Assembly: GCF_025420585.1 (NCBI RefSeq)
Contig: NZ_JAOEGB010000011.1
Location: 124,001-188,000 of the forward strand
Direction: 5' to 3'
Length of the DNA stretch: 64,000 nt
Source: Planotetraspora sp. A-T 1434
GTDB lineage: Bacteria; Actinomycetota; Actinomycetes; Streptosporangiales; Streptosporangiaceae
Positions 1 through 64,000 of the stretch are shown here, piece by piece. The notes below the pieces were generated by a model, which was given only the letters and a program-made list of their open reading frames with translations, made no database searches and was not told where the DNA came from. Positions within the stretch are counted from its first letter, which is position 1. Every line of letters starts with the position of its first letter. A program made the position numbers and the translations under genes.

Positions 1-1185
1 GACCTTCGCGGCGTATCGCGGATCCTCCTCGTCCATCGGCAGGTCGAGCTGCCTGGCCTCGTCACGGGCGAGACCGCGGAGCACCTGGCCGACGAAGGTG
101 TGGCGCGCCAGGTTGTGCGGCCTGCGGAGGTCGCGGGCGCGCTCTCTGGCGCGGACGCACGAGGCGTGGTCCACCCGCAGGGTCATCTCCTCGACCACCA
201 CCTCGACGCCGCCCCGCAGCGACGTCCGGATGGGGATGGCCACCTCCAGGTCACCATCGGGGACGCACTGACGGTCGCGGACGGCGGCCTCGACGACCTC
301 CGCCATCCGGAGGTCGCCCTTGACGACCGCCGCGGCCGGCCCGTCCTCCTCTGTGGCGTGCAGGCCGGCGTGGAGCTCGCCGACGCTGGACAGCACCACC
401 TCGGTCTCGCCGAGCGAGGGGAGGACCTGGCCGATGTAGCGGGAGAACAGTGAGTTCGGGCCGATCACCAGCACGCCGCGCCGTTCCAGCGTGGAGCGGT
501 GGGCGTAGAGCAGGTAGGCCGCCCGGTGCAGCGCGGCCACCGTCTTGCCCGTGCCAGGGCCGCCCTGGACGACGAGCACTCCGGGAAGACCCGAACGGAT
601 CACCCGGTCCTGCTCGATCTGGATGGTCGCCACCACCTCGCCCATGCGGCCCGTCCGCCCGCGCCGGAGGGCGGCCAGCAGGGCGGCCTCGCCGACGAGC
701 GTCCGGCGATCGGACTCGCTCATCTGGTCCAGGTCGAAGACCTCGTCGTCGATGTCCACGACCGTACGGTTGCGGATGTGCAGGTGGCGGCGCCGTACGA
801 GCGTCCCGCTGTCGCCGGGCGTGGCGACGTAGAACGGGCGCGCGACCGGGGCGCGCCAGTCGATCAGCAGCGATTCGTGGTCGTCGTCGCGCAGGCCGAT
901 CCGGCCGATGTACAGCGTGGTGCCGGAGCTGTCGTCGATGCGCCCGAAACACAGGCCGCGCTCCACCGCCGAGAGCTGCGACAGGCGTCGCGCGTGCTCA
1001 CCGGCCGACACCTCCCGCTCGACGGTGGCCTGCCGCGTGCCCGACGCGCCTCTGGCCTGGACCGATCGAAGTGCCTGGTCGGTGCGGTCCCGTACGGTGT
1101 CCAGTCGGGTGTAGAGCATGGAGACGTAGGACTGCTCCGCCTCGATGGCGTCGGCACGGACGGTTCCGGATTGACGTCGCTCCAT
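1..1185 (-). CDS. HelR/HelD-type RNA polymerase-associated UvrD-like helicase (partial, 3' end outside window)
   Basis: The first 395 codons of a superfamily 1 ATPase are visible; the rest runs off the left edge. A coiled N-terminus with YVSMLYTRLD and an SSGTTLYIGRIGL segment precedes the Walker A motif GGPGTGKT near residue 205, followed by HRAAYLLYAHRSTLE. This arrangement matches actinobacterial HelD/HelR proteins, which bind RNA polymerase, recycle stalled enzyme and, for HelR, displace rifamycins. The ATG at 1185 follows an AGGAG about 12 nt upstream. I looked for a rifamycin-associated inverted repeat upstream and saw none. HelD and HelR cannot be separated without the C-terminal half. 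Confidence 0.85.
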   Translation of the reverse strand, partial: MERRQSGTVRADAIEAEQSYVSMLYTRLDTVRDRTDQALRSVQARGASGTRQATVEREVSAGEHARRLSQLSAVERGLCFGRIDDSSGTTLYIGRIGLRDDDHESLLIDWRAPVARPFYVATPGDSGTLVRRRHLHIRNRTVVDIDDEVFDLDQMSESDRRTLVGEAALLAALRRGRTGRMGEVVATIQIEQDRVIRSGLPGVLVVQGGPGTGKTVAALHRAAYLLYAHRSTLERRGVLVIGPNSLFSRYIGQVLPSLGETEVVLSSVGELHAGLHATEEDGPAAAVVKGDLRMAEVVEAAVRDRQCVPDGDLEVAIPIRTSLRGGVEVVVEEMTLRVDHASCVRARERARDLRRPHNLARHTFVGQVLRGLARDEARQLDLPMDEEDPRYAAKV

Positions 1186-1491
1186 CGCTGTAGTAAACTC
1201 CTATTATTGGGTGATCTATGAGCCCGTAATGTGAGAACAGAGTTTTCCAGCATAGGGCAAAGTCCCCGATCTCCGCCTGCGAACTTCAACAGCTCGTGTG
1301 AGCGAGCCGGCATACGCTCTCGGTCGTGTCTGGTCGCGACGAGCGCAGCTTCTTCATCGGGCCGGCACGGCACTCCTGGGACCCACCGCATTTGGGCCGA
1401 GACCAACCGTCTGGGGATATATCAGAATTCGCAGCCATCTTCGGTGAACCGCTGTGACTCCCGGGGCGTCATTGGTGTCAAGGAGGCCCGG
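1186..1491. other. Intergenic region upstream of the helicase gene
   Basis: About 300 bases with no convincing gene. The segment next to the helicase start (1186-1260) is AT-richer than its surroundings and probably holds its promoter, but I cannot assign -35/-10 boxes. Open frames here have poor codon bias and no ribosome binding site. Confidence 0.4.
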
Positions 1492-1599
1492 ATGGACGTC
1501 CTAGACGGTCTCGTGGACGAGGAGCTCCGGCTTGAGTTCCTCCTCGTAGAGGCCCTGCACGAAGAGGCGGAACGGCTGGCCGCCCCAGCCGCCCGCTGA
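1492..1599 (+). CDS. Possible 35-residue acidic, leucine-rich small protein
   Basis: A short frame begins MDVLDGLVDEELRLEFLLVE, is acidic and leucine-rich, and ends 11 nt before a perfect 14-bp hairpin. Its ATG sits 5 nt after a strong AAGGAGG ribosome binding site, the main reason to list it. An antisense frame over the same bases (1602 to 1501, GTG start, 33 codons, ending ELKPELLVHETV) has better GC3, with only two codons ending in A or T, and a GGAGG about 15 nt upstream. One of the two strands may be real. I recognise neither product. Confidence 0.35.
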   Translation: MDVLDGLVDEELRLEFLLVEALHEEAERLAAPAAR

Positions 1600-1610
1600 C
1601 ACACCAAGAG

Positions 1611-1642
1611 GCCCGCCACCTCCCGGCTGGGAGGTGGCGGGC
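1611..1642. terminator. Perfect 14-bp hairpin, probable bidirectional terminator
   Basis: GCCCGCCACCTCCC at 1611-1624 is perfectly complementary to 1629-1642 around a GGCT loop. No T-run follows, as is common for actinobacterial terminators. It lies between the small frame ending at 1599 and the 3' end of the alcohol dehydrogenase gene. Confidence 0.6.
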
Positions 1643-1859
1643 GACTTCCCGCCAGGCATGAGCCACGCGGACGGTCGTGGGCCAGGCGGTGGACGCACGG
1701 GCGGCCGGTCGTAGGGCCTTCGGTCGTACGGCGGCGGTCGTACGGCGCGGCAGGCGGAACCACGGGGCATGCGATAACCGCGTCCCCAGCACGGCCCGCA
1801 TGCCCCGAGGCCGGCCATTTTCCCGAGGCCGGCCGTTGCTGGGAGGCCGGCCGTGCCCG

Positions 1860-3035
1860 TTACATGCCCGGCCGGAACACCGCCCGGACGCAGCCGTCCT
1901 TCTTGTTCTTGAAGAGGTCGTAGCCCAGAGGCGCGTCGTCGAGCGACATCTCGTGCGTGGCGAGGTAGGACGTCACGAGCTCGCCCCTCGCCACCCGGTC
2001 GAGCAGCATCGGGATGTACCGGTGCCCGTGCTGCTGGGCCCCGCGCACCGTCAGGCCCTTGTTCATCATCGCGCCGAGGGGGAACTTGTCGACCGCTCCC
2101 GCGAAGACGCCGAGAATGAACACCGACCCGCCCTTACGGCATGCGAAGATCGCCTCGCGTACGGCGAAGGGGCGGTCCAACTCGATCCGGAGCTGCTGCT
2201 TGGCCTTCTCGAAGCGATACTCCACGCCCGGGCTGTGCGCCTCCATGCCGACGGCCTCGATGCAGACGTCGGGCCCTCTGCCACCGGTGCGCTCGCGGAG
2301 CTCGGCGGTGACGTCGGTGGTGGTGTAGTCGATGACCTCGGCCCCGACGTGGCGCGACGTCATCGCGAGGCGCTCGGGGAACCGGTCGATCGCGATGACC
2401 CGCTCGGCGCCGAGCAGCATGGCCGCGCGCGCGGCCATCTGGCCGACCGCGCCGCATCCCCACACGGCCACCACGTCGCCCGGCTTAACCCCGCCGAGGT
2501 CGGCGCCCATCCAGCCCGTGGGCGCCGAATCCGAGGTGAACATGGCGCTGATGTCGTCCACGCCGTCGGGCACGCTGAACGCGCCGTAGTCGACGAAGGG
2601 GACCCGGGCGTACTCGGCGTGGCTGCCCCTGAATCCGCCCATGGCGTGGGAGTAGCCGAAGATCCCGGCGGTGCTGCCTCCCCAGAGCTCGTCCGTCAGG
2701 CCGGACTTGGGGTTGCTGTTCTCGCACAGCGACCACATGTCGTGCTGGCACTGCCAGCACCGGCCACAGCCGATGATCGAGCAGACCACGACGCGGTCCC
2801 CGACCTTGTGACGGCGGACCTCCGGGCCGACCTCGACGACCTCGCCGAGGAACTCGTGGCCGATGACGTCACCCGCACGCATGGCCGGGATGTAGCCGCC
2901 CAGCAGATGCAGATCGGACCCGCACGTGGTCGTGGCGATGACCCTGACGATCGCGTCCTGGGCGTTGAGGATCTCCGGGTCGGGCACGCGCTCGACCGAC
3001 AGCTCGTTGACGCCCTGCCAGCACAGTGCCTTCAC
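1860..3035 (-). CDS. Zinc-dependent alcohol/formaldehyde dehydrogenase family protein
   Basis: A 391-residue medium-chain dehydrogenase. The N-terminal GroES-like domain carries the catalytic zinc ligands (CGSDLH, GHEFLGEV) and a structural-zinc loop with clustered cysteines (CGRCWQCQHDMWSLC). The Rossmann domain has VAVWGCGAVGQMAARAAML. The inserted segments resemble glutathione-independent formaldehyde dehydrogenase relatives, so the substrate may be an aldehyde or short alcohol. The GTG at 3035 (VKALCWQG) follows GGGGAGG at good spacing and overlaps the stop of the upstream gene as GTGA, implying translational coupling. Substrate is inferred from family only. Confidence 0.9.
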   Translation of the reverse strand: MKALCWQGVNELSVERVPDPEILNAQDAIVRVIATTTCGSDLHLLGGYIPAMRAGDVIGHEFLGEVVEVGPEVRRHKVGDRVVVCSIIGCGRCWQCQHDMWSLCENSNPKSGLTDELWGGSTAGIFGYSHAMGGFRGSHAEYARVPFVDYGAFSVPDGVDDISAMFTSDSAPTGWMGADLGGVKPGDVVAVWGCGAVGQMAARAAMLLGAERVIAIDRFPERLAMTSRHVGAEVIDYTTTDVTAELRERTGGRGPDVCIEAVGMEAHSPGVEYRFEKAKQQLRIELDRPFAVREAIFACRKGGSVFILGVFAGAVDKFPLGAMMNKGLTVRGAQQHGHRYIPMLLDRVARGELVTSYLATHEMSLDDAPLGYDLFKNKKDGCVRAVFRPGM

Positions 3036-3511
3036 AGCCGGCCCTCCCCTGGTGCGCGCCCTATCGCCACATCGAGCACCCGACCCGGAATCGTCGGCCG
3101 CGTCGTCGCGAACGGCCGGTCCGGCTCCAACAGCTCTCCGGTCTCGATGATGCACTTCGCCTCGCGAAGGGCTTTCCGTACCATCTGGCGGGGGTCGTCA
3201 CCGCGGAGACGCGCCATGACGGCGGCGGCGCCGATCGGCATCGGCTCGCGCGGCCGGGCGTAGAGCTCGGTGCCGCGATCACCGGGGGCCTTGTTCATCC
3301 GCACCTCGACATCGAGACCCGCCAGCGGCTGCGGCAGGCGGCCCTGCCGTGAGATGTCCTCCGGCTGGCGGTTGATTGTGACCCCGAGCCACCGGGTGTG
3401 CTCCTGCGGGTCTTTGACCGGGGTTGGCGGGCGATGCCGCGACGCGAGCCATCGCGCCATCGCCACTCCGGCCCCCGCCAGGGTCGCCGCGCCGATAACG
3501 ACACGTTTCAT
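3032..3511 (-). CDS. Conserved membrane-anchored protein coupled to the Zn-dehydrogenase
   Basis: 159 residues. An N-terminal hydrophobic anchor (VVIGAATLAGAGVAM) is followed by a basic stretch and a soluble domain with HTRWLGVTINRQPEDI, EVRMNKAPGDRGTELYARP and DDPRQMVRKALREAKCIIE. The latter resemble the distal part of small SRPBCC-like actinobacterial proteins, but I cannot name a family firmly. Its TGA overlaps the GTG of the dehydrogenase, so the two are made together. It may be an inner-face partner of that enzyme; this is inference from coupling. Confidence 0.75.
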   Translation of the reverse strand: MKRVVIGAATLAGAGVAMARWLASRHRPPTPVKDPQEHTRWLGVTINRQPEDISRQGRLPQPLAGLDVEVRMNKAPGDRGTELYARPREPMPIGAAAVMARLRGDDPRQMVRKALREAKCIIETGELLEPDRPFATTRPTIPGRVLDVAIGRAPGEGRL

Positions 3512-3740
3512 CGTTTTCGCCCCCCTTGACCGGATTCCTCCCTTGGAGGGCTACCCATCACCCGGGCTCGGCTATCTCTCCCCGATGTTGCCTGAGCAGG
3601 AGTTGGCGAGGGCCTGACCCTGGCCGGTCGCCGATAGGGCGTCCGTGGACATGTGCGGAGATTGCGCTTGGGAGCGGCCGCCCAGCGCCGGGCCGTCCAG
3701 TCCCGCGCTGAAGCCGGGCGCCGCGCGCTTTCTGGGCCGT

Positions 3741-4115
3741 TCAGTCCTGCGGGGGGGCCGCCGCCAGTGCGTCGTCAACGGTGGCGAAGATCGGGACGTG
3801 GGACGCCAGACCGGTTATCCACAGGACCCGGGCCGCGCCACGCTCCACAGCGACCAGCGCCAGCCACCCGCCGTCGTCGACGGCGCGCTTCCAGCAACTC
3901 ACCAGCAGACCGGTCGCCCGGGAGTCGAGGAAGTCCAGCTCAAGCAGGTTCACCACCAGGTGCGGGCCGAACCGGTCGAAGGCCACGTCGAAGAACTCGG
4001 CGGCGTGCTGGTGAGTGGTGTAGTCAAGTGTCCCTCGTACGGTCAACACTCCGGTGTTCTGACTGCTCACGGCGGCGAACTCAGTCGTGGCAGTCGTGAT
4101 GTGCAGATCTGACAT
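3741..4115 (-). CDS. STAS-domain anti-sigma factor antagonist
   Basis: 124 residues forming a single STAS domain (anti-anti-sigma, SpoIIAA/RsbV type). The conserved region LLELDFLDSRATGLLVSCW contains the serine expected to be phosphorylated by a cognate HATPase anti-sigma kinase. The ATG at 4115 overlaps the TGA of the upstream PP2C gene as TGATG; a TTG three bases earlier is a weaker alternative. Coupling to a PP2C phosphatase points to a partner-switching module in which the phosphatase reactivates this antagonist. Confidence 0.88.
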   Translation of the reverse strand: MSDLHITTATTEFAAVSSQNTGVLTVRGTLDYTTHQHAAEFFDVAFDRFGPHLVVNLLELDFLDSRATGLLVSCWKRAVDDGGWLALVAVERGAARVLWITGLASHVPIFATVDDALAAAPPQD

Positions 4116-5836
4116 CAAGACACTTCCAAGTTGTTCGGCGTTATGCGGGCGACCAGGATGCAGGTGTCGTCGCTGGTGTTACTGGGGGTCAGGACGTCCG
4201 TAACCGCCGTCAGTGGGTCGCCGGGGGCCGTCCTCATCGTCTCTTCGATGGTGCTGCTGAGGATGTCGAGACCGTCGAACAGGTCGCGGCCGGGAAGCTC
4301 GATGAGGCCGTCGGTGAACATCAGGAGCAGATCGCCGGGCTCCAGCCGTACGGACGCGGTGGTGTATGCGACCTCGTCGAAGACGCCGAGCAGCACGCCC
4401 GGATGAAGCAGCCGCCGAACCTTGTCGCCCCGCACCAGCAGCATCGGAGGGTGACCCGCGTGCGTCCACGTGAGCGTGCGGCTGCGGGGCTGGTAGCGGG
4501 CCACGATCGCGGTGGCGAGCACATCGGGACGCATCCGGCGCAGCAGCCGGTTGAGCGCGACGAGGGTCTCCGCCGGGTCGTGGTGGGCGAAGGCGAGGCC
4601 CGTGATCGCGTGGCGGAGCTTGGCCATGGCCGACGCGGCGGCGACGCCGTGCCCGGCCACGTCACCGATCGCGAGCAGGACCTCGTCGTCGTTGAGGGCG
4701 ATCGCCTGGTACCAATCGCCGCCCAGGGGCGCCGTCTCGGCGGGGTCGTACCGCGCGGCCACCCGCATCCCCGGCAGCACGACGGGCTCATCCTGCACGG
4801 GCATGATGATGTGCTGAAGGTGGGAGGTGAGCTGGGACTCCTCCTCCAGCCTCTGCCGGACGGTCATGAGCTGGTCGGCGGTCCGCCGCCAGTCCGTGAC
4901 GTCCTGGAGCACCCCGTGCATCTCGATGGGCCGGCCCGTCGCGTCGCGGCTCAGCTCGGCCGTGGCCCGGATGTACCGGTAGGCGCCGCCGACCCTGATC
5001 CGGAACTCGAACTCGTAGGGCCCGTCGGCGGTGGTCAGCTCCGCCACCGCGTTCTCGACGACGGAGTAGTCGTCGGGGTGCGTGATGGCGCGGTAGCCCT
5101 CCAACTCGAGAGGCCCGTCGGCCGGATCGCGGCCGTGGATGAGGTAGAGCTGTGGGGACCATTCGGCTTCACCGGTGACGAAGTCCCAGCGGCCCCAGCC
5201 CAGGCTGCCCAGTCGCTCGGTGTGGGCCTGCCGGGCCGCCAGCCGCTCCTCGTCGTCGTGGCGGGTCCAGACCTGCAGCAGGCCGTCGCGGAGCCGCGAC
5301 GCCTTGACCGTGTAGATCGAGCGGTGCGGGATGCCCCGCACGGCCTCCATGTGCTCGTAGCGGATGACCTCTTCGGGCTCACCCGTTCTCATGACGCGGA
5401 GGTAGCTCTGCCAGAGCGGGGTGTCCAGCACGGAGGGGTACATCGCGAGGGTTCGCACCCCGATGAGCTCCTTGCCGGAGCGGCCGTGCACGTCGATCGC
5501 GTCCGGGCTGGCGGCCCGCACCTCGAAGTCGGTGATATCCCCGAGCCCGTTCCGGATGGGCACGCACCAGACGGCCTGGACCGAGATGACGTCCAGCATG
5601 GCCTGCACGTCCGTGACCGCATCGGCGATCGCCGGGTCGGTCATGACCGCATCCGTCATCACCGCGTCGCTCATCGCGGAATCGGCTTTCCCGCTGGATG
5701 GCGCCGAGTCCCTGCCGGCCGACGCTGTCTCGCGGCTCAACGGCATGTCCTGGCCCAACGGCCCTGGCTCCTCACCGACCGGCTCTGGCCGGCCGTCCGG
5801 ACGGATCTCCCGCAGAATGCGATCACTCCCATCCAT
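4115..5836 (-). CDS. PAS-domain PP2C/SpoIIE-type serine phosphatase
   Basis: About 573 residues. The disordered N-terminus contains a short repeat (SDAVMTDAVMTDP). Two PAS-like modules follow; the second is PAS_3-like (WSPQLYLIHGRDPADGP, GVLQDVTDWRRTADQL). A coiled linker leads to the PP2C/SpoIIE catalytic domain, with metal-binding motifs GGDWYQAI, AIGDVAGHG, HAGHPPML and FTDGLIE. Such proteins dephosphorylate STAS antagonists in response to signals sensed by PAS, and here the STAS gene overlaps the 3' end. The start is uncertain: ATG 5836 is used, while TTG 5857 or GTG 5848 would add a few residues. No strong Shine-Dalgarno is visible. Confidence 0.9.
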   Translation of the reverse strand: MDGSDRILREIRPDGRPEPVGEEPGPLGQDMPLSRETASAGRDSAPSSGKADSAMSDAVMTDAVMTDPAIADAVTDVQAMLDVISVQAVWCVPIRNGLGDITDFEVRAASPDAIDVHGRSGKELIGVRTLAMYPSVLDTPLWQSYLRVMRTGEPEEVIRYEHMEAVRGIPHRSIYTVKASRLRDGLLQVWTRHDDEERLAARQAHTERLGSLGWGRWDFVTGEAEWSPQLYLIHGRDPADGPLELEGYRAITHPDDYSVVENAVAELTTADGPYEFEFRIRVGGAYRYIRATAELSRDATGRPIEMHGVLQDVTDWRRTADQLMTVRQRLEEESQLTSHLQHIIMPVQDEPVVLPGMRVAARYDPAETAPLGGDWYQAIALNDDEVLLAIGDVAGHGVAAASAMAKLRHAITGLAFAHHDPAETLVALNRLLRRMRPDVLATAIVARYQPRSRTLTWTHAGHPPMLLVRGDKVRRLLHPGVLLGVFDEVAYTTASVRLEPGDLLLMFTDGLIELPGRDLFDGLDILSSTIEETMRTAPGDPLTAVTDVLTPSNTSDDTCILVARITPNNLEVS

Positions 5837-5989
5837 AGGCCGCCGCACACGCTCCAATCGTGGCTGGACCGATCACCTACTCGGAGAGGCCGCGCGAGGG
5901 AGTCGCTTCATATGTCTTCCCCGACGTTACCTTCCATCGCAAGCATAAGTTTCCGTCCACGCCCTCTGACAGTGTGCCATCGATCACTG

Positions 5990-6604
5990 TCAGGACACCT
6001 TCAGCCCCAGTGCGGTGGCGATGGCGATGGCCTGGTGGGTGTCGATCACCGCGCCCTTCAGTTCCACTGTGAGCGGGTCCAGGGAGGACAGGTCGCTGCC
6101 GCGAAGGTCGCACCGAGAGAGCGTGGCACCGCGGAACCAGGCCCCGGACAGGTCGACATCGCGGAGCGTGGCCCCTTCGCAGCGCGCGCCCGTGAGGTCG
6201 GCTTCGCGCATCCGGACGCCGCTGAAGGACGCCCTGCCCAGGTTCGCGCCGGGAAGCCCGACGAATGACCAGTCACCGCCCACGGCCTTCAGCAGATCGA
6301 AGGAGCAACCGTCGAACATGCTTCCGACGAGCTTGCACTGAGTGAACGTGGTGTCGAAGAAGGAGCATCGGGTGAAGGTGCAGTTGACGAACGCGGCGTC
6401 CGAGTGCGTGGAGGCGTTGAACCGGACCCCGCGGAAGGCGCACTCGGTGAACACCGCGCCCTTGTTCGTCACCTCGGTCATGTCGACGTCGAGGAACGCC
6501 ACGCGCGTGTGGCTCTGCCCCGACAGGTCGTCTCCGTCCCAGTCCTCGAACTCGACGGTCGTCTCAGTGTCCGGTGCCCGCAGGCCGTGCCTCCGCTCAG
6601 CCAC
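5990..6604 (-). CDS. Pentapeptide-repeat protein
   Basis: 204 residues with tandem A(D/N)LXX-type pentapeptides: FTECAFRGVRFNAS, FVNCTFTRCSFFDTTF, ADLTGARCEGATLRDVDLSG, CDLRGSDLSSL. These build a right-handed quadrilateral beta-helix. Some family members protect gyrase by mimicking DNA; nothing here proves that role. The GTG at 6604 follows GGAGG with 5-nt spacing, and the C-terminus ends in a short helix (HQAIAIATALGLKVS). It appears to be monocistronic. Confidence 0.88.
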   Translation of the reverse strand: MAERRHGLRAPDTETTVEFEDWDGDDLSGQSHTRVAFLDVDMTEVTNKGAVFTECAFRGVRFNASTHSDAAFVNCTFTRCSFFDTTFTQCKLVGSMFDGCSFDLLKAVGGDWSFVGLPGANLGRASFSGVRMREADLTGARCEGATLRDVDLSGAWFRGATLSRCDLRGSDLSSLDPLTVELKGAVIDTHQAIAIATALGLKVS

Positions 6605-6813
6605 AGGGCCTCCAGAGGCCGGTCAGCACGCGAGTCACACCCATGAGTCCACCTTCCGCGCCGGAGAGAGAAGGCCATGCTGCCACGCCGGCCAAGCCCC
6701 ATGTCGTACGGCCCCGCGCCCCTTTTGTCACCAGCGGCGGCTGAGCTTCGTGCCGCCTGATCGCGGAGGCCGGGGTGGCCGACACCCCGGCCTTCGCGGC
6801 GCTTGCTGACCGC

Positions 6814-7905
6814 TTACTGGAACAGGATCCGGCCGATCCGCTCGACGGTGGTGAAATCACCGGCCGAAGCACGGTTCTTGATCACGCCGACGGAGATGCC
6901 GGTGGCCGTGTCGGCGAATCCCGCGGTGCCCCCGCTGCCGACCATCCCGAAGACGGTCGGCCGGCTCACCAGGCCGATCGAGTAGCCCAGCCCCCAGGTG
7001 GACGGGCCCCCGACGACCTCGTCCTGGCCGGTCACAGCCGGAGAGGACAGCTCACGGAACCGGTCGGAGGAGACGAGCTCGCCCTGCAGCAGCGCGTCGT
7101 ACATGCGGGCCACCGCGCGGGCGGTCATCGTGCCGCCCGCCGGGATGTCGGAGGTCAGCACGTCGGCGCGGTTGCTGAAGGCGGCGTCCGGCAGCGCGGC
7201 CCTGGGCGCGGCCGTGTAGCCGTCCACCTCCCTGAAGAACGGGATCTGGGCCAGCAGCTCCTCGGGCAGGTCCATCGCGGGCGCGGCGTCCTCGATCCTG
7301 GCCAGCCGGCCGAGCTCGGACTCGGGGACGCCGAAGAACAGCTCGCCGTCCAGGCCGAGCGGCTCTGTCAGCTCCTCCCGGAGCACCTGCGAGATGCCCT
7401 TGCCGGTCGCCCTGCGGACGACCTCGCCGAGGATGTAGCCGAAGGTCTGCGGGTGGTAGCCGAACCGGGTGCCCGGCTCCCACCAGGGCGCGGCGCCGGC
7501 GATGACGGCGCACATCTTGTCCCAGTCGCACAGATCCTCCGGGGTGGTGCCGACGGGCACACCCGGCACGCCGGTCGCGTGGGTGAGCGCGTGCCGTACG
7601 GTCGCCTTGTCCTTGCCGTGGGCGGCGAACTCCGGCCACAGGTCGGCGATCACGGTGTCGTAGTCGAACGCCCCGCGCTCGGCCAGCATGTGGACGATCG
7701 TCGCGGTCACGCCCTTGCCGGTGGAGGCGCCGTAGGCGGGCGTGCTGGAGGTGAAGGGACGGCCCGTCGCGGGATCGGCGACACCCGCCACCGCGTCCAC
7801 CAGGAGCTCGCCGCGCCGGTAGACGGCGACCTGCACGCCGCGCTCCGCTCCCGACTCGACCAGCTCGTCGACGGCGGCCCGTACGTCCTTCTGAAGATCA
7901 GCCAT
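6814..7905 (-). CDS. Serine hydrolase, beta-lactamase/EstB-like (class C fold)
   Basis: 363 residues with the SxxK nucleophile motif STGK in YGASTGKGVTATIVHML, a GYHPQTFGYILGEVVRRATGK region equivalent to the YxN motif, and a C-terminal GSGGTAGFAD in place of KTG. This fits cytoplasmic esterase/DD-peptidase-like family VIII enzymes; no signal peptide is visible. The ATG at 7905 follows GAGAGAGGA with good spacing. It lies 92 bp downstream of the ECF sigma gene on the same strand and may be co-transcribed with it. A long frame running through both genes in another phase is spurious. Confidence 0.9.
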   Translation of the reverse strand: MADLQKDVRAAVDELVESGAERGVQVAVYRRGELLVDAVAGVADPATGRPFTSSTPAYGASTGKGVTATIVHMLAERGAFDYDTVIADLWPEFAAHGKDKATVRHALTHATGVPGVPVGTTPEDLCDWDKMCAVIAGAAPWWEPGTRFGYHPQTFGYILGEVVRRATGKGISQVLREELTEPLGLDGELFFGVPESELGRLARIEDAAPAMDLPEELLAQIPFFREVDGYTAAPRAALPDAAFSNRADVLTSDIPAGGTMTARAVARMYDALLQGELVSSDRFRELSSPAVTGQDEVVGGPSTWGLGYSIGLVSRPTVFGMVGSGGTAGFADTATGISVGVIKNRASAGDFTTVERIGRILFQ

Positions 7906-7997
7906 GATGGTTCCTCTCTCTCGGATGCCGTCCCTAAGACGAAGGACGCGCGGAAAAGGAATCGGTCCCCTCAGAGGGGCGAGGAAGCTTCGGAGGT

Positions 7998-8948
7998 TCA
8001 GAGCGCCGCGGGGAGCCCGAAGCGGGGGAACACGTCCTCGCCGTACGTCGTGATCTGGGTGACCAGGCCGTCCTCGACCCGCAGGACGGCCAGCCACGAG
8101 GGCCGGTGGCCGGACTCGCCGGCCTTGCGCAGGTAGGCCGCGGCGGCGGGCTGCCGGTTGGCCCGGGTGGCGAGCATCCGCCAGTCGCCCCACGCCTCGG
8201 GGCCGACCATGGCCGGCGTCCACGCGGCGACGAACGCCTCGCGCCCCAGGATCCAGATCGGCTGCGGCGGCATGGCCTGCCACACGTCGGCCCGCAGCAC
8301 TCCCGCGAGGGCGCCCGGATCGGCCTGCTCGATGGCGTCGATGTAGCGCTGGAGCGTGGTGCGCTCCTCCGGAGTGGGCTCGGCCGGCGCCGTCCACTCC
8401 AGCCGCCGGGCCGGCAGATGCTCCTTGACCGTCGGCCTGGCCCGCTGGAGAGCGCTCTTCACCGCGGCGACGGTCAGCTCCAGCGACTCGGCCGTCTCCT
8501 GCGCCGACCAGCCGAGCACGTCGCGCAGGATGAGCACCGCACGCTGCCGGGGCGGCAGGTGCTGGATCGCGATCAGGAACGCCAGCTCGATGGTCTCCCG
8601 CTCGATCACCGCGTCGGCCGCGTCCAGAAGCACGTCGGGGTACGGCTGGAGCCAGGGGACCGCGTCCGAGGCCGGCGGGTCGACGGCGGGATCGGCCAGG
8701 ACGGGCGCCGACCGCGGTTGCGGCTCCCGAGGCTGTGCCCTGAGGTGGTCGAGGCAGGCGTTCGTGGCGATCCGGTACAGCCAGGCCCGCAGACCGGTGT
8801 CGCTCCGCAGCGTGTCCCGCCGGCGCCACGCCCGCAGGAACGTCTCCTGCACCAGGTCCTCGGCCTCGTCGAATGAGCCCAGCATCCGGTAGCAGTGCAC
8901 GTGCAGCTCCCGCCGGTGCTCCTCGATCCGCTCGCCGAAGCCGTCCAG
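7998..8948 (-). CDS. ECF sigma factor with C-terminal SnoaL-like domain
   Basis: Region sigma-2 (HCYRMLGSFDEAEDLVQETF), sigma-4 (LPPRQRAVLILRDVLGWSAQ, ELTVAAVKSALQRAR) and a C-terminal NTF2/SnoaL-like extension (RYIDAIEQADPGALAGVLRA through ITTYGEDVFPRFG) are in order. The tail usually controls sigma activity instead of a membrane anti-sigma factor. The start is odd: the frame upstream of GTG 8900 still encodes family-like residues (DGFGERIEEHRREL) but has no ATG, GTG or TTG before an in-frame stop near 9043. I extend to CTG 8948 as the likeliest non-standard start; a frameshift near 8950 is the alternative. Confidence 0.8.
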   Translation of the reverse strand: MDGFGERIEEHRRELHVHCYRMLGSFDEAEDLVQETFLRAWRRRDTLRSDTGLRAWLYRIATNACLDHLRAQPREPQPRSAPVLADPAVDPPASDAVPWLQPYPDVLLDAADAVIERETIELAFLIAIQHLPPRQRAVLILRDVLGWSAQETAESLELTVAAVKSALQRARPTVKEHLPARRLEWTAPAEPTPEERTTLQRYIDAIEQADPGALAGVLRADVWQAMPPQPIWILGREAFVAAWTPAMVGPEAWGDWRMLATRANRQPAAAAYLRKAGESGHRPSWLAVLRVEDGLVTQITTYGEDVFPRFGLPAAL

Positions 8949-9218
8949 AGCTATCGCGGCCCTCGCCTCGCGGCTGGCGCGGCGACACCGGAACCGGCCG
9001 TCCTGTTGCCCGTCATGGCACGGGATCCTAACGATCAGGGGGACTCAAGACACCTCATTAACGAGGAGAAGCGACGCCTCGACCGGTGCGACGATCCGCT
9101 TGTAGCCAAGCCGGCCTGACCCCCCGGAGACCATCGACGGTGACCCGCGATCTGTTCTCAATTGGTGCTACATGCGATAGAAGATCAGTGGCACCTACTG
9201 TCTCTTCTTGAGGTATAC

Positions 9219-9866
9219 GTGAAGAAGCTCCTCCGACTTCTCGCGGCACAGTTGTTCGCGGCCGCCTTCGTTCTCACCACCTTCTCCGGCCCGGCCGGCG
9301 CCGATACCCCGCAAAGCGATGCCGAAATCGCTCAGGAGTGGCAGGCCGCGTGGGATACCTACAAGTTCTATGACGCCTCGCCGCCACCCCTTCCGCATTC
9401 GGGGCGGACCCGGACCAGGACCAGCATCTCCGTCACGATCGACGCCCCCATCGAGCACGTGTTCACCGCGTACTCGAACATCAACAATCACATCGGCAGG
9501 GCCGCGTTCCTTAAGCGGGTCGTCACCCACAGCGACTCGACGCAGAACAACACGCGATACATCAACTTCACGGCCGTCGAGGAGATCCCGTACCAGGGCA
9601 CGCTCGTGACCCTGAAGACGTACGCGCAGCAGCGCATTCACCAGAACGGCTTCTTCTACGAGACCGACACCTGGTCGCAGCCCAACGTCGTCACCCACCA
9701 GAAGATCATCTTCGAGGAGGTCGGTGACGGATCGACCGAGGTCACCGAGAACCTCACCTTCGACGCGGACGACTCACTGATCGATTTCGTCGTGGCGAAC
9801 GGCGTCGCCTCGCACCAGCAGACGCAGGCGGCCATCAAGCAGGCGATCGAGAGCGGCCAGCTCTGA
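9219..9866 (+). CDS. Secreted SRPBCC/START-like protein
   Basis: 215 residues. An N-terminal signal peptide (KKLLRLLAAQLFAAAFVLTT, cleavage after GPAGA) precedes an SRPBCC-like lipid- or polyketide-binding fold with TSISVTIDAPIEHVFTAYSN and FTAVEEIPYQGTLVTLKT. Such folds bind hydrophobic ligands; secretion is unusual for the family. The GTG at 9219 follows TGAGG by 6 nt; the frame upstream of it is not signal-peptide-like. It stands alone, with a 270-bp gap from the divergent sigma gene. Confidence 0.8.
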   Translation: MKKLLRLLAAQLFAAAFVLTTFSGPAGADTPQSDAEIAQEWQAAWDTYKFYDASPPPLPHSGRTRTRTSISVTIDAPIEHVFTAYSNINNHIGRAAFLKRVVTHSDSTQNNTRYINFTAVEEIPYQGTLVTLKTYAQQRIHQNGFFYETDTWSQPNVVTHQKIIFEEVGDGSTEVTENLTFDADDSLIDFVVANGVASHQQTQAAIKQAIESGQL

Positions 9867-10085
9867 TCCTCCTCCCCGAGCGGGGCGCCGCCCGTCCGGC
9901 GCCCTCCGCTCGGCCCATTGGACTTGAGCACGGGAAGCCGGCGCAGGTGGTCCATCCATCGCTCACGGTCTACAGCCCAGGCCTGTCCGCCACCCCGACG
10001 GCGGCCGTGAGCGCCGCCCCGAACTCTGCCGGGTCATGGTGCGACACCTCGACCAGGACCACGAGAACCCCTGGCAGTGACAGGT
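9867..10085. other. Intergenic gap without a recognisable gene
   Basis: About 220 bases between two convergent genes. I see no hairpin strong enough to call as a terminator and no coding signal. Confidence 0.4.
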
Positions 10086-10967
10086 TCAGTGGATTCGGGA
10101 GAGCTTGTCGGGATTGGTGACGGTGTAGATATCCCGCACGCTCTCGCCGTCTGGAGTGAGGTCGACCACGAGGACGGCGAAAGGCGAGTTCGCGACGAAC
10201 ACCACCGCGGACGGGTCGCCGTTGATCCTCCGGTATTGGATGTCCAGTCCCTCCAGGGGGCGGGCAGTGCGGGCCACGAGCAGCCGGGCGACCTTGTCAC
10301 GGCCGTGGATGGGCAGCGGACCGGCCGCCACCGCCTTGCCGCCGCCGTCGGTCCACAGGGTGACCTCCGGCGCGAGGATCTCCAGCAGGGCGTCAAGGTC
10401 GCCGCCGAACGCGGCGGCCACGAACCGCTCGGTCACCCGCCGCTGCGTGCCCGGATCCACCTGATAGCGGGGACGTCGCGCTTGGACGTGCTCACGGGCG
10501 CGGTGGGCGAGCTGCCGGACCGCCGACGGATTGCGGCCGAGCATGTCGGCGATCTCGGTATGGGCGTAGCCGAACACCTCGTGCAGGACGAACACGGCGC
10601 GTTCGAGCGGGGTCAACGTCTCCAGGACCACCAGCAGCGCCATCGACACCGACTCCGACCGCAGGGCCTCGTCGGCGGCGTCGTCGGAGGTCACGAGCGG
10701 CTCCGGCAGCCACGGCCCGAAGTACGTCTCGCGGCGGCGGCTGAGAACGGTCTGGCGGGCCAGGGCCTGGTTCACCGCGATCCGGACGAGGTAGGCCCGG
10801 GGGTTCTCGATCTGCGCCGGATCTCTGGACGCCCATGACAGCCAGGCATCCTGCAGCACGTCCTCAGTGTCGGCGACGCTGCCGAGCATGTTGTAGACGA
10901 TGGAGAACAGCAGCTCCCGATGGTCGGCGAACGCCTGCGTCGCGCTATTCGGCGGGGCATCGGACAT
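10086..10967 (-). CDS. ECF41 / SigJ-type sigma factor with SnoaL-like tail
   Basis: 293 residues: sigma-2 (HRELLFSIVYNMLGSVADTE, DVLQDAWLSW), sigma-4 (LTPLERAVFVLHEVFGYAHT, NPSAVRQLAHRARE) and a C-terminal SnoaL-like domain ending TVTNPDKLSRIH. ECF41 factors have this fused tail and typically sit beside small oxidoreductase or NmrA-like genes, as here. The ATG at 10967 follows GAGGAGG at 6-nt spacing. Its own upstream region contains TGTCACA-N17-CTCTTAAGG, matching the motif before the divergent reductase, which suggests autoregulation. Confidence 0.9.
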   Translation of the reverse strand: MSDAPPNSATQAFADHRELLFSIVYNMLGSVADTEDVLQDAWLSWASRDPAQIENPRAYLVRIAVNQALARQTVLSRRRETYFGPWLPEPLVTSDDAADEALRSESVSMALLVVLETLTPLERAVFVLHEVFGYAHTEIADMLGRNPSAVRQLAHRAREHVQARRPRYQVDPGTQRRVTERFVAAAFGGDLDALLEILAPEVTLWTDGGGKAVAAGPLPIHGRDKVARLLVARTARPLEGLDIQYRRINGDPSAVVFVANSPFAVLVVDLTPDGESVRDIYTVTNPDKLSRIH

Positions 10968-10996
10968 CGTGGGCCTCCTCGCTGGTCCTGGATGCC

Positions 10997-11029
10997 CCTT
11001 AAGAGCAGCAAACGGGCCCAGTTGTGACA
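10997..11029 (-). promoter_or_regulatory. Predicted ECF41-type promoter of the SigJ-like gene
   Basis: On the minus strand, TGTCACA (11029-11023) is followed by 17 nt and CTCTTAAGG (11005-10997), 29 nt before the ATG. TGTCACA is the known ECF41 -35 element; the -10-like part is deduced from three copies in this window. Confidence 0.65.
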
Positions 11030-11115
11030 TCCGCCCCCGAAGTGTGACCGGGATCTCAGCCGGAGAAGCCGTACAGGACCGGAAAAGCCGTACAGGAGAC
11101 GCGGACCGGGACCGA

Positions 11116-11147
11116 TGTCACACTCGGCGGCCCGTGCGGCTCTAAGG
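11116..11147 (+). promoter_or_regulatory. Predicted ECF41-type promoter of the NmrA-like gene
   Basis: TGTCACA (11116-11122), 17 nt, then CTCTAAGG (11140-11147). Spacing is identical to the divergent sigma-gene promoter. The reductase start lies 110 nt downstream. Confidence 0.6.
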
Positions 11148-11257
11148 ATGCGGCACGTAAGCCACGCGGATGAAACGGCAGCCCCTGAAGCGGCAGCCCC
11201 CGCTCCGTGCGGCCGCTGAGCGGGGGCCATCCCCTTGGATTTCACGAGGAGCATCGC

Positions 11258-12133
11258 ATGACCATTCTCGTTACCGGCGCCACCGGAACCGTCGGTGGCC
11301 ACGTCGTCCAGCACCTGCTGCGGGCGGGCCGGAAGGTGCGGGCGTTGACCCGGAACCCGGACGCCGCCCGCCTGCCTGAGGGCGTGGAGGTGGTCGCGGG
11401 CGACCTCGCCGACGTCGCCGGCCTCGCGCCCGCCTTCGAGGGCGTCACCGCCGCCCATCTGATCAATTTCAGCAGGGGCTACCGGCCTCTGAGCAACGGG
11501 CAGGAGATCGTGGACCTGGCTCTTAAGGCCGGGGTTCGCAGCGTCACCGTCCTGGGCGGCTGGGAGGAAGGCAGCCTGGAGCGTGCCGTCCAGGCCAGCT
11601 CCCTGGCGTGGACGCTCCTGCGGCCGGTGGAGTTCATGTCCAACACGCTGGCCGACTGGGGCGAGTCGCTACGCACCGACGGCGTCGTGCGCGAGCCGTA
11701 CGGCGATCGGAAGAGCCCCGCGATCGACGAGTTCGACATCGGCGCCGTGGCGGCGGTGGCGCTGACCCAGTACGGCCACGCGGGCAAGGCGTATCACCTC
11801 ACCGGGCCGGAATTGCTGACCCCCCGCGACAAGGTCCGCATCATCGCTGAGGCCACCGGCCGCGACCTGAGATTCGAGGAGCTCACGCCCGAGGAGACGC
11901 GAGAGGAGTGGGTCGTGAAGGGCAGGCCGCCGGAGCGGCTCATCTTCCACGCGTTCACCGCCAGCGCCCCCGGGATCGGTGACGCGGCCCTGGTGGAGAT
12001 GCTCCTCCGGCTGTACGGCACGTCCAACGAGCGCGGCAGGACCGTGACCGATGCCGTGGAGAAGGTCACCGGTCGCCCGCCGCGCACGTTCGCCGAGTGG
12101 GCGGCCGACCACGCCGGCCACTTCAAGCCATGA
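11258..12133 (+). CDS. NmrA-like NAD(P)H-binding oxidoreductase
   Basis: 291 residues starting ILVTGATGTVGGHVVQHLL, the GxxGxxG dinucleotide-binding motif of atypical SDR/NmrA proteins. The fold continues with WTLLRPVEFMSNTLADWG, where the usual YxxxK is absent, as in NmrA relatives. It may reduce small quinone- or aldehyde-like substrates or sense NADP. The ATG at 11258 follows GAGGA by 8 nt. It is divergent from the ECF41 sigma gene and carries the same promoter motif, so it is probably a member of that regulon. Confidence 0.88.
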   Translation: MTILVTGATGTVGGHVVQHLLRAGRKVRALTRNPDAARLPEGVEVVAGDLADVAGLAPAFEGVTAAHLINFSRGYRPLSNGQEIVDLALKAGVRSVTVLGGWEEGSLERAVQASSLAWTLLRPVEFMSNTLADWGESLRTDGVVREPYGDRKSPAIDEFDIGAVAAVALTQYGHAGKAYHLTGPELLTPRDKVRIIAEATGRDLRFEELTPEETREEWVVKGRPPERLIFHAFTASAPGIGDAALVEMLLRLYGTSNERGRTVTDAVEKVTGRPPRTFAEWAADHAGHFKP

Positions 12134-12309
12134 CCCCTGCCCGATCAGGCCTCCGGCTCCCGTCGAACGGCGGGGCCCCGGCGTGATCGAGCGACCGCCC
12201 GAGGGGATCCGGGGCGTCCGCGACCGGTCTTAGCCGCTCGGCGTACGCGTCGGCTCTTCGAGGTCGGGATTTGGCCGGTGGGGGGCGTTACTCGCTAGCC
12301 TGAGGCGCG

Positions 12310-13464
12310 ATGAACCGTTTGACGACGTCAAGAGGTGAGTTCGACCTCACCCGCTTCCCCGAGGATCCCCGCGACCCGCTTCGCGCCTGGGACGCCGCCG
12401 ACGAGTACCTGCTGCGGCACCTCGACGGAATCGACGGCGAACCGGCGGACCTCTCGGGCACCGTGGTCGTGCTGGGCGATCGGTGGGGCGCCCTGGTCAC
12501 CGCGATCGCCGATCACAGTCCGGTGCAGATCACGGACTCCTTCCTCGGCCAGGAGGCGACCCGGGCGAACCTGGCACGCAACGGGGTCGCCGCGGACGCG
12601 GTGCGGCTCCGTACGACCAGGGACACACCGCCGGAGCGGATCGACGTGCTGCTGATCCGGGTGCCCAAGAGCCTCGCGCTCCTGGAGGACCAGTTGCATC
12701 GCCTGGCACCCCACGTCCACTCGGAAACCGTGGTCATCGGCGCCGGGATGGTCACCGAGATCCACTCCTCGACGCTGAAGCTGTTCGAACGGATCCTCGG
12801 GCCGACGAGGACGTCGCTGGCGGCGAAGAAGGCGCGTCTCATCTTCTGCTCACCGGACACTCGGCTCCCCCGGGGCACGAACCCGTGGCCGCGAAGCTAC
12901 GCGCTGCCTGCCGGCATCGGAGCCGTCTCGGGCCTGACCGTCGTCAACCACGCGGGCATCTTCTGCGCCGACCGTCTCGACGTCGGCACTCGCTTCCTGC
13001 TGGAGAACCTGCCGCCGCACGACGGGCGCGAACACGTCGTCGATCTGGGCTGCGGCAACGGGGTGGTCGGGCTCGCCGCGGCACTGGCCGGCAGCGAAGC
13101 TCAGGTGACGTTCATCGACGAGTCCTATCAGGCGCTGGCCTCGGCGAAGGCCACATTCCGGGCCAATGTGGAAGCCGGCACGACCGCGGAGTTCCTGGCG
13201 GCCGACGGCATGTCGGCCATGCCGGCGGGAACGGTTGACCTGGTGCTCAACAACCCGCCGTTCCACTCGCACCGCGCGACGTCCGACGCCACGGCCTGGC
13301 GCATGTTCAACGGATCACGCGCCGCACTGCGCCGCGGGGGCGAGCTGTGGGTGGTCGGCAACCGGCACCTCGGCTACCACGTGAAGCTGCGGCGGCTCTT
13401 CGGCAACTGCGAGACCATCGCGAGCAACCCCAGGTTCGTCGTCCTGCGGGCCGTGAAGCGCTGA
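12310..13464 (+). CDS. rlmG: rRNA (guanine-N2)-methyltransferase, RlmG/RsmC family
   Basis: 384 residues with the two-domain RlmG architecture. The degenerate N-terminal methyltransferase fold begins with RFPEDPRDPLRAWDAADEYL, closely resembling the RlmG N-terminus. The active C-terminal Rossmann domain has VVDLGCGNGVVGLAAALAG for S-adenosylmethionine and NNPPFHSHR, the N-P-P-F motif of base-amino methylation. Length equals the roughly 380-residue E. coli enzyme, which methylates G1835 of 23S rRNA. Target position is by homology. The ATG at 12310 has a weak GAGG upstream. Confidence 0.85.
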   Translation: MNRLTTSRGEFDLTRFPEDPRDPLRAWDAADEYLLRHLDGIDGEPADLSGTVVVLGDRWGALVTAIADHSPVQITDSFLGQEATRANLARNGVAADAVRLRTTRDTPPERIDVLLIRVPKSLALLEDQLHRLAPHVHSETVVIGAGMVTEIHSSTLKLFERILGPTRTSLAAKKARLIFCSPDTRLPRGTNPWPRSYALPAGIGAVSGLTVVNHAGIFCADRLDVGTRFLLENLPPHDGREHVVDLGCGNGVVGLAAALAGSEAQVTFIDESYQALASAKATFRANVEAGTTAEFLAADGMSAMPAGTVDLVLNNPPFHSHRATSDATAWRMFNGSRAALRRGGELWVVGNRHLGYHVKLRRLFGNCETIASNPRFVVLRAVKR

Positions 13465-13490
13465 CGGCACACCGGCGGCCGGTTCGCCGC

Positions 13491-14345
13491 TCAGAAGAGG
13501 GTCAGCGGCTCGTCGGCCGGCATGGGCTCGGGCAGAGGATCGATCTCGGGCAGCCGGGCCCGCACGTCGTCGTGGAAACGACGGGCGAGCGTCAGCGCGT
13601 CGGCGTTGTCGGGAGTATGGATGAACACGGTCGGCGAGCGCCCCTCGCGCAGCCATTCGGTGACCGTGCCGATCCAGTGCCGCCAACCCTCAATCGTGCG
13701 CGCCGTGGAGTCACGGCCCAGGTAGCGAACGATCGGGCGGTCGGTCAGAGCGACCGACCGGCGGGGCACGCGCGGCTTCTTCGTCCATGCGTCGCGTTCG
13801 GCGTCGCTCGTGGGAGGGCTCTGGAAGAGAGTGATGGTGTCGAACGGGATCCACTCGGCGTCCACGCCTGCGAGGACTCTCTCGAGAAGCCCTGCGGACC
13901 GTACGTCGTCGAAGAACGCGCGGTGGCGCACCTCGACCGCGTACCTGTACGCCCGGGGAAGCCTGTGCAGAAAGCCCGTCAGGGTGCCGAGGTCGGCCGG
14001 GCCGAATGATCCCGGCAGTTGGACCCAGAGGGCGTGGGCTCGCGGCCCGAGTGGCTCGATCGCGTCGAGGAACGATCCGAGCTCCTCGTCGATGCCGCTT
14101 AGGCGGCGCTCGTGCGTGATCGTCTTGGGCAGCTTGACGACGAAGCGGAAGTCGGGACTGGTCTGCCGCGCCCACGACTCCACTGTGCTCCTCGCCGGAG
14201 TCGCGTAGAACGTCGTGTTGCCCTCGACCGCGTTGCACCAGGTCGCGTAGGACCGCAGGCGCTCCCCGGGAGGGAGCGGATGAGGGAGGAGACGCCCCTG
14301 CCATGGCGCGTGGGTCCACATCGCGCATCCCACATGAAGCCGCAT
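13491..14345 (-). CDS. DUF72 (YecE-like) family protein
   Basis: 284 residues. The TIM-barrel-like DUF72 hallmarks are RLHVGCAMWTHAPWQGRLLP at the start, WCNAVEGNTTFYATPARSTV, FRFVVKLPKTITHERRL and RYAVEVRHRAFFDD. The biochemical function is unknown; the fold resembles sugar-phosphate barrel enzymes. ATG 14345 is chosen because the conserved domain begins at residue 2. A longer upstream extension has no domain content, and the ribosome binding site is weak. It is convergent with the rRNA methyltransferase gene and tail-to-head with the STAND gene. Confidence 0.88.
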   Translation of the reverse strand: MRLHVGCAMWTHAPWQGRLLPHPLPPGERLRSYATWCNAVEGNTTFYATPARSTVESWARQTSPDFRFVVKLPKTITHERRLSGIDEELGSFLDAIEPLGPRAHALWVQLPGSFGPADLGTLTGFLHRLPRAYRYAVEVRHRAFFDDVRSAGLLERVLAGVDAEWIPFDTITLFQSPPTSDAERDAWTKKPRVPRRSVALTDRPIVRYLGRDSTARTIEGWRHWIGTVTEWLREGRSPTVFIHTPDNADALTLARRFHDDVRARLPEIDPLPEPMPADEPLTLF

Positions 14346-14435
14346 GCCCCAGACGCTACCAACGCCTCCTGTACGGCTCTCGCGACCGCTGGGAGAGACA
14401 AGTCCGCGGTGGACGTCAAGTGGCACATAAGGCCT

Positions 14436-17400
14436 TCAGCAGGTGGGCCGGTAGTCCACGGAGGGGAGGTAGGTGGCCCACTCTCCTCGGGTGAGGTCGC
14501 GGCCGATCTCCTGGCAGAGCTTCCCCACGAGCGGCTCAGGCTGGAGCGACCAGCGGATGATCCTGCCGTCGTCTCCTCCGGAGATCAGGTCTCCGTCGGA
14601 GGTGAAGGCCAGGCCCTTGATCGGGGCCGTGTGGCCGGTGAGCGTGACCGTCGGCCTCTTGGACGCGAGGTCCCAGACGATGATCGTGCGATCGTCGCCC
14701 GCTGACGCGAGTGCCCGGCCGTCCCTGCTGAAGGCGAGGACCTGGATCGGGGCGGTGTGGCCTGTCAGCGTGTCGTACTGCTCCCCGGTCCGCGTGTCCC
14801 AGAGTTTGACGGTCCGGTCGGCGCCCGCCGTGGCGATCAGCTTGCCGTCGGGGCTGAAGGCCACGTCGAGCACCGAGCCTTGCCTGGTCCTGAGGGAGCG
14901 GACCTCCCGGTCGTGGGCCAGGTCCCAGACGACCAGGTCTCCGGCGGGGCCGGTGGTGGCGAGCAGCGGGTCGCGCGGGCTGAACGCCAGTGCCGAGACG
15001 AGGTAGCCAGGACCCGGGAACGGCGCCTCGGCCGGGTTCTCCAGATCGTGGACGTCCCAGCGGAACCGGCCGAGCGCGGTCGCGACGAGGAAACGCCCGC
15101 GCGGATCGAAGCCGACGTCGGTGGAGGCGCCCAGCCCCCTGTACGTGATCGTGGTGAGTCTTCGCCTGCTGTCTACGTCCCAGATGGTGACCGTGTGGCT
15201 GCGGGTGACGGTGGCGAGCCGGTGTCCGTCCGGGCTGAACGCGACGGCCCGGACGTGATCGGGATGGTCGCCCAACGTGGCGATCGGGTTTCCGTGCGCG
15301 TCCCACAGCCGGACGGTCTTGTCGCTGCTCGCCGACGCGATGACCCGCCCATCCGGGCTGATCTCGATGTCGTTCACGGCCCGGCTGTGTCCACTGAACG
15401 GAGGGAGGGCGCGCTCGCGGATCACGATGGTCCGGCCCAATCCGGCCGAGGCGAGCATCGAGCCGTCGGCGCTCAAAGCGAGGGACAGCGCCTCCGTGCG
15501 GCTTCTGTCCTGATAGGTCTCGATGGGCTGCCGTCGCGCGATGTCCCAGACGGTGATCAGGCCGTCCTCGTCGGCGACGGCGATCCGACCGGCGACGGGC
15601 GCGGACATGTCCCAGGTGTACGGCGACTGCTCCGGCAGCGCGGACAGGAAGGTCACACCGTCGTGAGCGATTCGCCAGAACCGCACCCCGTGATATGCCG
15701 ATCCCGTGGCGAGGGTGCCGTCGGCGGAATCGAAGCCCAGCCTGTGGACGCCTTCGGCGCGAATCGCGGCGACCTCGGCCCCGGAGGCCACATCCCACAC
15801 GAGGGGTTTGTCCGTTCCTCCCGTGGCCGACACCAGAAATGCCCGGTCGGGGCTGAACGCGAGAGCCACGACCTCCTCCCGGTGCCCCTTCAGGGTCCGC
15901 TTGTTCCCGCTCAGCAGGTCCCACACCTCGATCGCACCCTTGCCCGCCCCGACGGCGATCTTCGTCCCGTCGGGGCTCAGCGCCATCGCGTCGGTGAGTT
16001 TCTCCCGTGACCGCCGGAACACCGGCCGGCCGGAGCTCAGGTCCCACACGACGATCGTGCCCTTGGTGGCCTCGAGCGCGGCCCCCCTGACGACGGCGGC
16101 GAGCAGCCTGCCGTCGCGGCTGAACGCCACCGCCCTGGCGTGAACCTCCCCCATCCCCGCGAGTTCGACGTGCTCGGAGAAGGTCGCGACGCGGGTGCGG
16201 CCGCGCAGGTTCCAGAGGCCGACCGTTCCGTCGGTGCCTGCCGAGGCCAGCCGTGAGCCGTCCGGACTGAACGCCACCCCGAAGACCGCCGGCCCTTCGG
16301 CGTTGAGCTCGATCCGGCGTTGCGCCGCGGCCGACACGCTCACCAGGGCGCCCCGCGTCTCGGGCTCCGGATTGAGACGGAACGCGGCAATCGCCAGCAG
16401 ACCGGCCAGATCGGGATCGGTGCCGAGGAGTGATCGGGCCTTCAGGGACAGTTGCCCGGACAGGGCGACCATCTGCTGGTGGCCGGCCTCCTGGCCCTGC
16501 CGTACGGCCACGCCTCCGCCGAGCAGGGCGAGCAGGAAGAGCGCGGCCATTCCGGCCAGAAGGCGTTGCAGGAGCCGGGTGCGGCGTCTCGTCGCGGTGC
16601 GCTCGCTCTCCTCCAGCGTACGGCTGGCCCGCAGAAAGGCGCTTTCGACGTCGTTCAGCTCCTGCGGGTGATCCTCCGCCCAGGTCCGGGCGGCGAGAAG
16701 CTGGGCGCCTCGATACAGGGCTCCCGAATCGCGCTCCAGTTCCCGCCACGTCTGCGCGGCATCGGTGAGCCGCCGATGGACGAACAGGTTCTCGCGGTCG
16801 TCGGTGAGCCAGCGGTGAAGCCGGGGCCAGGCCCGGATCAGCGCTTCGTGCGCCACGTCCACCGTCTCCTCCGCGAGGACGACCAGCCGTGCGGCCGCCA
16901 GCCGGTCCAGCACCGCGGAGGTGACTTCGGGGTCGGCCACGCCGACGAGCTCCCCCCGGGAGATGGGGCGCCTGGTGTCCTCTGTGCCGTCTCCCAGCGC
17001 GGTCAGTCTCACGAAGATCCTGCGCGCGGCCCGCTGCTCCGAGGGGGCCAGCTCGTCGAAGACCCGTTCCGCGCTCTGCGCGATGGCCCCGCGTACGCCG
17101 CCGGCCGCCTGATAGGCCGGCAGCGTGAGACTCGGGCCGGTGCGGTTCCGCCAGGTCTCCAGCAGCGCGTGCGAAACCAGCGGCAGGCTGCCCGGCTCCT
17201 CGGCGGCGTCGGCCAGCACCGTGGCCAGCAGGTCGGGTTCCACGGTGAGCCCCGCCTGGGCGGCGGGCCGTACGACGATCTCCTGAAGGTCGGCCGACGA
17301 CACCGGTCCGACGAGCATCTGGGCCTCGCCGCCCAGAGCCTCGACCAGGTCCGGATGCTGGGTCAGGTGGGCGAGGAAGTCGGCTCGTATGCCGAGAACG

Positions 17401-18728
17401 AGAACGGTGCGACGGTCGGCGCCGAGTGCCAGCTCCAGCAGTGCCTCGACGAAACGGCGGCGTTCTCCGTCGTCGGCGCACAGCGTGAAGGTCTCCTCGA
17501 ACTGGTCCACCACCAGCAGGAGGCGCGTCTGCGGCCCACCGTTCGCCGCGCCACGCAGCGCGATGTCCAGGGCGCCGTCCAGGGCGGCGTTCACGGCGCC
17601 CAGATCGCCGGGATCGCCTGACAGGGCGGCGCGGAGCACCTCGGGATCGCCGCCGGACGTCTTCGCCACCAGGTCGGCCAACGTGTCCAACGGGTGTTCG
17701 CCCGGCGTCATGACCAGGCCCCGCCACGGCCCGGCCGTACCGCTGGAGATCGCCCCCAGCAGGCCCGCGCGCAGGAGGGACGACTTTCCGCTTCCCGACG
17801 CTCCGAACACGCCGACGACCGGAAGCCGGTCGACCAGCTCGCGGAGCCGCTCGACCTGCTGAGAGCGGCCGAAGAACCATGCTTCGTCCTCCGGCTGGAA
17901 CGCCATCAGACCCCGGTACGGGCAGTCGCCCGCGGCCCATCCTTCCGTCTCCTGAGGTGTGGCGGGCATCCGCGACGACGGGCCCAGGGCCGGGAGGAGG
18001 TCCTCGTCACCGCGGAGCATCGCCTCGTGCAGACGTTGGAGCACCGGGCCGGGTTCGATGCCGAGCTGAGCGTTCAACAGGTCGCGGGTGCGGCGGAAGA
18101 CCTCCAGTGCCTCCACCTGACGGCCGGACCGGTACAGCGCGAGCATGAGATGCGCGCGCAGACTCTCTCGGTACGGATGCTCCCGGGTGAGGTCGGCCAG
18201 CTCGGCGGCCACCTCGATGTGCCGGCCCAGAGCGAGCCCGGCCTCCGCCAGCCGCTCGTGAGCGGTGAGCCGCGACTCCTCCAGCCGCCGGGCCTCCTCG
18301 GCGATGGACGCGCAGTCGGCGAACCCCGCGAACGCCGGCCCCCGCCACAGGCTGAGCGCCGCGCGCAGCCGGTCACGGGCCGGTTCGAGATCTCCCCGGT
18401 CCAGGGCCGCGCTCCCCTGCGCGGCGAGGCTGCGGAAACGCGCCGAGTCGAGCGCGTCGGTGATGATCGCATACCCGCCCGGCCGTCCAGGCAGGACATG
18501 GGCGCCGAACATCCGCCGCAGCTGGTGGACGTAGAGGTGGATGTTGCGCCGCGCGGACGCGGGCGGCTGATCACCCCAGACGGCGGCGATCAGCCAGTCG
18601 ATCGAGACCGGCTGTCCGGCCTTGGACAACAGCGCGGCAAGGGTGAGCTGAAGCTTGGGGGCTCCGCTGACAGCAACCAGCCGGCCGTCACGGGAGACGC
18701 CGAGCGGTCCGAGAACGTGAAATTCCAC
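14436..18728 (-). CDS. SARP/BTAD-nSTAND-WD40 giant regulatory protein
   Basis: 1430 residues. Residues 1-95 form an OmpR-like winged helix of the SARP type (EFHVLGPLGVSRDGRLV, HLYVHQLRRMFG), 100-245 a BTAD helical domain, and about 285-680 an nSTAND1 NTPase with Walker A GASGSGKSS near 314 and Walker B LLLVVDQFEETF near 406. A hydrophobic segment near 720-740 (LLAGMAALFLLALLGGG) is probably membrane-spanning. About 800-1400 hold many WD40 repeats (AFSPDGSRLASAGTDGTVGL, WDLASKRPTVTLTGHTAPIK). Such proteins are AfsR-like activators or STAND switches triggered by WD40 ligand binding. GTG 18728 follows GCGGAG. A cytochrome P450 lies divergently. Confidence 0.92.
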   Translation of the reverse strand: MEFHVLGPLGVSRDGRLVAVSGAPKLQLTLAALLSKAGQPVSIDWLIAAVWGDQPPASARRNIHLYVHQLRRMFGAHVLPGRPGGYAIITDALDSARFRSLAAQGSAALDRGDLEPARDRLRAALSLWRGPAFAGFADCASIAEEARRLEESRLTAHERLAEAGLALGRHIEVAAELADLTREHPYRESLRAHLMLALYRSGRQVEALEVFRRTRDLLNAQLGIEPGPVLQRLHEAMLRGDEDLLPALGPSSRMPATPQETEGWAAGDCPYRGLMAFQPEDEAWFFGRSQQVERLRELVDRLPVVGVFGASGSGKSSLLRAGLLGAISSGTAGPWRGLVMTPGEHPLDTLADLVAKTSGGDPEVLRAALSGDPGDLGAVNAALDGALDIALRGAANGGPQTRLLLVVDQFEETFTLCADDGERRRFVEALLELALGADRRTVLVLGIRADFLAHLTQHPDLVEALGGEAQMLVGPVSSADLQEIVVRPAAQAGLTVEPDLLATVLADAAEEPGSLPLVSHALLETWRNRTGPSLTLPAYQAAGGVRGAIAQSAERVFDELAPSEQRAARRIFVRLTALGDGTEDTRRPISRGELVGVADPEVTSAVLDRLAAARLVVLAEETVDVAHEALIRAWPRLHRWLTDDRENLFVHRRLTDAAQTWRELERDSGALYRGAQLLAARTWAEDHPQELNDVESAFLRASRTLEESERTATRRRTRLLQRLLAGMAALFLLALLGGGVAVRQGQEAGHQQMVALSGQLSLKARSLLGTDPDLAGLLAIAAFRLNPEPETRGALVSVSAAAQRRIELNAEGPAVFGVAFSPDGSRLASAGTDGTVGLWNLRGRTRVATFSEHVELAGMGEVHARAVAFSRDGRLLAAVVRGAALEATKGTIVVWDLSSGRPVFRRSREKLTDAMALSPDGTKIAVGAGKGAIEVWDLLSGNKRTLKGHREEVVALAFSPDRAFLVSATGGTDKPLVWDVASGAEVAAIRAEGVHRLGFDSADGTLATGSAYHGVRFWRIAHDGVTFLSALPEQSPYTWDMSAPVAGRIAVADEDGLITVWDIARRQPIETYQDRSRTEALSLALSADGSMLASAGLGRTIVIRERALPPFSGHSRAVNDIEISPDGRVIASASSDKTVRLWDAHGNPIATLGDHPDHVRAVAFSPDGHRLATVTRSHTVTIWDVDSRRRLTTITYRGLGASTDVGFDPRGRFLVATALGRFRWDVHDLENPAEAPFPGPGYLVSALAFSPRDPLLATTGPAGDLVVWDLAHDREVRSLRTRQGSVLDVAFSPDGKLIATAGADRTVKLWDTRTGEQYDTLTGHTAPIQVLAFSRDGRALASAGDDRTIIVWDLASKRPTVTLTGHTAPIKGLAFTSDGDLISGGDDGRIIRWSLQPEPLVGKLCQEIGRDLTRGEWATYLPSVDYRPTC

Positions 18729-19248
18729 CCAAACTCCGCCCCCATCGGACTTCGGAATGAAGAATCCTGGACCGCCGCCCGCTTGTCAATCGTTCAGTCA
18801 GGTGGGAGTCCATGCCCGTGCGAGACCGTCCCGCGCGGTACGTGCGGAGTAAGTGCCTCGACGCGAAGGACGACCCGCACGCCGGCACGCCATGCGGACG
18901 CCGCCCCTGCGCGGGCGAATCAGCCCGTCCACGTCCGACTTCAGGCGGGAACACATATGAGGTTACGCTTCTTCTCGGTCGCGAAGATATAAATGGTCCG
19001 CGGCTGACAGGTGGAGATCCGCAACCTCCACCTTCGTGTAGCTGCGCCGAATGGCCGGATGGAACGCGGTCCCCGGCAGTTCGGGTAGACACCGGCGATC
19101 CGCCATGCCTCCCTGGCCAGGCAGCCGACAGGCGCAGGTGATGACAGCGAATCCGAGCGGAACCGATTCGCCTGTTGACGGGCAGCACGGCATTTCGTAC
19201 GTTCCGCGTGGGCGGTCCCGTGGGCGCCCCACGCCGGAAGGGGTTGCG
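18729..19248. other. Divergent regulatory region between the SARP-STAND and P450 genes
   Basis: About 520 bases. Open frames on both strands lack family similarity and ribosome binding sites. It probably holds both promoters and SARP target repeats; I looked for SARP-type heptameric direct repeats and could not identify a convincing set. Confidence 0.4.
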
Positions 19249-20466
19249 ATGACCACCGAGCTGGATCCGAACGGGACTTGGCCAGACATCGTGCCAGGCC
19301 CACTTGCCACGCCGCCACCGGAGTTCGCCCGCAGGCAGGAGTCGGGGACACTGGAGCCGGCGACCATGCCCAGCGGCGACCGCGTCCCGGTGGCCGTCAG
19401 GTACGAGGACGTCCGCGCCCTGCTGGCCTCGCCCCACTCCAGCCGCAACCTTCGCATCCCGGGACTGCCACGTTTGGTGAGCGGCATCGGCATCGATGAC
19501 GACCCAGACGCGCTGATCAATCAGGACCCGCCCGAGCACACCCGCTATCGCCGGATCATGCACGGAACATTCACCCCGCGTCAGATCGAACCGTGGCGCC
19601 CCCGCATCGCGAAGATCGCCCAAGACCTCCTCGACGGCCTGGGCGAGGACTTCGACCTGGTCCAGGAGTACGCGCTGCGGCTACCGGGCCAGGTCATCTG
19701 TTTGATGCTCGGCGTGCCGATGGGCCACTACAAGCGGTTCGTCCGGTGGACGGACATGTTCCTGACCACCTCCACGGCCACCGAGCAGGCGCGCTACGAG
19801 GGCTACACCGAATTCATGGCCTATGCCGCCGAGTTGGTCGCGCAGCATCGCGCCGAGCCCGGCGAGGACCTCATCGACCTGCTCATCCAGGCCAGGGACG
19901 AGGACGACCGGCTGTCGGAGGGCGAGCTGGTCAACACCGTGTTCTCTCTCATCACGGCCGGTTACGAGACGACGGCGTCGATGATCGCCCGCGGTGTCTT
20001 CCGGCTGCTCCTCCACCCCGGCCAGTGGGCGGAGCTGGTCGCGGACCCGGCCCTGACGGCCACCGCCGTCGAGGAGATCCTCCGCTTCGACGGACCGCCC
20101 GCCAGTGCCTTCATGCGCCGGATGACGAAGGACACCGACCTCCCCAGCGGCGGCTCACTGAGCGCGGGGACGGTCGTCATGCCGAATCTGAACGCGGCCA
20201 ACCACGACCCGCGGGCATTTCCCGAGCCCGGCCGGTTCGACATCCACCGCTTCACCGATCACCCTCCGAACCCGCACGTGGCATTCGGGTACGGTGCGCA
20301 TCGCTGCCTGGCCGCCAGCCTCGCCAGGGTCGAGCTCACTGAGGCGATCAGAGCCCTGGTCACTCAGCGCCCCACTCTCCGCCTGATCTCCTCACCCGAG
20401 TCGGTGACCTGGACCGATGGCCTGGTCTACCGGCCGGTCGCCATGCATGTCACCACGGGTGGATAG
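19249..20466 (+). CDS. Cytochrome P450 (CYP105/107-like bacterial class I)
   Basis: 405 residues, normal for soluble bacterial P450s. The oxygen-activation helix has ITAGYETTASM, the K-helix EXXR is VEEILRF, and the heme-binding loop FGYGAHRCLAASLAR contains the cysteine ligand. Substrate contacts cannot be read. ATG 19249 follows GGAAGGGG; the frame upstream is noncoding. No ferredoxin gene is adjacent, so electron donors must come from elsewhere. Being divergent from a SARP-type regulator suggests secondary-metabolism-related control, but no other biosynthetic genes are nearby. Confidence 0.92.
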   Translation: MTTELDPNGTWPDIVPGPLATPPPEFARRQESGTLEPATMPSGDRVPVAVRYEDVRALLASPHSSRNLRIPGLPRLVSGIGIDDDPDALINQDPPEHTRYRRIMHGTFTPRQIEPWRPRIAKIAQDLLDGLGEDFDLVQEYALRLPGQVICLMLGVPMGHYKRFVRWTDMFLTTSTATEQARYEGYTEFMAYAAELVAQHRAEPGEDLIDLLIQARDEDDRLSEGELVNTVFSLITAGYETTASMIARGVFRLLLHPGQWAELVADPALTATAVEEILRFDGPPASAFMRRMTKDTDLPSGGSLSAGTVVMPNLNAANHDPRAFPEPGRFDIHRFTDHPPNPHVAFGYGAHRCLAASLARVELTEAIRALVTQRPTLRLISSPESVTWTDGLVYRPVAMHVTTGG

Positions 20467-20524
20467 CAGCGGGACGGCCGAGCGGGGCTGCCGTGCCGTA
20501 CTTTCCGCACGTTGGCCACATCGA

Positions 20525-20568
20525 GCCGCCAACGCCCGGCCAGTACGGCTCGGCCGGGCGTTGGCGGC
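20525..20568. terminator. Bidirectional terminator between P450 and lipoprotein genes
   Basis: Perfect 17-bp arms at 20525-20541 and 20552-20568 with a 10-nt loop, placed between two convergent stop codons (20466 and 20574). Confidence 0.85.
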
Positions 20569-20573
20569 TGGGC

Positions 20574-21176
20574 TCATTTGTTGCCGCTGAGCCGCTTCAG
20601 ATCGTCCGATGTTAGAGGGACTGGGTTCTCCTGCAATTTGACAGGCTCTCCCGTGGCGTTCAGGGGGTACTGGCCCTGCAGCGGGTTGAGCAGGGCTGCG
20701 GGGGCATCTGGATATGTCTGGAGGAAGAGGACGTAGCCCTGGTTCTGCTGGAGGGCGTGCTCCTCCTCCTCCTGGTAGGTGATGCCGTTGAGCGTTCCAC
20801 CCAGTTGCTGGACGTCGATCGACTGGCCGACCTGCGCGGCGCCCTTGTAGACCTTGGTCACAGAGGCCTTGTAGATGCTGATCACCACCGGGTCGGGCGG
20901 CTCCTGCGGCGTTGGGGCTCCGGCCGCGGGGTTGAGTTTCGGATCGGCGCCGGCCGTGTCAGGCTTCAACTCCTGGACGCTGACCGGCTGAGTGCTCACG
21001 GTGGCCTCGACGATGAGGTCGGCCGTATTGAACAGGTTGTCCGCCGAGTCGTACGCGGGATAGTCAGCGTGGTACGTGATGACTTTGTCGCCGTTGGAGT
21101 TCGCACAGGCTCCTAAAAACGCCGTCGATGCCAGGAGAGCGAGAGGCACGACAAGCCGCCGCGAAATCGTCTTCAT
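20574..21176 (-). CDS. Secreted lipoprotein, unknown function
   Basis: 200 residues. The signal peptide RRLVVPLALLASTAFLGAC ends in a lipobox (LGAC) with the lipidated cysteine. The mature part is acidic, with a proline-rich linker (PAAGAPTPQEPPDPV) and a beta-rich core (SIYKASVTKVYKG, NQGYVLFLQTYPDAP). I do not recognise the domain. ATG 21176 follows GAGAGGA. It starts 13 nt after the metalloprotease gene ends, so the two form an operon likely driven from the ECF41-like site at 21797-21829. Confidence 0.8.
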   Translation of the reverse strand: MKTISRRLVVPLALLASTAFLGACANSNGDKVITYHADYPAYDSADNLFNTADLIVEATVSTQPVSVQELKPDTAGADPKLNPAAGAPTPQEPPDPVVISIYKASVTKVYKGAAQVGQSIDVQQLGGTLNGITYQEEEEHALQQNQGYVLFLQTYPDAPAALLNPLQGQYPLNATGEPVKLQENPVPLTSDDLKRLSGNK

Positions 21177-21189
21177 ATCGGTCCTCTCT

Positions 21190-21756
21190 TTAGTAGTAGG
21201 CGTTGACGTCGTTGATGTCGTGGGACTGCGGCTTGGTCATGGTGTTCCGGTTGCGGCAGTAGCTCATGATCGCGTCAGTACAGTGGGAGCCGTCGTTGAT
21301 GTCGTTGAGGCTCAGCCGGTGGCCGAACTCATGGGTGAACGAACTGGTGACGAAGTTCGACCAGTTGCTCGCGTCACGGGTTATCGTCCGCGCGTTGAGC
21401 TGGATGCGGAAGGAGCGGGTGGTCCACGTCATGTAGGGCGTATACAGGCCGTACCAGGTGGCGGAGTAGGACGCCGCCACCAGATATGAGGGGGACGAAC
21501 TCGACTTGGTGATGTACGCCGCGGTCGGAGACGCGTTCCAGTTGATCAACGCCTGGTTCAGCGGGGTCATCCACGTACTGTTGTAGCTGTAGGGCTTGAT
21601 GGTGAAGCTCGGCGACGAACCACCGCCGGAGTAGTGGTGCGCGGAGGCCGGCGACACTGTGACGGCCAGCATTGCCACGACCGCCCCCGTGGTCAGCAGC
21701 ATCCGACTCGTGACACGCCTTGGACCGTCTTTTCGGTATGCGAGATGGAACGCCAT
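21190..21756 (-). CDS. Secreted matrixin/snapalysin-like zinc metalloprotease
   Basis: 188 residues. A Tat/Sec-type signal (RRVTSRMLLTTGAVVAMLAV, then SPASA) precedes a small catalytic domain with HEFGHRLSLND, matching HExxHxxxxxD of snapalysin-type metzincin relatives, and a downstream methionine-turn candidate DAIMSYC. It would act outside the cell on proteins or peptides. ATG 21756 is used. The GGAG site lies about 10 nt upstream and is actually better spaced for an out-of-frame ATG at 21760, so initiation may be inefficient. The lipoprotein gene follows after 13 nt. Confidence 0.82.
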   Translation of the reverse strand: MAFHLAYRKDGPRRVTSRMLLTTGAVVAMLAVTVSPASAHHYSGGGSSPSFTIKPYSYNSTWMTPLNQALINWNASPTAAYITKSSSSPSYLVAASYSATWYGLYTPYMTWTTRSFRIQLNARTITRDASNWSNFVTSSFTHEFGHRLSLNDINDGSHCTDAIMSYCRNRNTMTKPQSHDINDVNAYY

Positions 21757-21796
21757 GCATCAGCTCCGGAATTCGGTGAGGTACTGCTGTGTCACC

Positions 21797-21829
21797 GCTT
21801 AAGAGCCCCAGCGCCCCCAGAACGTGACA
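21797..21829 (-). promoter_or_regulatory. Predicted ECF41-type promoter of the protease-lipoprotein operon
   Basis: TGTCACG (21829-21823), 17 nt, CTCTTAAGC (21805-21797) on the minus strand, 41 nt before the protease ATG. This is the same layout as at the SigJ-like locus, one base different in each box. Confidence 0.6.
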
Positions 21830-22217
21830 CCGACCACAGGCATGTGACCGACATCACTTTCCGCACCGAGCATCCTGGAATCTAGGGGGTCCTCCTTGCC
21901 ACTGAGGCACTCCGGCGGGTTCCCTTCGAGGATGGGCAAGGTCATCCGGATGGTCGAGTGCCCGTTGCGGCATCGAGGAACAGCATCAGCCACACGCATG
22001 GTGATCCTTCACCATCGCCCGGACGAGCGCGGAGATTCCCGACGCGACGCGCAGATCGTTTGATCGATCGGGATCCGTCGGAGCCGCTGTCGCTTCTGTA
22101 CAAGACCCGAGCGCTCGTTTTCACTAACCTCCCAATCGCAGCCATCGGGCCAGGCGAGCCAGGCACCGCCTGGAATATGACGGGGAGTGCGCCGGCCCGC
22201 AAGGGAAGGCCGTCCTC
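21830..22217. other. Intergenic region with no clear gene
   Basis: About 390 bases. Frames are short and lack ribosome binding sites. The right end leads into the decayed DHFR-family gene. Confidence 0.35.
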
Positions 22218-22423
22218 GTGCGCAAGATCGTCATGGAGTGCTGGAGCTGGATGCCACACGGAGGCCGCCGACCGGCTCGTTACGCCGGGACGAGGAGCTG
22301 CTGGAGACCTCGGCCCTGCTGCTAGGCCGTGTCACCTACGAGGGGTTCTCCGCCGCTTGGCCGGAAGTGACGGGCAACTCCGCCGACCGGATGAACGCAT
22401 CCCCACAGAGAATTTGGAGATAA
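22218..22423 (+). pseudogene. Decayed dihydrofolate reductase (RibD C-terminal) family remnant
   Basis: Family-like residues appear in two phases. From GTG 22218 the sequence reads VRKIVMECWSWMPHGG, like a DHFR-family N-terminus. From about 22295 another frame reads DEELLETSALLLGRVTYEGF and continues SAAWPEVTGNSADRMN, the middle of the same family. The C-terminal half is missing and a stop falls at 22423, four bases before the next gene. A frameshift plus truncation has inactivated it. Confidence 0.7.
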
Positions 22424-22426
22424 GCC

Positions 22427-23239
22427 ATGACCACCGTCACCGCCAAGGACGGCACCCCCATCGCCTTCGAACGGCACGGCGAGGGCACGCCGCTGATCCT
22501 CGTGGACGGCGCCATCTCGTACCGGGCGTTCAATCCGCTCGGACCCCAGCTCGGCGATCTGCTCGGCGCGTCCCACACGGTCTACGCCTACGACCGCAGG
22601 GGGCGCGGAGACAGCGGCGACACCGCCCCCTACAGCGTGGAGCGCGAGATCGAGGACCTGGCGGCGCTCATCGCCGAGGCGGGCGGAACGGCCCACGTCT
22701 GCGGCTTCTCTTCGGGCGCGGTGCTCGCCCTGGACGCGGCCGCCGCGGGGCTGCCCATCACCCGGCTGGCCCTGTTCGAGCCCCCGTTCGTCGTGGACGA
22801 CAGCCGCCCGGCCGTACCCGACGACTACCTGGAACGCCTCGACACGTTCCTGGCCGAGGGACGCCGCGGTGAGGCCCTGGAACTGTTCTTCACCACGACG
22901 GCCAACTTCCCCGCGGAGTTCGTCGCCGGAATGAAGGGCGATCCGAGCTGGGCCGCGTTGGAGGCCGTCGCCCCGACCCTCGGCTACGACGGCCGCATCA
23001 TGGCGGACACGATGACCGGCCGTGCCCTCCCGCGGGACCGCTGGTCCTCCGTCTCCGTCCCCACACTCGTGATGTACGGCGGGGCGAGCGAGTCCTGGCT
23101 TGCGAATGCCGCCCGCGCGATCTCCGACCTCCTCCCCGAGGCCGGCCTGCGCGACCTGCCCGACCAGACGCACAATGTCACCGCCGAAGCCCTGGCCCCC
23201 GCACTGGCCGCCTTCTTGGCCGACGGAGAGCGCGCCTGA
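22427..23239 (+). CDS. Alpha/beta-fold hydrolase
   Basis: 270 residues with nucleophile elbow GFSSGAVLALDAAA, oxyanion region LILVDGAISYRAFNP, and YAYDRRGRGDSGDTAPYSVE typical of small alpha/beta hydrolases. Catalytic Asp and His candidates lie in LVMYGGASESWLANAA and DLPDQTHNVTAEALAP. It is probably a cytoplasmic esterase or hydrolase; substrate unknown. ATG 22427 follows TTTGGAGATAAG. It sits immediately after a truncated DHFR-family remnant, suggesting it took over that gene's promoter region. Confidence 0.88.
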   Translation: MTTVTAKDGTPIAFERHGEGTPLILVDGAISYRAFNPLGPQLGDLLGASHTVYAYDRRGRGDSGDTAPYSVEREIEDLAALIAEAGGTAHVCGFSSGAVLALDAAAAGLPITRLALFEPPFVVDDSRPAVPDDYLERLDTFLAEGRRGEALELFFTTTANFPAEFVAGMKGDPSWAALEAVAPTLGYDGRIMADTMTGRALPRDRWSSVSVPTLVMYGGASESWLANAARAISDLLPEAGLRDLPDQTHNVTAEALAPALAAFLADGERA

Positions 23240-23282
23240 GCTCACAGAGCCCGCCGGAGAGCTCGAAGGCCGAATAACGATC

Positions 23283-23323
23283 AAAGCCCAGGCGGGGGAA
23301 CACGGCCCCTGGCCTGGGCTTTT
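23283..23323 (+). terminator. Terminator preceding att copy 1
   Basis: AAAGCCCAGGC (23283-23293) pairs with GCCTGGGCTTT (23312-23322) and is followed by T residues. The same hairpin type stands before att copy 5. Confidence 0.75.
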
Positions 23324-23330
23324 GAGTGAG

Positions 23331-23369
23331 CGGAGTCTAGGGATTCGAATCCCTGACTTCCGGCTTGCA
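23331..23369. repeat. att copy 1: left boundary of the tRNA-Ala island
   Basis: A diverged copy of the 3' half of tRNA-Ala (T-arm GGGATTCGAATCCC, then GACTTCCGGCTTGCA up to the anticodon). The right flank CGGCCTGATC matches copies 4 and 6 (Y-type flank). It lies 18.5 kb from the intact tRNA and is the leftmost copy I find. Confidence 0.75.
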
Positions 23370-23418
23370 TCGGCCTGATCTTCAGGAGGTACGGCCTCGG
23401 CCTGGGCGAGGAGCCTGC

Positions 23419-23469
23419 AACCGGGGGGAACTTGGAACCGGGGGGAACTTGGAACCGGGGGGAACTTCG
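23419..23469. repeat. Three tandem copies of a 17-bp unit
   Basis: The unit AACCGGGGGGAACTTGG is repeated at 23419, 23436 and 23453; the third copy ends in CG. It is just inside the island boundary. Function unknown. Confidence 0.9.
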
Positions 23470-23546
23470 TCGCGATCTCGCCCGCTTTCGCCTGACTTCC
23501 TGCTTTGCTTCGCAAAGTGTGGCTGCGGGCCGCTCCCCTCAAGCAT

Positions 23547-24437
23547 TTACTCCTGGACGGTCGCCACGGTCTGGAGGCGTGCCGCGTCCTGCCCGGGCGG
23601 GGCGCCGAACATACGTTTGTACTCGCGGCTGAACTGCGACGGGCTGTCGTAACCGACGGCGTGGCCGATCGCGGCGACGTCGTGCGGTGCCGTGATGAGC
23701 CGGAGGCGGGCCTTCTGGAGCCTGAGTTGTTTCTGGTACTGCAGCGGGCTCATTGCGGTCACCGCGCGGAAATGGCGGTTGAGTGAGGAGACGCTGATGC
23801 CGACGTCGTGGGCGAGGTCGTCGATGCGAATCACCTGGTCGTAGTGGGTCTTGATCCATTCGATCGCGCGGGCGACGAGGGTCAGCTGGCTGTCGGCCAG
23901 GCCGATCTGTCTGACCAGGGCCGCCTGAGGTCCGTTCAGCAGCCGCCAGTGGATCTCGCGCCGCACTCCGGGCGCCAGCACGGGAACATCACGTGGCTCG
24001 TCGAGCAGGCGCAGCAGCCGGACGACGGCGTCGAGCAGCCTCTCATCGGCCTCGCTGGTCGCGATGCCCGGTCCGTCGTGCGGGCGGGCGACGAACCGGC
24101 CGGCTTCGACCAGCAGTTGCGCGATGAGCGCGGGTTCAAGCGGAAGCCCGAACGCCAGGAACGGCTCGGTGGGTGTGGCGTGGGTGATCTGCGAGGTCAG
24201 GGGAAGGTCGACGGTGACGACGAGATACTGGCCCGCGTTGTAATCGAAGATGCGGTCACCGAGTACCGAGCGCTTCGCTCCCTGAGCGACCAGGGAAAGC
24301 ATGGGTTCGGCGACAGTGCCCAGCGGTTCGGTCACCCGCTCGGCGGAGAACACCGTCATTCCCTCGATCCACGACGGGCGCGGGCTGCCCGCGGCGAGTC
24401 GGGCGATCCGGCTGCGCAGTTCGTTCAGGTGTCGCAT
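23547..24437 (-). CDS. AraC-family transcriptional regulator with cupin-type N-terminus
   Basis: 296 residues. The AraC_N-like sensing domain (MLSLVAQGAKRSVLGDRIFD, GQYLVVTVDLPLTSQI) is followed by a C-terminal double helix-turn-helix (RIDDLAHDVGISVSSLNRHF, VGYDSPSQFSREYKRMFG). ATG 24437 is chosen since the conserved domain begins there; ATG 24476 is possible and neither has a clear Shine-Dalgarno. The divergent AKR-SDR genes are its likely targets, and a 25-bp palindrome lies in between. Confidence 0.9.
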   Translation of the reverse strand: MRHLNELRSRIARLAAGSPRPSWIEGMTVFSAERVTEPLGTVAEPMLSLVAQGAKRSVLGDRIFDYNAGQYLVVTVDLPLTSQITHATPTEPFLAFGLPLEPALIAQLLVEAGRFVARPHDGPGIATSEADERLLDAVVRLLRLLDEPRDVPVLAPGVRREIHWRLLNGPQAALVRQIGLADSQLTLVARAIEWIKTHYDQVIRIDDLAHDVGISVSSLNRHFRAVTAMSPLQYQKQLRLQKARLRLITAPHDVAAIGHAVGYDSPSQFSREYKRMFGAPPGQDAARLQTVATVQE

Positions 24438-24491
24438 CACGTCAGTGAACCAGGAACGAGTAAGGCAGTCCAACATGATCCGAGCGACGTT

Positions 24492-24516
24492 GCGCGGATC
24501 GTGCAACGATCCGCGC
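24492..24516. promoter_or_regulatory. 25-bp palindrome, candidate operator between AraC and AKR genes
   Basis: GCGCGGATCGT, loop GCA, ACGATCCGCGC: perfect 11-bp arms in the divergent promoter region. A repressor dimer site is likely. AraC proteins often prefer direct repeats, so another regulator is possible. Confidence 0.55.
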
Positions 24517-24615
24517 GCATCGGTCTAGGAGATCATCGGGCATCGGGGTTGGCTGGAGGAGCACAGAGGGACGCCCTCCGCGGCGTCTCTAAGACTTACC
24601 AACAGGAGCTCCGCG

Positions 24616-25698
24616 ATGTCGCTCGATTCCTATGTCACGCTCGGCCGCTCGGGACTGCGTGTCAGCCCGTTCACGCTGGGCACGATGACCTTCGGCGAGG
24701 ACCATGGGTGGGGTAGCAGCCCAGACGAGTCGAAGAGCATCCTCGCGGCCTATCTGGGCCGGGGCGGCAACTCGATCGACACGGCCAACATCTACACCAA
24801 CGGCCACTCCGAGAAGATCATCGGCGACTACTTCGCCGGACAGCACGCACTGCGTGACCGGGTCGTGATCGGCACCAAGTTCTTCGGCAATCTCTACGCA
24901 AACGACCCCAACGGTGGCGGACCCAGCCGTAAGGCGATCGTGCAACAGCTGGAGAACTCGCTGCGGCGCCTGCGAACCGACTACGTCGACATCTACTGGC
25001 TGCACAATTTCGACCCGGCCACGCCGGTCGAGGAGACCCTCCGCGCACTGGACGACCTCGTCAGCGCTGGCAAGGTCCGCTATGTCGGGTTCTCCGACGT
25101 GCCCGCGTGGGCGACCGCCGAGGCTGCCACCATCGCGCGCCTGCGCGGATGGGCTCCGATCATCGCGCTGCAGCTGGAGTACTCCCTGCTCGAGCGGACC
25201 TCGGAAGGGGAGTTGATCCCGATGGCCCAGGCCATGGGCATGGGAGTGATGGCGTGGGGGCCGCTGAGGAGCGGGTTCCTGTCGGGCAAGTACTCCAGCA
25301 CCACCACCGGCCCGGTCGACAGCACCCGCACGCAGCTCGTCGGAGCCCCCAGCGAGGCCGACTACGTGGTGATCGACGCCCTCAACGCCGTCGCTCGCGA
25401 GGTGGGTGCCAGTCCCGCCGCGGTGGCCCTGGCCTGGGTCCAGGGCCGCCCCGGGATCACCTCGACCCTGGTCGGCGCCCGCCGCATGGACCAGTTCAAG
25501 GCCAACGTGCACGCCCTGGACGTGACCCTCACCGACACCCAGCGCGGCGCGTTGGATGAGGTGTCGGCTCCCACGCTGAACTTCCCAGCCGACAACAACA
25601 GGACGTTGGCGGCGATGCTCCAGTTCGCCGGAGCCACCGTGGACGGGCGCCCGTCGATCGTGTCCCCGCTGCTGCGGTCCAGCGACGCCCGCTACTGA
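24616..25698 (+). CDS. Aldo/keto reductase
   Basis: 360 residues, YajO/PdxI-like AKR family. It has VTLGRSGLRVSPFTLGTMTF, NSIDTANIYTNGHSEKIIGD (catalytic Asp and Tyr), GTKFFGNLY (catalytic Lys), YVDIYWLHNFDPATPVEETL (His) and a C-terminal NADPH-binding loop (TLVGARRMDQFKANVHAL). It would reduce small aldehydes or ketones. ATG 24616 follows AGGAG. It is followed after 46 nt by an SDR gene and is divergent from an AraC regulator, suggesting a small inducible redox operon. Confidence 0.92.
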   Translation: MSLDSYVTLGRSGLRVSPFTLGTMTFGEDHGWGSSPDESKSILAAYLGRGGNSIDTANIYTNGHSEKIIGDYFAGQHALRDRVVIGTKFFGNLYANDPNGGGPSRKAIVQQLENSLRRLRTDYVDIYWLHNFDPATPVEETLRALDDLVSAGKVRYVGFSDVPAWATAEAATIARLRGWAPIIALQLEYSLLERTSEGELIPMAQAMGMGVMAWGPLRSGFLSGKYSSTTTGPVDSTRTQLVGAPSEADYVVIDALNAVAREVGASPAAVALAWVQGRPGITSTLVGARRMDQFKANVHALDVTLTDTQRGALDEVSAPTLNFPADNNRTLAAMLQFAGATVDGRPSIVSPLLRSSDARY

Positions 25699-25744
25699 GC
25701 GCCCAACCCAACAACGACGCAAGAGAACACACGGAGAGATCGAG

Positions 25745-26503
25745 ATGATGAAGCAGTTCGCAGGCAAGACCGCATTCGTCACCGGAGGCGGATCCGGTAT
25801 CGGGCGCGCGACAGCCCTGGCGTTCGCAGCCGAGGGCGCGCTGGTGACCGTCGCAGGTCGCACGCCGGAGACCCTGAAGGAGACCGTGCGCCTGATCGAA
25901 GCCGACGGCGGCTCGGCCCGCCACGTCGTGACCGATGTGTCCGACGAATCCGCAGTGCAGGCCGCGGTGGAGGCGGCGGTCGGGGACACGGGCCGGCTGG
26001 ACTTCGCCGTGAACAACGCCGGCTACGACGGCGAATTCCAGCTCACCACGGACTACTCGACCGAGATGTTGGACCGGATGATCGCCGTCAACGTGCGCGG
26101 CGTGTTTCTGTCGATGAAGTACGAGCTCAGGCAGATGACGGCGCAGGGCTTCGGCTCAGTGGTGAACATGTCCTCCGGCGCGGGCCTGGTAGGCGTGCCC
26201 GGGTTCTCCGGGTACACGGCCACCAAAGCCGCTGAGATCGGTATGACCAAGAGTTCGGCGCTCGAGGCCGCGCCGTACGGTATCCGCGTCAACGCTCTGT
26301 GCCCCGGCCTGGTCGACACTCCGATGATCGCAACGGTGGACCCGAACGAGGAACCCATGAAGTCGATCATCGCCGCCCACCCTCTGGGGCGAATCGCCAG
26401 CGCGAACGAGATTGCGGACGCCGTGGTATGGCTCTGCTCCGACAAGGCGGGATTCATCACGGGCGTAGCGCTGCCCATCGACGGCGGCTACACGGTGCCG
26501 TAA
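25745..26503 (+). CDS. Short-chain dehydrogenase/reductase (SDR)
   Basis: 252 residues of a classical SDR: TGGGSGIGRATALAFAAEG for cofactor, NNAGYDGEFQ, serine in VVNMSSGAGLVG, YTATKAAEIGMTKS with the YxxxK pair, and the IDGGYTVP C-terminus. ATG 25745 follows GGAGAG. It is the second gene of the AKR-SDR pair and lies just left of att copy 2. Confidence 0.93.
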   Translation: MMKQFAGKTAFVTGGGSGIGRATALAFAAEGALVTVAGRTPETLKETVRLIEADGGSARHVVTDVSDESAVQAAVEAAVGDTGRLDFAVNNAGYDGEFQLTTDYSTEMLDRMIAVNVRGVFLSMKYELRQMTAQGFGSVVNMSSGAGLVGVPGFSGYTATKAAEIGMTKSSALEAAPYGIRVNALCPGLVDTPMIATVDPNEEPMKSIIAAHPLGRIASANEIADAVVWLCSDKAGFITGVALPIDGGYTVP

Positions 26504-26533
26504 CCCGGGCACGCGCGAACACCATCCGAGGAG

Positions 26534-26600
26534 TCATGGGCTTAAGGGCCTGCACTTCCAGAGCGTAGGGGGGTTCGAACCCCTGACTTCCTGCTTGCGA
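26534..26600. repeat. att copy 2 with a scrap of integrase in front
   Basis: GGGTTCGAACCCCTGACTTC followed by CTGCTTGCGA is the T-arm and anticodon-stem part of tRNA-Ala. It is preceded at 26534-26560 by AAGGGCCTGCACTTCCA, identical to the integrase codons for KGLHF at 41536. The right flank differs from all other copies. An old, eroded junction. Confidence 0.65.
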
Positions 26601-26990
26601 ACACGCAAGCCGATCTGGCTTCTCCTGCGTTCCTGCTGTTCGGGCCGCTGATCGCGTTCCCGTTACTCCCCCTCGCTTCCCCTTGGCGACCGCCCCATCG
26701 GCCACGCAGCGGGCACGCAGGAGGGGCCTCGTCCGGAGGGCTTAACAGCGAGGGGGTGGGATCATCTGGGCTATTGGCGAAGCCGGTGGATCAAACGCTC
26801 TACGGGTTCGACATCGGCCTCTTCGAGCTCGTCAAGAGCGGCCAAGAGACGACGGACACGTTGCTTGCTGTGTCGCCGTACTGTACGGCGGCCCGCGCCG
26901 TCATCCCGCGGCCGCCTTCGTGGCCAGGCGGCTCGGCCGTACGTCGTAGGGGTCGGCACGAAGCCGGTCGGAGTGGATGGTGGCCTACGG
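26601..26990. other. Degraded island sequence without an intact gene
   Basis: About 390 bases. On the minus strand a short tail (RRLLAALDELEEADVEPVER, ending LIHRLRQ at 26771) looks like a genuine protein C-terminus, but no start, ribosome binding site or domain precedes it. Confidence 0.35.
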
Positions 26991-27419
26991 TCAACCCGCG
27001 GGGACGCACATCGCGTACAGCTCGACGCTGATCTTCTCGCTCATGGAGTTCACCACGACAAAGTCCCAGGCGTTCTGAACAGCACCAGGAGTGTCGCTCG
27101 TGCTGCTGGGTGCGCTGACCGGGAACGTCACCGGCTTCCTCGGGTCATGGGACCCCCGAAAGGCATAGCCTCCGCCCACGGCCCTCAGGCCCTTTCCACA
27201 CACCACGTTCGTTAACAGCATTCCCGGACCGCTGACCGCTTTCGTCTCCTTCACCATGGTCACCTCTGGCCCGCTGAACTGGTGCGTCGCGGCAATTCCA
27301 CCCAATGCAAGCGCCACTAACGCCAGCGCCCCGACCCCGGCCAGTGCGATTTTTCCGCCCAGCTTTTCGAGAGATTCCACGACGCTCCGCCTCTGTTGGT
27401 CCATCGGTTGATAAACCAT
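26991..27419 (-). CDS. Single-pass membrane protein of unknown function
   Basis: 142 residues. A charged N-terminus is followed by one transmembrane helix (IALAGVGALALVALALGGIA) and an exported domain with two cysteines (VVCGKGLRAVGGGYAF and YAMCVPAG), which may form a disulfide. No family recognised. ATG 27419 follows GGAG at 8 nt. It lies inside the island between att copies 2 and 3. Confidence 0.65.
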   Translation of the reverse strand: MVYQPMDQQRRSVVESLEKLGGKIALAGVGALALVALALGGIAATHQFSGPEVTMVKETKAVSGPGMLLTNVVCGKGLRAVGGGYAFRGSHDPRKPVTFPVSAPSSTSDTPGAVQNAWDFVVVNSMSEKISVELYAMCVPAG

Positions 27420-27656
27420 GCTGGCACTCCACACGCCCGCCCGCCCGATTAGAGCCAGGAGACGTCCGGACGATTCGAGCCGAAACCATGAAGCCTCAGC
27501 AGTCAGGAACCGAGCGCACCACACGTGGTGGCAGCACCCGCCGCCAATGGTTGGCAGAGCAGTCGCCACACCCGTGCTGGCAGGCATCACGGGCAACACC
27601 CACGAGCCACAGCCGGAATCCGGGCCCGCTCGCTCCGACCCTCAGGAGGGCCTGGC

Positions 27657-28016
27657 ATCGCTGAGGCCACTCGCCGCACGGGGGTCAGCGTGCACACCCT
27701 CCGCTACTACGAACGTGTCGGCCTGGGTCGTCGCCCCCGTCGACCGCACCAACGGCGGCTGGCGGCGCTACCACCAGCTCGATCTCGAGACTGGATCGTC
27801 GTATGCACCAGGCTGCGGGCCACCGGCATGCCCATCAAGACCATCCGGCGCTAGGCCCAGCTCGTATCCGCCGGATACGGCAACGAGCAGGAACGGCTTG
27901 CCCTCCTGGAGGCCCACCGCGCCGACGTGACCGCCAAGCTCGCTGAGGTGCAGGCGAACCTCAAGCTCATCGACCACAAGATCGACGTCTACCGAGGCCG
28001 GCTCGCCGCGGGGCGA
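27657..28016 (+). pseudogene. MerR-family regulator, inactivated
   Basis: Family residues are spread over two frames. Frame A reads IAEATRRTGVSVHTLRYYER, frame B TNGGWRRYHQLDLE, then frame A again WIVVCTRLRATGMPIKTIRR. There an in-frame TAG at 27853 stands where a tyrosine is expected, and reading resumes AQLVSAGYGNEQERLALLEA with a helical C-terminus. Two frameshifts plus one nonsense codon; the start codon is also lost after AGGAGG. Confidence 0.85.
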
Positions 28017-28421
28017 CGCCGGACCGACTATGGGCGGCTAACCGCCCAGCGGGTTCCCACTGAGCCATCCCCCTTGCGTATGGGCAGTTCCGGGCCACAC
28101 GCCTGTCACAGGAGGGTGTCACTGACGCGGAGTGGCCGGTGGGCGGGTGGGCGAGTCAGCGGCAGCGGGCCGGGGACGGAGGTGCAAGCCTCGTCTTCAC
28201 GTGCTCCATGTTCCCGGTGAGCTTCCCCGCCCGCTGGTTGCCCTACGGCCACAGACGGGGCTTGCTCTCCGAAGGAGCCGGTCTGCTGGGATGCGCCTGG
28301 GTCGTGGCGGGCGGGGTGATCAGGCTTCCACCTCAGCCAGCTACGAACCCCCTCTTGCTCGGGCGATCACCCGGAGCCGAGGCACCCGCCGGAGGCCCCT
28401 TGGAGCGGCGATTATGGTGCC
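28017..28421. repeat. Noncoding island DNA with a dispersed repeat (R-C)
   Basis: Bases about 28155-28330 resemble 34422-34585, sharing GCGGGCCGG, TGTTCCCGGT and CGCTGGTTGCCCTAC plus similar spacing further on. The repeat probably derives from related integrated elements. No intact gene seen. Confidence 0.5.
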
Positions 28422-28901
28422 GTGTCTGATCTGCTATGGGCTGAGGTGAAGCACTTCTTCGACGTGGACCTGTACGGAGTGCTGCCTGATGTGGTTATCG
28501 AGGGAACAGGCCTTGATGACTGGCAGGCGCTTCTTGACCTGGTCGGGTCGCAGGGGTGGGCGTATGAGTACTCCCAGGATGGCGAGGTGCTCGACCTGCC
28601 GCCTGCCGCCGAGATGGTGGCTGCTGGTGGGGCAGCGGTCGCGTTGAGGGTCTGGCCGGTACCGGAGGTGCTGGCGGTCTTTCGGCCGTTCAGCGCGGAG
28701 TCGATCGACTTCGATGTCGACTTGCGAGAGTTGCAAGGTCAGGAGCGGCTGGACATCTTGTGTGATCTGTTTCGGGTGATCGGGCGGCGCCTGCGGAAAC
28801 CGGTGCTGCTGATGCCGGAAGGCGTTGATGTTCACCCGGTGCTCGGGTTCGATGTCGACTCTGATCGCGTGATGCTGCTGGCTGATCCGGATGATGAGTG
28901 A
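28422..28901 (+). CDS. Conserved hypothetical protein, island cargo
   Basis: 159 residues, acidic, mixed alpha/beta: VKHFFDVDLYGVLPDVVIEG, WQALLDLVGSQGWAYEYSQD, VDLRELQGQERLDILCDLFR, ending VMLLADPDDE. No catalytic motif or membrane segment. It resembles small immunity-type or SMI1-like acidic proteins in general character only. GTG 28422 has no clear Shine-Dalgarno. Codon bias is normal, so it is probably expressed. It lies directly upstream of a decayed integrase. Confidence 0.65.
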   Translation: MSDLLWAEVKHFFDVDLYGVLPDVVIEGTGLDDWQALLDLVGSQGWAYEYSQDGEVLDLPPAAEMVAAGGAAVALRVWPVPEVLAVFRPFSAESIDFDVDLRELQGQERLDILCDLFRVIGRRLRKPVLLMPEGVDVHPVLGFDVDSDRVMLLADPDDE

Positions 28902-28967
28902 TTCGCCCTCGCGGTGGTGCGGCGGTGTACTCCGAGGGACAGGGGTGGGCACGGCGGCCCGAGCCGC

Positions 28968-29382
28968 GGTGGCCGGAACCGGCCCCAGGCCGCATGGCCG
29001 GCCGCCGAGCGGGCGCAGGGCCGCGAGGCGGCGCAGAGCGCCGCCCTTGACCGGTTCGCCGGCGAAGGCGAGACGCGTTCATCTTCCTCGGCAAACCCGG
29101 TGCGTTCCTGCGTGGGGCAACTTCCGTCGGGAGGCCAAGTAGGCGGAAGCACTCAAGGAAATGGGCATGGGCGCGTCAAGGGCCTGCACTTCCACGACCT
29201 TCGGCAGACCGGCAACACGCTCGCCGCGCAGTCACGGGCGAAGCCTCGCCGATCTCAAGGCACGGATGGGGCACGACAGCGACCGGGCGGCGTCGATCTA
29301 TCAGCACGCCACCCGCGATACCGACCAGAAGATCGCCGACGCGCTGAGGGTCCGCGTGGAAGCCGAAAGGCAAGATCGTTAA
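28968..29382 (+). pseudogene. Tyrosine integrase remnant (lineage II)
   Basis: Aligns with the integrase at 40779-41744 but has large internal deletions and frame changes. The N-terminal GC-rich stretch (28968-29045) is followed directly by VFLGK-GAFLR-like codons. The end reads LADLKARMGHDSDRAASIYQ and HATRDTDQKIADALRVRVEA. The catalytic HxxR region survives as CTSTTFGRPATRSPRS in a shifted frame. It is followed by a terminator and att copy 3. Confidence 0.85.
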
Positions 29383-29396
29383 GCGCTAATGGCACG

Positions 29397-29431
29397 AACG
29401 CCGCTTTCGATGATCGAGGAAGCGGCGTTTT
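29397..29431 (+). terminator. Terminator after integrase remnant, before att copy 3
   Basis: AACGCCGCTT pairs with AAGCGGCGTT followed by T residues. It is nearly identical to the hairpin between the best integrase and the intact tRNA. Confidence 0.85.
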
Positions 29432-29437
29432 GGCCGG

Positions 29438-29479
29438 TGGAGCCGAGGGGATTCGAATCCCCGACTTCCTGCTTGCAAA
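29438..29479. repeat. att copy 3 (X-type right flank)
   Basis: 42 bases equal to the tRNA-Ala 3' half, with few changes (GGGGATTCGAATCCCC in the T-arm). The right flank CGGGAGCCAGGCATGACG is shared with copy 5. Confidence 0.88.
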
Positions 29480-29563
29480 CGGGAGCCAGGCATGACGTAG
29501 AGGGCTTCCTGCCCTGTTCAGTCGGTAGTTGAGAGTCGGTGCTGTATGGTTGTGTGAGCCAGG

Positions 29564-29585
29564 GTTGCTGTATCTAGCTGCTGTA
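29564..29585. repeat. Paired TTGCTGTA motif, candidate integrase arm site
   Basis: GTTGCTGTA and GCTGCTGTA with a 13-bp period, about 85 nt right of att copy 3. The same pair recurs at 30799, 32082, 33701 and 36509. Confidence 0.6.
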
Positions 29586-29593
29586 ATTGATCT

Positions 29594-29794
29594 CTATGGT
29601 TCTGGAACAGTCGCGGTTTCCCCGTACTTCATTCCAAAGGAGTACCGAGCGCCGTCGCTACGAAGACCGGTGAACTTTAGCCCGTTCGCGCGCGGTTCGA
29701 CCATGGTCAAACGGACGACCTGGGGACCTAACTGAGTCGACAGCTCAACAAGATCGCCAACTTTGAGGTTCTCGGCAACGACCTCTGCACTCAT
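29594..29794 (-). CDS. Small beta-rich hypothetical protein
   Basis: 66 residues: VVAENLKVGDLVELSTQLG, VVRLTMVEPRANGLKFTGLR, YSFGMKYGETATVPEP. Looks like a small beta-barrel; no family name known to me. ATG 29794 has AAGGGG immediately upstream. First cargo gene right of att copy 3. Confidence 0.6.
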   Translation of the reverse strand: MSAEVVAENLKVGDLVELSTQLGPQVVRLTMVEPRANGLKFTGLRSDGARYSFGMKYGETATVPEP

Positions 29795-30156
29795 GCCCCT
29801 TATTCTGTCCCGAGCAGCCCGGGTTCAACGTTGCGTCACCGTGCAAGGACCTGTGCGGTTCCGCACGCTCGCGCACCGTCCTCGAGTCGGCCTGTAGGCC
29901 GGTACAAATTCCGCACCCTCTCTACCTGCACGTTCTCGCCCCCGCCTCCGAAGCGACCTGCGATGACGCTTCCGTTCGTTGTCATCGCTTGCCAGCAATT
30001 TCCGGTGCCATGTGCCCCGAAAGTGCCCCCAGCGGATGCACCACGCTACGACTGATCGTGGTGGAAGACGTCGTGTAGCCAGTGATCGAAGTACCTGACG
30101 AGTGGACCGAAGCCCGCCGCTATATGGGCTTGGACGTCCTGGCCAAAGCCCGGCTA
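29795..30156. repeat. Noncoding island DNA containing repeat R-A copy 1
   Basis: Bases 29885-30035 match 32692-32842 at roughly three-quarters identity. Shared landmarks are the hairpin CGGCCTGTAGGCCG, TTCCGCAC, TACCTGCA and CGTTGTCATCGCTTGCCAGC. No gene is visible, so the repeat may be a conserved cis element of these integrative elements. Confidence 0.6.
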
Positions 30157-30234
30157 CGGGATATCTACAGCGAGGTCTCGTCGGAGGAGACCCGCAAGGC
30201 GCTGAAACGCCTGGGCAAGCATCTCGGTTCATAG
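30157..30234 (+). pseudogene. Tyrosine integrase C-terminal scrap (lineage I)
   Basis: Reads RDIYSEVSSEETRKALKRLG then KHLGS and stop. This is the last 25 residues, including the catalytic tyrosine region, of the same integrase lineage as 35576-35934. Everything upstream has been lost. Confidence 0.8.
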
Positions 30235-30253
30235 ACGTCGCTTACACGATAAA

Positions 30254-30278
30254 AGGCCACTCCTGACGAGTGGCCTTC
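30254..30278 (+). terminator. Terminator after lineage I integrase scrap
   Basis: AAGGCCACT pairs with AGTGGCCTT around a 7-nt loop, 20 nt after the integrase stop. Confidence 0.75.
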
Positions 30279-30325
30279 CGCATCCCGGACCTGCCTTTGG
30301 GCGCCGCCCCTACTATGATCAGCGC

Positions 30326-30766
30326 GTGTTCGACCTGGGACCGTTACAGCTGATCCTGTTTCTCCTATTTCTTGTGGTCCTTGGGTGGGGAACCCGTGCA
30401 TGGAGATCCAGGCGTGAGGTGCTGCAGGTTCATGTCGACCTGGGGCTCATCACGCCCATTGGAGTACAGGTCCGAGCCCACGACCTCCTTGAGGCGGGCA
30501 AGCACGCGGATGCCGTCAAGCTGATCCGCAAGGAGAGTCAGGTGTCCCGAAGGGAAGCGGAGGATGTAGCGAAGGCCCTGCAAGCCGGTCAAGTGCTACC
30601 AGACTTCCCGATGCCCTGGGAAGGCGACCTGAGCACACGAGTTCGCAAGCTCGTCTCTTCTGGCCGCCGGAAGGAAGCTGTGTTCCTCGTGCGGAGCCAC
30701 GAGAACATGAGCCAGTCAGAAGCCGAAGCCTTCGTTGATTCTCAACTGCGGGAGCCGGGGACGTAG
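30326..30766 (+). CDS. Membrane-anchored protein with L7/L12 C-terminal-like repeats
   Basis: 146 residues. One N-terminal transmembrane helix (LQLILFLLFLVVLGWGTRAW) precedes two segments resembling the ribosomal L7/L12 C-terminal helix pair: KHADAVKLIRKESQVSRREA and RKEAVFLVRSHENMSQSEAE. The function is unknown; such domains may bind GTPases or act as adaptors. GTG 30326 lacks a clear ribosome binding site. A shorter relative sits at the equivalent place near att copy 6, so it is a recurrent cargo beside lineage I integrases. Confidence 0.7.
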   Translation: MFDLGPLQLILFLLFLVVLGWGTRAWRSRREVLQVHVDLGLITPIGVQVRAHDLLEAGKHADAVKLIRKESQVSRREAEDVAKALQAGQVLPDFPMPWEGDLSTRVRKLVSSGRRKEAVFLVRSHENMSQSEAEAFVDSQLREPGT

Positions 30767-30798
30767 TTCGACAAGGGCGGGCCGGTTCAGTCGTACCA

Positions 30799-30820
30799 GT
30801 TGCTGTATTTCACTGCTGTA
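30799..30820. repeat. Paired TTGCTGTA motif, candidate arm site
   Basis: GTTGCTGTA and ACTGCTGTA, 13-bp period, 11 nt before the terminator that precedes att copy 4. Confidence 0.6.
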
Positions 30821-30830
30821 CGAGATCAGA

Positions 30831-30863
30831 AAGGCCACTTCCTGATCATGGGAGGTGGCCTTT
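30831..30863 (+). terminator. Terminator before att copy 4
   Basis: AAGGCCACTTCC pairs with GGAGGTGGCCTT (one G-T) and ends in T residues; same as before att copy 6. Confidence 0.82.
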
Positions 30864-30872
30864 GACGTGGGG

Positions 30873-30914
30873 TGGAGCCTAGGGGATTCGAACCCCTGAC
30901 TTCCTGCTTGCAAA
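30873..30914. repeat. att copy 4 (Y-type right flank)
   Basis: 42 bases identical to the intact tRNA-Ala 3' half through the anticodon. The right flank TCGGCCTGATCACCAG, and roughly 200 further bases to 31128, match the flank of copy 6 at high identity, including the pair TTAATGGCACG / CTAATGGCACG. Confidence 0.92.
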
Positions 30915-31184
30915 TCGGCCTGATCACCAGCGGACACGGCCGCGACCTGGGCGAGGAGGCGCCCGCGAGTGACCGTGAGTGCCCCCTGGTGACCGCCCTT
31001 AATGGCACGCTAATGGCACGGCGATCAGGCTCGCGTCCTGCCGGCGGGCACGGGCCGCAAGCCCCTGGTCCGCCCCGTCCTCTTCGTAGCCGCCGATACC
31101 CAGGACGCGACCGCCGTTTCAAGGGTGGCGCGCTGCAGACCGGAAGCCCCTACCTACAGCGGTTGTGTCCGACATAATATGGGC

Positions 31185-31430
31185 ATGAAAAAGTTGCGCT
31201 TCTACCGGTCGGCGCGGAAGCACCGCATCGGACAGGCGCATGCCTTACATGTCGTCCGATCTGGGCCGCCAGCGATCGTGCCGGCCACCGACCCGACGCT
31301 GGAGGACCGATGGGTCTGGATCGGCCCCGATGATCGGGGCATAGAGCTGGAGGTGATCGGCATCCTCACCGACAAAGCTTTAGTGATCATCCACGTGATG
31401 CCAACCGCGCTACGGAGAAGGACGCCATGA
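31185..31430 (+). CDS. Probable toxin of a type II toxin-antitoxin pair
   Basis: About 81 residues: KKLRFYRSARKHRIGQAHAL, WVWIGPDDRGIELEVIGILT, ALVIIHVMPTALR. The beta-sheet pattern with a basic N-terminus and VIHVMPT ending resembles BrnT/DUF4258-like RNase toxins. ATG 31185 or 31179 can start it. No Shine-Dalgarno, but ATAATAT just upstream could be a -10 for a leaderless transcript. The stop overlaps the next ATG as ATGA. Toxin-first order suits BrnT-like systems. Activity is inferred. Confidence 0.65.
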   Translation: MKKLRFYRSARKHRIGQAHALHVVRSGPPAIVPATDPTLEDRWVWIGPDDRGIELEVIGILTDKALVIIHVMPTALRRRTP

Positions 31431-31786
31431 CTGAGCACGAGGCAGCCTGGCCACCCGAAGACATCGAACTGGCCCTGGACCACGACTCCGATATCGACAG
31501 CGACTCTGAAGAGATCTACGACGCCAAAGGCAACCTGATCACGGACGAGTACGTACGAGATGCAATCAGCGACGTTCATCGAGCGATCGACGAGGGCCGC
31601 GTACCCGTGCCTACCGGCCGCCCCGGACGTCCATCGCTCACAGGCGAGGGCACACATTCCCCAAGAGTCTCCTTCAGAGTTCCAGAGGAGTTGCGCGAAC
31701 GCGCGAAGGCCCGCGCCGAGCAAGAAGGGAAGAGTGTGTCCGCGCTGGCGCGGGAAGCCTTTGAGCAATTCCTCAGAGCGGGATGA
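31427..31786 (+). CDS. Ribbon-helix-helix antitoxin-like protein
   Basis: 119 residues. The acidic disordered N-terminus (DIELALDHDSDIDSDSEEIY) could cover a basic toxin. The C-terminal RHH/CopG fold (RVSFRVPEELRERAKARAEQ, VSALAREAFEQFL) would bind operator DNA as a dimer. It overlaps the preceding toxin-like gene by four bases, the classic arrangement of autoregulated TA operons. Confidence 0.72.
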   Translation: MTEHEAAWPPEDIELALDHDSDIDSDSEEIYDAKGNLITDEYVRDAISDVHRAIDEGRVPVPTGRPGRPSLTGEGTHSPRVSFRVPEELRERAKARAEQEGKSVSALAREAFEQFLRAG

Positions 31787-31950
31787 GCACGCGCGACAGG
31801 CGACAGCACCAGGTGGCCAAGCAACTCGACAGCCTCGCACGAGGGCAATTCCAGAGGGAATGGGACACGCAACGGGGCGCGGAAGAGCCGAAGGCCGATT
31901 TGACGATCAAAGCCCAGGCGGGGGAAACGGCTCCTGACCTGGGCTCTTGA
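31783..31950 (+). CDS. Possible third overlapping ORF of the TA operon
   Basis: 55 codons starting in an ATGA overlap with the antitoxin stop: STRDRRQHQVAKQLDSLARG then QFQREWDTQRGAEEPKADLT. The tail runs through the terminator hairpin, so the last third is not naturally selected coding sequence. It may be a truncated third gene cut by insertion at att copy 5. Confidence 0.3.
   Translation: MSTRDRRQHQVAKQLDSLARGQFQREWDTQRGAEEPKADLTIKAQAGETAPDLGS
31909..31948 (+). terminator. Terminator before att copy 5
   Basis: AGCCCAGG (31911-31918) pairs with CCTGGGCT (31938-31945); same type as at 23283. Confidence 0.7.
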
Positions 31951-31955
31951 GTGGG

Positions 31956-31997
31956 TGGAGCCTAGGGGATTCGAACCCCTGACTTCCTGCTTGCAAA
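31956..31997. repeat. att copy 5 (X-type right flank)
   Basis: 42 bases identical to the tRNA-Ala 3' half. The right flank CGGGAGCCAGGCACGACG resembles that of copy 3 and continues about 100 bases to the paired TTGCTGTA motif. Confidence 0.92.
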
Positions 31998-32081
31998 CGG
32001 GAGCCAGGCACGACGTAGAGGGCTCGTTGCCCTGCTGAAGAGGCAGTTACGGGCCGGTGGTGTGTGGCCGTGTGAGGCGGC

Positions 32082-32102
32082 GTTGCTGTAGCGGTTGCTG
32101 TA
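32082..32102. repeat. Paired TTGCTGTA motif, candidate arm site
   Basis: Two exact GTTGCTGTA copies with 12-bp period, 85 nt right of att copy 5, preceded by GTGTGAGGCGGC shared with the 33701 site. Confidence 0.65.
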
Positions 32103-32109
32103 CGCAGCA

Positions 32110-32574
32110 CTAGGCCGACCAGGTTTCATCTCCTTTAGGGTTCCACACCCCTTCATGATTGGGCAGTGGCCGTTCCGTTTCGCGCTGGTTCCTCAGTTGG
32201 TGCCATGCGTGGCTGCATCCGCCGGCGCAGTAGCGCTCACGTCGGCGCCCGTCCGCGACAGTCAGAAGCGCGATCAGAAGACGGAATGCCTTGGCGCGCT
32301 CGTCCTGTGGCAGATTGATAATCTTCGCCAGTTGCTCAGCCAGTCGCCCCCGAGTTATCAGTACCGCCGGAGTATGGGTGAGCCGTATCCCCGCAAAAAG
32401 GACACTCTCTGGCCCATCCTCGACGACGGCACCAGCCTGAATGCAGTAGTTGGCGAGATCGCGTAGCACGACCAACTGGTCCTCAGCTGTTAGTCCCTCG
32501 AACCAGACGACATCCCACGACATTGGACGAAAATTCTGCGCCAATTTATTCAGAATGACCGCATGCTCGTGCAC
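32110..32574 (-). CDS. DUF5958 family protein
   Basis: 154 residues: AVILNKLAQNFRPMSWDVVW, FEGLTAEDQLVVLRDLANYC, LAKIINLPQDERAKAFRLLI, and a Cys/His cluster RRRERYCAGGCSHAWHQL near the end. I recognise this pattern from actinobacterial DUF5958 proteins, of unknown function. The Cys/His cluster could bind metal. GTG 32574 follows GAGG; the frame extends further upstream only through a TTGCTGTA-type repeat and is not coding there. Island cargo. Confidence 0.75.
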   Translation of the reverse strand: MHEHAVILNKLAQNFRPMSWDVVWFEGLTAEDQLVVLRDLANYCIQAGAVVEDGPESVLFAGIRLTHTPAVLITRGRLAEQLAKIINLPQDERAKAFRLLIALLTVADGRRRERYCAGGCSHAWHQLRNQRETERPLPNHEGVWNPKGDETWSA

Positions 32575-32980
32575 ATCACCCTCACTATCATGACCAGCCC
32601 GATTGCTGTACGCGGCCCCCTCGCTGAGTACCGGTTTGGGCACGCAGTTGATCACGCATCCGAGCTAGGCGGGGCGCGGTGATGCGGACCAGTCGGTCTG
32701 TAGGCCGGGTTCAATTTCCGCACGCTCCCTACCTGCATGCTCTCGCCCTACAACTGGAGCGACCTGCGGAAACGCTTCCATTCGTTGTCATCGCTTGCCA
32801 GCGTTTTCCGGAGCCGTGTGCCCCCAAAGTGCCCGGCTCCGTCATGCCCTCAAACCTGGCTTCCGCTTTTCGACGAGAGCCAGTCACGATGCAAGCTGCT
32901 CCTGTGTGAGTCCTACGACGCGATCGACGAGGGATAGCATCGTCGCGCCTAGCCTGCCCCTCCTCGTGTTAAGGACAGCG
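32575..32980. repeat. Noncoding island DNA with repeat R-A copy 2
   Basis: Bases 32692-32842 match 29885-30035. A single TTGCTGTACGCGG motif lies at about 32602. No gene is visible before the ATG at 32981. Confidence 0.55.
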
Positions 32981-33463
32981 ATGCCCCGCCTGACTGAACG
33001 CCTCACGGACGTGATCACAGTCGAGTATCGACAATTTATGATTATGGACCTCGATGGAGCGAACGGAGTACCGGAAGGGGCCGAGGACCTCTGGGAACTC
33101 TCGGACCGGGCGAACGTGACCGACTGGTTCATCACCACGGCGAACGTCGGCATCATCACCAGTGAGGCGGATGACTGGCACAGGGTTGAGGTCATGCTGG
33201 AACTTTGGGATGGGGAACCGCCGGCCGATGACGCCCTGTGGGCCAGAAGTGAGACGGTAGAACTGTACTTGACTTCCGGCAAGCTGCGTGTGGTCGGGCC
33301 CTTCGGCAGTTCCTCCGGCAAACTCATGGACCTCCGCAAACAAGCTCGGAACTGGCTCGTGCGCGCAAATGTCCGCCCTGGCCCCGGTGCGCGCTACCCG
33401 GACGAGCAGCCTCCCCAAGGACTTGAGACGTACCGCCTGCAATTCTGGCCCGCACTGCCGTGA
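32981..33463 (+). CDS. Hypothetical cytoplasmic protein, island cargo
   Basis: 160 residues with alternating strands and helices: TDVITVEYRQFMIMDLDGAN, WFITTANVGIITSEADDWHR, VEVMLELWDGEPPADDALWA, ETVELYLTSGKLRVVGPFGS. No known motif or membrane segment. The product is acidic. ATG 32981 has AAGGA upstream. It could be an immunity-type protein, but that is guesswork. Confidence 0.6.
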   Translation: MPRLTERLTDVITVEYRQFMIMDLDGANGVPEGAEDLWELSDRANVTDWFITTANVGIITSEADDWHRVEVMLELWDGEPPADDALWARSETVELYLTSGKLRVVGPFGSSSGKLMDLRKQARNWLVRANVRPGPGARYPDEQPPQGLETYRLQFWPALP

Positions 33464-33595
33464 CACGCTTGCTTATCAGGCAACGGCGACACGTGTTCGA
33501 ACTGGTCTTACTGGGGCTCGACCTGCGAGGATCATCCACTGCCGTCCGTCAGTGTCCGCAGTTGTCCATCGTCGTCGTCACGCAGTTGGTCACGC

Positions 33596-33615
33596 ACCCC
33601 ACCTTCTGCTTACAA
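33596..33615. repeat. Degenerate att remnant (X-type)
   Basis: ACCCCACCTTCTGCTTACAA resembles the T-arm to anticodon part of the att core with several changes. The right flank keeps X-type features, including the paired TTGCTGTA about 85 nt away. Confidence 0.5.
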
Positions 33616-33700
33616 GGGAAGGGCAGGCCCCTCGTTGATAGCTCGCCGCCCCGCTCAGCCGGTAGATGCGGGCCGGTGCGGTGTGGTCGTGTAAGGCGGC

Positions 33701-33721
33701 GTTGCTGTACCGGTTGCTGTA
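33701..33721. repeat. Paired TTGCTGTA motif, candidate arm site
   Basis: Two exact GTTGCTGTA copies with 12-bp period, preceded by GTGTAAGGCGGC as at 32082. Confidence 0.65.
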
Positions 33722-33744
33722 GTACACAGGCCCACTGTCGTGCT

Positions 33745-34284
33745 TTACGAATCCGTTGAGTTGGGTCGCGCCGAATGGTGCCATTTGTTCGCAGTGGCGA
33801 CAAGCTCGTCGAATGAGCGGTCCAGCCCGTTCGTACTGACGCCCACTCCTCCGTGCGACATCGCGGTAATCCGCGACAGGAACGAGAACGGGCGTGAATG
33901 CAAGTAACGCCGCCAAACCTCTGGCGCCATCTGCAGGATCAGGAATCGCTGACGCTGATTCGTGTGCGTAGTGACCCCGTCGACACTGTCCCAGGGGATC
34001 GGCTCCGCCGACACGCGCCGATCATGGAAACCCAGAGGGCCGACCTGGATGACGACCGAATCCTTCCGCGTGAGCTGCCAAACCCATCCGAGGCTGGCGA
34101 CTGAGAAAAGGACCATCCCCAGCCATCCAACAATCGTCGCGAGGATGCCCAATCCGGTCCTCAACCAGTCGAACGCGATGGCTGCGGACACGGCGACCAT
34201 GACCATGCCGAGAAGCAGTATCAGCAGCGTTCTCGGGATCGAACGCCGCCATTCGACCACGTCGTTGTCGGGTAACTCCATCAT
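33745..34284 (-). CDS. STM3941-family membrane protein
   Basis: 179 residues. Two transmembrane helices (TLLILLLGMVMVAVSAAIAF and IVGWLGMVLFSVASLGWVW) are followed by a PH-like cytoplasmic domain (VVIQVGPLGFHDRRVSAEPI, PWDSVDGVTTHTNQRQ) and a helical end. The pattern of two helices then a PH-like sheet with IPW.. fits STM3941-like proteins of unknown function. ATG 34284 (or the adjacent 34281) follows GAGGT. Cargo left of att copy 6. Confidence 0.72.
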   Translation of the reverse strand: MMELPDNDVVEWRRSIPRTLLILLLGMVMVAVSAAIAFDWLRTGLGILATIVGWLGMVLFSVASLGWVWQLTRKDSVVIQVGPLGFHDRRVSAEPIPWDSVDGVTTHTNQRQRFLILQMAPEVWRRYLHSRPFSFLSRITAMSHGGVGVSTNGLDRSFDELVATANKWHHSARPNSTDS

Positions 34285-35214
34285 TTTTACCTCGCCTACT
34301 GACGGTCCCAGTCGACAGTCTCACCCATGACTGCGCTGTCCGCCAGGGAGAATAAGCATCACGTTCCCGCACATCTTCACCCGGTCCTGATCTCTCGTCT
34401 GCCTTCGACCCATCCGCAGGACAGCGGGCCGGCGACGGAAGGGCAGGCCCATTCTCACTGTGTACATGTTCCCGGTCACCTTCCACATCCGCTGGTTGCC
34501 CTACCTGCACGGCTGGGCTTGACCTGGAGGAGTCGGGCTGCTGGGCTTGCCTGGGTCGATGGCTGGCGAGCGATCAGGACTTCACCGCAACCATCTACGG
34601 CCCGCCCTGTGCGCGGGTCCTGCTCTCGGAGCCGGAGCGCCCCGGGGTTTGGGGCAGCGCCCCAAGGTCTTCCCCTGCGCCTTCCCCGCCTCTTCCTCGC
34701 CCCTTCCTTCTCTCTCCCCGCCAGCGTCGCCCCGTTCGGTCTCCGGGTCTCCTCGGCTTCGTGTCTGCTCATGGCCATGACCCGTTCACCATTGGGAGAG
34801 AACTCTCCATCGGCACAAGCCAATGCCGCCATCTTCATGCCCACGCCGCTTGTCGGCGTGGTGCGCGCCGCCAACGGCGGGACCGGCCGAAGAGCCGCAG
34901 CCCGCCGGCGGGCGGGCGCGCGGTCCAACTGGTAGACCCTGTGTCCGTGTGCCTCTGTTGACTGCGGGCCGTGAATGGCAATCGGGCTGCGCTGTGCATC
35001 CCCCTCACTCGATCCCCCCGCGGTGTCTCCGTAAGCAGCTCAGGAAACAGCCCCCCTTTGCCGATCCCATCCCCGGCGGTCCCCCTCCCCCTGGGGGCCG
35101 CCTCTCCTCCTGGATCGTCGAGCCCGCTTCCCCTCCCGGGCATCCTCCCCCACGTCGCCTCCCCCTCCCTCTCCGCCGAAGGCGGCTTGACGACGTAGGG
35201 AAATTCGTAACAGG
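34285..35214. other. About 930 bases of degraded island DNA
   Basis: Contains repeat R-C copy 2 (34422-34585) and pyrimidine-rich low-complexity stretches near 34670-34730 and 35090-35180. The long frames on both strands have unnatural composition, and I see no domain, ribosome binding site or start worth calling. Confidence 0.45.
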
Positions 35215-35562
35215 TCAGCTCATCTCGTCGGCCGCGAACTCGGCTGACACCGACACGGACACAGCCCCGTCGAACCCGTTGGAATGGGCATGCAGGCGAA
35301 GAACGCCGTCGCGCTGGATACCGTTCGGCCATGCCGTGGCTTGCAGAATCTCAGCCCAGGTCTCGAAGTCGTGACGACGCTGGATGGGGTCGGGGGCGTA
35401 GCAATTGCCCACGATCAAGGGTCCGGCTCCAGCATCCGTGATCGTCCATGCGATCACGGGTAGTCCCTCATCGCGGGCGCGATTGAGTAGACGCCCGAGG
35501 ACTGCATGGCTCTGCTGCTGCCAGTCGTGTCGTTCGCTGACGGTCGTCTCGATCATTGGCAT
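35215..35562 (-). CDS. Hypothetical protein overlapping an integrase remnant's upstream region
   Basis: 115 residues: IETTVSERHDWQQQSHAVLG, RLLNRARDEGLPVIAWTITD, LIVGNCYAPDPIQRRHDFET, RLHAHSNGFDGAVSVSVSAE. Consistent helix-strand pattern and codon bias support it; no family name. ATG 35562 is the first plausible start, since the upstream extension runs antisense through integrase sequence. The ribosome binding site is weak. Confidence 0.55.
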   Translation of the reverse strand: MPMIETTVSERHDWQQQSHAVLGRLLNRARDEGLPVIAWTITDAGAGPLIVGNCYAPDPIQRRHDFETWAEILQATAWPNGIQRDGVLRLHAHSNGFDGAVSVSVSAEFAADEMS

Positions 35563-35575
35563 TGCTCTGGCATCG

Positions 35576-35934
35576 TCACCGCGGCTCTCCGAGGTCGCCT
35601 CGCCGACCATCGTGCGGCCCGCGCTGCGGCTGGGGAGAACTGGCACGAGACGGGACTCGTGTTCACCACAGCAAGCGGCCGGCCAGTCGAGCCGTCGAAC
35701 TTCCGGCGAAGCTTCGCCAATGCCTGCGCCAAGGCCAAGGTGCGGAAGGTTCACGTACACGCGACCCGGAAGACCTGCGCGTCCCTCCTCGTCGCTCTCG
35801 ACGTTCACCCGCGTGTGGCTATGCAGATCCTCCGGCACAGCCAGATCTCGGTCACGATGAACATCTACAGCGAGGTCTCGTCAGAGGAGACGCGCAAGGC
35901 GCTCAAGCGGCTCGGTGAGCAACTGGATTCGTAA
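35576..35934 (+). pseudogene. Tyrosine integrase C-terminal half (lineage I)
   Basis: 119 codons of catalytic domain without N-terminus: ETGLVFTTASGRPVEPSNFR, VHVHATRKTCASLLVALDVH (HxxR box), AMQILRHSQISVTMNIYSEV with the nucleophilic tyrosine, and SSEETRKALKRLGEQLDS. The first catalytic arginine region is missing, so it cannot be active alone. Followed by an L7/L12-like gene, an arm-like motif, a terminator and att copy 6, the same order as at 30157-30914. Confidence 0.88.
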
Positions 35935-36020
35935 AGGATGTCGTCGGCGGGTGCTGCTGGCGTGCCGTTTCGCCGTCACGGCGATCGGGGGGCGTCGGCG
36001 GTTGTCGTGGGTTGATGCGG

Positions 36021-36341
36021 TCAATCGTTGTGGTCAACCGCTGGGGGTAACTCAATTCCGCAACGGAGCGCCTCGACGACATCTATGGCAGGTGCGAGGG
36101 GAAGACCAGTGGCTTGGCGAATCTCTTTGATGGCGGCAATGCGCCGTCCTGACATGATCAGCATGCGTGCTTTGTGCTGCGCGTCAACAGGAACCGCCAC
36201 GCCAGTGATCCGGTCCGGATCAGGTCGCCTCAAGCGGCCATGTGCGCTGATCATTCGACCGGAGCCTACGAGCCAAGCCGTTATCGAGACAGGCACGACC
36301 CAACCGAAGAGCTCAAGTATGTGGATCAACGCGCTTCCCAT
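36021..36341 (-). CDS. Membrane-anchored protein with an L7/L12 C-terminal-like segment
   Basis: 106 residues. One transmembrane helix (ILELFGWVVPVSITAWLVGS) precedes a cytoplasmic tail with ARMLIMSGRRIAAIKEIRQA and TGLPLAPAIDVVEALRCGIE, the helix-turn-helix pattern of L7/L12 C-terminal domains. Related in layout to 30326-30766, which has two such segments. ATG 36341 follows GGGGGG. Both sit between a lineage I integrase remnant and an att copy. Confidence 0.68.
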   Translation of the reverse strand: MGSALIHILELFGWVVPVSITAWLVGSGRMISAHGRLRRPDPDRITGVAVPVDAQHKARMLIMSGRRIAAIKEIRQATGLPLAPAIDVVEALRCGIELPPAVDHND

Positions 36342-36508
36342 GTCGCCCCCCGACCGAATCCTCTGCGAGGATGGCGTGCACGTCAAGATAGTGGATCAAG
36401 GCGGACTGAGAAGATCAGCCATGTACCCACCCCCTCGGGAGAGCTGCGGTCGGCCAGAGAAGCACAGCGATCCGAAGGTCCGCTCGGTGAGCAACGGGAT
36501 TCGTAGCC

Positions 36509-36530
36509 GTTGCTGAATTTCGCTGCTGTA
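36509..36530. repeat. Paired TTGCTGTA motif, candidate arm site
   Basis: GTTGCTGAA and GCTGCTGTA with 13-bp period, 10 nt before the terminator of att copy 6; mirrors 30799. Confidence 0.55.
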
Positions 36531-36540
36531 CGAGATCAAA

Positions 36541-36573
36541 AAGGCCACTTCCCGATCATGGGAGGTGGCCTTT
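36541..36573 (+). terminator. Terminator before att copy 6
   Basis: AAGGCCACTTCC pairs with GGAGGTGGCCTT, followed by T residues. Confidence 0.82.
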
Positions 36574-36582
36574 GACCTTGGG

Positions 36583-36624
36583 TGGAGCCTAGGAGATTCG
36601 AACTCCTGACATCCTGCTTGCAAA
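36583..36624. repeat. att copy 6 (Y-type right flank)
   Basis: 42 bases of tRNA-Ala 3' half. The T-arm changed from GGGG/CCCC to GGAG/CTCC, so it still pairs, plus one change in the variable region. The right flank matches copy 4 for about 250 bases. Confidence 0.92.
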
Positions 36625-37005
36625 TCGGCCTGATCACCAGGGGAAACGGCCGCGACCTGGGCGAGAGGCAGTCCGCGAGTGACCGTGAGTACCCCCTGTT
36701 GACCGCCCTTAATGGCACGCTAATGGCACGACGATCACGCCTCCGGGCCGCCCAGACGCGCGGCCGGCGCGGTCCGTCTCCTGGACCGCCCCCATCCTCC
36801 TCGTAGCTGCCGATCCCCAGGACGGGACCGCTGTGTCAAGGGTCAGCGAAGCTGATCGCGAAGCGACGCCGCAGGCGCCCTTGACTCGGCGGGCACGTTC
36901 GGGACACTCGACCAGCGAGTAGGACGGGACAATGTCAAACACGACGCTTCTCCTAGCATGATGGGTGGGCCGTCTATTCCCCGGCCTGGGTTGAGAGGAT
37001 TGCGT
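36625..37005. repeat. Y-type element left end, with structured repeat
   Basis: Contains TTAATGGCACG / CTAATGGCACG (36709-36730), the segment shared with 31073-31128 and 39737-39880, and the 51-nt cloverleaf at 36835-36885. No gene precedes the ATG at 37006. Confidence 0.6.
36835..36885. repeat. 51-nt cloverleaf-like fold, copy 1
   Basis: Closing stem GTCAAGGG/CCCTTGAC encloses three adjacent hairpins: TCAGC-GAA-GCTGA, TCGC-GAA-GCGA and CGCC-GCA-GGCG. All bases are used, with no spacers. Copy 2 at 39782 keeps the fold with compensatory changes. It may be a structured RNA, a single-strand origin or a recombination site. Confidence 0.65.
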
Positions 37006-38055
37006 ATGCAGCAGAAGCCGACCACTTTTCGTTTTATATTGCCACTGGAAGTAGCAGCGATCATTAGCTCGCAACTTCTGGGCACAACGACCAACATCAT
37101 TCTGAAGAATCTGAACGGCACATTGTCACTTCCAATTAAAAGGAGGAATCCTGACCAGGGAGGAGGGCCAACGCTTGCCCCGCCCCTAGGGTTCGAGAGA
37201 GCTTCAAATTGCATGCCAAATCGAAAATCGTGGGGCGACTGGACTACCTATTCTCCAACCAACCCGGAAAACTTCCAGGTATCCATCGAGGCACTTGCCT
37301 TCACGATCACAACCGACGACTGGACTGGCGAGATGCGGTCAGATTTCAGCGATCACATAGCCAGTGCTCCAGATGAACTCAAAAGCGAATTGCAGGACTG
37401 GGTAAAAAGATTCTGCTCATGGACCCAACTGATTGTCAACCAACCCCTAGATCTCACCGATCCGATTCCCGGTGTAATCGCTCGCCCTAGTGAACAAATG
37501 CTTAGCTGGGCCGAGTTGGAGGGCAGCCGTAGTAAAATCGATTCAAGTGCAGGACCGCTGTCGATCGAAGTAGCTGAACGGGCCAACCCGTTGAGCGAAC
37601 GCCTTATTGAAGAGGGTGAGTTCGCTAGAATAGTCGAACTCACCAACAATCCGACTATCACGGCACCAATGGCCGTAACATTACATGGCGCCGCCCAATT
37701 GGCCGCACAACGACGTAAATGGCGCCAGGCAATATCGGAGATAGGCACCGCAGTCGAGGCGATATATACGGAGCTACTAGGCTTGCCCACGAATCACAAA
37801 AAAACGTTGGGCGCTTTGCTTAAGACAGCGGAAGATGCCAGCATTAGTATTCCCACGGGTACGAAGGAAAAAATTCTAAACCCTCGGAATTCTGCGGTGC
37901 ACCAAGGCATCCCACCGAGCCAGAATACAGTTCTCGATGCTATCGAAATCCTCGCTGGGCTTATCAGGACTCATCATCCGGGCTGGATCGGCGGCGAGAG
38001 CCTCGCTGCTGTACATAGGCCATATCAGCACGACCTATCAATCGTTATAACTTGA
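37006..38055 (+). CDS. HEPN-motif protein, candidate defence effector
   Basis: 349 residues, clearly AT-richer than its neighbours. The N-terminal half is unrecognised (RFILPLEVAAIISSQLLGTT, DDWTGEMRSDFSDHIASAP). The C-terminal half is helical with AISEIGTAVEAIYTELLGLP and ILNPRNSAVHQGIPPSQN, where R-N-S-A-V-H fits the R-X4-6-H active-site motif of HEPN RNases, followed by the usual last helix (TVLDAIEILAGLIRTH). HEPN domains in mobile islands are commonly toxins or abortive-infection effectors. ATG 37006 follows GAGAGGA. It is convergent with a second HEPN-like gene. Function is inferred from motif and context. Confidence 0.72.
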   Translation: MQQKPTTFRFILPLEVAAIISSQLLGTTTNIILKNLNGTLSLPIKRRNPDQGGGPTLAPPLGFERASNCMPNRKSWGDWTTYSPTNPENFQVSIEALAFTITTDDWTGEMRSDFSDHIASAPDELKSELQDWVKRFCSWTQLIVNQPLDLTDPIPGVIARPSEQMLSWAELEGSRSKIDSSAGPLSIEVAERANPLSERLIEEGEFARIVELTNNPTITAPMAVTLHGAAQLAAQRRKWRQAISEIGTAVEAIYTELLGLPTNHKKTLGALLKTAEDASISIPTGTKEKILNPRNSAVHQGIPPSQNTVLDAIEILAGLIRTHHPGWIGGESLAAVHRPYQHDLSIVIT

Positions 38056-38159
38056 CGGACCAACTACGCTTATGACTTCGCTAGCGCAGCCTTCATAGGC
38101 TCGACGGAGCCCTCGCTGACTTAATGAAGAAGCGGCGGCTTACTTGCACTCTGGGATAT

Positions 38160-39476
38160 TCATGGTTTCTGTGGCATCGGGATGGTATCACCACTCCATC
38201 TGTTTAGGTTGGAGGTGTCGATGACTCGACCTTTATAGCCGACCCAGGAAAAGATCAGGAGTCCGAGCCAATGGGATAGTATCAGCCAAGATTCACGCAA
38301 TAGTCCTTTATGAAGGTAGATATCGCTCGGATTCTTTGGGTGAGTAAGATTATGGCGAACTTCCGCGACCGCCTTAGCTGCATCACCGCCCTGCGCCTTA
38401 GCATAAGCCGCCAAGGCCGGTAGATGCTTAGGAACGAAGATACTGATGCCCGCATCAGACAACAGTCTTCTTACGCGCCAGTCGGCCTTTTCACTGTCGA
38501 CTTTTTTAGGATCCATGCCCTGCTCGTGCACGAGACGAATCCAAGCGAGATGTTCGATTGCAGCAACAGCAAGCAGGACTCGCTGCTCAAGGAGGGCGGT
38601 ACCGTTAGCACCAAGATAAGCTTGCGTTAGAAAACTCATGGCCGACCGTCGGGAAGGGGTAAGAAAGCTGTGCATCAAAGGAACAGCGACTTCTTCTAGC
38701 TCGACTCCCATGCTGACGTTCCAGAGTTCTTGACGACCCTGCGTAAGTTGATCGACCTTTGGGCACGACCATTCCTCCCAGACCTTATCGCCCTTTGAAT
38801 CCCGTCCTCCATATACCGGGGCAAAGTAGCGCCCGATCAAAAAGGATAGCGAGAGGTGTAGCGCCTCCATCACCTCAGCGACATTCGCTTCTACGAACTC
38901 TGTACTATCGGCCTTTCTGACACGGATGGCATGGGTCCGGGCGAATCCCCCAGATTCACCCAGCCCCTCCAGCACAGGGGAAAGATCGGGACGTGCATCG
39001 ATCGTTATTTCCCACCCGTCAACAACCCATTGCTGCCGGCCAGCCCACGCCCACGACTCGCGCTGTGAAGTAGTCGCCAGCGGAGAACCCAGAGTGCTGA
39101 CAAAGTTGACTAGGGATCCTGAGATCTGATTTACGGGTGACGATGCTTGGCCCATGATTGTTCTCTCGGCCAGCCACGCTGTGGCCATGTTCCACGCCGA
39201 TCTACGGTGATATACCTCGATGGTGTTGTTCGAGCCATCTAAATCTTCTAGCCGAACGCGGAAAGGTCGAATCTTGTGGAGCTGCAACCATCTCGATTCT
39301 GACTGATCCGACGTCAGTGAAACCTTAATCTGGTGACGCGGAAACCATTCCATCGTGACCGTAACGGAACAAGGCATATCTAGTTCCAGTAGGTGTCCTC
39401 GTCCCTCGTAGAGGATCGCGTCGGCGCTGTCTGTTGCGTCTGCGATCAAGCCGGGGAGGGGTTCTTCGCTGCTCAT
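38160..39476 (-). CDS. Large protein with C-terminal HEPN-like motif (ApeA-like architecture)
   Basis: 438 residues, AT-rich. The long N-terminal beta-rich region (HLLELDMPCSVTVTMEWFPR, HQIKVSLTSDQSESRWLQLH, RVRLEDLDGSNNTIEVYHRR) is followed by a helical C-terminal domain (LLEQRVLLAVAAIEHLAWIR) with AVAEVRHNLTHPKNP, whose R-H-N-L-T-H fits HEPN R-X4-6-H. A beta N-terminus plus C-terminal HEPN recalls ApeA-type anti-phage proteins, but I cannot claim membership. ATG 39476 is used; the ribosome binding site is weak. It faces the other HEPN gene 104 bp away. Confidence 0.68.
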   Translation of the reverse strand: MSSEEPLPGLIADATDSADAILYEGRGHLLELDMPCSVTVTMEWFPRHQIKVSLTSDQSESRWLQLHKIRPFRVRLEDLDGSNNTIEVYHRRSAWNMATAWLAERTIMGQASSPVNQISGSLVNFVSTLGSPLATTSQRESWAWAGRQQWVVDGWEITIDARPDLSPVLEGLGESGGFARTHAIRVRKADSTEFVEANVAEVMEALHLSLSFLIGRYFAPVYGGRDSKGDKVWEEWSCPKVDQLTQGRQELWNVSMGVELEEVAVPLMHSFLTPSRRSAMSFLTQAYLGANGTALLEQRVLLAVAAIEHLAWIRLVHEQGMDPKKVDSEKADWRVRRLLSDAGISIFVPKHLPALAAYAKAQGGDAAKAVAEVRHNLTHPKNPSDIYLHKGLLRESWLILSHWLGLLIFSWVGYKGRVIDTSNLNRWSGDTIPMPQKP

Positions 39477-39889
39477 GCGCGTCAGTCTTACGCACCGTGG
39501 AGCCCAAGCGTCGCGCCTGAATCGGTCAGTGACAAAATCGAGACCTACCAGTAGAGGCTGAAGTGAGCATCCTCGGCTTTCATCAACTACAAGTCCGGAT
39601 CGTCCAGCTCCCAAATGACGCCTGTCCGTGCGCTCTCGCATCTCGCTGCCGGGACCCGGCCCCAGGCGGCGTGCCGGGCCGCCGAGCGGGCGCACGGGCA
39701 TGCGAGAGGGGCAGCAACTTCCGTTCCCTGGTCTTCCCCCGTCCTCCTCGTATCTGCCGATCCCCAGGACGAGACCGTCGTGTCAAGGGTCAACGAAGTT
39801 GATCGCAAAGCGACGCCACAGGCGCCCTTGAGTCGGCGGGTCTCGTCCGGATACTTGAGCAGCGAGGAGGGCGGAAGGCGATGATTTCG
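39477..39889. repeat. Noncoding spacer with integrase-like scrap and repeat R-B copy 2
   Basis: 39645-39715 resembles the GC-rich N-terminal integrase stretch at 28968 and 40810. 39737-39880 is a direct repeat of 36790-36940 at about four-fifths identity and contains cloverleaf copy 2. Confidence 0.6.
39782..39832. repeat. 51-nt cloverleaf-like fold, copy 2
   Basis: Same length and order as copy 1. The hairpins are TCAAC-GAA-GTTGA (a G-C to A-T pair change on both sides), TCGC-AAA-GCGA and CGCC-ACA-GGCG; the closing stem keeps 7 of 8 pairs. An additional outer stem GGACGAGACC / GGTCTCGTCC is present here. Confidence 0.65.
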
Positions 39890-40693
39890 CTATCCCTTCT
39901 GGTTCTCTCGACTTTCGGTCGACTCTTCCAATTGAAGCTCACGTTTGCGCTGCTCATCCTTTAAAGCTTCGACATTTTGAGCGAAACGTCCCAGAGCAAC
40001 GTTTTCGTCATCGCCTTCATACTCTCCTATGCCAAGCTCAACAGCTTTATAGTGTTTCTTGATGGCATCCGCCGTTTGCTGTTGACCAAAACTGCGCTCC
40101 CGAAACTTAAAGAACCCCGTAGCTCCCGCCGATACACTGACCACCGCGCTAATCGCCGCGGCGAGCCATCTGAACCAATCCTGGGTGTTGGGATTAGTGG
40201 CAGCAGCACCAGTAAGGCTAGTGGCGGAAACTGAGCCTACGATGATTGCCCACTGAAACAGGTTTGCTGTGCGCCGGTTGCGACTAGCACGGCGCTCCAG
40301 GTCATGGACGTCATCAAGAGCGGATACTCGATAGATCCGAAGGGCAACCAGGGAATCCGCCTCCTGGGATGCCGCCAGATTGCGGTGCTGCGCTTGTAAT
40401 TCGTGAAGCTTGTATCGGACCTCATCGATTTCAGGTCTTGCTTTTAGCAGAAATATGGACGCTACGGCCGTTGATACAAGAGCCGCGATCGTTCCTATAA
40501 CGCTGAAGGTATCACGATAGTTGGCCCATATACCTACGAGCATTGCCCAGCCAAGGAACCCCGTAGCTCCCAAACTTGCCAGCAGCCATATCACGCGGAG
40601 GCGCTGGACCGCCTTAAGCCCTCGAAGAACGGTTTGCCCCTGATCCAAAGCGGTGGCTGTCTCTCGTTGCCGTACTTCGAGGTCCTTAGTCAT
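39890..40693 (-). CDS. DUF4231/SLATT-like multi-pass membrane protein
   Basis: 267 residues. Two hairpins of transmembrane helices are visible: VIWLLASLGATGFLGWAMLV with FSVIGTIAALVSTAVASIFL, then LFQWAIIVGSVSATSLTGAA with WLAAAISAVVSVSAGATGFF. Between and after lie a helical linker with ASRNRRTANLF and a tail HYKAVELGIGEYEGDDENVA, the pattern of DUF4231 and SLATT proteins. SLATT domains are predicted pore-forming effectors of nucleotide-triggered and other defence systems. ATG 40693 follows GGAG. Same strand as the upstream-facing HEPN gene and adjacent to the integrase, so it may form one module with the HEPN pair. Confidence 0.68.
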   Translation of the reverse strand: MTKDLEVRQRETATALDQGQTVLRGLKAVQRLRVIWLLASLGATGFLGWAMLVGIWANYRDTFSVIGTIAALVSTAVASIFLLKARPEIDEVRYKLHELQAQHRNLAASQEADSLVALRIYRVSALDDVHDLERRASRNRRTANLFQWAIIVGSVSATSLTGAAATNPNTQDWFRWLAAAISAVVSVSAGATGFFKFRERSFGQQQTADAIKKHYKAVELGIGEYEGDDENVALGRFAQNVEALKDEQRKRELQLEESTESRENQKG

Positions 40694-40778
40694 AGTCGCT
40701 CCATGGGCAGGCCATAGGCTTTGACGATCCACAAAAGACTAGATCGACATCAGCAGCGATGCCACTGGTTGGCTCGCA

Positions 40779-41744
40779 TTGGTTACGTCCCTAGATCAGG
40801 CGGTCCGAGCTGCCGGCGGCCGGGACCGGCCCCCAGGCCGCATGCCCGGCCGCCGAGCGGGCGACGGGCCGCGAGGCGGCGCGCAGCGCCGCCGCCTTGA
40901 GCGGCACATCGTTCCCGGCCTCGGCGAAGTGCCGGTCGGCAAACTCTCCACAGCGCTTGTCCGCTCCTGGCGAGCCGCCCTCATAGACAAAGGTGTCTCG
41001 GTGTCCACGGCCGCCAAGGCGTACCGGCTGCTGCGTGCCGTTCTCATGACGGCGGTCGAAGAGGACAAGCTGATCAGCCAGAACCCCTGCCGGATCAAGG
41101 GTGCGGACAACGAGCAGACGCCGGAGCGGCCCATTCTCACCGTCGCCCAGGTCTTCGAGCTGGCAGACCGGATGGCGGACCGGCGATTCCGGGCGCTGAT
41201 CCTGCTTACCACCTTCGCGAGCCTGCGATGGGGCGAAGTGATCGGGCTGCGGCGCTCGGACATCGACATCGAAGCGCGCACGGTCCGCGTCCGGGAACAG
41301 CTCATCGAGCTGGACGGCGGAGACATGGTGCTCGCGCCGCCCAAGTCACGGGCCGGCAAGCGCATCGTCAGCATCCCCTCGGCCATCGTTCCGGCGCTCG
41401 TCGACCACCTCGACCAGTTCACCGGCACGGGCGACGACGCGTTCGTCTTTCTCGGCAAGCGTGGTGCGTTCCTCCGCGGTGGCAACTTCCGGCGTGAGGC
41501 CAAGTGGGCGGAAGCGCTCAAGGAGATGGGCGTCAAGGGCCTGCACTTCCATGACCTGCGGCACACGGGCAACACGCTCGCCGCGCAGTCGGGCGCGAGC
41601 CTGGCCGACCTCAAGGCGCGGATGGGCCACGACAGCGACCGGGCCGCGCTCATCTACCAGCACGCCACGCGTGACGCCGACCGGAAGATCGCCGATGCCC
41701 TCAGCGCGCGAGTCGAGGCGGAACGCGATGCCGGCAAGAGCTAA
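40779..41744 (+). CDS. Tyrosine integrase, N-terminally rearranged (lineage II)
   Basis: The recognisable protein starts about residue 42 (RHIVPGLGEVPVGKLSTALV) with a core-binding domain, then the catalytic domain: FASLRWGEVIGLRRSDIDIE (Arg I), LHFHDLRHTGNTLAAQSG (HxxR) and GHDSDRAALIYQHATRDADR (His and Tyr). All catalytic residues are present. The first 40 or so codons are GC-rich junk shared with 28968 and 39645, so the arm-binding N-terminus is missing or fused. It may be inactive for lack of arm binding. It ends 56 nt before the tRNA-Ala gene, which is its presumed target. Confidence 0.85.
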   Translation: MVTSLDQAVRAAGGRDRPPGRMPGRRAGDGPRGGAQRRRLERHIVPGLGEVPVGKLSTALVRSWRAALIDKGVSVSTAAKAYRLLRAVLMTAVEEDKLISQNPCRIKGADNEQTPERPILTVAQVFELADRMADRRFRALILLTTFASLRWGEVIGLRRSDIDIEARTVRVREQLIELDGGDMVLAPPKSRAGKRIVSIPSAIVPALVDHLDQFTGTGDDAFVFLGKRGAFLRGGNFRREAKWAEALKEMGVKGLHFHDLRHTGNTLAAQSGASLADLKARMGHDSDRAALIYQHATRDADRKIADALSARVEAERDAGKS

Positions 41745-41762
41745 TGGCACGTTAATGGCACG

Positions 41763-41797
41763 AACGCCGCTTCCCATGATCGGAGAAGCGGCGTTTT
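41763..41797 (+). terminator. Integrase terminator adjoining tRNA-Ala
   Basis: AACGCCGCTT pairs with AAGCGGCGTT then TT, ending four bases before the encoded CCA of the tRNA on the opposite strand. Confidence 0.88.
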
Positions 41798-41800
41798 GGC

Positions 41801-41876
41801 TGGTGGAGCCTAGGGGATTCGAACCCCTGACTTCCTGCTTGCAAAGCAGGCGCTCTGCCAGCTGAGCTAAGGCCCC
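41801..41876 (-). tRNA. tRNA-Ala (TGC), integration target
   Basis: On the minus strand the acceptor GGGGCCT pairs with AGGCTCC (one G-U). The D-arm TAGCTCAGCTGGCAGAG follows, and the anticodon loop TTTGCAA between CCTGC and GCAGG gives anticodon TGC (41843-41841). The T-arm is AGGGGTTCGAATCCCCT and CCA is encoded. The only intact tRNA in the window. Its 3' half from the anticodon is repeated at six or seven places to the left, each a former attachment site. Confidence 0.97.
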
Positions 41877-42179
41877 TGAGCGAACACGAGCTGTGCGAAC
41901 GCACAGATCGCCAGCTGTTCGGTCCGTACACCGTAGCAACAGGCCCGGTCTCCGCGCCACTCGGCGCATCCAGCACGCCGAGATGCGGGTGAGCCACGCG
42001 GCAAACCGACCGGACCGGGGCCGTGGTGTCCCCCGCCCGACGTCGAGCGGGGGATGTCATCGTGCCGGCGGTCCGGTTCATGATGGCCCTCCGACCACCG
42101 GCGACGCCAAGGAAAGCCGACGGCCGTAAAGGCCCGCCGTACTGCGGCCTCATAGGGCGTGCGAGGTCACCAGACGAGG

Positions 42180-42896
42180 TCACCAGACGGAGGTGGCCAC
42201 CTTCTGGGTGCTGAGCTCGCTGCTGAGGATCAATGTGGGGAAGTCCGCGATCGAGTCCAGGATATGCGTGGCGCCGCCGCTCAGCATGCGCTCACGGCTG
42301 TGGACTCCGGTCAGCACGCCCGCGACGATGGATGCGCCGGCGCGGCTGCCGCAGAGCATGTCGTTCTCCGAATCGCCGGCCACGGCGACGTGCCGGACGT
42401 CCTCGATCCCCGCCCGCAGGCCCGCCGTCAGGACCATGTCGGGATAGGGACGGCCGCGCCCGGCGTCCTGGGGACACAGGGCGAGATCGAGCTTGTCGGC
42501 CCAGGGGAGCGTGCTCAGGACCCGGCCCAGGGTGGACCGGCTGAAACCGGTGATCAGTGCGATCTTCACTCCGGCGCTGCGGAGCTTGTCGAGCGCCTCG
42601 ACGGTTCCGGGCAGGGGGATGAGCCCCGTCCGCTCGATCGCCCCCTCATAGGAACGTTCGAACGTCAGGTTCGCCGCCTGCGCCTGTGCCTCGTTGCCGG
42701 GGAAGATGCCGCGGAACACTTCGATCTTGGGACATCCCCGGGACCTGTGCACATGCACCATGGCACGTGCATACGCACTGGTCCCGGGAACGATGCCCTG
42801 CGTGGCGATCGCCTCGGCGAACGCCCTCTCGACCATGGCGATGTCACCGATCGTGGTACCCGCCAGGTCCAGGCAGGCCAGTTTGACGGGTGTCAT
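42180..42896 (-). CDS. HAD-family hydrolase, phosphonatase-like
   Basis: 238 residues. Motif I is CLDLAGTTIGD (nucleophile Asp, D-x-A-G-T-T as in phosphonoacetaldehyde hydrolase-like HADs), motif II ALITGFSRSTLG, and motifs III/IV VAVAGDSENDMLCGSRAGAS. A helical cap lies after motif I. It would dephosphorylate or dephosphonate a small metabolite. ATG 42896 is used, with a GGTG-type weak site upstream. First core-like gene right of the island. Confidence 0.88.
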   Translation of the reverse strand: MTPVKLACLDLAGTTIGDIAMVERAFAEAIATQGIVPGTSAYARAMVHVHRSRGCPKIEVFRGIFPGNEAQAQAANLTFERSYEGAIERTGLIPLPGTVEALDKLRSAGVKIALITGFSRSTLGRVLSTLPWADKLDLALCPQDAGRGRPYPDMVLTAGLRAGIEDVRHVAVAGDSENDMLCGSRAGASIVAGVLTGVHSRERMLSGGATHILDSIADFPTLILSSELSTQKVATSVW

Positions 42897-42935
42897 TCCC
42901 GCACCTTTTCCACGATCACGACCCATCCCGGATGG

Positions 42936-43055
42936 TCAGTTCTCGCTACCGGTCGCCTCGGTCCACAGGTCCAGCTCGGCGCGGTCAGCCTGCACCTTGC
43001 GCCAGACCAGCAGCCCCCCGAGAGCGACCAGCGCGAGAACGAGCAGCTTCTTCAC
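42936..43055 (-). CDS. DLW-39 family small membrane protein
   Basis: Exactly 39 residues: KKLLVLALVALGGLLVWRKV then QADRAELDLWTEATGSEN. This matches the conserved actinobacterial DLW-39 family, named for its D-L-W motif and length, found beside tRNA-Ile/tRNA-Ala downstream of gyrA near the origin. One transmembrane helix with a short acidic tail. GTG 43055 starts it. Function unknown. Its location beside tRNA-Ala supports origin-proximal synteny; the 18.5-kb island lies on the far side of that tRNA. Confidence 0.9.
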   Translation of the reverse strand: MKKLLVLALVALGGLLVWRKVQADRAELDLWTEATGSEN

Positions 43056-43407
43056 GGTGTGACCCCACTTCTCAACGGTCTCACCTGCCGGGTGAGACAA
43101 CGCCCGGTTCTACGGTTCCCTGCAGCCTAGCAAGGGTTCGGCCCGTGACCCCGTTAGCTCGGAAATCGGTCGCGCCGAATCTGCCGATACGGCCCGCCTG
43201 TCCGGCCTGCCGTACGGCTCGCGTGGCTGGTGGATGAGATCAGAAGTGCCCAGGTCGTCGCGGCGCTAACCCCTGGGAAGAGCGGCGGGAGAGCCGGTGG
43301 TGGGGGGTGGTTTCGGACACCGGACCCTCGACTCCGCTATAAGCGGAAGCCATTGAAACCAAACAAAAATGGATCAAACTGCGTCAAAACAAAGCCGTAC
43401 CAAGCGA
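43056..43407. other. Intergenic region without a clear gene
   Basis: About 350 bases. An AT-rich stretch at 43340-43400 and the inverted segment TTCCGCTATAAGCGGAA-like at about 43335-43350 stand out. I looked for tRNA-Ile here, as expected from synteny, and did not find it. Confidence 0.4.
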
Positions 43408-43800
43408 TCAGGGGAGAGTCGCGCGTAGGTTGACCGTCGTGCCTTCGGGGCCGGTACGGACGACCGCGCCGGCCAGGCGCTCCATCAGCCAGATCCCCCG
43501 GCCCCCGAAGTCGAACCGGGTGGCCGGCTCCTCACGCTCCAGGACCTCGGTGGGGATGCCGGGCCCCATGTCCGTGATCTCGCATACCAGCCGCCCCGGC
43601 TCCGTCCACATCGCGATGCCGCGCGGCGGCGAGGCATACCGCACCGCATTCGTCACCGCCTCGTGCACAGCCAGCACGAAGTCCTCGAGGGCGGCGCCCT
43701 TCAGCCCGGCGTCCTGCGCCGACTCAGTGACGAGATGCCGCACCCGGGTGATCGAGCTTCGATCGAACTCCAGGCTCAGCAGGCTGCCCGTCAACGTCAT
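43408..43800 (-). CDS. RsbW-like ATP-binding anti-sigma factor
   Basis: 130 residues of a GHKL/HATPase_c fold: FVLAVHEAVTNAVRYASPPR (N-box), CEITDMGPGIPTEV (G1-like) and RFDFGGRGIWLMERLAGAV (G2-like). These kinases bind a sigma-B-type factor or phosphorylate STAS antagonists. ATG 43800 follows GGAAGG by 5 nt. Candidate partners in the window are the STAS proteins at 3741 and 46184; no sigma-B gene is adjacent. Confidence 0.88.
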   Translation of the reverse strand: MTLTGSLLSLEFDRSSITRVRHLVTESAQDAGLKGAALEDFVLAVHEAVTNAVRYASPPRGIAMWTEPGRLVCEITDMGPGIPTEVLEREEPATRFDFGGRGIWLMERLAGAVVRTGPEGTTVNLRATLP

Positions 43801-43949
43801 CACCGCCTTCCCGCGTTCGCCACAGTGGTACTACTCCTTTAACCCCCGATACGCACCTGACACGTCTTTTTTGGTGCGGCATCTGCCGAAGGCCGCGACA
43901 GGATGACGGACATGCGGTAACGAGGCTGGTCAGGATGCTACGACACAGT

Positions 43950-44858
43950 TCAGAGCTCCGTCATGATCTGGGCGAGGATTCTGCCGGTCTCCTGTGCCGG
44001 TTCGGCGTCCACGCACAGGCTCTCCATGACCGCGAGATAGCGATCGGCGTCCTCGGGTTTGTCGAGATAGACGGCGCTCGTGAGCTGTTCGAGGTAGACG
44101 ACGTCGGGAAGGTCGGCCTCGGAGAAGCGCAGGATGCTGAACGGCCCGCCCGCCGCGGCGTGGCCGCCGACGCTGAACGGCACCACCTGCAGGGTCACAT
44201 GGGGCAGGGCGACCAGCTCCAGCAACCGCTGGATCTGGTCGCGCATCACGTCCGGGCCGCCGAGCGAGCGGCGCAGGACGGCCTCGTCGACGACCGCCCA
44301 GATGTGCGGAGGGTCCGGCCGGGTCAGCACTTCCTGCCGGGCCATGCGCAGCCGGACGCGGCGCTCGACGTCATCCGCGGGTGCGGCGGGATGCCCCAGC
44401 CGGACGACCGCACGCGCGTAGTCCTCGGTCTGAAGCAGGCCCGGGATGAACTGGACCTCATAGTTCCGGATGCTTCCGGCGGCCTGCTCAAGACCGACAT
44501 ACGTCTCGAACCAGGACGGCAGGACATCGTCGTAGCTGTGCCACCAGCCCTGGGTGTTGGCCTGGGAGACAAGCGAGACCAGCGCCTCACGGTCGGCCTC
44601 GTCGGTCACGCCGTACAACGTCAGGAGATCGCCGATGTCCCGTACGCGGAAGCTGACACGGCCCAGCTCCATGCGGCTGATCTTGCTGTGCGACGCGCGG
44701 ATGGCCCGGCCGGCCTCCTCCAGCGTGATGCTCCTGCGCTCGCGCAGACGGCGCAGCTGTGTGCCCAGGAGGATCCGGAGGACTGTCGAAGAACTGCGAC
44801 GGAGCTGAGCGTGGAGATAGCGGGGGCGTGGCGCGCCCTCTGTGGAGGCCGCAGTCAT
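43950..44858 (-). CDS. XRE-family regulator with DUF5753 (Scr1-type)
   Basis: 302 residues. N-terminal helix-turn-helix (LLGTQLRRLRERRSITLEEA, GRAIRASHSKISRMELGRV) followed by the DUF5753 domain (WFETYVGLEQAAGSIRNYEV, FIPGLLQTEDYARAVVRLGH, VDEAVLRRSLGGPDVMRDQI). Such proteins pair with DUF397 genes in actinomycetes and influence development and antibiotic production. ATG 44858 follows AAGGA by 6 nt. The DUF397 gene lies 100 bp upstream on the same strand. Confidence 0.92.
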   Translation of the reverse strand: MTAASTEGAPRPRYLHAQLRRSSSTVLRILLGTQLRRLRERRSITLEEAGRAIRASHSKISRMELGRVSFRVRDIGDLLTLYGVTDEADREALVSLVSQANTQGWWHSYDDVLPSWFETYVGLEQAAGSIRNYEVQFIPGLLQTEDYARAVVRLGHPAAPADDVERRVRLRMARQEVLTRPDPPHIWAVVDEAVLRRSLGGPDVMRDQIQRLLELVALPHVTLQVVPFSVGGHAAAGGPFSILRFSEADLPDVVYLEQLTSAVYLDKPEDADRYLAVMESLCVDAEPAQETGRILAQIMTEL

Positions 44859-44957
44859 ATGAGTCCTTATGGGGCGCACCGGACGATTTACGCCAGGTTC
44901 ACGATACCCGCACGGCTCTTTCGCGCAAGTGGGGTGATCAGTCAAGGACCAAATCCT

Positions 44958-45197
44958 CTAGCCACGGATGAGATCGTCGAACTCGCCGTCCTTGGTGGAC
45001 AGCACGAAGGCCGCCAGCTCCTGCCGGGCGTAGATGAGAACGGGACCGCCGGGATGCCGCGAGTTCCGCATGGCGACCTGGCCGTCGGGCAGCTCCGCGA
45101 GCTCCACGCAGTTGCCGTTCGGATTGCTGTGCCGGCTCTTCCGCCACGCGACCTGCCCCAACAGGGACGATGGCATTCCGTTGTAGATGGCGGTCAT
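44958..45197 (-). CDS. DUF397 family protein
   Basis: 79 residues: WRKSRHSNPNGNCVELAELP, VAMRNSRHPGGPVLIYARQE, LAAFVLSTKDGEFDDLI. These are the standard DUF397 signatures (W-x-K-S-x-S, N-C-V-E, R-D/N-S). Its partner is the XRE-DUF5753 regulator downstream; the pair is sometimes discussed as toxin-antitoxin-like, unproven here. Confidence 0.93.
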   Translation of the reverse strand: MTAIYNGMPSSLLGQVAWRKSRHSNPNGNCVELAELPDGQVAMRNSRHPGGPVLIYARQELAAFVLSTKDGEFDDLIRG

Positions 45198-45346
45198 CTG
45201 CGCCTCACTTCCGGTTTACCGGTCACAATACGACGCTGTGCGTTTGCACGTGCATCCGTACTTGCACAGCAACATCATTAGCGGCAGTATGACTAACTCG
45301 AGTGATCCCGTCACATGGCCGACATCGACCTCATAGGGCTCCCAAA

Positions 45347-45913
45347 ATGACTGGTTATCGGACAGACACCGCTTCCGTGGCAGAAGCCGATAGCGAGGGC
45401 TGGGACGGCTGGCTGACCACTCTCGACCAGGTCTTTCCGGACGGCTGCGCCTGGCCGTGGGCGAACGACGAGTGGGACGAGGGACACGCCAGGCTTCAGG
45501 TCGCGATCCAGGAGTTCCACCGTGACATCCTTGCGGCCCGTACGGCCCGGCGTTTCACGGCCGGTGTGCTGCGGACGTGGACGATGTCGGAGCTCATCGA
45601 CGACGCCGCTCTCGCGGTTTGCGAACTGGTTACCAACGCCGTCCGGCATGGGTTGCGCTATCCGGTCATCCGTCCCCATCCGGTCCGGTTGCTGATGTTC
45701 CGCTCGCGCCGCTCGCTGCTGTGCGTGGTGACCGATCCGAGCAGCGACCCTCCCGTGCTGCGCGAGCCTGACTACGTCGCGGAGAACGGGCGCGGCCTCC
45801 AGGTGGTCGCCGGAGTCAGCCGCATGTGGGGATGGACGCCTCTGCGCCCCCTGGGCAAGGCGGTCTGGGCCGGCTTCACCGTCACCAAGGCCCGGATGGA
45901 AGCCTGTCGCTGA
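45347..45913 (+). CDS. HATPase anti-sigma-type regulatory protein
   Basis: 188 residues. After an acidic N-terminal extension comes a GHKL ATPase fold: ALAVCELVTNAVRHGLRYPV (N-box), LLCVVTDPSSDPPVLREPDY and ENGRGLQVVAGVSRMWGW. Actinomycetes encode many such proteins, presumed anti-sigma kinases. ATG 45347 begins it, with little Shine-Dalgarno. Divergent from the DUF397-XRE pair, an arrangement frequently seen in actinomycetes. Confidence 0.9.
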   Translation: MTGYRTDTASVAEADSEGWDGWLTTLDQVFPDGCAWPWANDEWDEGHARLQVAIQEFHRDILAARTARRFTAGVLRTWTMSELIDDAALAVCELVTNAVRHGLRYPVIRPHPVRLLMFRSRRSLLCVVTDPSSDPPVLREPDYVAENGRGLQVVAGVSRMWGWTPLRPLGKAVWAGFTVTKARMEACR

Positions 45914-46183
45914 GATCGCGCGGGCCCGGCCGCCTGAGGACCGGCTCTCCGGCTACCTGAGGGGGACCGCTCGCGAGAACGCCGATGCCGTACGGCACTC
46001 GCCCGCGAGATGTGGAGGCGCGGGCTCTCGATCCCTATCCTGAGCCGGTCGGGATGCGGTAAATCTAGGCGGGCATTGTTTGAATCGATCCACGGGTGGT
46101 CGTGGGCGGTGGCGCACGGCACCTGCCTCGATCCTGGCCGGTTGGAAGGTGCGACTCGTGGTGACGATCACCGGCTCGGCATC

Positions 46184-46546
46184 GTGACCGGGAACAGGGC
46201 GAATACGGGAAACGCCGCGACCACCCCGAACGCGGCGAACAGCGTGGACGCGGTTCTCTACACCGACCGGCACCTGCGCGTGAGCTGGGCGGCCGGGAGT
46301 TCGTCCGTGGTGCTCACCGGCGAGGTGGACGTCTCCAACAGCGCTGCCCTCGCCTCCGTGCTGAGCGAGGCCCGCGACTCGCACGGCGAGATCGAGATCG
46401 ACACGGGGGACCTGCGGTTCGTCGACCTGGCGGGACTGCGTGCCCTGGCGCCCAGCGGCTGCCCGGGAGACCGGATGCGTCTGCGGAACGTGCCACCGTA
46501 CATGGCCCGCCTGCTGGAGATGCTCGGCCCCACTCCCTGCCCCTGA
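46184..46546 (+). CDS. STAS-domain protein
   Basis: About 120 residues. After a short N-terminal tail rich in N, A and T the STAS fold reads LRVSWAAGSSSVVLTGEVDV, IEIDTGDLRFVDLAGLRALA. At the usual serine position the residue context is FVDLAGL, so the phosphoacceptor serine is replaced, suggesting it is not switched by phosphorylation there. The start is uncertain: GTG 46184 is used and TTG 46137 is possible. Separated from the HATPase gene by about 270 bp. Confidence 0.72.
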   Translation: MTGNRANTGNAATTPNAANSVDAVLYTDRHLRVSWAAGSSSVVLTGEVDVSNSAALASVLSEARDSHGEIEIDTGDLRFVDLAGLRALAPSGCPGDRMRLRNVPPYMARLLEMLGPTPCP

Positions 46547-46666
46547 CCCGGCCCCCTTCACTCAAGCCCCCTCCTTCGCCACCGTCCGAGCCGCCGCTCG
46601 CGGTCCATCGGGTGCCACCAGGTGTCACCAGGTGCCACGAAGCGGCCTCCGCCTGATGCTCCCTGG

Positions 46667-48529
46667 CTAACCGAGGGCGAGGTCGAGCTTGAACGCGGCG
46701 CTGATCAACGCCAGATGGGTGAACGCCTGCGGGAAGTTGCCGAGCTGCTCACCGGTGTGCCCGATCTCCTCCGCGTACAGGCCGAGGTGGTTGGCGTAGG
46801 TCAGCATCTTCTCGAAGGCCAGGCGGGCCTCGTCGAGCCGGCCGGCGCGGGCCAGCGCCTCGACGTACCAGAACGAGCAGATCGAGAACGTGCCCTCCTC
46901 GCCGCGCAGGCCGTCCGGGCTGGTCCGGGGGTCGTAGCGGTACACGAGCGAGTCCGACACCAGCGCCTCGCCGAGGGCGTCGAGGGTGGACAGCCACTTG
47001 GGATCCGTTGGGGAGACGAACTTGGCGAGCGGCATCATCAAGACGGCGGCGTCGAGCACGTCCTCGTCGTAGTGCTGGACGAACGCCTGCAGCTCCCGCG
47101 ACCAGCCGCGCCGCATGATCTGCCGGTAAATCGTGTCGCGGTTCTCGCGCCAGCGCGACAGATCGGCGGGCAGGCCACGATGAATGGCCATCCGCGTGGC
47201 ACGCTCGATCGCCACCCAGCACATCAGCCGGGAGTACACGAAGTCCTTGCGGCCGCCCCGGGTCTCCCAGACCCCCTCGTCGGGCTGGTCCCAGTTGTCG
47301 CAGACCCAGTCGACCAGCACGCAGACCTGGTCCCACTGGTCGCTGGAGATCGGCTGCCCCCACTTGTCGTACAGATAGATCGAGTCGATGAGGGCGCCGT
47401 AGATGTCGAGCTGGAGCTGATCGACGGCGGCGTTCCCGGTCCGCACGGGGGCCGACCCCTGGTAGCCCTCCAGGTGGCCGAGCTCGCGTTCGGGGAGGTC
47501 GCACCGGCCGTCGATGCCGTACATGATCTGCAGTGGGCCCGATTCGTCGACGCCACAGGTCGTGACGTGCCTGGACAGGAAGTCCATGAACGCCTCGGCC
47601 TCGCCCGTGAAGCCCAGCCTGAGCAGCGCGTACACGCAGAAGGCGGCGTCGCGGATCCAGACGTGGCGGTAGTCCCAGTTGCGCTCCCCGCCGATCTGCT
47701 CAGGCAGGCTCGTTGTCGGAGCGGCCACGATCCCGCCGGTCGGCGCGTAGGTCAGCAGCTTGAGCGTCAGGGCGGAGCGGTGGACCATCTCGCGCCAGCG
47801 GCCGCGGTAGCGCGACGAGGACAGCCACGTCCGCCAGAACTTAACGGTCGCGGCGAACTGCTCCTCGGCCTCGGCCAGCGGGCACGACCTCATCTCGACG
47901 CCGTCGCCGACCCGGTCGAGGGCGAACACCGCGGACTCGCCCTCATGAAGCTTGAACTGCGACCACACGTCCTGGTTGTCGGCTTCCAGCGGCACGCTCG
48001 CGGTCAGGGTGAGGGAGAGCGACGGCGCCGTGAAGATCGCCTGGCCCTCCTGGACCCGCACGGTGTGCGGCTCGGTCGCGTACCCGAACCTGGGGGCGAC
48101 CCTGGCGCGGAACGGCAGCGATCCCCGGGCGCAGAGCACGCGCCTGATCAGCCGGTGCCGGTCGATCTCGCGCGACTCGTCCATGATGGGCATGAAGTCC
48201 TGGATCTCCCCCACGCCGTCAGCGGCGTAGAACCGGGTGATCAGGACATTCGTGTCAGGGAAGTAGAACTGCTTGGTCCGCGCCGGCACGTCGGCGGCAA
48301 GCTGGAACGACCCGCCGCGATCGGCGTCGAGGATCGCCCCGAACACGCTGGGAGCGTCGAAGCGCGGACAGCAGTACCAGTCGATCGTGCCGTTGACGCC
48401 GACGAGCGCCGCGGTGCGGAGGTCGCCGATCAACCCGTGCTCGGCGATCGGCAGGTACCGAGAGGTGCCGGAAGGAGCAAATTGCTGAGTTTCCGGCCAC
48501 ATACCGCTGATTTCCGAGATACCTGTCAT
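46667..48529 (-). CDS. Glycoside hydrolase family 15 protein (trehalase-type)
   Basis: 620 residues. Actinobacterial GH15 alpha,alpha-trehalase/glucoamylase-like architecture: N-terminal beta-sandwich (HGLIGDLRTAALVGVNGTID, WYCCPRFDAPSVFGAILD) and a C-terminal (alpha/alpha)6 barrel with NWDYRHVWIRDAAFCVYALL, GVWETRGGRKDFVYSRLMCW and EGTFSICSFWYVEALARAG, which hold the expected catalytic glutamates. It would hydrolyse trehalose or short alpha-glucans in the cytoplasm. ATG 48529 follows GAGAAGG. Monocistronic and divergent from the malic-enzyme gene. Confidence 0.93.
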   Translation of the reverse strand: MTGISEISGMWPETQQFAPSGTSRYLPIAEHGLIGDLRTAALVGVNGTIDWYCCPRFDAPSVFGAILDADRGGSFQLAADVPARTKQFYFPDTNVLITRFYAADGVGEIQDFMPIMDESREIDRHRLIRRVLCARGSLPFRARVAPRFGYATEPHTVRVQEGQAIFTAPSLSLTLTASVPLEADNQDVWSQFKLHEGESAVFALDRVGDGVEMRSCPLAEAEEQFAATVKFWRTWLSSSRYRGRWREMVHRSALTLKLLTYAPTGGIVAAPTTSLPEQIGGERNWDYRHVWIRDAAFCVYALLRLGFTGEAEAFMDFLSRHVTTCGVDESGPLQIMYGIDGRCDLPERELGHLEGYQGSAPVRTGNAAVDQLQLDIYGALIDSIYLYDKWGQPISSDQWDQVCVLVDWVCDNWDQPDEGVWETRGGRKDFVYSRLMCWVAIERATRMAIHRGLPADLSRWRENRDTIYRQIMRRGWSRELQAFVQHYDEDVLDAAVLMMPLAKFVSPTDPKWLSTLDALGEALVSDSLVYRYDPRTSPDGLRGEEGTFSICSFWYVEALARAGRLDEARLAFEKMLTYANHLGLYAEEIGHTGEQLGNFPQAFTHLALISAAFKLDLALG

Positions 48530-48726
48530 ATTGGCCTTCTCCCACAGGATCTCCTCAAGCTATTCCGCTTCCGGTCTGTCCTGAACCAAGGAAACGGCAC
48601 GTTTCCCCCATGTACGGCCGGGCCGCCCCGCCGTCCAGCACGGGGTCGCTGACGTGCTGAAACAGGAGAAGTGGGAGACTGTGGAGGAGATCACGGTACG
48701 ACCTGCCGACCGCTTTGGGGGCAGAA

Positions 48727-50454
48727 ATGTCCGCGGTAAAGCAAGGACGGAAGTTCCGGGAAGAACCGGACGGCAGCTACGTCACGTCGGCGCGGGGCAT
48801 GGATGTCCTGCGCGACCCGGTCCTGAACAAGGGAACGGCGTTCACCCCCGAGGAACGTGCCGAGCTGGGGCTGGACTCGCTTCTGCCGCCGGTGGTCATG
48901 GGGCTCGACGAACAGGCGCGCCTCGCATACGGCCAGTATCGCGCCCAGCCCACCAACCTGCGCAGGAACGTCTACCTGACAGCTCTGCACGATCGGAACG
49001 AGGTGCTCTTCCACCGCCTGCTCGGCGAGCATCTCGGGGAGATGCTCCCGATCGTGTACGACCCGACGGAGGGCGAGGCGATCAGGCAGTACAGCCGGGA
49101 GTACCGCCGGCCACGCGGGGCCTCCCTGTCGATCGACCATCCGGACAGCGTGCAGCGGATCTTCGAGAACCTCGGGCTGGGCGCCGGGGATCTCGACCTG
49201 ATCGTGGCCTCCGACGCGGAGGACATCCTCGGCGTCGGCGACTGGGGCGTCGGCGGCGGCCTCGACATCGCGGTGAGCACGATCGCCGTGTACACGGCCG
49301 CGGCCGGCATCGACCCGGCGCGGGCCATCCCCGTCGCGCTCGACGTCGGCACCGGCAACCAGCAACTGCTCGCGGACCCCTTCTACGTCGGCAACCGGCA
49401 TTCGCGGGTGCGGGGGCGGCGCTACGACGACTTCATCGACACCTTCGTCTCCGCCGTCTCCCGGCTGTTCCCCCACGCGGTCCTGCACCTCGAGGGCTTC
49501 ACGGCGGAGAACGGCAGGCGGATCCTGGAGCGGCACGCCGGCCGGGCATGCGTCTTCGACGGCGGCATCCAGGCCACCGGCGCGATCACGCTCGCGTCGG
49601 CGCTGAGCGCCACCCACGTCACCGGCACGCCGCTGCACGAACAGCGGATCGTCGTCTTCGGGTTCGGTACGGCCGGCGTCGGGATCGCCGACCAGCTCCG
49701 CGGCGCGATGATCCGCGACGGAGTGGACGAGCGGGCCGCGACCCGGCGGATCTGGGCCCTGGACGCGTCCGGGCTGCTGACCGACGACATGCCGTTCCCG
49801 ATCGCCCCAGACCGGGCGTCCTACGCCCGCCCGGCCGCCGAGGTCGCGTCGTGGCGGCGCGAGGAGGACGGCCGGATCGGCCTCGCCGAGGTCGTGGCGC
49901 GGGTCAGGCCCACCATGCTCATCGGCGTCTCCGGCGCTCGGGGAGCCTTCACCGAACCGGTCGTCCGCGAGATGGCCGCCCACGTCGAACGGCCGGTCAT
50001 CTTCCCGCTGTCGCATCCGGCTGATCGCATCGAGGCGACGCCCGGCGACCTCGTCCGGTGGACCGGCGGACGGGCCCTCGTCGTCACCGGCGTTCCCTCC
50101 GGCCCGGTCATGCACGACGGCGTCGGCTACGCCATCGGCCATGCCGACAACGCGCTGGTCTACCCCGGCTTGGGGCTGGGCGCGATCGTGTCACGGGCGA
50201 CCCGGATCAGCACGGGGATGCTCTCGACCGCCGCCGAGACCGTCGCCGGGCTGGTCGACGTGCACACGCCCGGCGCGTCGCTCCTGCCACCGGTGGACGA
50301 GCTGCGCACGGTCTCCGCCACGGTCGCGGCCGACGTCGCCGACCGGGCGGCCAAGGAGGGGCTGGCCAGGGCCGAGCTGCCCGACACCCTCCAGCAGGTG
50401 CGGGACGCGATGTGGGAGCCCGTCTACCGCCACGTCAAGGCGGCCGGAGCATGA
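48727..50454 (+). CDS. Malic enzyme homologue with altered active site
   Basis: 575 residues, full-length bacterial/eukaryotic-type malic enzyme fold: NKGTAFTPEERAELGLDSLL, LPIVYDPTEGEAIRQYSREY, VFGFGTAGVGIADQLRGAMI (NAD). Key residues differ. Where the family has GKLxLYTA with the catalytic Lys, this reads VSTIAVYTA. WEDF is LEGF, losing a metal Asp. FNDDIQGT is FDGGIQAT, losing the second metal Asp. So decarboxylation by the standard mechanism is doubtful. ATG 48727 has a G-rich site upstream. A PoxB-like gene follows 55 nt later, probably co-transcribed. Confidence 0.85.
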   Translation: MSAVKQGRKFREEPDGSYVTSARGMDVLRDPVLNKGTAFTPEERAELGLDSLLPPVVMGLDEQARLAYGQYRAQPTNLRRNVYLTALHDRNEVLFHRLLGEHLGEMLPIVYDPTEGEAIRQYSREYRRPRGASLSIDHPDSVQRIFENLGLGAGDLDLIVASDAEDILGVGDWGVGGGLDIAVSTIAVYTAAAGIDPARAIPVALDVGTGNQQLLADPFYVGNRHSRVRGRRYDDFIDTFVSAVSRLFPHAVLHLEGFTAENGRRILERHAGRACVFDGGIQATGAITLASALSATHVTGTPLHEQRIVVFGFGTAGVGIADQLRGAMIRDGVDERAATRRIWALDASGLLTDDMPFPIAPDRASYARPAAEVASWRREEDGRIGLAEVVARVRPTMLIGVSGARGAFTEPVVREMAAHVERPVIFPLSHPADRIEATPGDLVRWTGGRALVVTGVPSGPVMHDGVGYAIGHADNALVYPGLGLGAIVSRATRISTGMLSTAAETVAGLVDVHTPGASLLPPVDELRTVSATVAADVADRAAKEGLARAELPDTLQQVRDAMWEPVYRHVKAAGA

Positions 50455-50509
50455 CGACGCCCTGTCGCACGGCGCCACGGGGGAAGGCCGTAGAGAGAGG
50501 TCGTGGGAG

Positions 50510-52252
50510 ATGGCGAAACGCACGGTGGCCGACCAGTTCGTGGAGATCCTGCTCGCCGCGGGGGTGCGGCACATGTACGGGGTCGTGGGTGACAGCCTCA
50601 ACCCCGTCGTGGACGCCGTCCGCCGCCACGAGGGCATCGAATGGGTGCACGTCAGGCACGAGGAGGCCGGCGCGTTCGCCGCGGGCGCGGAGGCCCAGCT
50701 CACCGGCCGGCTCGCCGCGTGCGCCGGGAGCTGCGGCCCGGGGAACGTCCATCTGATCAACGGTCTCTACGACGCCCACCGCAGCATGGCGCCGGTGATC
50801 GCGCTCGCCGCCCAGATCCCGAGCACCGAGATCGGCACGAGCTACTTCCAGGAGACCACCCCCACGCTGTACTTCCGGGAGTGCAGCTACTTCTGCGAGC
50901 TGGTCTCCCGGCCCGAGCAGCTGCCGAGGGTCACCCAGATCGCCATCCAGGAGGCGATCGGCAACGACGGGGTCGCGGTCGTGGTCCTGCCCGGCGACGT
51001 GGCCGACCTCCCGGCCGGCGGCGCCTACCTCGAGCATTCCTACCGGCTCGAACAGCAACCGACCGCCCGGCCGTCCGACGCCGTGCTGGAGGAGCTCGTC
51101 CAGATGATCGACGCGGCCAGGCGGGTGACGCTGTTCTGCGGTCGCGGTGTCGCCGGGGCGCACGACGAGGTGGTGGCCCTGGCCGCGCGGCTCAAGGCCC
51201 CCGTCGGCTACGCGCTTCGCGGCAAGGACTGGGTCGCCTACGACAATCCGTACGAGGTCGGGATGTCCGGGCTGCTCGGCTACGGCGCCTGCTACGAGGC
51301 CATGCACGAGTGCGACCTGCTGGTGCTGCTCGGCACGGACTTTCCGTACGTCCAGTTCATGCCGTCGGAGCCGAAGGTCGTCCAGGTGGATCTGCGCCGT
51401 GAACGCCTGGGCCGCCGCTCCCGGCTCGACCTCGGCGTCTGGGGGGATGCCAGGGAGACCGTGCGGGCGCTGCTGCCGCGAGTGGCGGAGAAGACCGACT
51501 TCGCCTTCCTCGACAAGATGCTGCGCCGGCACCACGATCTCGTCGGCCGGCTCCGCACGTATGCCACAGAGGTGAGCGGTCACCGCCCGATCCACCCGGA
51601 GCACGTCGCCGCCACCCTCGACGAGTTCGCGGCAGGCGACGCCGTCTTCACCGTCGACACCGGGATGTCCACCGTGTGGGCCGCGCGTCTCATCAACCCC
51701 AACGGGCGGCGACGCCTCATCGGGTCGTTCGTCCACGGTTCGATGGCCAACGCGCTGCCCCAGGCGATCGGCGCGCAGGTCGCCTACCCGGACCGGCAGG
51801 TCGTCGCCATGTGCGGGGACGGCGGCTTCGCCATGCTGATGGGCGACTTCCTCACCCTCCTGCAGTACGGCCTGCCGGTGAAGGTGGTCATCTTCAACAA
51901 CGGCTCGCTCGGCATGGTCGCGCTGGAGATGCTCGTCGCGGGCTACCCGCCGTACCAGACCGCATTGAAGAACCCCGACTTCGCCGCCATGGCGAGCGCG
52001 GCCGGGGTGAAGGGGATCAGGATCGAGGACCCGGCCGACGTCCGCGACGGCCTGCGGGAGGCTCTCGCGGCGGACGGGCCGGTGCTCGTGGACGTGCTCA
52101 CCGACCCGAACGCCCTGTCCATGCCGCCCAAGATCAAGGGGGAGCAGGTCAGGGGGTTCGCGCTGGCCATGACGAGGCTCGTCCTGGCGGGGGAGGCCGA
52201 CGAGGTCGTCAACATGGCCCGCAGCAACCTCCGCAACCTCCCCCGCCTCTGA
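50510..52252 (+). CDS. ThDP-dependent pyruvate oxidase/dehydrogenase (PoxB-type)
   Basis: 580 residues with three ThDP-enzyme domains: Pyr domain with the activating Glu in WVHVRHEEAGAFAAGAEAQL; central FAD-type domain (VTLFCGRGVAGAHDEVVALA); PP domain with GDGGFAMLMGDFLTLLQYGL and IFNNGSLGMVALEM. The length and C-terminal helix (VRGFALAMTRLVLAGEADEV) match ubiquinone-dependent pyruvate dehydrogenase PoxB, which oxidises pyruvate to acetate at the membrane. ATG 50510 lies 9 nt after AGAGAGG. Second gene of the malic-enzyme operon. Confidence 0.9.
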   Translation: MAKRTVADQFVEILLAAGVRHMYGVVGDSLNPVVDAVRRHEGIEWVHVRHEEAGAFAAGAEAQLTGRLAACAGSCGPGNVHLINGLYDAHRSMAPVIALAAQIPSTEIGTSYFQETTPTLYFRECSYFCELVSRPEQLPRVTQIAIQEAIGNDGVAVVVLPGDVADLPAGGAYLEHSYRLEQQPTARPSDAVLEELVQMIDAARRVTLFCGRGVAGAHDEVVALAARLKAPVGYALRGKDWVAYDNPYEVGMSGLLGYGACYEAMHECDLLVLLGTDFPYVQFMPSEPKVVQVDLRRERLGRRSRLDLGVWGDARETVRALLPRVAEKTDFAFLDKMLRRHHDLVGRLRTYATEVSGHRPIHPEHVAATLDEFAAGDAVFTVDTGMSTVWAARLINPNGRRRLIGSFVHGSMANALPQAIGAQVAYPDRQVVAMCGDGGFAMLMGDFLTLLQYGLPVKVVIFNNGSLGMVALEMLVAGYPPYQTALKNPDFAAMASAAGVKGIRIEDPADVRDGLREALAADGPVLVDVLTDPNALSMPPKIKGEQVRGFALAMTRLVLAGEADEVVNMARSNLRNLPRL

Positions 52253-52388
52253 GCTGACCTCCGACCTGCTCAGACCGGCCGCTGCCGGCCCGGCGCCGAG
52301 CGTCCAGTGCATGATCACGTACGGCGAAGCCGCAGGCAGGCGGGATGTGCGGGAAAGCGCGCATGATCACGGCGTGGGGGGTGGCGGG

Positions 52389-53324
52389 TCAGGCGGGGCG
52401 GGGGGCGATCTCCTCGAGCTCGGCCAGTGCCTCGTCGTCCGGGATCCAGGCGGCCGCGGCGGCGTTGGCCTTGACCTGCTCGGGGCGGGTCGCGCCCGCG
52501 ATCACCGAGGCCACGGCAGGCTGCGCGAGGAGACCGCCGATCGCCACGTCGAGCAGACTGACGCCCTGGCGCTGGGCGAACGCCTCCAGCTTCTCCACCA
52601 CGTCGAAGCGCTCGCCGGTGAGGTACTGCGGCCGGCCGGCCAGGCGGGTGCCCTCCGGCGCCCCCGCGCCCCGGCGGTACTTGCCCGTGAGCAGGCCGTT
52701 CGCCAGCGGGAAGTACGGCAGGAGGCCGATGCCGTGATGCAACAGCGCCGGGGTCAGCTCCCGCTCCGCCCGCCGGTCCAGCAGGCTGTACTCGTTCTGC
52801 GCGCTGACGAAGCGCTCGTATCCCTCGGTCCGGGCGATCCAGTCGGCGTCGGTCACCTGCCACCCCGCGAAGTTCGACGAGCCGACATAGCGGACCTTCC
52901 CCTCGCGGACCAGGTCGGACAGGGTGGACAGGGTCTCCTCGATCGGCGTCGAGGCGTCGGGGAAGTGAAGCTGGTAAAGGTCGATCCAGTCGGTCCGCAG
53001 CCGGCGCAGCGACCGCTCGACGGCCTTGCGGATGTACCGCCGGGAGCCTCGGGCTCCCCAATCCGGGCCATTCGCCCCGCCCGTGTCTCCGCCGAACTTG
53101 GTGGCCAGGACCACCTCGTCGCGGCGGCCCCGCAGGACCTCGCCCAGGAAGGTCTCCGACTCCCCGTAGATGTCGGCGGTGTCGATCAGGGTGATCCCGG
53201 CCTCGAAGGCGGCGTCGACCACGGCCCGCGTCGCGTCCAGGTCGATCCGGCGGCCGAAGTTGTTGCCCCCCAGGCCGACGGACGAGACGACGAGCCCCGA
53301 GTCCCCCAGCCGGCGATAAGTCAT
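52389..53324 (-). CDS. Aldo/keto reductase
   Basis: 311 residues, YghZ/Kv-beta-like AKR: YRRLGDSGLVVSSVGLGGNN, TLIDTADIYGESETFLGEVL (Asp, Tyr), VLATKFGGDTGG (Lys), WIDLYQLHFPDASTPIEETL (His), and a C-terminal SVIAGATRPEQVKANAAAA cofactor loop. ATG 53324 is chosen as the family-typical start. A GTG at 53372 has a better-placed GAGGAG and would add 16 residues. Stands alone, convergent with the PoxB gene. Confidence 0.9.
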   Translation of the reverse strand: MTYRRLGDSGLVVSSVGLGGNNFGRRIDLDATRAVVDAAFEAGITLIDTADIYGESETFLGEVLRGRRDEVVLATKFGGDTGGANGPDWGARGSRRYIRKAVERSLRRLRTDWIDLYQLHFPDASTPIEETLSTLSDLVREGKVRYVGSSNFAGWQVTDADWIARTEGYERFVSAQNEYSLLDRRAERELTPALLHHGIGLLPYFPLANGLLTGKYRRGAGAPEGTRLAGRPQYLTGERFDVVEKLEAFAQRQGVSLLDVAIGGLLAQPAVASVIAGATRPEQVKANAAAAAWIPDDEALAELEEIAPRPA

Positions 53325-53438
53325 GTCCACGCTGCCGGGCACCCTCGTGCCGGCTTCCGTGACAGCTCCCACGTCAACCACTCCTCACATGTACGGCACG
53401 CCGCCGCCATTCTCGGCGCGTACGGCAGCCGCATAAAA

Positions 53439-54302
53439 CTAGCGCCGCCTCGCGCGGAGCAGTTCCACGATCGCGGCGATGTCGGCGTCGCCCCAGCCAC
53501 GCTCCGCCGCCTCCTCGTAGCGCCGCTCGACGAGACGGGCGATCGGCAGGTCCAGGCCGGCGGCTTCGGCGACCTCGCGGGCCAGCCGCACGTCCTTGGC
53601 CCCGAGCCGGGTCGTGAACCAGCCTTCGTGATCGCCGCCGATGATGTCGTCGAGCCGGTTGTGCAGGGCGGGCGGGACGGTGGGCCAGGTGAAGAGCATC
53701 TCGCGCACCGTGTCCTCGCCGAACCCGGCGGCCTGCGCCGTGGCCACGGCCTCGGCGACGACGGCCACGGTGGACATGAGCAGGTAGTTGTTCAGCAGCT
53801 TCAACGTCACGGCGCAGCCGGGATCCTCACCGCAGTAGGAGTAGCCGGCGAACGCGTCCCGCCAGACCGCCTCCAGCTTCTCGACGGCTCGGCGATCTCC
53901 GCCGAGCAGGGCCGTGGCCTTCCCGACCACGACGGCCAGCGGCCCGCCGACGATCGGCGCCGCCACGAACCGGCCACCGGGCACGAGATCGCGCAGCTCA
54001 CGGGACATGGCGGGAGAGACGGTGCTCATGTCGGCCACGATCGGCCAGTCGCGGGTGGGCTCCAGACCGGCCAGCCGGCCCACGACCTCGCGGACGGCCT
54101 GGTCGTCGGCGAGCGACAGCAGCACGGCCTCCGCGTCGCGCGCGGCCTCGGCGGGCGAGGACGCCTCGATGGCCCCATCGCCGACCAGGTCCGCGGCCCT
54201 GCCCGGTGTCCGGTTCCAGACCGTGACCGCGAAGTGCTGACCGAGGAGCCGCTGGGCCAGGGCCCGGCCCATTCTCCCCATCCCGAGCACCGCTATCCGC
54301 AT
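53439..54302 (-). CDS. NAD(P)-dependent beta-hydroxyacid dehydrogenase/imine reductase-like
   Basis: 287 residues. N-terminal Rossmann fold RIAVLGMGRMGRALAQRLLG with VWNRTPGRAADL choosing NADPH, then VADMSTVSPAM and AAPIVGGPLAVVVGKATALL (substrate-binding D/G-S-x3-G region). In the helical C-terminal domain KLLNNYLLMSTVAVVAEAVA holds the catalytic-lysine position. Fits the 6-phosphogluconate dehydrogenase-like 3-hydroxyisobutyrate/glyoxylate reductase group. ATG 54302 follows AGGGGGG. Divergent from the Nudix gene. Confidence 0.9.
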   Translation of the reverse strand: MRIAVLGMGRMGRALAQRLLGQHFAVTVWNRTPGRAADLVGDGAIEASSPAEAARDAEAVLLSLADDQAVREVVGRLAGLEPTRDWPIVADMSTVSPAMSRELRDLVPGGRFVAAPIVGGPLAVVVGKATALLGGDRRAVEKLEAVWRDAFAGYSYCGEDPGCAVTLKLLNNYLLMSTVAVVAEAVATAQAAGFGEDTVREMLFTWPTVPPALHNRLDDIIGGDHEGWFTTRLGAKDVRLAREVAEAAGLDLPIARLVERRYEEAAERGWGDADIAAIVELLRARRR

Positions 54303-54396
54303 ATGGCACCCCCCTACGGCCATTGTCCTTTTTCTGTTTGCAGGGGCGCCGCCAGGGTGGCCCCGGGCGGGGAGGGCGTGCAGGAGGATGATGCCC

Positions 54397-55815
54397 ATGC
54401 ATCCTGTACGGCACAGCGTCCGGGCCATCCTCTTCGACGGCGAGGACATCGTCTTGTTCAAACGGGTGAAGCCGGGGCTCGAGCCGTACTGGATCACGCC
54501 GGGAGGCGGCGTGGAGCCGGCCGACACCTCGCCCGAGATGACCCTCCGCCGCGAACTGGACGAGGAGCTCGGCGCCACGGCCGGGCCCGCGCTGCGGGTC
54601 TTCACGGCCGCGGAGCCCGGCAGGCAGCTCATCGCGTACGCGTGCCGCCTGGTCGAGATGGACCTGACGCGGCGCAGCGGGCCGGAGTTCCTCGTCCCCG
54701 GCAACGGCGTCCACGTGATCGAGCGGGTGCGGCCGGAGAAGGTGCGCGAGCTGAACCTGGTCCCCCGGGAGCTGGCCGACTTCATCGCGGACAGCGCCGA
54801 TACGCTTCCCGGGCTGCTCGCCTCGGCCACCCACGCGCCGGGTCGCTACCGCCCCGTGGTCGACGTGCACCTCCTGCTGTTCGACGGCGACCGGGTGCTG
54901 CTCGGCCGCCGCCAGGGCACGGGCTACGCCGACGGGGAGTGGCAGATCATGCCGTCCGGGCATCTGGAGGAGGGCGAATCCGTCATCGACACGGCCGTGC
55001 GGGAGGCCCGGGAGGAGCTCGGGATCGACGTCTCCGGGCTGGACGTGGTCCATGTGATGCACCACCGCAACGCCGGGGGCACGGCACGGATCGGGTTCTT
55101 CCTCGTGGCCCGCGACCATGCCGGGACTCCGGTCAACGCCGAGCCGCACAAGTGCGCCGAGCTGGGCTGGTTTTCCGCCGACGACCTGCCGGAAGGCACG
55201 GTTCCCTATGCCCGCGCGGGCATCGAGGCCGTCCGGCGGAAGCTCGATTTCTCCCTGCACGGATGGGACGTCCCCGGTCCGGCCGAGTTGGAGGCGGAAG
55301 CCGTACGGGCCGGGTTCCGGCAGCTGAGCGTCGCGCTCATCCGACACCGCGACGGCGCGGTGTTCGTCCTGTCGGACGAGGAGACCGACCGCCTGCCCTC
55401 CACGGTCGTACGGCCAGGCGAGACGCTCGAAGCGGCCCTGGCCAGGGTCGCGAAGGCCGCTTCCCCGGCGTCATCCGCTTCCCAGGCGCCTCCGGCTTCG
55501 CCCCCTTCACCGCCCCCAGCCTCTTCATCCGCCGCGACGGCCTCCCCGGCATCTCCCGACTCACCAGTGGTGACGAGTTCGCAGGGCGCCCGCTTCATCG
55601 GGGCCGACGACTACGTGGCGGCCGACGGCGTATCGGGACGCCGTTTCACGTTCGCCGCCGCCCTGCCTGATCTCTCACCGGCGTCCGGCCTTTCATCGGC
55701 CCCCGCGTCTCCGGCGCATCCGAGCGTGCCGGGACGCTGGCTGGACGGGGGGTCCATCGACGCGACCCGCATGCCGCACTCCGAACGCATGCTGATCGCC
55801 AGGGCGCTTTTCTGA
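54397..55815 (+). CDS. Tandem Nudix-domain protein
   Basis: 472 residues. Two complete Nudix boxes: GGGVEPADTSPEMTLRRELD plus EELGA near residue 35, and GHLEEGESVIDTAVREAREE plus LGI near 190. A third degenerate domain follows from about residue 305 (RQLSVALIRHRDGAVFVLSD, VVRPGETLEAALARVAK) but lacks the RExxEE part and is split by about 45 residues of Ala/Ser/Pro-rich linker. It would hydrolyse nucleoside diphosphate derivatives. ATG 54397 gives a 9-nt gap to AGGAGG; ATGs at 54388 and 54391 are too close. Confidence 0.85.
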   Translation: MHPVRHSVRAILFDGEDIVLFKRVKPGLEPYWITPGGGVEPADTSPEMTLRRELDEELGATAGPALRVFTAAEPGRQLIAYACRLVEMDLTRRSGPEFLVPGNGVHVIERVRPEKVRELNLVPRELADFIADSADTLPGLLASATHAPGRYRPVVDVHLLLFDGDRVLLGRRQGTGYADGEWQIMPSGHLEEGESVIDTAVREAREELGIDVSGLDVVHVMHHRNAGGTARIGFFLVARDHAGTPVNAEPHKCAELGWFSADDLPEGTVPYARAGIEAVRRKLDFSLHGWDVPGPAELEAEAVRAGFRQLSVALIRHRDGAVFVLSDEETDRLPSTVVRPGETLEAALARVAKAASPASSASQAPPASPPSPPPASSSAATASPASPDSPVVTSSQGARFIGADDYVAADGVSGRRFTFAAALPDLSPASGLSSAPASPAHPSVPGRWLDGGSIDATRMPHSERMLIARALF

Positions 55816-55816
55816 T

Positions 55817-55830
55817 GTTTCACATGAAAC
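55817..55830. promoter_or_regulatory. parS-like palindrome 1
   Basis: GTTTCACATGAAAC differs by one central base from the ParB-binding consensus GTTTCACGTGAAAC. It lies just after the Nudix stop codon and 53 bases before the CsoR operator. Confidence 0.6.
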
Positions 55831-55882
55831 GGTAGTCACCCTCACCCTCACGCCCGGGATCGGCGGGCCCCAAATGTCGGGA

Positions 55883-55906
55883 AATACCATAGGGGGGTAT
55901 GGTGTT
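55883..55906. promoter_or_regulatory. CsoR operator in the copper operon promoter
   Basis: AATACCATA, six G, TATGGTGTT: 9-bp inverted arms with one mismatch. AT-flanked G-tract palindromes of this form are typical CsoR operators. It ends 34 nt before the csoR ATG; Cu(I) binding would release the repressor. Confidence 0.75.
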
Positions 55907-55940
55907 GTTCTGGGTGGGACCACGGGACAGGGGTGGAGAT

Positions 55941-56222
55941 ATGGCTGGATACACCGACTCCAAGCAGGACCACTTGACGCGGCTGCGCCGGATCGAGGGG
56001 CAGGTGCGCGGCCTGCAACGGATGGTCGAGGAGGACAAGTACTGCATCGACGTCCTCACTCAGGTCTCGGCCGCCAACCGCGCGCTTCAGTCCTTCGCCC
56101 TGTCGCTGCTCGAAGAGCACATGAGCCACTGCGTGGCGGACGCGGCCGCGAAGGGAGGCGCGGAGGCGGACGCCAAGATCAAGGAAGCCTCCGACGCCAT
56201 CGCGCGCCTCGTCCGCTCCTGA
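55941..56222 (+). CDS. csoR: Copper-sensing repressor CsoR
   Basis: 93 residues of the all-helical DUF156/CsoR fold. The Cu(I) ligands of the family are present as Cys35, His60 and Cys64 (KYCIDVLTQVSAANRA and LLEEHMSHCVADA). The N-terminal RLRRIEGQVRGLQRMVEEDK is the DNA-facing helix. ATG 55941 follows GTGGAG; an earlier GTG lies within the operator and is not a start. First gene of csoR-copZ-(exported protein)-copA and expected to repress them. Confidence 0.95.
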   Translation: MAGYTDSKQDHLTRLRRIEGQVRGLQRMVEEDKYCIDVLTQVSAANRALQSFALSLLEEHMSHCVADAAAKGGAEADAKIKEASDAIARLVRS

Positions 56223-56307
56223 CCTTCCCGACGGGCTTCCCCCGGCGGTCTTCTCTGGCTGCCAGGGCCTTCCGCCACCACAACCACCACCACGAGGAGT
56301 GATCGCC

Positions 56308-56520
56308 ATGACCACCACCACATACACCGTAACCGGCATGACCTGCGGCCACTGCGTCAGCTCGGTCAAGGAGGAGGTCGGAGAAGTCCCCGGTGTCACG
56401 GGCGTCGATGTCGACCTGAAGACCGGCCTGGTCACGGTGACAAGTGACGGCCCCATTGACGCGACCGACGTCGGCGCCGCCGTGCGGACCGCCGGATACG
56501 AACTGGCGGACCGGCCGTGA
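56308..56520 (+). CDS. copZ: Copper chaperone CopZ (HMA domain)
   Basis: 70 residues, a single heavy-metal-associated ferredoxin-like domain: TYTVTGMTCGHCVSSVKEEV with the CxxC copper site, then VTGVDVDLKTGLVTVTSDGP and [13 protein letters not shown]. It delivers Cu(I) to CopA and CsoR. ATG 56308 is 9 nt after GAGGAG. Its TGA overlaps the GTG of the next gene (GTGA). Confidence 0.95.
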   Translation: MTTTTYTVTGMTCGHCVSSVKEEVGEVPGVTGVDVDLKTGLVTVTSDGPIDATDVGAAVRTAGYELADRP

Positions 56521-57581
56521 ACACCCCGGCCAAGCTCGGAGCCTACGTCGTCGGCTTGACGGTGATCTTCGGCGGCGCGCTGGGAGCGGGTAGGTCCGCC
56601 GGCCCGGTGGGCTCCGCCGCCACCGAAGCCCACAACAGGCCGGACGCCCACAGCAGGCCGGACGCGCACAACACCCATGGCACCGGCGACGCCGAAGGCC
56701 CGCACGACACCGGCGACGCCGGGGGCCCCGACGCCGGTGACGCCCACGGCGGGGATCACAGCGATCGAGCGGATGCCCCGCCGATCCCCGAAGGGCTCCA
56801 GATATCCGTGAACGGCTACACCCTCAGCCCGCTGACCTCGACCATCGAGCCCGGCGAAGCCACCGATTTCCGGTTCACCGTCATCGGCCCCGACGGGAAG
56901 CCCGTCACGGGCTATCAGACTCGGCACGACAAGAAGCTGCATTTCATCGTGGTCAGGCGGGATCTCACCGGGTTCCAGCACCTGCACCCCCAACTCCTGG
57001 ACAACGGCGTCTGGTCGGTACGGTTGTCGCTGCCGGAAGCCGGGCCGTACCGCGCGTTCGCGGACTTCGCACCCGATGATCACGAGGCTCTGACACTGGG
57101 GATGGATCTGAACGCCGCCGGCGACTACGAGCCGAAGGCGCTGCCACCGGTCTCCCGTACGGCCACAGTCGACGGCTACACCGTTACTCTGGACGGGGAG
57201 CTGAACGGCGGCGGGTCGAGCCCGCTGACCTTGAAGATCACCAAGGACGGCGAGCCGGTCACCGACCTCCAGCCCTATCTCGGCGCCTACGGCCACTTGG
57301 TCGCCCTGCGGGCGGGAGACCTGGGTTACCTGCACGTTCACCCGGACGGATCGCCCGGCGACGGCAGGACCCCGGCCGGACCGGAGATCACCTTCCACGC
57401 CGAGGTGCCGACCGGCGGCGACTACCGGCTGTTTCTGGACTTCAAGCACGCGGGAGCCGTACACACCGCCGATTTCACCGCCCGCGCCGGTCAGGCCGCC
57501 CCCACGGCCTCGACACCGGCCTCGGCACCGGCCGTGACGCCCGCGCAGCAGGAGCACTCCGATGAGCACTCAGGCCACTGA
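56517..57581 (+). CDS. His/Asp-rich exported protein of the copper operon
   Basis: 354 residues. N-terminal signal-anchor ([18 protein letters not shown]), then a roughly 50-residue low-complexity stretch rich in H, D and G ([20 protein letters not shown] and [13 protein letters not shown]) that could bind metal. Two beta-sandwich domains follow ([34 protein letters not shown] and [20 protein letters not shown]), and a His-rich tail [11 protein letters not shown]. The LHVHP/LHPQ motifs are probable copper ligands. GTG 56517 overlaps the copZ stop. Probably an extracytoplasmic copper-binding partner of CopA. Confidence 0.82.
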
Positions 57582-59877
57582 CGCCGGCCGGGAGCCACAC
57601 TGGGAGAAAGGAGAGGTGATGGCATTCGTCACCGATGGCAGGCCGCCGGTCTCCTTGGGCGCCGTCGAGCTCTCAATCAGCGGCATGACCTGCGCGTCCT
57701 GCGCCGCCCGGATCGAGCGCAAGCTGAACAAGCTGGACGGCGTGAGCGCGACGGTCAACTACGCCACGGAGAAGGCGAAGGTGACCTTCCCCGAGAGCGT
57801 CGCGGTCCGCGACCTGATCACCGAGGTGGAGAAGGCGGGCTACACCGCCGAGTTGCCGGCTCCGCCACCATCCGACACCGACGCCCGGGAGAGCGAGGCG
57901 GTGGACGAGCTCCGCCCCCTCCGCCTGCGGCTGCTCATCTCGGCGGTCCTCGCCGTACCGGTCGTGGCCATGGCCATGATCCCGGCCCTGCAGTTCACCA
58001 ACTGGCAGTGGCTGTCGCTCACCCTCACCGCTCCGGTCGTCGTCTACGGCGGATGGCCCTTCCACAAGGCCGCCTGGACCAACCTGCGCCACGGCGCCGC
58101 CACCATGGACACGTTGATCTCCATCGGCACCATCGCGGCCTTCGGCTGGTCGCTGTGGGCGCTGTTCCTCGGCAGCGCGGGCATGCGGGGGATGACCCAC
58201 GCCTTCACGTTCACCATCCAGCGGACCGACGGGTCGGGGAACATCTACCTGGAGGCGGCGGCGGGCGTCACCGCGTTCATCCTGGCCGGGCGCTACTTCG
58301 AGGCCCGGTCGAAGCGCCGCGCGGGCGCCGCCCTGCGGGCGCTGCTGCAGCTCGGCGCCAAGGACGTGGCCGTGCTGCGCGACGGCCAGGAAACGCGGAT
58401 CCCCAGTGACCGGCTCGCCGCCGGGGACCTGTTCGTCGTACGGCCCGGCGAGAAGATCGCCACAGACAGCGTGATCGAGGAGGGCTCCTCCGCCGTCGAC
58501 ACCTCCATGCTGACCGGCGAGTCCGTCCCCGTCGAGGTGCGGCCGGGCGACCCGGTCACCGGGGCCACCGTCAACGCCGGGGGGCGGCTCGTCGTCCGGG
58601 CCACCCGGGTCGGGGCCGACACCCAGCTCGCCCAGATGGCCAGGCTGGTGGAGGAGGCCCAGACCGGCAAGGCGCAGGCCCAGCGGCTGGCCGACCGGAT
58701 CTCGGCCGTCTTCGTCCCGATCGTCATCGCGCTGGCCGTGGGGACGCTCGGCTTCTGGCTCGGCACGGGAGGCGGCGCTGGTGCGGCGTTCACGGCGGCG
58801 GTAGCCGTACTGATCATCGCGTGCCCCTGCGCGCTGGGCCTGGCGACGCCGACCGCGCTGCTGGTCGGCACCGGAAGGGGAGCCCAGCTCGGCATCCTGA
58901 TCAAGGGCCCGGAGGCGCTGGAGTCGACTCGGGCGATCGACACCATCGTGCTGGACAAGACGGGCACCGTCACCGAGGGCCGGATGACCCTACTGGACGT
59001 GTTCGTCGCGGACGGCGAGGACGCCGATGAGGTCCTGCGGCTGGCCGGAGCCCTGGAGCACGCCTCGGAGCACCCGATCGCCCAGGCCGTCGCCCGCGGC
59101 GCGGCCGAACGTGTGGGTGAGCTGCCCGCGCCGGAGGACTTCGCCAACGTCGAGGGGCGCGGCGTCCAGGGGATCGTGGACGGGCACGCGGTGCTGGTCG
59201 GACGGCCGGCCCTGCTGGCCGACTGGTCCCAGCATCTGCCCGCCCAGCTGGAGCGGAAGCTGCACACGGCCCAGGCCGCAGGCCGTACGGCTGTCGCGGT
59301 CGGCTGGGACGGCACCGCCCGCGCGGTGCTCACGGTCGCGGACGTGGTGAAGCCCACGTCGGCGAAGGCCGTCGCGGAGTTGCGCGCCCTGGGGCTGACG
59401 CCGTTCCTGCTCACCGGTGACAACGAGGCCGTCGCCCGCGCGGTGGCGGCCGAGGTCGGCATCTCCCCGGACGACGTGATCGCCGAGGTGCTGCCCGCCG
59501 ACAAGGTCGATGTGATCAAGCGGCTGCAGTCCGAAGGACGGACCGTCGCCATGGTGGGGGACGGCGTCAACGACGCCGCCGCGCTCGCCCAGGCCGACCT
59601 GGGCCTCGCCATGGGCACGGGCACCGACGCGGCCATCGAGGCGTCCGACCTCACGCTGGTCCGCGGCGACCTGCGGACGGCGGCCGACGCCATCCGGCTC
59701 TCCCGCCGGACCCTCGCCACCATCAAGGGCAACCTCTTCTGGGCATTCGCCTACAACGTGGCCGCCCTGCCGCTGGCCGCCGCCGGCCTGCTCAACCCCA
59801 TGATCGCCGGAGCCGCCATGGCGTTCTCGTCGGTGTTCGTGGTGAGCAACAGCCTGCGGCTGCGAAGCTTCCGGTGA
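57562..59877 (+). CDS. copA: Copper-translocating P1B-type ATPase CopA
   Basis: 771 residues: N-terminal HMA domain ([20 protein letters not shown]), eight predicted transmembrane helices, actuator TGES ([12 protein letters not shown]), CPC in [17 protein letters not shown] for Cu(I) transport, phosphorylation DKTGT, HP motif ([13 protein letters not shown]) and [16 protein letters not shown]. It exports Cu(I). ATG 57562 overlaps the preceding gene by 20 nt and has GGAG at 7 nt. ATG 57619 has a stronger AAAGGAG and would drop 19 non-conserved residues; either is possible. Confidence 0.96.
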
Positions 59878-59886
59878 GCCGGCGCC

Positions 59887-59900
59887 GTTTCATGTGAAAC
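59887..59900. promoter_or_regulatory. parS-like palindrome 2
   Basis: GTTTCATGTGAAAC is the exact reverse complement of site 1 at 55817, again one base from the parS consensus, 10 bases after the copA stop. The two sites bracket the copper operon in opposite orientation. Confidence 0.6.
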
Positions 59901-60026
59901 CTTGACGGCCGGGAGATCGCGAACCTTCTTGGCGTTTTCGGTGGGGATGTAGAGAACGTGTCGCGTGCTCCGAACTACCTGTGAGAGGCCGCCCAGACCG
60001 GGGCGCCGACCATGAGGGGTGAAGAC

Positions 60027-60385
60027 ATGAAGTACATGCTCTCGATCTACGGCAACGACGAGCTCTGGGCGTCCTACTCCGAGGAGCGGTTCGCCTCGCT
60101 GATCGCGGCGGACGCGGCGTTCCAGAAGGAGATCCGCGAGTCCGGAGAGCTCGTCAGCGTGGAGGGCCTGGCCGACTCGGTCAAGGCGAAGACCGTCCGG
60201 GTGCGAGACGGCCTCCCGGTCGTGACCGACGGGCCGTACCTGCGGTCCAAGGACTATCTGGCCAGCTACTTCGTGGTCGACTGCGAGAGCCTCGACCGGG
60301 CGATCGAGCTGGCCGCCCGTTACCCCGCCGCCCGCGACAACGGGGTGGAAGTGCGGCCCCTCATGAACCAGTCCGGGACGGAGAT

Positions 60386-60389
<4 letters not shown>
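60027..60389 (+). CDS. YCII-domain (DGPF) protein
   Basis: 120 residues, a single YCII-related domain: KYMLSIYGNDELWASYSEER, RVRDGLPVVTDGPYLRSKDY (containing the D-G-P-Y variant of DGPF), and SYFVVDCESLDRAIELAARY. These small proteins are encoded next to ECF42 sigma factors, and the next gene is one. ATG 60027 follows AGGGGTG. Stop overlaps the sigma TTG as TTGA. Confidence 0.92.
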
Positions 60390-62647
<2,258 letters not shown>

Positions 62648-62904
62648 CGAGTTGTCTGACAAATGCTGCCCGTCACCTTGGGATCGGAGGAGGAGGCCGG
62701 AGACGCATTTCGACTACGAGGAACGGCGGCTCGTCTCCGCGCTCAATCAGTTGTAAGCAGTCGTCTTCAGGGGCGAATCCGCGACTGATCAGGATTTTGT
62801 CGTGTGTTGACCGTTACGCTCTTTTCCGGATGGCGTAGAGCCTCGCCGCCGGCGTGGATGAGTGTGACGAGCGGCCCGTCTCTGCGATCGTCCGGGAGAT
62901 TCGC
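62648..62904. other. Intergenic gap between convergent genes
   Basis: About 250 bases with no gene or strong hairpin visible. Confidence 0.35.
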
Positions 62905-63312
62905 TCAGGCGGGGATGAGGCCGATGATCGTGGTGCCGCTCCCGGGGATGCTGTTGGCCGTGAGCGTGCCGCCGGCTTCGGCGAAGTGGGCACGCATCGC
63001 GACCGGCCCGCGCCCGCCCGGCTGCCCGGACTCGCCCGAGGCGAAGCCCGCGCCGTCGTCGCTCACGGTCATACGCAGGCCGCTCGCACCCACGGTGATC
63101 GCGATGGACACGTGGGTGGCGGCATGCCGTTCGGCGTTGGCGAGGGCCTCGACGAGGGTCGCGTACACCGCCTGGGCGACGGCACGGGGGACGGTCCTGG
63201 CGGGCAGCGCCCAGATCTCGACGACGACGCCGGACCGCTCCGCCCAACCGGTGAGGTAGCCCTCCAACCGCTGGGCGAGCCCCTCCGCTCGGATGTCGAC
63301 TACCTTGGCCAA
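62905..63312 (-). CDS. Stand-alone histidine-kinase-type ATPase domain protein
   Basis: 135 residues. HATPase_c of NarL-group sensor kinases without sensor or phosphoacceptor region: VAQAVYATLVEALANAERHA (N-box), RMTVSDDGAGFASG (G1), GRGPVAMRAHFAEAGGTLTA (G2-like) and IPGSGTTIIGLIPA. It may be a truncated kinase or a regulatory ATPase. TTG 63312 lies 7 nt after AGGAGG; an out-of-frame ATG follows the site directly. No response regulator is adjacent. Confidence 0.75.
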   Translation of the reverse strand: MAKVVDIRAEGLAQRLEGYLTGWAERSGVVVEIWALPARTVPRAVAQAVYATLVEALANAERHAATHVSIAITVGASGLRMTVSDDGAGFASGESGQPGGRGPVAMRAHFAEAGGTLTANSIPGSGTTIIGLIPA

Positions 63313-63439
63313 TTGCCATCCTCCTGACCTGCCCCGCCGGGCTGCCGCGGCGTCTTCTTCCGTCTCCCAGCGAACCTAGACGCGCGCCCCGGCGTGGGGG
63401 GATCGGCTGGATGGTGAAGGAAATCAGCCAAAAGGATGA

Positions 63440-63496
63440 CCGCGCCGCCGTACGGGCCACGCATGCGGGAGCCGCGCGGCCCGTACGGCGGCGCGG
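63440..63496. terminator. Strong 19-bp hairpin terminator
   Basis: Perfect 19-bp arms at 63440-63458 and 63478-63496 with a 19-nt loop, downstream of the minus-strand genes entering from the right and upstream of the ATPase gene. Confidence 0.75.
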
Positions 63497-63517
63497 CCTC
63501 CTTCCCGAACTCCGGGC

Positions 63518-63690
63518 TCAGGCAGCGGCGAATCGCTCCCTGGGCTCCCCGCGCAACCGGCCGACCAGCAGCCCGCGGCCGCAGAGGACGATTGCGAGAT
63601 CCTGTTCCGTGCCGTACATCGGTGTGCCGGATCCGAAGGCCCAGCCGATGTCGGCGGCGATCGCCCCCTGACGTCCGCTGTCACACCGGT
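63518..63690 (-). pseudogene. C-terminal fragment, possibly maleylpyruvate isomerase-like
   Basis: Codons for AIAADIGWAFGSGTPMYGTE and DLAIVLCGRGLLVGRLRGEP end at a stop at 63518. The D-L-x-x-x-L-x-G-R pattern resembles the end of actinobacterial mycothiol-dependent maleylpyruvate isomerase-family proteins. No N-terminal part is present, so it is a remnant at best. Confidence 0.3.
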
Positions 63691-63698
63691 TCCACTGT

Positions 63699-64000
63699 TC
63701 ACACCGGGTCCACTGTGAAGAACTCGCCGAGCACCGGGGCGGTGGCCGCCGGGTCGATGTGGTGGTTCTCTCCTCCCGGCAGGGTGCGCCGATCGCCACG
63801 CGGCAGGGCGGCGGCGATCGCGGTCGCGGCCTGGCGCACCGAGTCCCACGTCACCGCGCCGTCGAGGACGAGCGTGGGGATCTTGACCGAGCCCAGCTCC
63901 TCAGTCAGCGCCGGATCACCGGTGATGGTGAGGTCGTGGACCAGAGTGTGCGCCATCTTCTCGAGGCCCGGCCACATGGGCGACGTGCGGATCTGGGCGA
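63699..64000 (-). CDS. Alpha/beta hydrolase, C-terminal part (5' end outside window)
   Basis: The last 100 residues only: GLEKMAHTLVHDLTITGDPA, VKIPTLVLDGAVTWDSVRQA (catalytic Asp region), PGGENHHIDPAATAPVLGEF (catalytic His). The nucleophile elbow lies beyond the right edge. Typical of small actinobacterial alpha/beta hydrolases. Confidence 0.75.
   Translation of the reverse strand, partial: AQIRTSPMWPGLEKMAHTLVHDLTITGDPALTEELGSVKIPTLVLDGAVTWDSVRQAATAIAAALPRGDRRTLPGGENHHIDPAATAPVLGEFFTVDPV

Follow-up and report, generated by a model that had tools for sequence, protein, structure and literature searches.

Predicted promoters of an ECF41 sigma factor with a shifted -10 element at its own locus and at a metzincin-lipoprotein operon of Planotetraspora

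The stretch of 64,000 nucleotides from the soil actinobacterium Planotetraspora sp. A-T 1434 that was analysed here (the window) contains three copies of a promoter-like motif, which precede a gene for a sigma factor of the ECF41 group, the divergently transcribed NmrA-like gene beside it, and an operon coding for a zinc protease and a lipoprotein. We take these sites to be promoters of a single ECF41 factor from an actinobacterial clade with altered specificity, which would also drive an NmrA-DoxX operon and the operon for the protease, a metzincin, and the lipoprotein, of predicted NTR/TIMP fold; we assign this reading a probability of about 0.8. It builds on the observed sites, their conservation, the clade formed by the sigma factors, the pattern of the regulon across genomes, the conservation of the protease-lipoprotein operon and a fold prediction for the lipoprotein. 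The observation behind the original prediction was sound and its core interpretation correct, and it needs correcting in that the change in the -10 element is a one-base shift throughout the clade, the regulon exceeds three promoters, and the protease link is specific to the lineage and involves a partner with a predicted TIMP fold.

The sites in the window and their proposed sigma factor

The features under discussion are the following, the last of which lies elsewhere in the genome.

10086..10967, reverse strand: ECF41/SigJ-type sigma factor with a C-terminal SnoaL-like domain, of the CTC -10 clade (Pfam, NCBIfam, PDB, tree)
10998..11029, reverse strand: predicted own-gene promoter of the ECF41 gene (-35 TGTCAC at 11024-11029, N18, -10 CTCTTAAG at 10998-11005)
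11116..11147, forward strand: predicted divergent promoter of the NmrA-like gene (-35 TGTCAC at 11116-11121, N18, -10 CTCTAAGG at 11140-11147)
11258..12133, forward strand: NmrA-like NAD(P)-binding protein, the 'COE' partner of the ECF41 factor (Pfam NmrA, 5.6e-23; NAD_binding_10)
20574..21176, reverse strand: lipoprotein with a lipobox ending LGAC (Cys24) and a predicted NTR/TIMP-like fold; gap of 13 nt to the protease gene upstream
21190..21756, reverse strand: secreted matrixin-like metzincin zinc protease with an N-terminal signal peptide (HEFGHRLSLND, Met-turn AIM)
21798..21829, reverse strand: predicted promoter of the protease-lipoprotein operon (-35 TGTCAC at 21824-21829, N18, -10 CTCTTAAG at 21798-21805)
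C54:105461: predicted fourth site, promoter of an NmrA-DoxX operon, about 46 nt before the NmrA-like start codon (one mismatch)

All three copies are present in the window as had been claimed, each correctly oriented and with identical spacing; what was originally written as TGTCACA/G-N17 is the same spacing as TGTCAC-N18, one extra base having been counted into the -35 element. The -10 element ends about 30 nt from the ATG at 10967 in the ECF41 site, about 110 nt from the ATG at 11258 in the NmrA site and about 41 nt from the ATG at 21756 in the protease site, where a GGAG ribosome site precedes the start codon. The -35 element agrees, as proposed, with known ECF41 promoters, the consensus of which combines TGTCACA with a spacer of 16 +/- 1 bp (PMC3426412). 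Two of the three sites contain the palindrome CTTAAG, as might be expected if a repressor or activator bound the repeated motif as its operator and the motif were no sigma factor promoter. We regard this as highly improbable: the palindrome is missing in the orthologs, which read CTCTnAGG, the sites are spaced, oriented and placed ahead of start codons in the manner of promoters, and their -35 element is the ECF41-specific one of Wecke et al. (PMC3426412).

The product of the ECF41 gene contains the Pfam domains Sigma70_r2 (PF04542) and Sigma70_r4_2 (PF08281), with no region 3, and SnoaL_2 was detected in its tail with an e-value of 8e-6 and 26.8 bits, just below Pfam's 27. Its identity as an ECF41/SigJ factor is borne out by the NCBIfam SigJ model NF007214 (295 bits against a cutoff of 271) and by Mycobacterium tuberculosis SigJ (5xe7; e-value 1e-45), to which residues 13-288 align, tail included. 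Regions 2 and 4, the SnoaL-like tail, a neighboring COE gene and the TGTCACA -35 element, all features of the ECF41 group, are found together here, and the -10 sequence CGTC is a consensus of this group and no membership criterion, TGTT being also known. The COE genes of ECF41 factors code for a carboxymuconolactone decarboxylase, an oxidoreductase or an NmrA/epimerase protein. In having sigma2 and sigma4 followed by a SnoaL-like tail, a divergent COE gene of the NmrA type, a TGTCACA -35 element, a spacer of about 16 bp and predicted autoregulation, the factor resembles M. tuberculosis SigJ and the Ecf41 proteins of B. licheniformis and R. sphaeroides; it differs from them in the -10 element, which is CGTC (or TGTT) in known ECF41 systems and [G/C]CTC throughout its own clade. 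The proposal that the motif serves as the autoregulatory and divergent promoter of the ECF41 factor is supported, as a prediction, by its conservation at orthologous loci. A second SnoaL-tailed ECF sigma factor, matching the SigX5/TIGR02960 family above cutoff, is encoded at 7998-8900 on the reverse strand, about 1.2 kb downstream of the ECF41 gene, and adjoins a beta-lactamase/esterase-like reading frame.

In the window, TGTCACN17-19CTCT has 3 matches as against 0.31 expected, and none of 100 shuffled sequences reached 3. Pattern searches of the 7.78 Mb genome, from which all genome-wide counts derive, recovered only two exact copies of the full 14-base motif, at the ECF41 and protease sites within the window, and a single further match with one mismatch, at C54:105461. 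The genome-wide search with the short motif that the original prediction had suggested gave 17 matches; 13 of them do not precede regulon genes, and at least 7 of these 13 are inside long coding ORFs. The short motif TGTCAC-N17-19-CTCT was rejected as a definition of the regulon on account of its many matches within genes.

Given that the template of the original prediction had been the window itself, we trained a matrix on other genomes only, using 78 promoters at orthologous ECF41 loci and excluding the genome under study. With this matrix the top three sites of the window were those of NmrA (26.3 bits), the protease (21.5 bits) and ECF41 (19.0 bits), separated by 11 bits from the next-best site at 7.9, and the site at C54:105461 scored 27.7. 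When 200 Mb of sequence was simulated, chance produced scores of 21.5 or more at a rate of 0.006 per window and 0.8 per genome. Genome-wide the matrix score alone is therefore no proof; the weight for the window sites rests on their position before a start codon within the window, rather than on the genome-wide score. One in-gene site, C2:102103 (L033), scores 22.0, with the protease site at 21.5, and lies in a long GC3-biased reading frame; this match probably arose by chance.

A one-base shift of the -10 element across the clade

Eighty related loci were fetched, 57 of which are orthologous loci of the clade. The promoter of the ECF41 gene was found in 49 of these 57 and the divergent site in 31; CTC occupies the -10 element in 49/49 of the former and 29/31 of the latter, and CGTC in none of either. 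Across the ECF41-gene promoters CTC falls at N16-20 from TGTCAC, the offsets counted being N19 in 34 cases and N18 in 15. The departure from the group's CGTC, which had been remarked upon for the window, thus extends to the entire clade, from which the consensus -10 is absent. The description of this element as longer held up less well: CTC does differ from GTC, but the TTAAG that trails it is not kept in the clade, which has CTCTnAGG. More distant ECF41 factors and paralogs from the same genome show (C/T)GTC at the position equivalent to CTC. Aligned to the group promoter TGTCACA-N16-CGTC reported by Wecke et al. 2012 (PMC3426412), the -10 change is essentially of one base, from GTC to CTC, and the promoter predicted for the clade is TGTCACA-N16/17-[G/C]CTC in place of the group form.

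The sigma factors with CTC promoters constitute one clade with branch support of 99/97, recovered in 98% of bootstrap trees. Their region 2.4 differs sharply from that of the GTC types at positions 65 (V in CTC types/T in GTC types), 70 (A/N), 72 (Q or R/L) and 77 (R/A). These changes fit a change in -10 specificity and may have caused it, a role that we infer only, because the residue differences are confounded by phylogeny.

The genome codes for several ECF41-type paralogs that share the TGTCAC -35 element. The promoters could therefore be genuine and be read mainly by another of these paralogs, for example the one at C54:69531, which lies 35 kb from the fourth site. We consider this quite unlikely, as those paralogs with recognizable own or nearby promoters have -10 elements of the GTC type, the GTC/CTC split tracks sigma phylogeny across genera, and CTC sites with an extended -35 element are rare where the clade of the window factor is absent (see below). 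Transcription by the ECF41 factor of the window itself is the reading that we prefer.

Beside some GTC-type ECF41 genes (L167, L171 and L049, the C54 paralog of the genome under study) we noted divergent sites of the form TGTCACA-N-GTCGCCGGCATCTC, which are nearly identical across three genera and possibly represent another -10 variant or an additional element.

Predicted targets away from the ECF41 locus

The original set of three members proved too small. The match at C54:105461 is situated elsewhere in the genome, upstream of another NmrA-like gene and the DoxX-like gene that comes after it, and as it too is within one mismatch of the full motif, at least four promoters are predicted. Extended sites, TGTCACA[CT]T..CTCTnA, number 37 in 44 genomes bearing the clade as opposed to 1 in 33 clade-free genomes from the same family or order (37 among 94 versus 1 among 35 pattern matches; Fisher p = 2e-5), with many of the 37 being the ECF41 and divergent promoters themselves. 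Among the non-local ones, sites precede DoxX-like genes in a Streptosporangium and two Nonomuraea, haloalkane-dehalogenase-like genes in two Nonomuraea, and other enzymes and an MMPL transporter in single cases; DoxX-like targets recur in three genera. Of the DoxX homologs retrieved by protein search, with at least 64% identity, eight copies carry the promoter, in four clade-bearing genomes (that under study, G064, G065 and G066), whereas it is lacking from one copy in G003, which has the clade, and from copies in G026 and G037, which do not, in a comparison that is not fully independent because some homologs were first found via the motif. The distribution of these sequences suggests that the factors of the clade control multi-target regulons. 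The regulon has an expanded form in the two Nonomuraea genomes G064 (L214-L219) and G065 (L220-L225): each contains at least nine CTC-type sites, DoxX-like targets recur, and one additional ECF41-like gene start is present (L224).

In the study of Wecke et al. 2012 (PMC3426412) the COE genes were the only targets detected, and RpoE9 of S. meliloti has a single target (PMC6180224). A predicted regulon of multiple promoters hence sets the clade apart from the ECF41 factors of B. licheniformis, R. sphaeroides and S. meliloti, with their single targets. The single-target rule does not appear to be universal, since RpoE10 of Azospirillum brasilense, also an ECF41 factor, is credited with control of lateral flagella and motility (Dubey et al. 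2020, as cited in PMC8999054); going by that citation, it is alike in having effects beyond the COE gene and its targets are unrelated to those predicted here. Our search of the literature for a connection between ECF41 and DoxX found nothing.

The metzincin-lipoprotein operon and its probable recruitment

The protease of the window has the zinc site HEFGHRLSLND, which corresponds to HEXXHXX(G)XX(H/D) with S replacing G, and the Met-turn AIM. Its homologs L182 and L152 match Pfam Peptidase_M10 above the gathering threshold, and the window protein itself has a weak match to M43; an AlphaFold model made with three homologs reached a pLDDT of only 29. The assignment to the metzincins is accordingly made from the motifs and from the Pfam matches of relatives. 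For the lipoprotein no convincing match to a Pfam family was found. Its AlphaFold model, made from three sequences and containing disordered stretches, has a mean pLDDT of 69.6 with the best blocks above 90, and the leading Foldseek matches of this model are NTR domains and TIMPs, with VIA Z scores of 10.9 to the NTR domain of PCOLCE1 and 10.7 to N-TIMP-3, the latter over 115 residues. The Pfam matches in 23 members of the lipoprotein family include no model of the TIMP family (PF00965), and the sole invariant cysteine across the members is Cys24 of the lipobox. As a profile search against PDB sequences gave no TIMP match, the relation is one of fold only: going by the model, the lipoprotein shares the fold of TIMPs, which are metalloprotease inhibitors of animals, without belonging to their family. 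The original call of a lipoprotein was right as to the lipobox, and what it missed is the role that the predicted fold and the adjacency point to, as the second half of a metzincin/TIMP-like pair. The two genes are adjacent in 23/23 loci from 22 genomes. Among 347 genomes of the order, 22 have the pair (20574-21756 in the window, and loci L275-L296), and most of these belong to one genus.

A matching pair is known from Listeria, where the metzincin of Mtz-Tim is implicated in cleaving and releasing a TIMP-like lipoprotein, with the cell wall becoming more lysis-sensitive (PMC8235301). Like Mtz-Tim of L. monocytogenes and other Gram-positives (Boichis et al. 2021, PMC8235301), the operon combines a secreted metzincin with HEXXHXXxXXH/D and a Met-turn with a lipobox protein directly after it, of TIMP-like structure (predicted in our case), which has no promoter of its own, and the genes are always paired. 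We therefore name it, by anatomy, an actinobacterial metzincin/TIMP-like pair. The two systems differ in that Mtz-Tim is governed by a CI/Cro-type switch, as against predicted ECF41 control at a locus on an actinobacterial chromosome.

The link to secreted proteolysis advanced in the original prediction stands for the source genome, as a prediction, and does not generalize, for the ECF41 promoter is absent from 22/22 other operon copies found. This includes G003 and G068, which carry both the operon and the sigma factor clade; conversely, no such protease occurs in three Planotetraspora genomes whose sigma factors, at 81-86% identity, are the closest. A general link between ECF41 and the protease was rejected on these grounds.

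The same absence would be expected if the ECF41 and NmrA sites were genuine and the protease site a chance match, with the operon being read from another promoter; about 0.8 equally good sites per genome by chance, the in-gene match at C2:102103 that scores as well, and the frequency of the loose motif within genes point the same way. Still, only 0.006 such sites are expected in 64 kb, the full 14-base motif has just one other exact match in 7.78 Mb, and the site is correctly oriented, being followed by a GGAG ribosome site and, at a distance of about 41 nt, a start codon. Moreover, while promoters upstream of the other copies vary and ten of the 22 have a clear sigma-70-like one of the type TTGACA-N17/18-CATACT, none was found upstream of the operon in the window, where the best candidate has 3 mismatches. 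On this evidence we judge a chance origin of the protease site unlikely. Recruitment of the operon to the ECF41 regulon is the explanation that we favor, and since the other 22 copies are without the promoter, it is probably a recent, lineage-specific event rather than an ECF41 rule.

According to this model, the ECF41 factor would transcribe its own gene and the divergent NmrA-like gene, the usual loop of ECF41 and COE, and in the source genome also the unlinked NmrA-DoxX operon and the metzincin-lipoprotein operon. As in the ECF41 factors already studied, activity may be gated by the SnoaL-like tail in response to a small-molecule or redox signal, in which case induction would tie a redox or electrophile response inside the cell to surface remodelling. 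Going by Mtz-Tim of Listeria, the lipoprotein is probably a tether, an inhibitor or a substrate of the protease. On balance we lean towards a history in which the clade switched its -10 element from GTC to CTC through the changes in region 2.4, keeping its promoters separate from those of the GTC-type paralogs, and acquired multi-gene regulons, that of the Planotetraspora under study having captured the metzincin/TIMP-fold pair and thereby coupled a SnoaL-gated sigma factor to surface proteolysis.

ECF41 is a large and poorly understood group of sigma factors, described with one promoter code and usually one target. A -10 element shifted by one base, a co-varying region 2.4 and GTC-type paralogs in the same cell amount to a natural experiment in the avoidance of cross-talk between sigma factors, and the predicted regulon supplies unlinked ECF41 targets in the form of DoxX, haloalkane-dehalogenase-like and NmrA genes. 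With this operon, the metzincin/TIMP-like pairs of bacteria, which have been little studied, reach into more than 20 actinobacterial genomes, and for one such pair a sigma factor is proposed as a regulator.
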